A stretch of DNA of 33,882 nucleotides from Anaerolineales bacterium. GTDB lineage: Bacteria > Chloroflexota > Anaerolineae > Anaerolineales > UBA4823. Positions 1 through 33,882 of the stretch are shown piece after piece. The notes below the pieces were generated by a model. The model was not told where the DNA came from. It was given only the letters and a program-made list of their open reading frames with translations, and did no database searches. Position numbers and translations under genes: made by a program. Location of the stretch: contig JACUUU010000486.1 of assembly GCA_014859065.1 (NCBI GenBank), positions 1 to 33,882 of the forward strand, given 5' to 3'. Position 1 is the first letter of the stretch. Every line of letters starts with the position of its first letter.

Positions 1-125
1 ATCACCCCATTGGCCATCAGGATTTTGATAACTTCAATGGGGCTGGTATCGATACTATGAGCTAATTCCCGCACGGTAATGCTGGCGGGGAGTTCAATCG
101 TGTTTTCTTGCCCGTTCTCGCTCAT
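1..125 (-). CDS. infB: Translation initiation factor IF-2, N-terminal fragment
   Basis: Only the first 41 codons are present; the gene runs off the left edge. The start ATG (complement of 123-125) follows a strong AGGAGGTG Shine-Dalgarno. The protein begins MSENGQENTIELPASITVRE and continues into the IF-2 N-terminal domain signature with SPIEVIKILMANGV near residues 29-41. IF-2 is the GTPase that places initiator fMet-tRNA on the 30S subunit; its GTPase domains are outside the window. It lies 124 bp downstream of rnpM and nusA on the same strand, the usual nusA-ylxR-infB order. The identification rests on this short but characteristic segment plus gene order. Confidence 0.85.
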   Translation of the reverse strand, partial: MSENGQENTIELPASITVRELAHSIDTSPIEVIKILMANGV

Positions 126-249
126 TTGGCACCTCCTATAGATAAATTGTCCGCGCCCCAATGAGCGGGTGAGGCAGGCCGAGGTTTATGGCTTCATCTC
201 AGCACGCTCCACTCGCAGGATATTCATGGGTGGATGAACCGGACACCCC

Positions 250-570
250 TTAATTTTGCTCACTGTCTAAATCCTTCTGGGTGAGCGGTTCCTCCGGTAA
301 GGTTGCCATGAAGGTTGTTAAGAGTTCCCGATCCTCAGCGGTTAAGGTTATTTTAAGGGCATGGGCTAAGGCGTTTTTCATGCTCTGTTGCCAACAAGTG
401 CGACGATCATGCAGATATGCACCTCGTCCAGCCAATTTGCCTGTTGGGTCGATCCTGACCCCCTGCTGGGTGCGCACGATACGGATGAGTGAACGCTTCG
501 GTAGAACCATGCGGCAGCCCACGCAGGTACGTTGGGGAACATGCTTTCCTTTTCTTGGCTTTTTAGACAC
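250..570 (-). CDS. rnpM: YlxR/RnpM family RNA-binding protein
   Basis: A 106-residue basic protein of the YlxR family, in some bacteria renamed RnpM because it modulates RNase P. The family signatures are visible: RTCVGCR at residues 14-20 and GRGAYLH near 48-54. It starts with GTG (complement of 568-570), preceded by a GAGAAG Shine-Dalgarno-like stretch. It sits 24 bp downstream of the nusA stop and upstream of infB, the conserved position for this family, so it is probably cotranscribed with both. Family assignment is firm. The RNase P role is knowledge of other species and is not shown here. Confidence 0.9.
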   Translation of the reverse strand: MSKKPRKGKHVPQRTCVGCRMVLPKRSLIRIVRTQQGVRIDPTGKLAGRGAYLHDRRTCWQQSMKNALAHALKITLTAEDRELLTTFMATLPEEPLTQKDLDSEQN

Positions 571-594
571 CCAAACTTCTCACGGGTATGCGGT

Positions 595-2586
595 TTAATA
601 TTCCCAGTCGTCGTCCCAGCCTTCGACACCGCCGCGTTTGCGCTTCCGCTTCACAACGACGACGTCCTTATCTGGATCATACTCCATTTCGACGTACTTT
701 TTCTTTTTCTTCTTTTTCTTTTTCCTACTACCTTCTTCTTCCTCTTCTTCTTCATCATCAGTAGGAATGGCTTCAAAAACTTCTGGTTTGAGGGCAAAAA
801 TTTCATCCAAAGAAGCTGGCATCTCTTCCTCTTCTTCTTCCTCTTCTTCTACAATTGTAGCCATTTCTTCTTCCTCAGCCTCGACTTCTATTTCACTAAT
901 CTCTTCTGCCTGAGCTTCTTCCTCGGCTATTACTTCAGCAGTGTCTTCCATAACAGCTTCAGGCTCAGCTTGAACTTCAACCTGAGGTTCTAAGGATTCA
1001 TCAACCTCAACCACTTCTTCTGAAATCTCAGCTTCCTGCTCTCCTTCGATCTCAGCTTCTTCCTCAGGTTCAACTTCTTCAACGACTTCAGGGAAGGTTA
1101 GCTCATTAAGAGCGGTTTCAATGTCTTGCATTGCTTTAGGTCCAATCCCATTTAATGCCAAAATAGTATCGGAGTCTAATTCCATTTGTAACATCAAATC
1201 GCCGACAGTGAAAATCTCAGCATCCATGAGAATAGATGACACCCGCTTTGAGAGGTTCAAATTCTCTAAAGGCGTTTCGAAAGCAAGTTTATGAATGGCA
1301 GCGAGTGCAGTGTCACGCCGCTCTCTCTCCATCTTTTGCTCTACCTGATGCCGCTGAATGATGCCACGCTCCACGCGATCGACGAATTGGCCGAGTGTAG
1401 TGTACTCCTCAGGGGTGACTGGTCTGCCTTCGTTCTTTTTTGCCAGTATCGCTTCAATTTGTCCGACCAGACCGGCTTCTTGTTCTGCAATGAGGGCATA
1501 TTCGTCATTGGTCTGCAATTTGTGAAGTGCATCTGCTGCTGCTTCGGGAAGACTCTTTATATCAATCCGCCAGGAAGTGAGTTTTGCTGCAAGTCTTGCG
1601 TTTTGACCATCGCGACCGATTGCCAGGCTGAGTTGGTCTTCAGGCACGACGACTGTTGCTGTCTTTGTGTTGCGCAAGTTTTCTTCCAGATAGACACCGG
1701 TTACCCTTGCTGGGCTGAGAGCTTTAGCGATATATCCTGCCGGGTCAGGGTTCCATTCGATAACATCAATCTTTTCATCATTCAGTTCGCGCACGATTGC
1801 CTGGATGCGCACACCGCGGATGCCCACACATGCGCCAACTGGATCTACTCCCGCTTGTAACGCTGCCACAGCTACCTTAGAGCGCTGTCCCGGTTCGCGG
1901 GCGATCGAACGGATTTCAATCAAGCCATGATAAATTTCAGGGACTTCGTTTTCCAATAATCTGCGGAGGAAGTTTCGGTGAGCGCGTGAGAGAACCAGCT
2001 GTGGTCCCCGGGATGTAGCCTTTACCTCCAGCAGCAAGGCGCGCACCCGATCATGGACTCGGAACCTCTCACCGGGGATTTGTTGATTGCGAGGCATGAC
2101 ACCCTCTGCTTTCATTTCTAAACCTAAGGTGACAGCTATTGGATTTACAGCTTGAACGATGCCACTGACGATTTCACCGATTTGCTTGCTGAAGTGATTT
2201 AGTTGGGCATCCCTTTCTGCTTCCCTGATGCGTTGCTGGATGACTTGACGGGCAGTTTGGGCAGCAACCCGGCCAAAATCATGGGGGGTCGATTCAATGA
2301 CGACCATACTGCCGATTTCTGCATCAGCGTCTGCTTGAAGCGCATCTTCCAGGGAAACTTCGGTACGTTCATCCTGAATTGACTCTACAACTTCTTTCTC
2401 TACAAAGATCGCAACTTTGCCGGTATCAGGGTTAATTTTTGCTTCAACTAACTGGGCATTGGAAGCATTTACGGCACGACGATAAGCCGATACCATAGCT
2501 GCCTCAAGTGCTTCCAGGATAACTTCTTTTGGAAGCTGTTTGTCTTCCAAGACCTCATTAAAGGCCAGGATAAACTCATTTTTCAT
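595..2586 (-). CDS. nusA: Transcription termination/antitermination factor NusA with long acidic-basic tail
   Basis: A 663-residue NusA that binds RNA polymerase and nascent RNA and controls pausing, termination and antitermination. The NusA N-terminal domain covers about residues 1-125, S1 about 137-205, and the two KH domains about 210-350 ([30 protein letters not shown]). A helix-hairpin-helix-like segment ([21 protein letters not shown]) lies at about 476-497. Beyond that is an unusual tail: residues 500-618 are extremely rich in Glu, followed by Arg plus nine Lys (621-630) and a conserved-looking end ([23 protein letters not shown]...WEY). Most NusA proteins are about 350-500 residues, so the tail is a lineage-specific extension. 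rnpM and infB follow. The usual upstream partner rimP is absent, and a terminator separates nusA from the preceding gene, so nusA should have its own promoter. Confidence 0.97.
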
Positions 2587-2596
2587 GCGGACTTAC

Positions 2597-2620
2597 TCTC
2601 CAACTAAATCTCCAACTAAA
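2597..2620. repeat. 12-bp tandem duplication in the nusA 5' region
   Basis: Two perfect adjacent copies of TCTCCAACTAAA lie at 2597-2608 and 2609-2620, just upstream of the nusA start codon at 2586. Read on the nusA strand, each unit carries a GGAGA Shine-Dalgarno-like core, so the duplication copies a possible ribosome-binding site. Slippage is the simplest origin. Confidence 0.7.
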
Positions 2621-2665
2621 TCTCTACTAGGGTGAATAGATTAGCTTAGCGGTGTCAATATGAAA

Positions 2666-2691
2666 GAAAAGTGGGGATTCACCCACTTTTC
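2666..2691 (-). terminator. Intrinsic terminator of the DHH-CBS-CCA gene
   Basis: A perfect 10-bp stem (2666-2675 pairing with 2682-2691) with a 6-nt loop. Read on the minus strand the stem ends in ACTTTTC and continues TTTCATATT, a T-rich tract. It lies about 140 bp past the stop of the gene ending at 2833 and upstream of nusA, so it separates the two transcription units. Confidence 0.75.
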
Positions 2692-2832
2692 GCAGGAACC
2701 TCTATCGCTAGCACCCCTTTCAGAATAAATTTTAACATGGAAATCAGGCGAATGCAAGGTTATTTTTAATAATGATTCGCTTTCTATGTCTAGCAAAATT
2801 CTTTTTGTCTCCACTTTGGTTGGCAGTATGGT

Positions 2833-5529
2833 TTAGTTATGGGTACTTACCTGCTTTTCAAGCAACTCATAAAGAAGGCTTTTTTCTTCTTCTTCATCAC
2901 TGACCTTCCCATCCAACCAAGCATCCCTCAGGGTTTTGAGCAGGTAACGGTAAACTGGTCCCGGGGGTATACCAAGCGCGCGCAGGTCATGCCCATCCAA
3001 GGTGGCTGACACGTACCGCCATTTACTCGCGAAGTCATAAATGATTTTTCTTGATTGCTCATCGTCGTTCGCTAAGTAGGTAGCATAAAGTGCCATGGGG
3101 GGGATATTTTCCACTCGGGCAACGATCTGACTGGGAGGTGCTTGAGCCAGGGAAGGGATGTCTCGCCAGAGATGGCTGGCTGCGATTATCTCGGAGCTCA
3201 AACCTTTCGGAATCTTGAGCCGGTCGATAATTTCCAGGGTGGTTTGGGAGGGAAGGCGAATTAACCAAAGGATATAAGAAAGTGTTTGGCTTATTCGCTC
3301 GTTATTCAGATTGGATAAAGTTTCTTTGTCACCCAAGTCTAGAAAAACTTCAGGAACCGGTTCCTTGGACGATTGCAGTTTCTTATTAAGCCATTCATCC
3401 CAATATAGATTCTTGTGAACTGCCGAAAGTAATCGCAGCTCTTGAAGGCGAGCAAGCATATTACCAGAGCGCTCTTCAAGCAGGATGTGATCTATCTCGT
3501 GACGGATACGGTCTCCTGAGACACGGTCGAGCATTGATTTGGCTTGATGAAGTAGTTGTAGAGTCCGTTCCTCGATGTTGAAATCAAATCGTTGTTCGAA
3601 GCGAACTGCGCGTAATATGCGTGTGGGGTCATCGACAAAGGATAACGAGTGTAACACCCGAACGAGCCCATTTTTGAGATCATTTAAACCTCCCCAATAG
3701 TCTTGCAGGTCTCCGTAGTGATGGCCATCGAGGCGGAGGGCAAGGGTATTAATGGTGAAGTCCCTGCGATGGAGGTCGAGTTTGATACTGCCGCGTTCAA
3801 CGGTTGGTAAGGCAGTAGGGTGGTCATAAAATTCTGTTCTGGCAGTGATGAGATCAATGGTTTCGGGTAAATCAGTTGGTTGATAACTTGTTTCGGAGAG
3901 ATTTGCGGCAAACGGTTGAGGTTGAATTTCACCATTTTGACGGAGCAATTCAACCAAATAGCCGCGATTTTCAGCAATGTGCCATTTTGCAGTTCCAAAA
4001 CGGGAATGACTGGTGATCCGTCCGCAATAATTATTGGCGAGCTGTTTAGCCAGGGCGATGGCATCACCCTCTACGACGAGATCGAAATCCATGCTAGGCC
4101 GTTCGAGCAGAAGATCTCGAACGAAGCCACCTACAATATATAAAGCAGATTTTTGTTTTAGCGCCTCCCTGGCCATGGCTTTTAACAAAGCTAAACGTGC
4201 CGGAGGTAGGACAGATTCCAAACGAGCAGCCAGGTTCATCTTGCCTGATACGCGTCGGTCGTGTGTGAGGGTTTTCAATAAGTCGGTGCGGGTAACAATA
4301 CCAATAATTTGTCCGGTATCCGGGTGGGTCACAGGGATTTGCCCCCAGCCAGTCTCAGTCATCAAGCGTTGGAGATGATCGATGGAATCTCCGGGTTGGA
4401 CGGTGAAATTGCCCGCGTTCATCAGATTGGCTGCAGTGAGGTTTAGTTTATGGGATAAAGCCCGGTCGACTGCCCGGCGAGTGAGCAGTCCAATAACCTC
4501 ACCATCCGCAACGACTGGATAGCCCTCGTAGCCATAACGCTGCATACGCTGTGAGGCTTCTTCCACAGGTGTATCTGGGGAAAGTAATTGGGGCTGGCTT
4601 GACATGATTTGGGCAACGGTGATGCCTGGGCGGACGTAATTAGGAAGGATCTGGAGCAGCTCCTGGTGAATGTGCTCGAGATGCCCGTCTTTGATCAAGC
4701 TGGCAGCTGCCCGTTCGTGTCCGCCACCTCCGAAATGATCAGCAACTCGAGAGACATCGATATCATCACTGGTAGAACGAGCAATCAACTGCACTCCACC
4801 ACGGGTTTTAACCAAGATGAAAAGGGCATCAGGGTCAAGCAAATCCCGCATCTTGTGCGCTAATGTGGAGAGTTCTTCCTCCATATCTTCAGCATCCCCA
4901 TGGGCTATCAGGATAGTCTGCCCGTGGATGTAATGGGTCTCAGAATTTTGACGCAGACGTTCATATAAAGATTGTTGTTCCATGGAGAGGGGGAGATTTA
5001 AAAAGTCTGCCACGATATCAAGAGAAGCGCCATGCTCTAACAGGTAAGCAGCTGCGTGGAGATCACGGGAAGTAGTGCGCGTATAAGTCAAAGAACCAGT
5101 GTCTTCATAAATTCCAAGCAGTAAAAGCGTGGCTTGGATTGTATTTATCATATCAATACGATTCCGAAACGCTTCGACTAACAGAGTGGTGGTAGCTCCG
5201 ATCTCGTCTGTCCTGACCATCCAATCCGAGGGCAGGTCATCCCTCTTCGGATGATGATCCACTACATGAACCTGGGTTTTCTCACTCATCCCCTTGATAC
5301 TGATTATGGATTGTGTATCTACTAAGGTAACCAGTTCGATCGGTTCATTAGGGAGATCCCTTGGATCAATGAATGGCAGTTCGGTTCCATATAAGGTTAA
5401 GAAGGCACGGACGTTGCGGTTCATACGACGGGGAAGGACTGGGAGTGAAGTCTCATCGACCATATATGCTCCCAGCAATGATGCTAAAGCATCAAAATCT
5501 GCCTGTTCATGGGTCAAGATTATTCTCAT
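2833..5529 (-). CDS. DHH phosphoesterase - CBS pair - tRNA nucleotidyltransferase (CCA/A-adding) fusion
   Basis: An 898-residue three-part protein. Residues 1-295 form a DHH/DHHA1 phosphoesterase (ADFDALAS at 10-17, VDHHPKR at 90-96, GGGGHERAAAS at 267-277). Residues 300-425 form two CBS domains, which usually bind adenine nucleotides. From about 460 comes a class II nucleotidyltransferase head and RNA-binding region: GGFVRD at 467-472, catalytic DFD at 481-483, RRDFTIN at 588-594 and DDPTRILRAVRF at 633-644. The head matures tRNA 3' ends. In lineages with this fusion (for example Aquifex and Deinococcus relatives) it can be the A-adding member of a split CC/A pair; which specificity applies here cannot be read off the sequence. 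Starts at ATG. It ends at its own terminator at 2666-2691 and is divergent from the MazG-like gene. Confidence 0.93.
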   Translation of the reverse strand: MRIILTHEQADFDALASLLGAYMVDETSLPVLPRRMNRNVRAFLTLYGTELPFIDPRDLPNEPIELVTLVDTQSIISIKGMSEKTQVHVVDHHPKRDDLPSDWMVRTDEIGATTTLLVEAFRNRIDMINTIQATLLLLGIYEDTGSLTYTRTTSRDLHAAAYLLEHGASLDIVADFLNLPLSMEQQSLYERLRQNSETHYIHGQTILIAHGDAEDMEEELSTLAHKMRDLLDPDALFILVKTRGGVQLIARSTSDDIDVSRVADHFGGGGHERAAASLIKDGHLEHIHQELLQILPNYVRPGITVAQIMSSQPQLLSPDTPVEEASQRMQRYGYEGYPVVADGEVIGLLTRRAVDRALSHKLNLTAANLMNAGNFTVQPGDSIDHLQRLMTETGWGQIPVTHPDTGQIIGIVTRTDLLKTLTHDRRVSGKMNLAARLESVLPPARLALLKAMAREALKQKSALYIVGGFVRDLLLERPSMDFDLVVEGDAIALAKQLANNYCGRITSHSRFGTAKWHIAENRGYLVELLRQNGEIQPQPFAANLSETSYQPTDLPETIDLITARTEFYDHPTALPTVERGSIKLDLHRRDFTINTLALRLDGHHYGDLQDYWGGLNDLKNGLVRVLHSLSFVDDPTRILRAVRFEQRFDFNIEERTLQLLHQAKSMLDRVSGDRIRHEIDHILLEERSGNMLARLQELRLLSAVHKNLYWDEWLNKKLQSSKEPVPEVFLDLGDKETLSNLNNERISQTLSYILWLIRLPSQTTLEIIDRLKIPKGLSSEIIAASHLWRDIPSLAQAPPSQIVARVENIPPMALYATYLANDDEQSRKIIYDFASKWRYVSATLDGHDLRALGIPPGPVYRYLLKTLRDAWLDGKVSDEEEEKSLLYELLEKQVSTHN

Positions 5530-5757
5530 AATAAAAGACGACCAATCGTGAGTCTGAAAAGCGAATGTTTCACGCTTATATGCTTATCCAAGAGGCATTA
5601 CCTATTAATTATTAAGTAGAGTTATTGTAACAAACAATTTAATGTTGATTAAGGTGGTACGAATGTCTTGTGAGCAAGTATTTTCAGGTTATGGGGAGGT
5701 ACCTTCAAAAGGAACGATAAATACTAGAAATTTGATAACCATACGGAGCATTCCTAT

Positions 5758-5786
5758 TTGACCGATTCGCCATTGCCCAATATAAT
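5758..5786 (+). promoter_or_regulatory. Sigma-70-type promoter of the MazG-like gene
   Basis: TTGACC at 5758-5763, a 17-bp spacer, and a perfect TATAAT at 5781-5786. The expected start of transcription is about 5792-5794, only about 5 nt before the ATG at 5798, so the transcript would be almost leaderless and would lack the AGAAAG stretch as a usable Shine-Dalgarno. Confidence 0.75.
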
Positions 5787-5797
5787 CAGAAAGATTT

Positions 5798-6106
5798 ATG
5801 GACATACGCGAATTAACTAATAAAATGCACCAATTTGTACAGGCTCAAGGTTGGTATCAAGATGATAGTCCCCGCCCACAGACCTTGCGCAACCTGGCGA
5901 TATCATTAAACCTGGAAGCCGGTGAAGTTCTAGAACACTTTCAATGGAAGGAAGAAAGCGATGACCTCATGGATATGGGCGATGAGTTGGCGGATGTCGC
6001 TCTCTACCTGTTACAAATCGCCTCTATCGCTGGTATTGATTTGGAGGCAGCAATATTAAGAAAGTTAGAGAAAAACTACCAACGAAGATGGGATGTCGAG
6101 AAATAA
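5798..6106 (+). CDS. MazG-like nucleotide pyrophosphohydrolase
   Basis: A 102-residue, all-helical protein of the short MazG-like/dCTPase type. It should hydrolyse a (d)NTP to the monophosphate and pyrophosphate, in the manner of nucleotide-pool-cleaning enzymes. The metal-binding EXXE...EXXD signature is complete: E40-A-G-E43 and E63-L-A-D66, with LEHFQWK at 45-51 typical of this subgroup. The ATG is kept because the family N-terminus (DIRELTNKMHQFVQAQGW) starts there. It has its own consensus promoter, and a LOG-family gene follows after 70 bp. The exact nucleotide substrate is unknown. Confidence 0.88.
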   Translation: MDIRELTNKMHQFVQAQGWYQDDSPRPQTLRNLAISLNLEAGEVLEHFQWKEESDDLMDMGDELADVALYLLQIASIAGIDLEAAILRKLEKNYQRRWDVEK

Positions 6107-6164
6107 AACAACATGTACACTGACGCTCTAGAGATTACTTGTCTGAGCATTCAGAGTCGCAGGC

Positions 6165-6170
6165 TATGCT
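6165..6170 (+). promoter_or_regulatory. Candidate -10 element giving a leaderless LOG transcript
   Basis: TATGCT lies 6 nt before the ATG at 6177, so +1 would fall on the start codon. No Shine-Dalgarno is present before that ATG, and no convincing -35 box at standard spacing is seen. Confidence 0.4.
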
Positions 6171-6176
6171 AACCTT

Positions 6177-6725
6177 ATGAATATTACAGTTTTTGGAGGG
6201 TCGCAACCTAAACCGGGTGAAACAGCCTATGATAATGCACTCCGATTAGGCAAACTGCTTGCAGAAGCTGGATGTGCTGTCTTGACCGGGGGTTATATCG
6301 GGACGATGGAAGCTGTGTCCCGAGGAGCATTTGAGGCTGGTGGACATGTTATCGGTGTGACTTGTGACCAAATTGAAGCCTGGAGGCCAGTAGCTCCTAA
6401 TGATTGGGTAATTGAAGAGATTCGATACGCCACGGTGAAGCAACGGTTATTTGGTTTGATCGAGAAGAGCGACGCAGCTGTGGCTCTACCTGGTGGTATA
6501 GGTACTCTGGCGGAAATTTCTGTTATGTGGTCACATTTACAAACTGGTGCCCTGCCCCAACGGCCACTCATATTGATTGGAGAAGGGTGGAAAGAAACAA
6601 TTGAAACCTTCTACCTGAAATTAGGCCAATACATCAATAAAACCGACCTGCAATGGGTAGAATTTGCCCCTGATGTCGACCAGGCAGTGCGCATCATTCA
6701 AACAAGATTGCACACGAGCGCCTGA
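6177..6725 (+). CDS. LOG-family (TIGR00725-like) nucleotide-binding/Rossmann protein
   Basis: A 182-residue Rossmann-fold protein of the LOG/lysine-decarboxylase-like superfamily. The family motif PGGIGTLAE is at 105-113, with the Gly-rich GGYIGTMEAVSRGA at 38-51 and TVFGGSQPKPGE at the N-terminus. Some relatives are cytokinin-activating phosphoribohydrolases that release the base from a nucleoside monophosphate; others of this short bacterial type have no proven function. Its location after a nucleotide pyrophosphohydrolase fits a nucleotide-salvage role, but that is inference. The 70-bp gap and its own -10-like element suggest separate transcription. Confidence 0.85.
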   Translation: MNITVFGGSQPKPGETAYDNALRLGKLLAEAGCAVLTGGYIGTMEAVSRGAFEAGGHVIGVTCDQIEAWRPVAPNDWVIEEIRYATVKQRLFGLIEKSDAAVALPGGIGTLAEISVMWSHLQTGALPQRPLILIGEGWKETIETFYLKLGQYINKTDLQWVEFAPDVDQAVRIIQTRLHTSA

Positions 6726-6779
6726 AAAAAGAATAGGATAAGTAATAAGCAATGAATTATCTCTTCATGGAAACGAAAC

Positions 6780-8210
6780 ATGTCAATGAAACTACCATCT
6801 AGAAGTGAAAATTTTTCCGATTGGTATAACCAGGTTGTCTTGAAAGCAGAGCTGGCTGATTACGCCCCGGTGAGGGGCTGCATGGTTGTCCGTCCCTATG
6901 GCTGGACATTATGGGAAAACATCCAGGCGGCATTAGATCGACGTTTTAAAGAGACTGGTCACGTCAATGCTGCATTTCCACTATTAATCCCAATATCCTT
7001 TCTCGAAAAAGAGAAGGACCATGTTAAGGGGTTCTCTCCGGAGTTGGCGGTTGTCACTATCGGTGGTGGAGAGAAACTGGAAGAGCCACTGATTGTACGC
7101 CCCACCTCCGAGACTGTCATTGGTTCCATGTATTCTAAGTGGATTAAGTCATACCGAGATTTGCCAGTTTTAATTAATCAATGGGGCAATGTAGTGCGTT
7201 GGGAAATGCGCACTAAGTTATTCTTGCGAACCCTGGAGTTTTATTGGCAAGAAGGTCACACCGCCCATGCAACCAGTGACGAGGCGCAGGAAGAGACATT
7301 GAAAATGCTTGATGTGTATACGGATTTTGCAGTGAATGAGGCGGCTGTGCCTGTAGTTCCAGGACGAAAAAGCGAAAGAGAAAAATTTGCTGGGGCAGTT
7401 GACTCATACACTATTGAAGCGATGATGGGTGATACCCGCGCTTTACAATCTGCCACTTCTCATTTCTTGGGGCAAAACTTTGCCAGGGCTTTCGATATCC
7501 AGTTTTTGGATTGGAACAACCAAATGCAGTATGTATGGACCACATCCTGGGGTTTATCAACCCGTTTTATTGGTGCAATCATCATGACGCATGGAGATGA
7601 TCAGGGTCTGGTTTTACCTCCCAGGTTGGCACCTATTCAAGTAGTCATCATTCCCATATACCGCAATGATGATGAAAGGGCGGTGGTCATGCCAGTGGTT
7701 GACATGGTCCGGGAGGCGATATCGGATTACCGCATCCACATTGATGATCGTCAGGAAGTTACTCCCGGTTTTAAATTCAACGATTGGGAAATGCGCGGTG
7801 TTCCATTACGGATTGAAATTGGCCCTAAGGATGTGGCTAAAGAAACTCTCACACTCTCAAGACGTGACATCTTGGGCAAAACTGGTAAGAAACAAATCCC
7901 GCAAAAAGGATTGCTGAGTGAAGTTGATAAAATCCTGATCGATATTCAGAGCTCTCTACTAGATAAAGCTAAACAATTCAGAGAAGTAAACACCCACGAC
8001 CCTGGTGACTTCGCCGAGTTTATTGAAGTGGTAAAGAATGGTTGGGCATTTTCTTGGTGGTGCGGAGATCCCGAATGCGAAGCCCGAATAAAGGAGGAAA
8101 CAACAGCTACGACCCGCTGTATTCCCCAGGACCAACCTACAGGTAATGGTCGCTGTATTTATTGTGGGAATAATGCTACTGAAAGGGTGATCTTTGCCAG
8201 GGCATATTAA
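6780..8210 (+). CDS. proS: Prolyl-tRNA synthetase, archaeal/eukaryotic-type
   Basis: A 476-residue class II aminoacyl-tRNA synthetase that attaches proline to tRNA-Pro. The length, the absence of the bacterial editing insertion, and the C-terminal Cys-rich segment (WCGDPEC...RCIPQD...CIYCGNN, a likely zinc site) mark the archaeal/eukaryotic-like ProS type, found in many bacteria by exchange. Class II motifs are visible: motif 2 around VVRWEMRTKLFLRTLEFYWQEGHTAH and motif 3 around GDDQGLVLPPRLAP. It starts at ATG 6780; a second ATG two codons later is also possible. It follows the LOG gene by 54 bp and precedes the HEAT-like gene. Confidence 0.96.
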   Translation: MSMKLPSRSENFSDWYNQVVLKAELADYAPVRGCMVVRPYGWTLWENIQAALDRRFKETGHVNAAFPLLIPISFLEKEKDHVKGFSPELAVVTIGGGEKLEEPLIVRPTSETVIGSMYSKWIKSYRDLPVLINQWGNVVRWEMRTKLFLRTLEFYWQEGHTAHATSDEAQEETLKMLDVYTDFAVNEAAVPVVPGRKSEREKFAGAVDSYTIEAMMGDTRALQSATSHFLGQNFARAFDIQFLDWNNQMQYVWTTSWGLSTRFIGAIIMTHGDDQGLVLPPRLAPIQVVIIPIYRNDDERAVVMPVVDMVREAISDYRIHIDDRQEVTPGFKFNDWEMRGVPLRIEIGPKDVAKETLTLSRRDILGKTGKKQIPQKGLLSEVDKILIDIQSSLLDKAKQFREVNTHDPGDFAEFIEVVKNGWAFSWWCGDPECEARIKEETTATTRCIPQDQPTGNGRCIYCGNNATERVIFARAY

Positions 8211-8286
8211 GTAGATTGATCTTGAAATCTGTTTGCGAAAACCCGATGTTTCTCGGTGATACTCATCGAGATCAGGTTAAAGTTTG

Positions 8287-9099
8287 ATGCCGGCAATTTA
8301 TCCAGCTCGTTTGAAGACCCAAACGGCAGAACTAGCTGAGTGTTATGCCAACCCAAAGAATTTCTTGCGGGGTTTGCATAATTTGCTTGAATTTTATTCA
8401 GATCGTACTTATAGACCTGGTCAATCGGGTGAGCCACGACCACTCATAGCTCAATATAATGTGCCATCACCTGTCCTGAGGCAGGTGCTAAAGGACTTGC
8501 TTCGAAAGATAGAAAAACATCCGCAGGTTGGGTTAGTTCTATGCGATAATCTTTGGGAGCAACCATACCTAGAATGTAAGCAGCTGGCGGTAAGAGTTCT
8601 CGGGAATATTGCTCCAGAGCCGCCCGAGAAAATTTTTGAGAGGGTTGTCCGATGGGGAATTTCTGGGAGTGAACATCATCTGCAAATGGATCTGGTTGTT
8701 GAAGGGCTGGCAAGATTAAGGCGTGAGCGGCCTGATGTTTATATCCATCAGGTTGGAGATTGGTTATCTGCAGAAAATCATGCCTCCAATCAGATCGGGA
8801 TTAAGGCATTAATCGCATTATTAGATCAAAGTCATTTCGCCAATCTTCCAGCAATTTACCGAATATTAACCCCCCTGCTCCATTCTAAGCGATCGAAACT
8901 CCGTTCTGATATTATTCTAGTGTTGGGTATGTTAGCAAAGCATTCACCTCAAGAAACGGCAGTTTTTATTAAACAGAATATGGCATTCGCAGCTGAGTAC
9001 CCAGAAATACTCTGGTTCATCCGACACAGCTTACGCTTTTTCCCCCCAGAAATTGAGCGCAATCTACGAAAATCCTTAAAAGGTGTTGACTTAGAATGA
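8287..9099 (+). CDS. HEAT/ARM-like helical-repeat protein, function unknown
   Basis: A 270-residue soluble protein made of repeated helix pairs (for example HLQMDLVVEGLARLRRERPDVYIHQVGDWL and KRSKLRSDIILVLGMLAKHSPQETAVFI), resembling HEAT or DNA-alkylation-repair-like solenoids. No catalytic signature, signal peptide or membrane segment is visible. The ATG at 8287 is chosen over a TTG one codon upstream. It lies between proS and rpsO on the same strand. I do not recognise a specific family and assign no function. Confidence 0.75.
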   Translation: MPAIYPARLKTQTAELAECYANPKNFLRGLHNLLEFYSDRTYRPGQSGEPRPLIAQYNVPSPVLRQVLKDLLRKIEKHPQVGLVLCDNLWEQPYLECKQLAVRVLGNIAPEPPEKIFERVVRWGISGSEHHLQMDLVVEGLARLRRERPDVYIHQVGDWLSAENHASNQIGIKALIALLDQSHFANLPAIYRILTPLLHSKRSKLRSDIILVLGMLAKHSPQETAVFIKQNMAFAAEYPEILWFIRHSLRFFPPEIERNLRKSLKGVDLE

Positions 9100-9129
9100 A
9101 GGTTAGGTACAAACCTTGATTTTCTCTGG

Positions 9130-9135
9130 TATAAT
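9130..9135 (+). promoter_or_regulatory. Candidate -10 box of rpsO
   Basis: A perfect TATAAT about 30 bp after the stop of the HEAT-like gene. The expected transcript start near 9142 would leave a leader of about 128 nt that contains the hairpin at 9158-9219. No good -35 hexamer is visible. Confidence 0.45.
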
Positions 9136-9157
9136 TTTCCCCACTGACTAGACCTGT

Positions 9158-9219
9158 CGGTGGCGGGATTTATTTGATGGCAATTAGCATCATCCTGCCC
9201 ATCAAATAATGGGCTACCG
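9158..9219 (+). promoter_or_regulatory. Structured mRNA leader of rpsO, possible S15 autoregulatory element
   Basis: A two-tier hairpin. The lower stem pairs 9158-9164 with 9213-9219 (7 bp, one G-U). The upper stem pairs 9170-9180 with 9199-9209 (11 perfect bp), separated from the lower by a small internal loop and closed by an 18-nt loop. It lies about 50 nt before the rpsO start. In several bacteria S15 represses its own translation by binding a leader structure. That this is such an element is inference; no match to a known S15-leader class was established. Confidence 0.6.
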
Positions 9220-9269
9220 GTATGGAGACCTGCAGTTAAATTTACACTGAATGGAGATAAGCAGACGTC

Positions 9270-9542
9270 ATGGTAATGGAAAAAAACCAGAAACAAGAAA
9301 TCATCGGGCAATTTTCGCGTCATGAAAAAGATACCGGGTCACCGGAAGTTCAAATAGCGATTCTGACAAAGCGAATAACCCATCTTACAGACCACCTAAG
9401 AGCGAACAAGCATGATGAATCCTCACGGCGTGGTTTGTTAAAGCTGGTTGGTCGTCGTCGCCGGTTGTTGAATTATGTCAGGCGACATGACTACCAACGT
9501 TACGTTGCGTTATCAGATCGATTAAAAATCCGGCGGAAATAA
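9270..9542 (+). CDS. rpsO: 30S ribosomal protein S15
   Basis: A 90-residue basic protein with the full S15 pattern: [32 protein letters not shown] then [23 protein letters not shown] and a short C-terminal [15 protein letters not shown]15 binds 16S rRNA early in assembly of the 30S platform. The start at 9270 gives [12 protein letters not shown]; an ATG at 9276 would also fit, since family members begin close to this point. A GGAG Shine-Dalgarno lies about 14 nt upstream. It is followed at a distance by pnp, the widely conserved rpsO-pnp pair. Confidence 0.97.
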
Positions 9543-9735
9543 TTCTTGTTGTCGGAGTAGAAATTTAGGAAAAAATCATCTAATAAAAAACTGCACATCT
9601 AAAAAGCAATTAGCCATGCAATTCAACGTTGTGAAATCAGGGGTTAAAAAATTGGGGCTATAGAAATAGCTTGATTGAGATCATTAAGCAGATAATTGGA
9701 TATACAAAAAGACCAAAAATTCGGAAAATAGCCAA

Positions 9736-9836
9736 CAGGTTAGGATTTGGAGACTGGTGACAACCAACAAACAGCGCCCTAGGAGAGTATTCGCGCGGTA
9801 AAGGATAGTTGCCAGCAGCTTCCAACACCTAACCTG
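9736..9836 (+). promoter_or_regulatory. Long base-paired mRNA leader of pnp
   Basis: Within the 317-bp rpsO-pnp gap, 9736-9744 pairs perfectly with 9828-9836 (9 bp). Inside it, 9747-9751 pairs with 9821-9825 and 9754-9757 with 9812-9815, all nested, giving a long irregular hairpin ending about 24 nt before the pnp ATG. The Shine-Dalgarno (TAGGAGG near 9848-9854) lies just outside. In E. coli PNPase autoregulates through a processed double-stranded leader stem; a similar role here is inference. The rest of the gap (9543-9735) is AT-rich and I see no gene or clear terminator in it. Confidence 0.6.
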
Positions 9837-9859
9837 GCGGAATCAGCTAGGAGGAACGT

Positions 9860-12058
9860 ATGAAACCAGAAGGAACACAATTAACAGTCGAAGTAGGCGG
9901 TAAAGCAATGACCGCAGAAACCGGTCGCTTAGCAGGATTAGCTGGAGGCGCAGTCACCTTGCGAGTCGGTGATACTGTGGTGTTTTCAGCTGCCACGATG
10001 AGCACAGAACCGCGTATGGGGATAGACTTTTTTCCTCTCACCATAGATTATGAAGAACGTATGTATGCTGGCGGTCGCATCCCTGGGTCATTCTTCAGGC
10101 GGGAAGGACGACCCAGTGAGGAAGCAACCCTAATAGATCGCTTAACAGATCGTCCTTTACGACCACTTTTCCCCAAAGATTTACGAAACGATGTGCAACT
10201 GATCTTGTATTCATTGTCGGTCGATGATGATAACCCAATAGACATCCTGGCTATAAATGCTGCCTCGTTATCACTTATGATCTCAGACATCCCCTGGGGT
10301 GGGCCGATAGGCGCTGTGCGTATTGGTCGTATCAATGGAGAATTTATCATCAACCCAACTTTTGATGAGAAGGAGCGGTCGGATTTAGACTTGCGGATCG
10401 CAGGGACAAGAGATGCGATACTCATGGTTGAATGCGGTGCTAACGAGATAACCGAAGACGTGATAGTAGCAGCGCTTGAATATGGACACCAAGCTATCCA
10501 GCCAATTATTGATCTCCAATTACAAATGGCTCAAGAGGTGGGTAAACCAAAGCGCGAATACCAGAGATTCTCCATCGATGAAGACCTGCATAACAAGGTG
10601 TACGACCAAGTCAATACTCCGCTCAACGAAATAATGGATAAACCCTATGATAAGGCTGAACGAAGTAAGGGAATATCGGACTTGAAGGAGGCGGTAGTTT
10701 CTGAGTTTGCTCGTGATGACGAGACCAAGGCGGGACCGGTAAGCGAAGCGTTCACCAATGCACTCAAGGCTTGTGTGCGGCAACGAATACTTGAACAAGG
10801 CATCCGTCCGGATGGGAGAAAGACCGAAGATATCCGAGATATTTGGTGCCAGGTTGAAGTCAGCCCGCGCGCGCATGGCTCTGGTCTGTTCACTCGGGGT
10901 GAGACTCAAGTGCTTACCCTGGCTACATTAGGTACACCACGAGAAGCTCAAGAATTGGATACACTCAGTCCTACAGAAACCAAGCGTTATATCCATCACT
11001 ATAATTTCCCTCCCTTCTCAACCGGTGAGACTCGCATGTTAAGGGGTGCATCCCGGCGTGACATCGGTCACGGTGCTTTGGCAGAACGGGCTCTGGTTAG
11101 CGTGATCCCTGCAGAGGCAGATTTTCCGTACACGATGAGGTTAGTGTCTGAAGTGCTTTCTTCGAATGGGTCTACATCTATGGCTTCGGTTTGTGCATCT
11201 ACGCTCGCACTCATGGATACAGGTGTCCCAATCAAAGCTCCAGTTGCAGGTATTGCGATGGGGTTGATTAAAGAGGGTGATCGCTTCGCGGTTTTGACCG
11301 ACATTCTCGGTATGGAAGATATGCTGGGTGATATGGATTTCAAGGTGGCAGGAACAGATAAAGGGGTCACCGCTATGCAAATGGATATCAAAATCAAAGG
11401 GTTGCCTTTTGAGATCTTATCACAAGCATTGGAACAAGCTCGAAAGGCACGTTTAATCATTTTGGACAAAATGATGGAAGTCATGCCTGCCCCGCGACCA
11501 GAACTCAAGCCTCACACCCCGCGGATTACCAAAGTGACTGTTCCGGTTGATAAGATTGGAGCAATTATTGGCCCAGGTGGAAAGACCATCCGCAGTATAC
11601 AAGAGGAGACTAACACCAGGATTGATATCCAGGAAGACGGATCGATTTTTATAGCAGCAGTGGATGGGGATGGTGAGCGAAGAGCAAGGGAGAGGATTTT
11701 GTCTTTGACTGAGTCAGCAGAAATTGGCAGAATCTATACCGGTAGAGTAGTTCGAGTAACTGATTTTGGCGCTTTCGTCGAGATTTTACCGAACACAGAT
11801 GGAATGGTACATATTTCCCAATTGGATACAGAACGAGTAGAAAAGGTTGAAGATATTGTCAGAATGGGAGATGAAATAACGGTTATGGTTACCGACATCG
11901 ATCCCAGTGGAAAGATTCGGCTTTCACGCCAGGCTGTTTTGGAAGGTTGGACAGCAGAGGAGGCAATGCGGCGGGATCGAGGTGGCGGCCGCTCCTCAGG
12001 ACCGAGACGTTCGGGGAGTGGACGGAGTGACCGTAATAGTGGGCGTGGCCGTCGCTAA
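9860..12058 (+). CDS. pnp: Polyribonucleotide nucleotidyltransferase (PNPase)
   Basis: A 732-residue 3'-5' phosphorolytic exoribonuclease that releases nucleoside diphosphates during RNA decay. The domains occur in the standard order: RNase PH-like domain 1 (about 10-145, with FFRREGRPSEEATLIDRLTDRPLRPLF), a helical linker, RNase PH-like domain 2 (about 315-545, with IRPDGRKTEDIR and GDMDFKVAGT), KH (about 560-620, IGAIIGPGGKTIRSIQ) and S1 (about 630-700, GRVVRVTDFGAFVEILP). The tail after 705 is rich in Arg, Gly and Ser. Length is normal. A strong Shine-Dalgarno precedes the ATG, and the upstream leader is highly structured. Confidence 0.98.
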   Translation: MKPEGTQLTVEVGGKAMTAETGRLAGLAGGAVTLRVGDTVVFSAATMSTEPRMGIDFFPLTIDYEERMYAGGRIPGSFFRREGRPSEEATLIDRLTDRPLRPLFPKDLRNDVQLILYSLSVDDDNPIDILAINAASLSLMISDIPWGGPIGAVRIGRINGEFIINPTFDEKERSDLDLRIAGTRDAILMVECGANEITEDVIVAALEYGHQAIQPIIDLQLQMAQEVGKPKREYQRFSIDEDLHNKVYDQVNTPLNEIMDKPYDKAERSKGISDLKEAVVSEFARDDETKAGPVSEAFTNALKACVRQRILEQGIRPDGRKTEDIRDIWCQVEVSPRAHGSGLFTRGETQVLTLATLGTPREAQELDTLSPTETKRYIHHYNFPPFSTGETRMLRGASRRDIGHGALAERALVSVIPAEADFPYTMRLVSEVLSSNGSTSMASVCASTLALMDTGVPIKAPVAGIAMGLIKEGDRFAVLTDILGMEDMLGDMDFKVAGTDKGVTAMQMDIKIKGLPFEILSQALEQARKARLIILDKMMEVMPAPRPELKPHTPRITKVTVPVDKIGAIIGPGGKTIRSIQEETNTRIDIQEDGSIFIAAVDGDGERRARERILSLTESAEIGRIYTGRVVRVTDFGAFVEILPNTDGMVHISQLDTERVEKVEDIVRMGDEITVMVTDIDPSGKIRLSRQAVLEGWTAEEAMRRDRGGGRSSGPRRSGSGRSDRNSGRGRR

Positions 12059-12080
12059 CCGAAAGCTGGAGGTGCAAACC

Positions 12081-12286
12081 ATGAGATCTGATTTTATCTG
12101 GATGAATGGTGAGTTTACCCCAGCGGTACTGCTGCATAATTGGTAGGAGTGTAGATTCTTGATTACCGCCCGATTGGCAGTGATGCTGTTGGTGCGCTCA
12201 CAAAAATCCTGATGAGAGATTTTTACAGAATTGTTCATGGAAAAGTGCTTCATTCAGATGAGCGGTTGAGCTATATTCTAATCTAA
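12081..12286 (+). pseudogene. ilvE: Remnant of a branched-chain aminotransferase gene with internal deletion
   Basis: A good Shine-Dalgarno (GGAGGT) and ATG at 12081 are followed by MRSDFIWMNGEFTP, matching the start of branched-chain amino acid aminotransferases (IWMNGEFVPW type). The similarity stops at about 12122. From 12125, in another frame, comes GTAA-stop-LVGV-stop-ILDYRPIGSDAVGALTKILMRDFYRIVHGK, ending at TAA 12284-12286. That resembles the family's C-terminus (GTAA...DGRPIGEGRPGPVT...F..IV.GK). The central portion, including the PLP lysine, is missing, and the C-terminal part carries TAA and TAG nonsense codons. I read this as an ilvE gene lost by a large internal deletion followed by decay. 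The remaining gap (12287-12412) is AT-rich and shows nothing else. Confidence 0.72.
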
Positions 12287-12412
12287 TCTAAAAACCGATA
12301 ATTGTTGATTAATTTAATCATTCTCTTATGTAACTATTACCAGTTAATCTGCATCTGATAAAATGAAGATTCAGGGTAATGATTATATCTAAAATGGGAA
12401 TTAAGATCTAAT

Positions 12413-12694
12413 ATGGATCAAGTTCGGATTCACCCACTTGGTGCGCGCGTACTTATTAAACCGGAACAGAGCGGTGAATCCCTACCCATTAGAGGGATTT
12501 ACATCCCTGAGATGACAAATGAACAGCCGCTATGTGGGGAAGTGGTTGCAGTTGGTGATCAAGAAGATGACATCAAAGTCAAGATAGGAAACAGGGTACT
12601 CTATCCGAAAAATTCGGGGATAGAGGTTTATGATGACGATATCTTATATGTAATCATTGATGCTAAAGATATCTTGGCAATTATAAAGGATTAA
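12413..12694 (+). CDS. GroES-like co-chaperonin, without an adjacent groEL
   Basis: A 93-residue protein with the Cpn10 fold pattern: IHPLGARVLIKPE at 6-18, a mobile-loop equivalent (LPIRGIYIPEM), GEVVAVGD and KIGNRVLYPKNSGIEV, ending ILAIIKD. GroES caps the GroEL folding chamber. This copy is divergent (the usual GGIVLP loop is altered) and is not beside groEL; trxB follows after 9 bp, so the two are probably cotranscribed. No CIRCE operator is visible. There is no Shine-Dalgarno, and a TAAGAT element lies 5 nt before the ATG. It may be an extra, specialised co-chaperonin. Confidence 0.85.
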   Translation: MDQVRIHPLGARVLIKPEQSGESLPIRGIYIPEMTNEQPLCGEVVAVGDQEDDIKVKIGNRVLYPKNSGIEVYDDDILYVIIDAKDILAIIKD

Positions 12695-12703
12695 ACAAGA
12701 AAC

Positions 12704-13684
12704 ATGGATTTCAATTTGTCAAATCTACCTACCAGAAGTAAATCTGAAGAAGAACATGTTAAGGTTTTGATCTTAGGATCAGGACCTGCTGGTCTGTCTG
12801 CAGCATTGTATGTTGCACGTGCCAGTCTCAATCCGGTTGTGTTGAGCGGCATCGAAATTGGAGGTCAAATATCATTGACCTATTCGATCGAAAACTATCC
12901 TGGATTTCCGGATGGTATTGGGGGAATGGAACTTTACGAACTTTTCCAAAAGCAAGCTGAACGTTTCGGAGCACGCATTGAAATCGATATAGCTGATGAA
13001 GTAGATCTCTCAGATCGCCCTTTTCGGGTAAAAACCCAAAATGGGAAATTGTATCTGGCTGAATCATTGATCATCAGTACCGGTGCCAGCGCGATCACCT
13101 TGAACGTACCAGGAGAAAAAGAATTTACCGGTAAAGGTGTTTCTTATTGTGGTACCTGCGATGGATGGTTCTTTAAGGGGAAAGACGTGGTTGTAGTTGG
13201 TGGAGGAGATAGTGCTTTGGAGGAAGGTATATTCCTTACTCGCTTCGCAAATTCAGTCACCATAGTTCACCGGAGAGATCAGCTGCGCGCTGGGCCGATT
13301 TTACAGGAGCGAGCCCGCAACAACCCCAAGATCGATTTTGTTTGGAATAAAATCGTCACTGAAGTCACTGGAAATGGAAGCGTCCAAAGCGTACAACTGC
13401 GCGACACAATAACTGGTGAAGAAAGCGAACAGGATACCAATGGATTATTCGTATTTATTGGGCATAAACCTAACACTCAATTATTTGAAGGCCAGTTAGA
13501 TATGGATGAACTCGGGTACCTGATCGTTGACCAAAAGATGAGGACAAATGTAGCCGGAGTATTTGCAGCGGGTGAGGTGGCTGATCCACATTTCCGTCAG
13601 GTAATCACATCTGCTGGGATGGGCGCGGCAGCCGCGATGGAAGCTGGCCATTTTCTGGATGAGATTGTGGGATACAACCGCTAA
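12704..13684 (+). CDS. trxB: Thioredoxin reductase (NADPH, FAD)
   Basis: A 326-residue low-Mr thioredoxin-disulfide reductase that passes electrons from NADPH through FAD to thioredoxin. The FAD motif GSGPAG is at 25-30, the redox pair C149-G-T-C152 lies in [10 protein letters not shown], the NADPH-binding [10 protein letters not shown] begins near 165, and the C-terminal FAD motif is [15 protein letters not shown]. Residues 1-17 are an extra N-terminal stretch compared with E. coli. It starts 9 bp after the GroES-like gene. Confidence 0.95.
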
Positions 13685-13711
13685 TAATTAGAAGATGAAT
13701 GATAGAAGTAG

Positions 13712-14668
<957 letters not shown>

Positions 14669-14813
14669 TGCTTTTAGCAGGTTGAGGAGAGTCTTCTGGC
14701 TGTGACGTAAAAACACCCTGGTTATTTTCAATTAGGTCCAGCCTACATGTAAACCAGTTCACGTATGGAATTTAATGGATACGGGATAATGTGAGTTTTT
14801 AGGAGAGAAAACG

Positions 14814-16124
14814 ATGCAATTACGCGATAAGGTAGCAGCCTTGCTTCCGGCTTGGCGGGAGAGAGTCCAAAAATTAATCTATGAACATGGGGATGTAAAA
14901 GTTGGTGATGTTAATATAGCCCAGGTATATGGAGGGATGCGAGGCGTCAAGTCCTTGGTAACAGATATTTCTTACGTCGATCCACAAGAAGGGATCAGGT
15001 TTAGAGGATTTACCATTCCCCAGGTTATAAAAGAGCTGCCAAAATCATCGCCAAATGCAATGCCTTGGGTTGGTGGTCTATATTATTTGCTGCTTGTCGG
15101 TGAGATTCCAACAGAGGCGGAAGCGTTAGAAGTTGAAGAAGATTGGAAAGCACGCAGCCAAATTCCCGAGCACGTCTTCGAGGTATTGAATGCCATGCCT
15201 GCAGACACTCACCCGATGATGCTTTTTTCACAAGCTGTCCTTGCTCTCCAGCCCTCGTCTGTTTTTGCCTCCCGCTACCGGGAGGGGATGCGGCGTGAGG
15301 ATTATTGGATGCCAATGTTGGAAGACAGCCTGAATTTGATCGCCAAACTTCCATCTTTAGCTGCCTACATTTACCGCTTGAAATATAAAGATGGCAAGTT
15401 TATTCAACCAGATCCAAACCTTGACTGGGGGGCAAATTTTGCCCATATGGTAGGGATTGATTCTGAAGAGTACCAGAACTTTTCGCGCTTATACTTCATC
15501 TTACACTCTGATCACGAGAGTGGAAATGCCAGCGCGCATGCGACTCACCTGGCAGCCTCAACGCTCTCTGATATCTATTATGCTTTTTCTGCAGGTCTGA
15601 ACAGCCTTGCTGGTCCTCTTCACGGCCTGGCGAATCAGGAAAGCTTACGTTGGTTGATGGACATACATGAGAAATTTAATGGTGTGCCTACCGCAGAACA
15701 GATAGAACGATATACATGGGAGACACTGAATAGTGACAAAGTAGTCCCTGGATATGGTCATGCTGTGCTGCGTAAGCCAGACCCTCGCTTTATGGCTCAA
15801 TTTGAGTTTGGAAATAAATATATTCCCGATGATGAACTGTTCAGGGTGGCTAAACTGGTATTTGAAATCGTCCCGAAAGTACTGCAGGTCCAAGGGCGGG
15901 CGAAGAACCCGTGGCCGAATATAGATGCAATCAGTGGAACACTGCAGCACCATTATGGGATAAGAGAGTTCGATTTTTATACGGTCCTGTTTGGGATTGG
16001 GAGGGCTTTAGGTGTGAGCGCAAATGCCGTCTGGGCACGAGCTTTGGGGCAACCACTTGAACGACCTAAGTCAGTGACAACATCTATGCTAGAAGAGATC
16101 GCAACAGGACAAAGACCATCCTAA
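14814..16124 (+). CDS. gltA: Citrate synthase, mitochondrial/eukaryotic-like type
   Basis: A 436-residue citrate synthase that condenses oxaloacetate with acetyl-CoA. The sequence follows the mitochondrial enzyme almost throughout: VYGGMRGVKSLV, DPQEGIRFRGFTIP, SLAGPLHGLANQESL with catalytic H270, VVPGYGHAVLRKPDPR with H316, KNPWPNIDAISG with D371, and LERPKS near the C-terminus. It is not the type II (E. coli) allosteric form. An AGGAGAG Shine-Dalgarno precedes the ATG. With mdh upstream it forms a TCA pair that ends at the terminator at 16208-16240. Confidence 0.96.
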   Translation: MQLRDKVAALLPAWRERVQKLIYEHGDVKVGDVNIAQVYGGMRGVKSLVTDISYVDPQEGIRFRGFTIPQVIKELPKSSPNAMPWVGGLYYLLLVGEIPTEAEALEVEEDWKARSQIPEHVFEVLNAMPADTHPMMLFSQAVLALQPSSVFASRYREGMRREDYWMPMLEDSLNLIAKLPSLAAYIYRLKYKDGKFIQPDPNLDWGANFAHMVGIDSEEYQNFSRLYFILHSDHESGNASAHATHLAASTLSDIYYAFSAGLNSLAGPLHGLANQESLRWLMDIHEKFNGVPTAEQIERYTWETLNSDKVVPGYGHAVLRKPDPRFMAQFEFGNKYIPDDELFRVAKLVFEIVPKVLQVQGRAKNPWPNIDAISGTLQHHYGIREFDFYTVLFGIGRALGVSANAVWARALGQPLERPKSVTTSMLEEIATGQRPS

Positions 16125-16207
16125 GTTCTAAATCCTGGTTTTAGCCTGGAGGCTGTCCTAGAAGTCTGTGTACACGTTGTAGGGCAGCTTAGAGAGTAAG
16201 ACACAAA

Positions 16208-16240
16208 AAAGAGGCTGTTTGCTAGAAGAACAGCCTCTTT
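16208..16240. terminator. Bidirectional intrinsic terminator
   Basis: A perfect 12-bp stem (16208-16219 with 16229-16240) and a 9-nt loop, flanked by A residues on the left and T-rich sequence on the right. It lies between convergent genes (citrate synthase ending at 16124, and the YibE/F gene ending at 16285 on the other strand), so it probably ends both transcripts. Confidence 0.85.
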
Positions 16241-16284
16241 CAGTTTTAGATACCCATACAATGAAATATATCATGAAGCCAGGA

Positions 16285-17499
16285 TTAATGGGTGTGTCCT
16301 CCCTCACCCTGGTTAGCGGGACCTAAAAAGCGTCTAATAGATCCCAGGTTGTTTTGGTTAAGAGCGATGATGCTGGCCAATCCAGTGGTGATGGGAACTG
16401 CCAAAATCAACCCTAATGATCCAACCAGGGTTCGTACGATCTCTTCAGTCACAAATTCCAAATTGACCAAATATCCGTATTGCTGACCAGACAATGTGAA
16501 GAGTAACAGCAGTGGCATGGCAGCACCAGCGTAGGCTAAAACCAAGATATTAATTGTGGCCGCGACGTGATCTTTACCGATACGCATCCCGCGTTGATAG
16601 AGGGTAGTCAGATCTTGGCGGCGATCAGCGTCATGCAGCTCAAAAATGGCGGAGGCTTGGGTAGTAACCAGGTCATCAAGAACACCTAAAGCGCCTATGA
16701 TCATACTTCCCAATACAAGACCACGAAGGTTAATTTGAACATCAGTCATCTGAATTAAGAACAGGGATTCCTCGCTCCCGAAACCAGTCAGCCTGGTCAG
16801 ATTGATGAAGTAATTGGCTAAGAAACCGGTTATCAGTAAGGCTAATAGCATGCCCAATACTGCTGAATGTGTCTTAAGAGTCCACCCAGATACCAGGTAC
16901 AAAGTGACAGCCAATAATACAAATGCGCCGGTAATGCTGACCAAAATAGGGTCTTGTCCTTGAAGGATCTGGGGGATGATGTAACCGATAATCACACTCA
17001 AGCTGAAGAACATGCCAATCAAACTCCTGACACCTTTCCAACCACTGACTAGAATACTAAAGAAAATAAATGTGCCTAATAACAACAGGATAGGGCGAGT
17101 GCGGACGAAATCAGTAAAATATGCGGTGACTTCGCCATCAGGACGCTGCCCGACAGTCACCAAGATATGTTCACCTGGATTAATGACTAACCCCTCTGGG
17201 CGTATCTGGTATTGACCGTAATCAACAATTAAGGTTTCGCCAGCATGGTCACCTTCTAACAATTCAACGCGCATGACTTGGTATTCTTGAGTATGGTCTC
17301 CTAAGGTGATAATCCCTTCATCAACAATTTCTAATACCCTTGCTTGGACTGTATCAGCCGGCAGGTTGAATCCTTCGATACCAACCGGAGAGAAGGTTCC
17401 CTGCTCTCTAAGTTTGGGAATCAGGAAGAAGATAATTGCTCCCGCTAGTACAACTAGAAAGAGACCTGAAAGAAGGAATAGAAGAGAGTTTCTTTGCAA
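16285..17499 (-). CDS. YibE/F-family multipass membrane protein
   Basis: A 404-residue inner-membrane protein. One N-terminal membrane segment (about 5-28) is followed by an extracytoplasmic beta-rich segment (about 45-125) and then about seven more hydrophobic segments. The family signature LGVLDDLVTTQASAIFEL is near the middle of the membrane part. YibE/F proteins are proposed permeases, but no substrate is established. The start is TTG (complement of 17497-17499): an in-frame stop lies just upstream and no ATG occurs until well inside. It is 16 bp downstream of the LysM gene and probably in one operon with it. Confidence 0.85.
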   Translation of the reverse strand: MQRNSLLFLLSGLFLVVLAGAIIFFLIPKLREQGTFSPVGIEGFNLPADTVQARVLEIVDEGIITLGDHTQEYQVMRVELLEGDHAGETLIVDYGQYQIRPEGLVINPGEHILVTVGQRPDGEVTAYFTDFVRTRPILLLLGTFIFFSILVSGWKGVRSLIGMFFSLSVIIGYIIPQILQGQDPILVSITGAFVLLAVTLYLVSGWTLKTHSAVLGMLLALLITGFLANYFINLTRLTGFGSEESLFLIQMTDVQINLRGLVLGSMIIGALGVLDDLVTTQASAIFELHDADRRQDLTTLYQRGMRIGKDHVAATINILVLAYAGAAMPLLLLFTLSGQQYGYLVNLEFVTEEIVRTLVGSLGLILAVPITTGLASIIALNQNNLGSIRRFLGPANQGEGGHTH

Positions 17500-17515
17500 T
17501 TTGATTTACTAGGGG

Positions 17516-18649
17516 TTATCTAGATGCTCCAGACCAAATGAAGCCGCGTTTTTCGCTGGCAGCTCCAGCGGAAGCCCAAATTGGCGATCCATCGTCATCA
17601 ATACCAATTCTGCGTACTGTCGTTACCCACCAATAATAGAGATGTGCGCTGCTGTTGGGGGGTTGAATTGAGCGAGGAACGATAAACTTGGTGTCGGTGA
17701 CGTAATCTGTGTGCCTCAAAAATTCACCGCCAGTTACCATCTCAACAGTAACAGAATATGCTTCATTCTCTGCCAAAGCCCCAACTGAAGCCCATTGAAG
17801 GGAAATGGTTTCTTCAATCCCGGAAAAATTATGACCATCTGGAGGTAAAAGTAAATTTGGAGCAGAATATGGTGGACGTGGGGTCGCTGTGGGCGTAGGT
17901 CCTGGCGTGGGGTTTTGAAGGCATAAGGGTATGGTAAGCAGTTGCCCCAGGAAGACGGTGTCCGATGGTAATCCGTTATAATCTCTGATCACTGCCATGG
18001 GGACATTGTAAGCGGTTGCAATGGAACTTAATGAATCCCCTTCCCTTACAGTATAGCTGGCTCTTTCACAAGCTTGTTCGGTGGCATCCAAATCGCTTAA
18101 AGTTGCTGTTGGAAAAGGAGTATTTGTTGCAGTGGGTTGGGGGATAAGCAATTCACTACCCACGATGAGCACTCCACAGTCAGGAGGAAGGTTATTTAGT
18201 TGGGCAATACTTGCCACGGAGACGCCGTACCTGGCTGCTATTCCTGTACAGCTATTGCCCTCAGCGATGACATGTGTCCAGGGAGTTGGGGACGGTTCAG
18301 GAGTTTCGGTAGGAGTCGGGGTTAAAGGGGTTGGTGTGATGGTTGGGGTTTCCGTGAGCGTGGCTGTAGAAGTGATGGTTGGTTCAACAATTAGACCGGT
18401 ATCACGAAGAGCCAGGTAAACCATTCCTGCGCCGATTGCAAGGAAAAGGGTGAGCAAACCCATCACAGCAGGTAAGCTCAAGGTAAGCATGGGCATGCGA
18501 CTACCTTGGACTGATTTTGTTGATCGAGAGGTTGGATCACTACCAGATAGGTCACTGCCACACACCAGGCAGCGAGAAGCATCCTCTGTGACTCGTGTAC
18601 CGCACGTTGGGCAAAGTCTAGATGGTTTAGATGGAGTATCTGTACTCAT
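17516..18649 (-). CDS. Membrane-anchored zinc-ribbon protein with two LysM domains
   Basis: A 377-residue protein. A four-Cys zinc ribbon (CPTCG...CLVCG, first 35 residues) precedes one membrane segment (MLTLSLPAVMGLLTLFLAIGAGMVYLAL). A Thr/Pro-rich linker then leads to LysM 1 (HVIAEGNSCTGIAARYGVSV...LLIP) and LysM 2 (YTVREGDSLSSIATAYNVP...LTIP), a second Thr/Pro linker and a C-terminal domain resembling a fibronectin/Ig-like fold. LysM modules bind peptidoglycan or other GlcNAc polymers, so the outer part probably attaches to the envelope while the zinc ribbon stays cytoplasmic. The ATG at 18649 is used; a TTG two codons upstream is possible. Function unknown. Confidence 0.85.
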   Translation of the reverse strand: MSTDTPSKPSRLCPTCGTRVTEDASRCLVCGSDLSGSDPTSRSTKSVQGSRMPMLTLSLPAVMGLLTLFLAIGAGMVYLALRDTGLIVEPTITSTATLTETPTITPTPLTPTPTETPEPSPTPWTHVIAEGNSCTGIAARYGVSVASIAQLNNLPPDCGVLIVGSELLIPQPTATNTPFPTATLSDLDATEQACERASYTVREGDSLSSIATAYNVPMAVIRDYNGLPSDTVFLGQLLTIPLCLQNPTPGPTPTATPRPPYSAPNLLLPPDGHNFSGIEETISLQWASVGALAENEAYSVTVEMVTGGEFLRHTDYVTDTKFIVPRSIQPPNSSAHLYYWWVTTVRRIGIDDDGSPIWASAGAASEKRGFIWSGASR

Positions 18650-18801
18650 AATCAATATCTTGGCTGGACTAAATTCCCAGCGTGAGCGATTATACCAGCC
18701 TTTTCAATTGCTGGAGCAGGTTTAATCATTTCTTCAATATTGTCAATCAAGTTAGAATCGTTCACATTAATTCTGTAGTCTGTCTGAAATCGAACCCCTG
18801 G

Positions 18802-18807
18802 TATACT
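18802..18807 (+). promoter_or_regulatory. Candidate -10 element giving a leaderless hemW transcript
   Basis: TATACT ends 6 nt before the GTG at 18814, which would place +1 on the start codon. No Shine-Dalgarno precedes the GTG. Confidence 0.45.
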
Positions 18808-18813
18808 ATTCCC

Positions 18814-19998
18814 GTGCATGCTCACAGTCTCTATCTGCATATACCTTTCTGTCAAAAGCGCTGCAGTTATTGCGACTTTAACACCTACGAGGGTTTGGAA
18901 AGATTCATCCCAGCTTATGTAAACGCATTATGCCGTGAGATCGAGATGCTAGCAGCAGGGGTAGAGAGTATTTTACCAGTACAAACAGTCTACTTCGGAG
19001 GAGGCACACCTTCATTACTGTCACCGGGGTTGTTGGCACGTATCTTGGAAACAATTGGTGATCATTTTGAGTTGCCTCCAAGGATGGAACTAACTTTGGA
19101 AGCCAATCCGAATACTGTTTCGCTAGAATATTTGAAATCCATCAAACAGCTAGGTGTAAACCGTTTAAGTTTAGGAATGCAATCAGCAAATCATAGCGAG
19201 TTAAACCTCCTAGAGCGCACACATAACTATAGGGACGTGATAAATTCTCTGCTTTGGGCTCGCCAGGCCGGTATTGATGATGTTAACCTGGACCTGATGT
19301 TTGGACTTCCAGATCAGACAATCGAGAGCTGGAAACAGAGTCTTGAGCTGGCCATTGACCTGCAGCCAACTCATTTTTCCTTATATGCCTTAACCCTTGA
19401 AGAAAAAACAGCCCTGAATATGTGGGTCGAACGGGGTAAGGTTTCACAACCTGACCTTGATTTGGCAGCTGACATGTATGAATGGGCAGCCAACAGGTTA
19501 GAGTGGGCTGGATACGTGCAATACGAAATCTCAAATTGGGCGTTAAATAATTATCCTGGTGATCCCTTTATGTGTAAACACAATCTGCAATACTGGCGTA
19601 ACCTGCCCTATATAGGATTGGGAGCTGGAGCTCACGGTTATACACATGGCTTTCGGACCGCGAATGTTCGTTCACCAAAATCCTACATTCAATGCTGCAT
19701 GGCTGCTGAAGTGTACCCTTTACCGCAGACTCCTGCGACAGAGCATCTGCAGCCAATCGATATCGAGACTGAAATGGCTGAAACGATGTTCATGGGGCTG
19801 CGATTGATTCGAGAGGGGGTATCGAAAGTTGATTTCATCCAACGTTTTAACCGTCAACTTGGAGATGTCTTCTCCGATCGGATAAACCCTTTAATTTCAA
19901 AAGGCTTGTTAGAATGGGTGGATGAAAATGGGGAAAGATTACGTTTGACGCACAGAGGTCGCTTATTAGGTAACCAGGTGTTTATAAGTTTTGTATGA
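18814..19998 (+). CDS. hemW: HemW-like radical SAM heme chaperone/coproporphyrinogen dehydrogenase-like protein
   Basis: A 394-residue radical SAM protein. The [4Fe-4S] motif C13-x3-C17-x2-C20 is in IPFCQKRCSYCDF, followed by YFGGGTPSLL, SLGMQSANHSELNLLERTH and a C-terminal HemW domain (MGLRLIREGVSKVDFIQRFN). HemW inserts heme into target proteins and is distinct from true HemN. The open frame extends upstream to 18682, but that part is not conserved. The GTG at 18814, just before the family N-terminus HSLYLHIPFC, is the likely start. It converges with the prenyl synthase gene, leaving 5 bp between stops. Confidence 0.92.
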   Translation: MHAHSLYLHIPFCQKRCSYCDFNTYEGLERFIPAYVNALCREIEMLAAGVESILPVQTVYFGGGTPSLLSPGLLARILETIGDHFELPPRMELTLEANPNTVSLEYLKSIKQLGVNRLSLGMQSANHSELNLLERTHNYRDVINSLLWARQAGIDDVNLDLMFGLPDQTIESWKQSLELAIDLQPTHFSLYALTLEEKTALNMWVERGKVSQPDLDLAADMYEWAANRLEWAGYVQYEISNWALNNYPGDPFMCKHNLQYWRNLPYIGLGAGAHGYTHGFRTANVRSPKSYIQCCMAAEVYPLPQTPATEHLQPIDIETEMAETMFMGLRLIREGVSKVDFIQRFNRQLGDVFSDRINPLISKGLLEWVDENGERLRLTHRGRLLGNQVFISFV

Positions 19999-20003
19999 TG
20001 AAC

Positions 20004-21029
20004 TTATGATTCGCGCTGCACCAGTTTGAGGGTGATTTCTTTCAATACCTGACCAGCTAATCCCTCAGGTTTGCTGTTTTCGAGCGCTTGTAGCGCTTCT
20101 TTGGTTAGACGATTGGCTTGACCTTGAGTAAAACTTCGCGCTCCTTCACTATCAAGTAATTTTGCCAGCTCGGGGACTTCTTCTGCCTTGATTGACCCCT
20201 GCATCCAGCGATTATAAAAGCTCCCATTTTGACTTAGTCCGAATAATATTGGTAACGATTTTTTCCCTGAAGTAAGGTCACTTTCAGTAGATTTTCCTGT
20301 TAATATCCCATCACCCCAAATTCCCAGCAAGTCGTCTTGAACTTGGAAGGCAAGACCTAAAGAAAGGCCAAAACGGCGAAATTCTGAACAGCGTTCTTCA
20401 TCTGTAACGGAAATAAGTGCACCTAACTCCGTACAGGTGGCAATTAATGATGCGGTTTTAGCTTCAACCATTGGCCAATAATCGTCTATAGTAATATCAT
20501 TGCGAGTTTCGTAATCGAGGTCAAGGTATTGACCTCTGGTAAGGTTGAGGCAGGCTTGTTGGAGAGTTCGAGCGGCTTTAATGACGATATCAGCTGGTGA
20601 ATGCTCGTTTAATCGCAGCAAGGCAAGATGAGCTAAGGTAAACATGGCATCACCGGCGTTTATTGCCTGGGCGATACCCCAATGTTTCCACAAAGTAGTG
20701 CGTCCACGTCGCAGTGGGCTGTTATCTTGAATATCATCATGGATCAGTGAGAAGTTATGGACCAATTCTACCGCGGCACTGGCAGGTAATGCTGCTTGCC
20801 AATTGCCTCCTGCGGCTGAGCAAGTCAGGAGCAGCAAGAGAGGGCGTATGCGTTTCCCTCGAGCCTCAGGTCCTGCTGCTTCCCCTTCCCAACCAAGGTG
20901 ATAAGTGAGCATCTGGTGTAAGGTTTTTGTTATATTCCCATTGGCTAGTGAAACTGCCACTTCGAGCTCTGCTTCAATTGCAGGCAGCATCGATTGGATT
21001 AATTCTTCGGATGATGTGAGCGTATTCAA
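20004..21029 (-). CDS. Polyprenyl (farnesyl/geranylgeranyl-type) diphosphate synthase
   Basis: A 341-residue all-helical trans-prenyltransferase that extends allylic diphosphates with IPP. Substrate motifs: GKRIRP at 58-63, first Asp-rich motif D98-D-I-Q-D102 within LVHNFSLIHDDIQDNSPLRRG, second motif D232-D-L-L-G-I-W-G-D240, and KT at 191-192. Chain length cannot be fixed from sequence. The start is probably TTG (complement of 21027-21029) with GGGATAAG upstream; an ATG at codon 14 is the alternative. It is 68 bp downstream of fni, which supplies DMAPP, so the two likely form an isoprenoid operon. Confidence 0.93.
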   Translation of the reverse strand: MNTLTSSEELIQSMLPAIEAELEVAVSLANGNITKTLHQMLTYHLGWEGEAAGPEARGKRIRPLLLLLTCSAAGGNWQAALPASAAVELVHNFSLIHDDIQDNSPLRRGRTTLWKHWGIAQAINAGDAMFTLAHLALLRLNEHSPADIVIKAARTLQQACLNLTRGQYLDLDYETRNDITIDDYWPMVEAKTASLIATCTELGALISVTDEERCSEFRRFGLSLGLAFQVQDDLLGIWGDGILTGKSTESDLTSGKKSLPILFGLSQNGSFYNRWMQGSIKAEEVPELAKLLDSEGARSFTQGQANRLTKEALQALENSKPEGLAGQVLKEITLKLVQRES

Positions 21030-21097
21030 GGTTCTTATCCCGGATCGTTATTATTGGTTTTAATTTAATGCCTATAAGAACTTTATTATATTTTTCT

Positions 21098-22132
21098 CTA
21101 CCTGGAAATTTCCTGGAGAGAAGTGCTGTGTAATTCGTCCAGGTTGGCTGCTCCAGCTGCGAACATACATACCTGAATTTGGCGATGGATTTCGTTGATC
21201 GTATGGATAGTCTCTTCTAGTGAACGAGAAGCAGCTTTCAGGAAGGGGCTGGCCATACCCCCTAAAACTGCTCCTAAAGCGATGCACTTGGCGATATCAA
21301 TGCCGTTGCGCAATCCCCCAGAAGCAAAAATCGGCAGATCACGCGCGACTCTGCGGACATTGAGGATTGAGTCTGCAGTTGGTATGCCCCAATCGATAAA
21401 TGCAGCTGCCAGCCGGGCTTGAGCTTGGTCTTTAGCCCGATGCATTTCCACTTGCGACCAGGAAGTGCCGCCAGCACCAGCAACATCGATGGCAGCTACC
21501 CCAGCTGAAACCAGCTGTGCAGCTGCTTTCTCAGATATGCCCCAACCTACTTCTTTGACAACAACAGGAACTGGTATGGTATTGCATACCATTTCAATTT
21601 TCTTGAGTAGTTCAGCAAAATGGGTGTCTCCTTCTGACTGGACTGCTTCTTGAAGGGGATTCAAATGCAGGATTAATGCATCCGCCTCGATCATTTCCAC
21701 GGCTTTCAAGCAGTGATCTACTCCATAACCGTAATTGAGTTGGATTGCCCCAAGGTTAGCAAAGAGCAGGACATCGGGGGCGTATCTGCGTACTTGAAAG
21801 GTCGATGCCAGTTCAGGTTGTTCGATGGCTGCACGTTGAGATCCCAAACCCATGGGAATTTTGGTTTCTTGGGCTGCCATCGCCAGGGTACGGTTAATTG
21901 GTACAGCCTGGTCGCTTCCTCCAGTCATTGAGGAGATCATTATAGGGGATTGGATGGTGCGTCCAAAAAATTTTTGGGTGAGATTGATGCTCTCCAGGTT
22001 GAGCTCTGGCAACGCTTGGTGGATAAACCGGTAACGTTCAAGCCCGGTTTGGATAGCTGAGCGAACATCTTCATTCAAATTGATTAGAATATGATCTGCT
22101 TTTCTGGAACTAGTAGGCGTAACTTTTGGCAT
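21098..22132 (-). CDS. fni: Type 2 isopentenyl-diphosphate delta-isomerase (FMN, NADPH)
   Basis: A 344-residue TIM-barrel flavoenzyme interconverting IPP and DMAPP. Recognisable segments are [14 protein letters not shown] at the N-terminus, [75 protein letters not shown] and [20 protein letters not shown] (phosphate/FMN site). The ATG at 22132 has an AGGAA Shine-Dalgarno, and a consensus promoter lies at 22160-22188. It leads the prenyl synthase gene. Confidence 0.95.
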
Positions 22133-22143
22133 GCTTTGGTGTT

Positions 22144-22191
22144 CCTGTCAATTGAAGCTATCTTACCAGCCTGAATATTACCTGTCAATTG
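22144..22191. repeat. 11-bp direct repeat around the fni promoter
   Basis: CCTGTCAATTG occurs at 22144-22154 and again at 22181-22191, 37 bp apart. One copy contains the fni -35 hexamer and the other overlaps the expected transcription start and ribosome-binding region. It may be a paired operator, or a chance result of two TTGACAGG-like signals. Confidence 0.55.
22160..22188 (-). promoter_or_regulatory. Sigma-70-type promoter of fni
   Basis: Read on the minus strand: TTGACA (22183-22188), 17-bp spacer, TAAGAT (22160-22165). Expected start near 22153, about 20 nt before the ATG. Confidence 0.75.
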
Positions 22192-22204
22192 TACGTTTTC
22201 ACAC

Positions 22205-22232
22205 TTGACAGATCTTGGGGCAAGGATACAAT
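22205..22232 (+). promoter_or_regulatory. Sigma-70-type promoter of acpP
   Basis: TTGACA at 22205-22210, 16-bp spacer, TACAAT at 22227-22232. Expected start near 22239, about 34 nt before the acpP ATG, with an AGGAGG Shine-Dalgarno between. Confidence 0.8.
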
Positions 22233-22272
22233 AAGCCCCATTGGGAACTATACCTAATTAGGAGGATGATCC

Positions 22273-22512
22273 ATGGCAGAAGCAGACATTTTCTCTGAGG
22301 TTAAAGCAATTATTGTCGATCTACTAGGTGTTGATGAAGACAAAGTGACCCCAGAAGCAAGGTTTCGAGAAGACCTTGAAGCCGACTCTTTGGACCTGGT
22401 TGAATTGATAATGGCCTTTGAAGATAAGTTTGGTGGAGAGATTTCGGACGAGGATGCTCAGAAGATAAGCACGGTTAGCGAGGCTGTGCAGTACCTGGAA
22501 ACCCATATGTGA
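22273..22512 (+). CDS. acpP: Acyl carrier protein
   Basis: A 79-residue acidic four-helix protein that carries fatty acyl chains on a phosphopantetheine arm. The attachment serine is S39 in [16 protein letters not shown], with the typical [25 protein letters not shown] before it. It is monocistronic, with its own promoter and a terminator at 22552-22588. No other fatty-acid genes are adjacent. Confidence 0.96.
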
Positions 22513-22551
22513 TATTCAAGGGTATAGATAATATATTTCCTTTTATGTCAA

Positions 22552-22588
22552 TGAAAAAACTGCAGTGAACAAACTGCAGCTTTTTTTT
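22552..22588 (+). terminator. Intrinsic terminator after acpP
   Basis: An A-run then CTGCAG, an 8-nt loop, CTGCAG, and eight T residues after a single C. The 6-bp GC core is extended by A-T pairing. It lies 40 bp past the acpP stop; in the opposite direction it also faces the end of sucD. Confidence 0.85.
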
Positions 22589-22629
22589 GTAAGAATAGGT
22601 GGATTTCCAGAGCAATCCTTTTGGTAGTT

Positions 22630-23493
22630 TTATTCTAACAAAGATGGGATTTCTTCAGGGTGTTTGGCAACCCGAACCCCTACTGCTTGTAAAGCTTTAA
22701 TTTTATCTTCTGCCAAGCCAGAACCAGATTCGATAATTGCTCCAGCATGCCCCATCCGTTTACCTGGGGGGGCGGTTTGACCGGCGATAAAGGCGACTAC
22801 TGGCTTTGTCATGTGGTCAGCAATAAACTCAGCTGCATTTTCTTCGTCAGTGCCGCCGATTTCTCCAATCAAAACAATTTTCTCGGTGTGTGGATCTGCT
22901 TCAAACATGCTCAATGCATCGATAAAGTCCGTGCCGTTTATCGGATCACCACCGATACCAACACATGTGGAGGCACCAACCCCTACTTCTTTTAGCGCAT
23001 AGAGCACCTCATAGGTCAATGTCCCCGAACGTGAGACAACACCCACATTTCCAGGGATGGCGATATCTCCAGGGATTATGCCAACTTTAGCTTCACCAGG
23101 TGTCAGCACACCGGGGCAATTTGGTCCGACCAGGCGAACACCTTTTTGATCGAGGTAATTGCGCACACGCATCATGTCCTGCACGGGAATCCCTTCAGTA
23201 ATGCATACAATCAAAGAGATCCCCGCATCAGCTGATTCAAACAACGCATCGGGGGCGAACCGGGCAGGTACGAAAACGACGCTGGTATTTGCTCCAGTAG
23301 CTTCAACAGCCAGACGCACAGAGTCGAATACCGGTATTTTCCCATCCAGCAACCATTCTCCACCTTTCCCTGGGGTAACGCCAGCAACGACCTGGGTTCC
23401 GTATTTCACCATTTCTTGGGTATGAAATAACCCTTCATGACCGGTAATACCTTGGCCTAATAAGCGGGTGTTTTTATCAACCAGGATACTCAT
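22630..23493 (-). CDS. sucD: Succinyl-CoA ligase (ADP/GDP-forming) alpha subunit
   Basis: A 287-residue alpha subunit. It carries the CoA-binding Rossmann domain ([31 protein letters not shown]), GPNCPG at 123-128, and the phosphorylated catalytic histidine H249 in [13 protein letters not shown]. With SucB/SucC it converts succinyl-CoA to succinate with nucleotide triphosphate formation. It begins 2 bp after the sucC stop, indicating a tight operon. Confidence 0.97.
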
Positions 23494-23495
23494 AT

Positions 23496-24635
23496 CTATT
23501 GACCTCCCTTTGCTGCTGCGATCGCTTTTTGGGCTGCATCCACAAGGGTTGTGGCTGTAATCATCTCAGCATTGGCTAAAATTTGAAGACCTTCTTCAGC
23601 TTTTGTGCCAACCAAACGGATGACCATTGGAACATTGGGTTTAACTTCATCGAGAGCAGTCAGTATGCCCCGAGCTACTTCATCCCCGCGGGTGATACCG
23701 CCAAATATGTTGAACATGACCGCTTTGACAGTAGGATCAGACAGAATGATACGCAGGGCTGCGGCTACCTTTTCTGATCCCGCACCTCCACCAATATCCA
23801 AAAAATTGGCTGGCTCGCCACCAAACAGTTTGATGATGTCCATAGTTGCCATAGCCAGCCCGGCGCCATTGACCATGCAGCCAATTTCTCCGTCCAGTTT
23901 GATATAGGACAGGCCGTATTTTCGGGCTTCAACCTCTGAGCTCTCTTCAATATCAAGATCGCGCATTTCAGCCAGCGAAGTGTGACGGAATAGGGCGTTG
24001 TCGTCAACCATCATCTTCCCATCCACAGCCAGTAAGCGACCTTCAGAGGTGATAACAAGCGGATTGATTTCCACTAATGTGGCATCGTTTTCTTTGTAAA
24101 TCTGCCAAAGCCCCTGAGCAATCTGACCGAAATCCCGCCACAACTGCCGGCTGATATCAATACCAGTGGCAATATCGCGACTCTGGTAATCCCTTAGTCC
24201 CAGAAGAGGGTGGATATGGACCTTGATGATTTTCTCTGGTGTTTGTTGGGCTACTTCTTCGATATCGATGCCACCAGAGGCAGAACCAATGATCACAGGT
24301 TTGCGGGTTGAGCGATCGTTGGTGATGCTCAGGTAGATTTCTGTCTCGATATTGACTGCTTCTTCAACCAGGACCTTACGGACAGGCAAGCCTTTAATTT
24401 CCATGGAAAGAATATGAGCTGCTAAATCCTCGGCTTCTTGGGGGCTTTTAGCTAAGCGGATGCCTCCCGCTTTACCCCTTCCGCCAACCAGAACCTGGGA
24501 TTTAATCACAACGCGGCCACCTAACTCTTCAGCAATGTGTTTTGCTTCACTTGCAGTGACCGCTACCCTTCCTTTAGGGACAGGGATTTGGTGTTTTGAA
24601 AAAATTTGTTTCGATTGGTATTCGTGTAGCTTCAT
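23496..24635 (-). CDS. sucC: Succinyl-CoA ligase beta subunit
   Basis: A 379-residue ATP-grasp beta subunit: [72 protein letters not shown] (metal/nucleotide site), and the C-terminal ligase domain with [30 protein letters not shown]. The ATG at 24635 has a GGGGAG Shine-Dalgarno. First gene of the sucCD operon, with a promoter at about 24695-24720. Confidence 0.97.
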
Positions 24636-24694
24636 GCAGGAATTCTCCCCATAATTCGAGATTGATTTTCTCGCCAGTTTGAGTTTTCGAGGTG

Positions 24695-24720
24695 ATTATA
24701 CCATGTTGAACTTGGGTCAA
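24695..24720 (-). promoter_or_regulatory. Extended -10 promoter of sucCD
   Basis: On the minus strand TGG-TATAAT places the -10 at 24695-24700 with an extended TG. TTGACC at 24715-24720 is a possible -35, but the spacing is only 14 bp, so the extended -10 may carry most of the activity. Expected start near 24688. Confidence 0.5.
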
Positions 24721-24741
24721 TGGTCTTGGTCTTGTTAGGTC

Positions 24742-27700
24742 TCAATCTTCGGGTAGTGTGAAGCGCATGATGCGGCTGTTGCCAGTATCGCTGATCCAAA
24801 CTCCTCCAAGCGGATCGGTGGCCACTGCCCCGGTGAGCCCGAAACTATCAGGGCTGATCCCATAATCCCCCCAGAAATTGATGATCTCTCCTTCTGGGGT
24901 AAAAACCAGGACACGATAACCCTCCGGGTCGGTAGCAAATACCCTTCCATGCTGGTCTACAGCCAGAAAGGGTTTGTTATCTAAGGAGCTGCCAAACCAG
25001 GCGTAGACTTCCCAAGAAGTGAGGGGGCGATAATTCCCAAATCCATCTGGTTCGAAAACCTGGATACGCTGGTTCCAGGTGTCCGCTATGAATAATCTGC
25101 CATGGTCGTCGATTGCCATGCCAACCGGCTCGTCAAATTGACCAGGAGCGAACCCGGAGCTGCCGAATTGGTTGATGAAATTACCGTCCGAGTCGAAGAT
25201 CACCACCCGTTTATTGCCGGTATCGGTGATCAGGATGTGCCCTTCAGCGTTGATGGCAACATCCCGCGGTCCCCAAAACGCCAGAGGAGATTCAGCCTGG
25301 CCGAAATATCCCCACATGGTGATGAATTCGCCCTGGGGGCTAAATTTCTGAATGCGATGGTTCCAGGTGTCAGCCACAAAGACAGAACCGTCAGGTCCGA
25401 TGGCAATTCCCCAAGGCTCGTTAAAAGTACCTGGTGGAGCCGCTCCAGGATCGCTGCCACTGAAGCTGCCCCACACAGCAATGGGGGAGCCGTCTCTATT
25501 AATTTGCTGGATGCGGTGGTTTGCAGTGTCAGCAATGAATATGCTGCCGTCAGGGGCGATTGCCAATCCTCTCGGCCCCTGAAAATTGCCAGGTTCCTGA
25601 CCAGGATTTCCCAGGATCATGTCCGCGAAAAGCTGTAGCTCTTTATTTTCATAAGGATCGGTGAAGATGTCTTCTGGCGCAGGAGCGGCGCCGTAATTCC
25701 ATAGTTGTGCAGTTATGTCTTTACGGATATACATACGCATACGCGCGGATGGCTCCCAATTTGGGAGGGTCATGTCTCGGCCAGTCAGTTCGCCGTAAAG
25801 CGTATAGTCACGGTTGAACCAAATCTGGAAGATGGCTGCCCGCCACTCGGGCGTACTGATCGCATTCCAGATTCTTTCCCAGGTCAGGTTGAAATAATCC
25901 TGGTTTGGCCACCACAACCGGATATAGTCGAATTGGTGATAAGCCTGCCCGACGATCGGCTCCAGCCTGCCGTAATTCTGATCTCCTACCAGGATAATGG
26001 GCGCTTCACGTAGATCACGGGTGGGATTGCTTCCATAGTAACGCTGGTTCTCAAAGTTGCGGAAATACCACCAGAAAGGATAAGTAGTTTGGTTGTCATA
26101 TGCTACAACTAGCCCTAACCCATCCGTAGTTCGTCTGGATATTTCTTCGATTTGCGCTAACGCTTCTTTAGGGCCATGGCCTGAATGAGCGTAAACCAGG
26201 TATTCTGTGGCGTAGTCATAATTGATGTAAGTTGCCCTGATAGCAGTGCGAATGGTGAGCAATGCTAGAAGAGCAAAGGCAGTGAGCGCCGCCATGCGGG
26301 TAAACTCAACCAATGGCCAGGTTTTTAGAATTCGCGCCATTACAAAACCACTGGCTAATGTGATGATAAGGCCGCTCATGAACCCTGAGGTTATTTGTAA
26401 TTGTTCGAGAGTAGTCCCTTGAAAAGGTTGGTTGGGTCCAAATAGATAACCCAGGGTAGTAGCCATGCTAATAAGGAAAATCGGGATCATAATCACTATC
26501 AGGACACCACGGACAAGGCGGAACCTGGTCCAATCGATCGATTCGATCAGATGACCAAACCCCCATCCTGCCAGGAGCGCCATTGGAAAGGCGATGTGCA
26601 CGGTTAACCAGGGCATTTTCTCACCAGCAATGGAATATGCAAGTATGCTGGAGATGACCCAAAACCCAAGCAGTATGAATGCCAGGTTTCTTGAGTTGGT
26701 TAAAGGCTGATCATTGTCACTGTTTTCACTGATCTCCTGATTGGAATCTGTCTCGCCTCCCATCAGACCTGACTGAATTCGGCGAAGGATTCCGAAGTAA
26801 TAGAAAGCCAACAACGATCCTAATGCTGCAAGGTATTCATACACCGGAATCTGAACAAAGAGATAGTAATACCAGGGTTGGTTCCCTCTGGTTTCTCCAT
26901 GTTGTTCTAACCAGTATCCAAGTGAGCCCACCAAACCGGTGAAAAAGCCATTTCCATTGGTGAAGATAGTTGTATATAAAATTGTGAATACCCCATAGAA
27001 CACAGCAGCATTAATCAACCACAGGCGTGGGTTCCACCAGAGCCCAACAGCTATGGCAATCAATACCATTGGGATCAAGAACACTGCAGTGCGCAGCAAC
27101 CCCTCGGTAGAATAATCCAGAGGGTTCCAGCCGACGAGATAGACTGGGAAAGGCGATAGCATGGGGAGAACCAGGGTGCCAAGCAGGATTAAAAGGTCAA
27201 AGGAGCGTTCAGAACGGATTTTGGTGAGCGTATAGCCGCGAACTAAGAAGAATGCTGCCACCAGTAGAGCTAAACCAGTTAGAACACCAAGCACAATGAT
27301 TGGAAGAAGTACATTGGTAGGAGCATGTTCAGGTGTTTCTTGGCCGGGTATTGCTGGAGGAGCTGTTTCGGTTGGGCTGAGAGCGGTAACTTCTTCGCTG
27401 AGCAGGAAAACACCACCAGCTGCACCCAACAAAATAAATGCGGCTATCAGGGCGATTAAGAAGCGCGTGCGGTGTTCTGGGTGAACCCAGGAGGCTTTTA
27501 AGACTCGACCAATGAAAAATAATGCCAGAAAAATCAAAGCTTGAGCAGTATAGATAAAGGCAGTCTCCTTGGCGGTGTAATGCAGGATGGTTGCTGCCGT
27601 AAGCCAGTAGATATAACGCCAGGAGCCGGTCTCGAGATAACGTAATATAGCCCAGATCATCATGACACCGAAAAGCACCACCAATGCTTCATTGCGTACA

Positions 27701-28143
27701 TAGCGGGAATAATAGAGCAAGTAAGGGGAGATCAGGAAAAGAAATGCAGCGACCAGGATGCCAGCACGTCCCAGGTAACGGCGGTAGTTCCACAAGAAAG
27801 CTACAGCCGCGATGCTCACTAATACTGCTGGGACACGAGCGCTGGCATCATTGTCACCGAACAGGAAGTAGGATAGGGCGACGAGATGAAATTGCAAAGG
27901 GCCATGCGTCATGGGGTCATGTGCGTATCCATCGCCTCGGTAAAGGCGCCAGGAGAAGAACACGTGGGTGGTCTCGTCATGACTCATCACCCTTGGTTCC
28001 AGATCATAGAAACGGGTGAAAATTACCAGAAGCAGAATGCCAACAAATAAAATTGTTTCCCAACTCAGGGTAAAGCTGTTCAAGATTGGGCGATCAAGCC
28101 ATGATGTTTTCTGTTCGGATGATAATGTTTCTGCAGGTTGCAT
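24742..28143 (-). CDS. Agl23/TIGR03663-like membrane glycosyltransferase with C-terminal NHL propeller
   Basis: A 1133-residue protein. Residues from about 25 to 640 contain many membrane segments of the PMT/ArnT-like (GT-C) class, with the early luminal acidic pair in MSHDETTHVFFSWRLYRG (D56, E57) expected at the catalytic loop. A soluble stretch (about 650-840) follows. The C-terminal part holds six NHL repeats of the type GPRGLAIAPDGSIFIADTANHRIQQINRDG, which should form a beta-propeller outside the membrane. GT-C enzymes transfer sugars from polyprenyl-phosphate carriers; the acceptor is unknown. The family is called flippase activity-associated in archaea. It is divergent from the regulator gene at 28438. 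Confidence 0.85.
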   Translation of the reverse strand: MQPAETLSSEQKTSWLDRPILNSFTLSWETILFVGILLLVIFTRFYDLEPRVMSHDETTHVFFSWRLYRGDGYAHDPMTHGPLQFHLVALSYFLFGDNDASARVPAVLVSIAAVAFLWNYRRYLGRAGILVAAFLFLISPYLLYYSRYVRNEALVVLFGVMMIWAILRYLETGSWRYIYWLTAATILHYTAKETAFIYTAQALIFLALFFIGRVLKASWVHPEHRTRFLIALIAAFILLGAAGGVFLLSEEVTALSPTETAPPAIPGQETPEHAPTNVLLPIIVLGVLTGLALLVAAFFLVRGYTLTKIRSERSFDLLILLGTLVLPMLSPFPVYLVGWNPLDYSTEGLLRTAVFLIPMVLIAIAVGLWWNPRLWLINAAVFYGVFTILYTTIFTNGNGFFTGLVGSLGYWLEQHGETRGNQPWYYYLFVQIPVYEYLAALGSLLAFYYFGILRRIQSGLMGGETDSNQEISENSDNDQPLTNSRNLAFILLGFWVISSILAYSIAGEKMPWLTVHIAFPMALLAGWGFGHLIESIDWTRFRLVRGVLIVIMIPIFLISMATTLGYLFGPNQPFQGTTLEQLQITSGFMSGLIITLASGFVMARILKTWPLVEFTRMAALTAFALLALLTIRTAIRATYINYDYATEYLVYAHSGHGPKEALAQIEEISRRTTDGLGLVVAYDNQTTYPFWWYFRNFENQRYYGSNPTRDLREAPIILVGDQNYGRLEPIVGQAYHQFDYIRLWWPNQDYFNLTWERIWNAISTPEWRAAIFQIWFNRDYTLYGELTGRDMTLPNWEPSARMRMYIRKDITAQLWNYGAAPAPEDIFTDPYENKELQLFADMILGNPGQEPGNFQGPRGLAIAPDGSIFIADTANHRIQQINRDGSPIAVWGSFSGSDPGAAPPGTFNEPWGIAIGPDGSVFVADTWNHRIQKFSPQGEFITMWGYFGQAESPLAFWGPRDVAINAEGHILITDTGNKRVVIFDSDGNFINQFGSSGFAPGQFDEPVGMAIDDHGRLFIADTWNQRIQVFEPDGFGNYRPLTSWEVYAWFGSSLDNKPFLAVDQHGRVFATDPEGYRVLVFTPEGEIINFWGDYGISPDSFGLTGAVATDPLGGVWISDTGNSRIMRFTLPED

Positions 28144-28250
28144 AGTTTGTCCTTATCTCTGCTCGGCAGACCTCTATCTAATCGAGGGTTAAGTATACCG
28201 AATTTCTGGAAACCTGGGTCTGCCTATCTTGAGCTTGATTTCTAGCTGCG

Positions 28251-28270
28251 AAAAACCATTAATGGTTTTT
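28251..28270. repeat. Perfect 20-bp palindrome in a divergent intergenic region
   Basis: AAAAACCATT followed directly by its reverse complement AATGGTTTTT. It lies in the 294-bp region between the divergent Agl23-like gene and the BTAD regulator, upstream of the regulator's promoter. It could be a dimeric operator. As RNA it would be a poor hairpin because it has no loop. Confidence 0.7.
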
Positions 28271-28323
28271 ACTACAATAAAACGGCATTCGGTGTGCGAT
28301 CAAGGAATTAATCTAGACTTAAT

Positions 28324-28352
28324 TTGTCGGGTTTTGCTTATTATGCTATAAT
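28324..28352 (+). promoter_or_regulatory. Extended -10 promoter of the BTAD regulator
   Basis: TTGTCG at 28324-28329, 17-bp spacer, TGC then a perfect TATAAT at 28347-28352. Expected start near 28359, giving a leader of about 79 nt. A TATCTAATA sequence at 28364-28372 resembles the TATCTAGA repeats in front of the OsmC gene. Confidence 0.7.
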
Positions 28353-28437
28353 ACGATAATAATTATCTAATATTCAACTTGCCCCATCACAACCAAAGAT
28401 TCAAGGGTGGCAAATTTCCACATCATAGAATAATCGG

Positions 28438-31400
28438 ATGAATACAGACCCCAAACCCATACGGATTTATTTGCTTGGAAAATTCGAGATCCACCAGGCT
28501 GACAATGTAATAACGAAGAAGGATTGGAAAAGGCGAAAAGCTGCTGTGCTCTTACAGCGCCTGGCATATGAAGGCAGCTTACTTAAAGACCAGGCGATTG
28601 AATTCTTATGGCCTGAGACCGATATCTCTTCAGGTTCAAATAACCTTTATCGAGTAATTTATTCTATACGTCAGACGATTGACTCGTTCTTAGGTGAAGG
28701 GACTGCTGAAAAGATCTTTTCATTCGAGAATGGAATCCTGAATTTGAATGATGAGATATGGGTTGATAGTAAAGAATTTGAAACCCTGTGTTCTTTACAG
28801 CCTGATGTAGCTCCTCAGCAACGTATTTCCAGACACATAAGAGCTTTAAATCTTTATGAAGGGGATCTATTACCCGATGAACGCTATGAGGAATGGACAT
28901 TACTTCCCCGCGAGGAGTTAATGCGACTCCACCGGGAAGTCCGTATTAGCCTGGCTAAAGATTATTTTGAGAGAAATGACTTCACGGTTGGGATTGGGAT
29001 ATTGATGCCGTTGATCGCCAGAGATCCAGCTGATGAAACCGTGCACCAGGAGCTAATGCGAGCATATGCCCTTTCCGGGCGACGTCACGATGCTTTGCGC
29101 CAGTACCAATCCTGCGTCGACAACCTCGAAAATGAACTTAATATCTCGCCTGCACTTGAAACTAAAGATTTGTATAACCAAATTATACGGGGTGAATTAG
29201 TTTCAAAACCTGAAAATCACAAAGCTGTTAACTTGATTCCACCTGAACCTCTAAATTTCAAACTTACAGATTCAGGTCTCTTTGTAGGACGCCAGTCTGA
29301 ATTAGAAAAATTATCAGCGATGATCGATTCAACCAAGCAAGAAGGGCAGGGTAGAGTTGTGTTGATCGGCGGGGAATCAGGCATTGGTAAGACCCGCTTA
29401 GCAATGGAAGCTTTGAAAATGGCGATTGAGGCTGGTATGGAGACTATATTTGGAGCAGCATACGAGCAAGAAGGACGGTTACCCTATCAACCATTTATAG
29501 AAGCGTTTGATCATTTCCTGGCAAAAAAGGAACGTTCTTTAGAAGAGAATCCAATCACTCACTTTAAGCACGCGGGTGAACAAGATTCACAGCTCGAACA
29601 TTGGGCATTGTTTAAGTCTGCCGGAAATTTTTTGCTTGAGATAACTAATCAAGCCCCATTATTGGTTTTATTAGATGATTTACATGCAGCAGATGAGACT
29701 AGTTTGCAGCTCTTTCATTACCTAACTCGGCAAATGCGTACGGCACCAGTGCTTTTTGTTACCACCTACCGAATTGACTCACCTACCATGGTTCAATTCA
29801 ACACCCTACTGAGCACCTTATACCGGGAAGGATTGAGCCAGATGATAGCTCTAAAGCCATTGAACCAATCAGCTGTACAAGAGATATTGGAAGATATCTT
29901 CCAAGGCAAGGTAGATCAGAATCTCACGCGCGAGATAAATGAAATAACTTCAGGAAATCCTTTCTTTGCTCAAGAGATGGGTAGAGCGCTCAGGACAGAA
30001 AGGAAGTTGGAATTGAGGAGAATCTATTGGTCATTGAAATCGGGCGAAAAGTTGAGTGTACCGGACGACTTAAGTGCTTTACTGCGATTAAACGTTAGAC
30101 AGTTGGGCAAAAATGTTGAAGGTGTACTATCTGCTGCAGGAGTGATAGGTAGAGAATTCGATTTCGAGATTTTAAGCAGAGTAGTTGATCTCTCAAATGG
30201 TGAGATTCTGGATGCTCTAGATGTTGCTTTAGATGGTCATCTTATTGAAGAAATACAAAATGGTTATCAATTCAAACACCCTTTGATCCGCAGGACATTG
30301 TATGAGAGCCTTAGACATACCCGCAGAGAAATTCAACATAGACGAATTGCTGAAGCGATAGAGGCTGTTCTTGAGTCCAGGCCTGGGGTGCTGGCGCATG
30401 TAGATGAATCTTTGGCTTATCACTATGATTCCAGTGATCGCCGCGAGCACGCCTTACCTCACCTGATAAAAGCAGGCGAGAATGCAGCTGATGTATATGC
30501 GTTTGAAGTTGGGATCGATTACTTCGAACGGGCAATTTCCCTGATGGACGAATTGGGCTTGAATTATCCCGATCGTTATTGGTATTTACTTGAAAAATTG
30601 GGTTGGTGGTACAAAATATTAGCAGATACACCGAGGTCAGTGAAGAATTTTGAGCGTGCTCTGGCTATGGAAGCAACTCCAGATTGGCAGCCAAAAAATA
30701 ATGAAGTGGTTCGAATGCATTGTGGAGCAGCGGTTGCCTTGATCACAGCTGGTGATTTGGATCCTGCAGAAAAACATTTAGAAACAGCGTTAGATAAAAT
30801 GGATGGAGGGGAGGATGCGCCGGAATATGCTGACCTGTGGTACAACCTGGCGCAGATTCACTGGCACCGCAATGAATATCAACAAGCTATGCAAGTAGCT
30901 GAACGCAGCCTGACGATCGCTAAGCGTTTGAATAAGACTGATGCCATTGCGCGTGCGTATGAGATGTTAGCACTGGCCTGTCATTCACTGGGCGAGTGGC
31001 AGGAGGGTGTTGCTTATGAACGCCAGCGCGCAGATATAGCCGGTGAAGCTCTGGATGTAACAGATGCTTTTGATGTTCATCTATGACTCTGGGAATATCA
31101 CCTGTATGGTGATAAAGGTTATAAAGACGTCAAACAAACCATCGATCTGACCCTGAACCAAGCCAACCGGATGGGAGCGCCGCGGGCTATTGCTTTGTGC
31201 AAGTGCTTTTCTGGTGCGCTCGAATACCAGGCGGGAAATTGGGAAGAAGCGGAGACTGTTCTTGCAGAATCGATAAAATTATATCGAGAACTCGGAGCAG
31301 CTTCGGGTGAAGCACTTGCCTGGCAGCGTCTAGGGGTTATTCAGACCGCAAGAGGACAGTTCGAGGAGGCTATGGATTCTTTTCGAGAAGGACTTGAAGT

Positions 31401-31929
31401 TGCTGATCGCGCTATGATGCGCGCTCATTGCCAGATCCGACTGTTTGCATCCATGATCCGAAATCGTTTATTGGCAGGTGATTTGAAAACTGCAGAGGAA
31501 TATTTTAAGTTAGGATTAGAAATGAGTGTGCGCCATGGAAATTGCGTTACGTGTGATGCATTGTTCTTGCCTGCCGTGGTAAGTTTGCAGTTAGCGAAAG
31601 GTAATATTCAGGAGGCAGAAGAATACTGCCAGAAGCTGGAATCTGCAGTAGATAAATATGGAAGCTCTATGTGGGTCGCAATGGCGAATCAAAGCCGCGG
31701 CGAAGTGCTGGCAGCCCAGGGTCTGTTGGAAGATGCGCTAGAAAAGTACGATAAGGCTTATAAGATCTATCAACAGGTTGGACACAATTACGAAGCCGCG
31801 CGCTGCCTCTCTGCAATAGCTGACCTGCTGGATACAAAGGATGCTTCAGTAGAAGATGAACAAGCTGTTATCATTCGAGAGCAAGCTCAGACAATTTTTG
31901 AGCGATTAGGTGCGGTATATCCTGTTTGA
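28438..31929 (+). CDS. BTAD-STAND-TPR transcriptional regulator with in-frame TGA, candidate selenoprotein
   Basis: One frame of 1164 codons interrupted only by TGA at 31084-31086 (codon 883). Residues 1-100 resemble a winged-helix DNA-binding domain and about 110-250 the BTAD domain. An AAA/STAND ATPase follows, with Walker A GGESGIGKT at about 311-319 and Walker B LLVLLDDLH near 409-417. TPR repeats fill about 650-1163. Read conventionally it would be an 882-residue protein plus a separate 252-residue ORF (31171-31929). However, codons 884-911 continue the TPR solenoid without a stop (LWEYHLYGDKGYKDVKQ...), and no start with a Shine-Dalgarno is seen for the second piece. A bSECIS-like hairpin follows the TGA. 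Cys921/Cys923 (CKC) and C1036-x2-C1039 lie in the distal part, suggesting thiol or metal sensing (inference). Alternatives are a nonsense mutation or sequence error. It heads a cluster with OsmC and methyltransferase genes. Confidence 0.8.
31084..31114 (+). promoter_or_regulatory. In-frame TGA with bSECIS-like hairpin in the regulator gene
   Basis: TGA at 31084-31086. A perfect 7-bp stem pairs 31096-31102 with 31108-31114 around loop TGTAT (31103-31107). There are 16 nt between the TGA and the loop, and the second loop base is G, followed by T. From memory, the bacterial SECIS consensus asks for a loop 16-37 nt after UGA with G in the first two loop positions. SelB would bind such an element to insert selenocysteine. 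Confidence 0.6.
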
Positions 31930-32041
31930 ATGTCTTGCTTTAGTTTATCGACAAGATTGGCATTCGATCATCTTAGTGGTTAATTTTTATTAATTCCCAA
32001 AAATCAGCTTAATGGGAGATGGGAGTAAGAAGATTGGGAGG

Positions 32042-32085
32042 TTGTCGATGTATTATCTAGATAAATATCATCTTATATATCTAGA
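32042..32085 (+). promoter_or_regulatory. OsmC-gene promoter with overlapping TATCTAGA repeats
   Basis: TTGTCG at 32042-32047, 18-bp spacer, TATCAT at 32066-32071. The -35 hexamer is the same as in the regulator promoter. A perfect 10-bp palindrome TATCTAGATA (32054-32063) sits in the spacer and a second TATCTAGA (32078-32085) lies near the expected start, 24 bp later. This is a layout expected for repressor control. An AAGGAGAG Shine-Dalgarno follows. The rest of the 168-bp gap shows no gene. Confidence 0.5.
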
Positions 32086-32097
32086 AAGGAGAGCACG

Positions 32098-32664
32098 ATG
32101 ACTACCCAAATTTCAACTCAAGTAAACGGTGTAAACGTAGACCAGCTTGTGGCAACTGTAAATGCAATCAAAGATAACCCTGAGCTAGCCCGATTCCAAT
32201 TTCGCGCCCGCACTGAATGGCTTGATGGAGGCCATTCACGCACCACTATCAAGGAATTTTACGGCGCAGGCCAGGAAGATACTTCTCGTTCCACGCCATT
32301 TTCTCTAGAAGGAGATGAGCCACCAGTCCTGCTTGGCAATAATGCAGGTCCAAATGCTGTTGAGGCTGTCCTGCATGCCTTAGCTTCCTGCTTGTCGGTT
32401 GGCTTCATCTATAACGCGGCTGCACAAGGGATCAAGGTCGACAGCCTGGACTTTGATCTGGAAGGCGATCTGGATTTGCATGCCTTCCTGGGTCTTTAAG
32501 AGGATGTTCGCCCTGGATACGAGACTATTCGCTTAACTTACCGGGTGAAATGCGATGCTCCCAAGGAGAAGGTTGTTGAATTATGCAACTACGTCCAAAA
32601 AACATCTCCCGTGTTAGATATCATTCGCAATCCGGTTCCGGTTACTGTCAGCTTGCAAGATTAA
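32098..32664 (+). CDS. OsmC-family protein, reading frame interrupted by TAA (possible pseudogene)
   Basis: The frame from the ATG at 32098 encodes an OsmC/Ohr-superfamily protein: GHSRTTIKEFYGAGQEDTSR, PVLLGNNAGPNAVEAVLHALASCLSVGFIYNAAAQGI with the conserved Cys98, and LEGDLDLHAFLGL. A TAA at 32497-32499 (codon 134) then stops it. The same frame continues EDVRPGYETIRLTYRVKCDAPKEKVVELCNYVQKTSPVLDIIRNPVPVTVSLQD to TAA at 32662-32664, which is the normal family C-terminus. The full length would be 188 residues, usual for this group. OsmC proteins reduce organic peroxides through paired cysteines. The TAA probably replaces a variable residue after GL, one substitution from Ser, Glu or Gln codons. 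TAA cannot encode selenocysteine and no SECIS-like hairpin follows. A recent nonsense mutation or a sequence error is likely; the truncated product would lack the last strand-helix unit. Confidence 0.8.
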
Positions 32665-32726
32665 GGAGATTTAGATTAGTGTCAAGTTACCAACTTTGAG
32701 CCAATAATTTTCAAACCGGCTTTTGA

Positions 32727-32759
32727 GCTCTGGGAGGTATACCTTCTACCTCCCAGAGC
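32727..32759 (+). other. Strong intercistronic hairpin
   Basis: A perfect 13-bp GC-rich stem pairs 32727-32739 with 32747-32759 around a 7-nt loop. It lies between the OsmC and methyltransferase genes. No T-run follows on either strand (the plus strand continues CATTGGGGGG), so it is not a typical intrinsic terminator. It could be an RNA-processing or 3'-stabilising structure, or a Rho-linked pause hairpin. Confidence 0.7.
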
Positions 32760-32788
32760 CATTGGGGGGAGGCTGTTCACTATCCGAT

Positions 32789-32818
32789 TTGGCTAAACCA
32801 AGCATAAGCAAATATTAC
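32789..32818 (+). promoter_or_regulatory. Possible promoter of the methyltransferase gene
   Basis: TTGGCT at 32789-32794, 18-bp spacer, TATTAC at 32813-32818. The expected start is about 24 nt before the ATG, with an AAGGAAG Shine-Dalgarno between. Both hexamers are imperfect. Confidence 0.35.
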
Positions 32819-32848
32819 CAAGTGTAAATTATGAAAGGAAGATAATAT

Positions 32849-33634
32849 ATGACAATTTCTGTAAATCCCGTCATCTCAACCAATGTTGAAGCACTACGCT
32901 GTGCTATCCAAGATGAATACGAACTGGTTGCAACTAACCCCGAACACGGTTTTCACTTTCACACCGGTCGACCGTTAGCCAATATGCTTGGCTATAAGGA
33001 TGAATGGTTAGAGAAGATCCCGCAGGTATCCATTGAATCATTTGCTGGAACTGGTAATCCATTCAGCCTGGGAATACTACAACATGGCGAGAAGGTGGTA
33101 GATGTTGGTAGTGGAGCTGGGATCGACAGTTTGATCGCGGCCTGGATGGTAGCCCCAGGTGGTGAGGTAATCGGTGTAGATATGACCGATGCGATGATTG
33201 CCAAGGCAAACCAGGCAGCGCAAGAGAATGGCTTTGGAAATGTAAAATTTCTCAAAGGATATGCTGAGAAGCTGCCTGTCGAGGATGGTTGGGCAGATGT
33301 AATCATCTCCAATGGAGTACTCAACCTGGTACCGGACAAATCAGCAGCTCTCATGGAAATGGAGCGCATCTTGAAGCCCGGTGGACGACTTCAAATTGGT
33401 GATATCCTGGTTCAGAAAGCTGTCCCGGATGACGCCAAACAGGATATCGCCTTATGGACGGGTTGAATTGCCGGTGCTCTGCTGGAAGCAGAGCTAAAGG
33501 CTACGGTTGTGGCTGCTGGATTTGTCGATTTTGAAATTACTTGGCGAGCAGATGTGTTCAGTGGTGCGCCGCAGTCAAGCAGCGCGGCGGACTTCGGAAC
33601 TCTGGGGATAAACTTTCGCGCTAGAAAACCATAG
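32849..33634 (+). CDS. ArsM-like SAM methyltransferase with in-frame TGA, candidate selenoprotein
   Basis: A frame of 262 codons with a single TGA at 33464-33466 (codon 206), ending at TAG 33632-33634. SAM motif I is VVDVGSGAGIDS at 83-94, the acidic ribose-binding motif is GVDM at 109-112, and ISNGVLNLVPDK lies at 153-164. This is the arrangement of arsenite methyltransferase-like enzymes. Across the TGA it reads ALWTG-U-IAGALLEAELKATVVAAGFVDFEITWRADVFSG. By family pattern the TGA occupies the position of a conserved Cys that corresponds to an As(III)-coordinating Cys of ArsM (C..GAL). The only other thiol is Cys18. A bSECIS-like hairpin follows directly. Stopped at TGA, the protein would lose the last 56 residues, including this site. 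The natural substrate (arsenic, another metalloid, or something else) is not known. Confidence 0.8.
33464..33501 (+). promoter_or_regulatory. In-frame TGA with bSECIS-like hairpin in the methyltransferase gene
   Basis: TGA at 33464-33466. A perfect 7-bp stem pairs 33476-33482 with 33488-33494 around loop TGGAA (33483-33487), with GG at loop positions 2-3. There are 16 nt between the TGA and the loop. A lower 3-bp stem (33470-33472 with 33499-33501) extends it past a small internal loop. The geometry is identical to the element in the regulator gene. Confidence 0.7.
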
Positions 33635-33711
33635 TTGTCAGTTGTTATATAGCCGGTTGTGTGGTGTCAATCCTTCTGGTAATGGTGGGGGATGGCGAGT
33701 AAAAACCGCGA

Positions 33712-33717
33712 TATAAT
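33712..33717 (+). promoter_or_regulatory. Candidate -10 box of the last, partial gene
   Basis: A perfect TATAAT 24 bp before the ATG at 33742. No convincing -35 hexamer at 16-18 bp is seen. Confidence 0.4.
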
Positions 33718-33741
33718 CTCTATACGAGAAGGAATGGTGAG

Positions 33742-33882
33742 ATGACCAAGTCACAGGACCCACCCCCCGAATTAATTCGGAGATATTTCCCGGATGAAGC
33801 GCGCGACCATGCTCGTTTAGCTTGTGGAGAACTCCGCAAGGGAGTGGAGAGCATCTTTCCCCCAGGAGTTGCAAAGCATGGT
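33742..33882 (+). CDS. Unidentified protein, N-terminal fragment
   Basis: An open frame of 47 codons runs off the right edge. It begins MTKSQDPPPELIRRYFPDEA and continues with a charged, apparently helical stretch (RDHARLACGELRKGVESIFPPGV). An AAGGA Shine-Dalgarno and a TATAAT box precede it. No family is recognised from this fragment. It follows the methyltransferase on the same strand after 107 bp. Confidence 0.55.
   Translation, partial: MTKSQDPPPELIRRYFPDEARDHARLACGELRKGVESIFPPGVAKHG

Follow-up and report, generated by a model that had tools for sequence, protein, structure and literature searches.

A predicted stand-alone selenoprotein of the ArsM superfamily encoded together with a candidate selenocysteine-containing regulator in an Anaerolineales bacterium

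Three genes lie in one direction on the forward strand of the stretch of DNA analysed here, a 33,882-nucleotide sequence from an Anaerolineales bacterium that we refer to as the window. A regulator with BTAD (SARP-type), AAA_16 ATPase and TPR domains, identified by domain search and homologues, occupies positions 28438–31929 and has 1163 amino acids on readthrough of an in-frame TGA. It is followed by an OsmC-like gene (32098–32664), a neighbour in a conserved operon, and by a gene for an ArsM-like SAM methyltransferase (32849–33634), assigned by homology, an AF2 model and fold comparison. The methyltransferase frame runs from the ATG at 32849 to an in-frame TGA at 33464–33466 and continues for 55 sense codons to the TAG at 33632–33634; with the TGA read as selenocysteine (Sec) at residue 206, the product has 261 amino acids. 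The OsmC-like gene is itself interrupted by an in-frame TAA (32497–32499) at a site where close relatives have Ser. This TAA reflects either a nonsense mutation or an error in the assembly, and the copy of the operon in the window may therefore be damaged or misassembled.

The original prediction placed the TGA in the frame of an ArsM-like gene, at the column of an arsenic-binding cysteine, and comparison with homologues drawn from bacterial genomes agrees with it on both points. At this codon, 51 distinct homologues have TGA and 48 others have TGC or TGT, so that the 99 aligned proteins have Sec or Cys at residue 206 and no other residue; the column aligns with Cys224 of CmArsM and Cys206 of human AS3MT. 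The TGA-bearing homologues come from Anaerolineae and other Chloroflexota, KSB1, Acidobacteriota, Marinimicrobia and Desulfobulbaceae, Cys forms occur among near relatives (L047, L106, L107, L108 and L118), and at least six switches between Sec and Cys are found on the methyltransferase tree. Protein identity to homologues is higher on the 3′ side of the TGA than on the 5′ side (95% and 75%, respectively, for L039), and four-fold sites have diverged by 60–70%; this combination of a better conserved tail with freely diverged four-fold sites indicates that the tail is under selection at the protein level. According to the AF2 model, truncation to 205 residues would remove two strands (residues 226–234 and 252–259) from the methyltransferase sheet.

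Downstream of the TGA lies a bSECIS-like hairpin of 7–8 bp with the apical loop UGGAA (33476–33494, forward strand). Its arms are GCTCTGC (33476–33482) and GCAGAGC (33488–33494), its loop is TGGAA (33483–33487), and the hairpin and the loop start 9 and 16 nucleotides past the TGA, respectively; in the predicted fold, a lower stem of 3 bp pairs 33470–33472 with 33499–33501. The hairpin sequence, the 16-nucleotide loop spacing and the lower stem had all been proposed beforehand and are confirmed by the coordinates and the fold, whose energy is −18.5 kcal/mol (z of −3.2 to −3.9 against shuffles). When synonymous codons were resampled from each gene's own usage, the 51 distinct TGA genes retained 6.78 of seven stem pairs against 4.49 expected, whereas 13 Cys genes had 3.23 of seven against 3.35 expected. 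Compensatory variation is evident at stem position 17–25 (GC 47, AT 6, CG 4, TA 3), and the stem is broken in the natural Cys form L047. The proposed bSECIS-like character is thus supported by a loop containing G and by pairing that is kept by compensatory change in the TGA genes only. With 51 distinct homologues retaining the TGA, and with a hairpin that follows TGA and not Cys, the observation goes beyond chance. This exact stem is not shared by the fusion forms of Desulfobacterota. The Rfam model SECIS_1 had no match in the bacterium's own genome or in any control genome, and is hence uninformative.

A search of the same genome, suggested as a check on the prediction, recovered the selenocysteine machinery: selB scored above cut-off in a profile search, selA is present as two pieces on separate contigs, selD has an in-frame TGA of its own (G000:C117, L095), and a tRNA-Sec with the anticodon UCA was found. 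On sequence evidence, therefore, the UGA has the behaviour of a Sec codon governed by a bSECIS-like hairpin, in a genome of the class Anaerolineae that decodes Sec, and we regard it as almost certain that the TGA at 33464–33466 specifies selenocysteine in this ArsM relative. The genome also contains a second ArsM-like gene (G000:C10:224-748), which has no in-frame stop and is 42% identical.

The window methyltransferase combines an ArsM fold and a SAM site, seen in both the sequence and the AF2 model (mean pLDDT 92.7). Its nearest solved folds are those of CmArsM (VIA-align Z 27.3 for 4fr0 and 27.0 for 6cx6) and CrArsM (25.9), the next unrelated fold reaching 21.7, and human AS3MT matches with a Z of 20.0. 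Although the overall fold is shared with these three enzymes and residue 206 aligns with Cys224 of CmArsM, the window protein lacks two of their three arsenic ligands and has Sec instead of Cys at the third. CmArsM holds As(III) by Cys72, Cys174 and Cys224; its C174A and C224A variants are inactive on both arsenite and MAs(III), its C72A variant is inactive on arsenite only, and the equivalent of Cys174 is needed for both of the methylation steps tested in CmArsM and human AS3MT (PMC3877260). In the window protein, these ligands correspond by alignment to Thr68 in the motif FAGTGN (33050–33052), Gly156 in SNGV (33314–33316) and Sec206. A further motif, HFHTGR (residues 36–41, 32954–32971), is conserved in the subfamily.

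The loss of the two ligands extends to the whole clade. All three ligand cysteines are present in 41 of 41 canonical homologues, from which a sister clade of 58 mostly Sec-containing members is parted by a branch with SH-aLRT support of 98%. Gly156 is found in 57 of these 58 members, the exception being an Arg in L060, which lies on a 3-kb contig and has two in-frame TGAs; none of the 58 has Cys at position 68, where Thr or Val stands instead. As the alignment indicates, Sec takes the place of the most essential arsenic-ligand cysteine and the other two ligands are lost clade-wide. Cys18 is the sole cysteine of the window protein, as had been predicted, but relatives do not conserve it and have C, T, A, H, R, E, Q, V or other residues at position 18. 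At least eight clade members have no cysteine at all, so that in them, Met aside, no side chain but Sec206 could serve as a chalcogen ligand, and a general partnership with Cys18 is excluded. A working pair of Cys18 and Sec206, which the original prediction had also suggested, is accordingly rejected by the alignment. Because Sec206 is, across the aligned clade, the only conserved chalcogen, ordinary three-thiol arsenite methylation by an enzyme of the window type appears unlikely. The initial assignment to the ArsM-type enzymes therefore stands with respect to the fold and the Sec column, whereas a plain arsenite methyltransferase activity is weakened by the loss of the other ligands.

Selenocysteine in ArsM was recognized as early as Fomenko 2007 (cited in PMC13188914), and ArsM is among the selenoproteins of the GOS survey (PMC2398784). 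As this site has been known since 2007–2008, the present protein is not new in kind. Like the ArsM selenoproteins of NF008823, which have a UxxG motif, the window protein is a SAM methyltransferase in fold with Sec at the arsenic-ligand cysteine before I/V-A-G-A; it differs from them in its HFHTGR N-terminus and in its score, 219.4 bits against a curated cut-off of 263, and its lack of both other ligand cysteines may be a further difference. ArsM/AhpD and ArsM/DUF2284 double selenoproteins were reportedly described by Haft and Tolstoy in 2025. We compared these families (NF041537, ArsM_AhpD_UU, and NF041536, respectively) through their NCBIfam models, a published table (PMC13188914) and two loci above cut-off, L198 and L199, together with the related loci L200 and L201. 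The examined members share SNG (not SNC) and Sec at the same column; as L198 and L199 are themselves ArsM/AhpD proteins above cut-off, a single-chalcogen site also occurs in known fusions. In contrast to the single-domain window protein, the double selenoproteins are fused to another Sec-containing domain and have an N-terminus of the KYPTGR/RYPTGR type. The window protein ends at residue 261 without a C-terminal AhpD domain, and scores 228.8 bits against the NF041537 cut-off of 510. In Desulfobacterota, the SNG-type Sec methyltransferases L198–L210 have an N-terminus resembling KYPTGR/RYPTGR, and a Cys precedes the Cys72 position by two residues. What is new here is the stand-alone HFHTGR subfamily, the recognition that little of its arsenic site is left and, most of all, the candidate Sec-containing regulator.

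The order regulator, OsmC, methyltransferase in one direction recurs at five loci (the window, L192, L194, L148 and L170); regulator and methyltransferase occur in that order in L193 and are divergent in L195. Clustering of the neighbourhoods revealed varied neighbours except for OsmC, the regulator and small sulfur-related groups. Within the 15 kb examined, the genome G223 has the Sec regulator and no Sec methyltransferase. L194 (G661:C4) carries two copies of the Sec methyltransferase gene, separated by about 10 kb, one of which adjoins the Sec regulator. A TusA-like domain is fused to the methyltransferase C-terminus in L042 and, by eye, in L047; DsrE-type genes lie near the methyltransferase in L042, L044 and L047, and rhodanese/metallo-beta-lactamase or ArsR-rhodanese genes adjoin Sec or Cys methyltransferases in L045, L063, L145 and L150.

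The regulator is split by the TGA at 31084–31086 into open reading frames of 882 and 252 amino acids in the same frame, and the TGA would encode a candidate Sec883 in the context FDVHL-U-LWEYHLYGD. It is kept in nine homologous loci (L166, L148, L192, L193, L194, L195, L196, L170 and L168; 31–56% identity), one of them in a KSB1 genome, and Cys stands at this column in L167 (50%), in the paralogue L197 (47%) and in the distant L169 and L158. A hairpin, TATCACC-TGTAT-GGTGATA (31096–31114), follows at the same spacing as in the ArsM gene, and relatives have the form TATCACC-TGTA(T/C)-GGTGAT. Taken by itself, the window hairpin gives a modest signal, with a shuffle z of −1.1 to −1.4 and a synonymous-codon P of 0.21; the signal is stronger in several relatives, P being 0.008–0.07 in most Sec loci but 0.29 in L193. 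Of 12 core homologues, 11 have a C1036xxC1039 motif, which is missing only in L194, in a frameshifted stretch. Additional TGAs in homologues were discarded as Sec codons: those of L194 (G661:C4) lie within the frameshifted part, and L192 and L167 simply terminate at their second TGA. An AF2 model built from two sequences only gives an all-helical TPR solenoid (mean pLDDT 82). The BTAD, AAA_16 and TPR domains found with Pfam are those of AfsR/SARP-type regulators, from which the window protein differs in its in-frame TGA at 883 (with Cys counterparts), its conserved CxxC and scores far below the NCBIfam cut-offs; the N-terminal winged-helix DNA-binding domain, Pfam Trans_reg_C, had no match in the regulator at E 0.001 in a profile search. 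We propose the TGA at 31084 as a candidate second conserved Sec codon, which would define a new selenoprotein family. No such regulator appears in a 2026 inventory of 119 selenoprotein families (PMC13188914). Among the open papers searched, none reports a bacterial selenoprotein that is a transcription regulator. To our knowledge, a bacterial transcription regulator using Sec would be the first of its kind.

Other readings of the methyltransferase gene have to be weighed against these data. The interrupted OsmC-like neighbour, with its stop where relatives have Ser, and the draft state of the assembly (491 contigs) could suggest a pseudogene or a sequencing error in which the TGA is a real premature stop. 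However, 51 distinct genes spread over several phyla have TGA at this codon, the sequence past it is under purifying selection, the hairpin is restricted to TGA genes and the Sec machinery is present; we therefore reject this explanation, which is strongly contradicted and highly improbable. The protein could instead be an arsenite methyltransferase of the ordinary type, with Sec in place of Cys and with the two missing ligands supplied by glutathione or other small thiols. Its fold and sequence are nearest to ArsM, and ArsM selenoproteins are listed as arsenite methyltransferases (PMC13188914). Against this, the two residues lost clade-wide are those whose loss abolishes both tested steps (Cys174, in CmArsM and AS3MT) or the first of them (Cys72) (PMC3877260), and the protein falls short of the NCBIfam cut-off for ArsM, so that we regard this reading as unlikely.

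A methyltransferase for sulfur or selenium, in which Sec206 would take a persulfide or selenide from carriers of the TusA, DsrE or rhodanese type and methylate it, seems to us doubtful, if a little less so. It would accord with the TusA fusion and the DsrE-type and rhodanese-type neighbours described above; these carriers, however, occur at few loci, and the window has none of them. We consider the gene product to be probably a stand-alone ArsM-superfamily selenoprotein, which would use the single selenolate of Sec206 to methylate a soft substrate and belong to an operon with OsmC and the Sec883/CxxC regulator.

In this proposed mechanism, Sec206 alone would anchor the soft substrate beside SAM for methylation. 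With both partner arsenic thiols gone, the three-thiol mechanism of the textbooks cannot hold in its present form, and arsenite may not be the substrate. A candidate is dimethylarsenite, the substrate of the last methylation step, which would need one protein ligand; DMAs(III) is bound by one Cys (PMC3877260) and fits the ligand count of the window enzyme. Alternatively, the substrate may be a soft sulfur, selenium or metal(loid) species passed on by partner proteins, and the TusA fusion and the DsrE and rhodanese neighbours of some relatives point to sulfur or selenium species. The regulator, with Sec883 and CxxC, probably senses the same soft compound or redox state and turns the operon on; its role as a metalloid or redox sensor is suggested by the Sec/Cys column, the CxxC and the gene order alone. 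We lean, with modest confidence, towards a stress operon of two selenoproteins, in which the Sec regulator would sense a soft metalloid or reactive chalcogen and induce the OsmC-like protein and the single-selenolate methyltransferase.

In this clade, selenocysteine is kept though both partner arsenic thiols are gone, and the database label 'arsenite methyltransferase' may be wrong for such proteins. Standard gene calling cuts such TGA genes into two false open reading frames, the regulator in the window included. A conserved Sec codon in this regulator would extend selenocysteine to transcriptional control.
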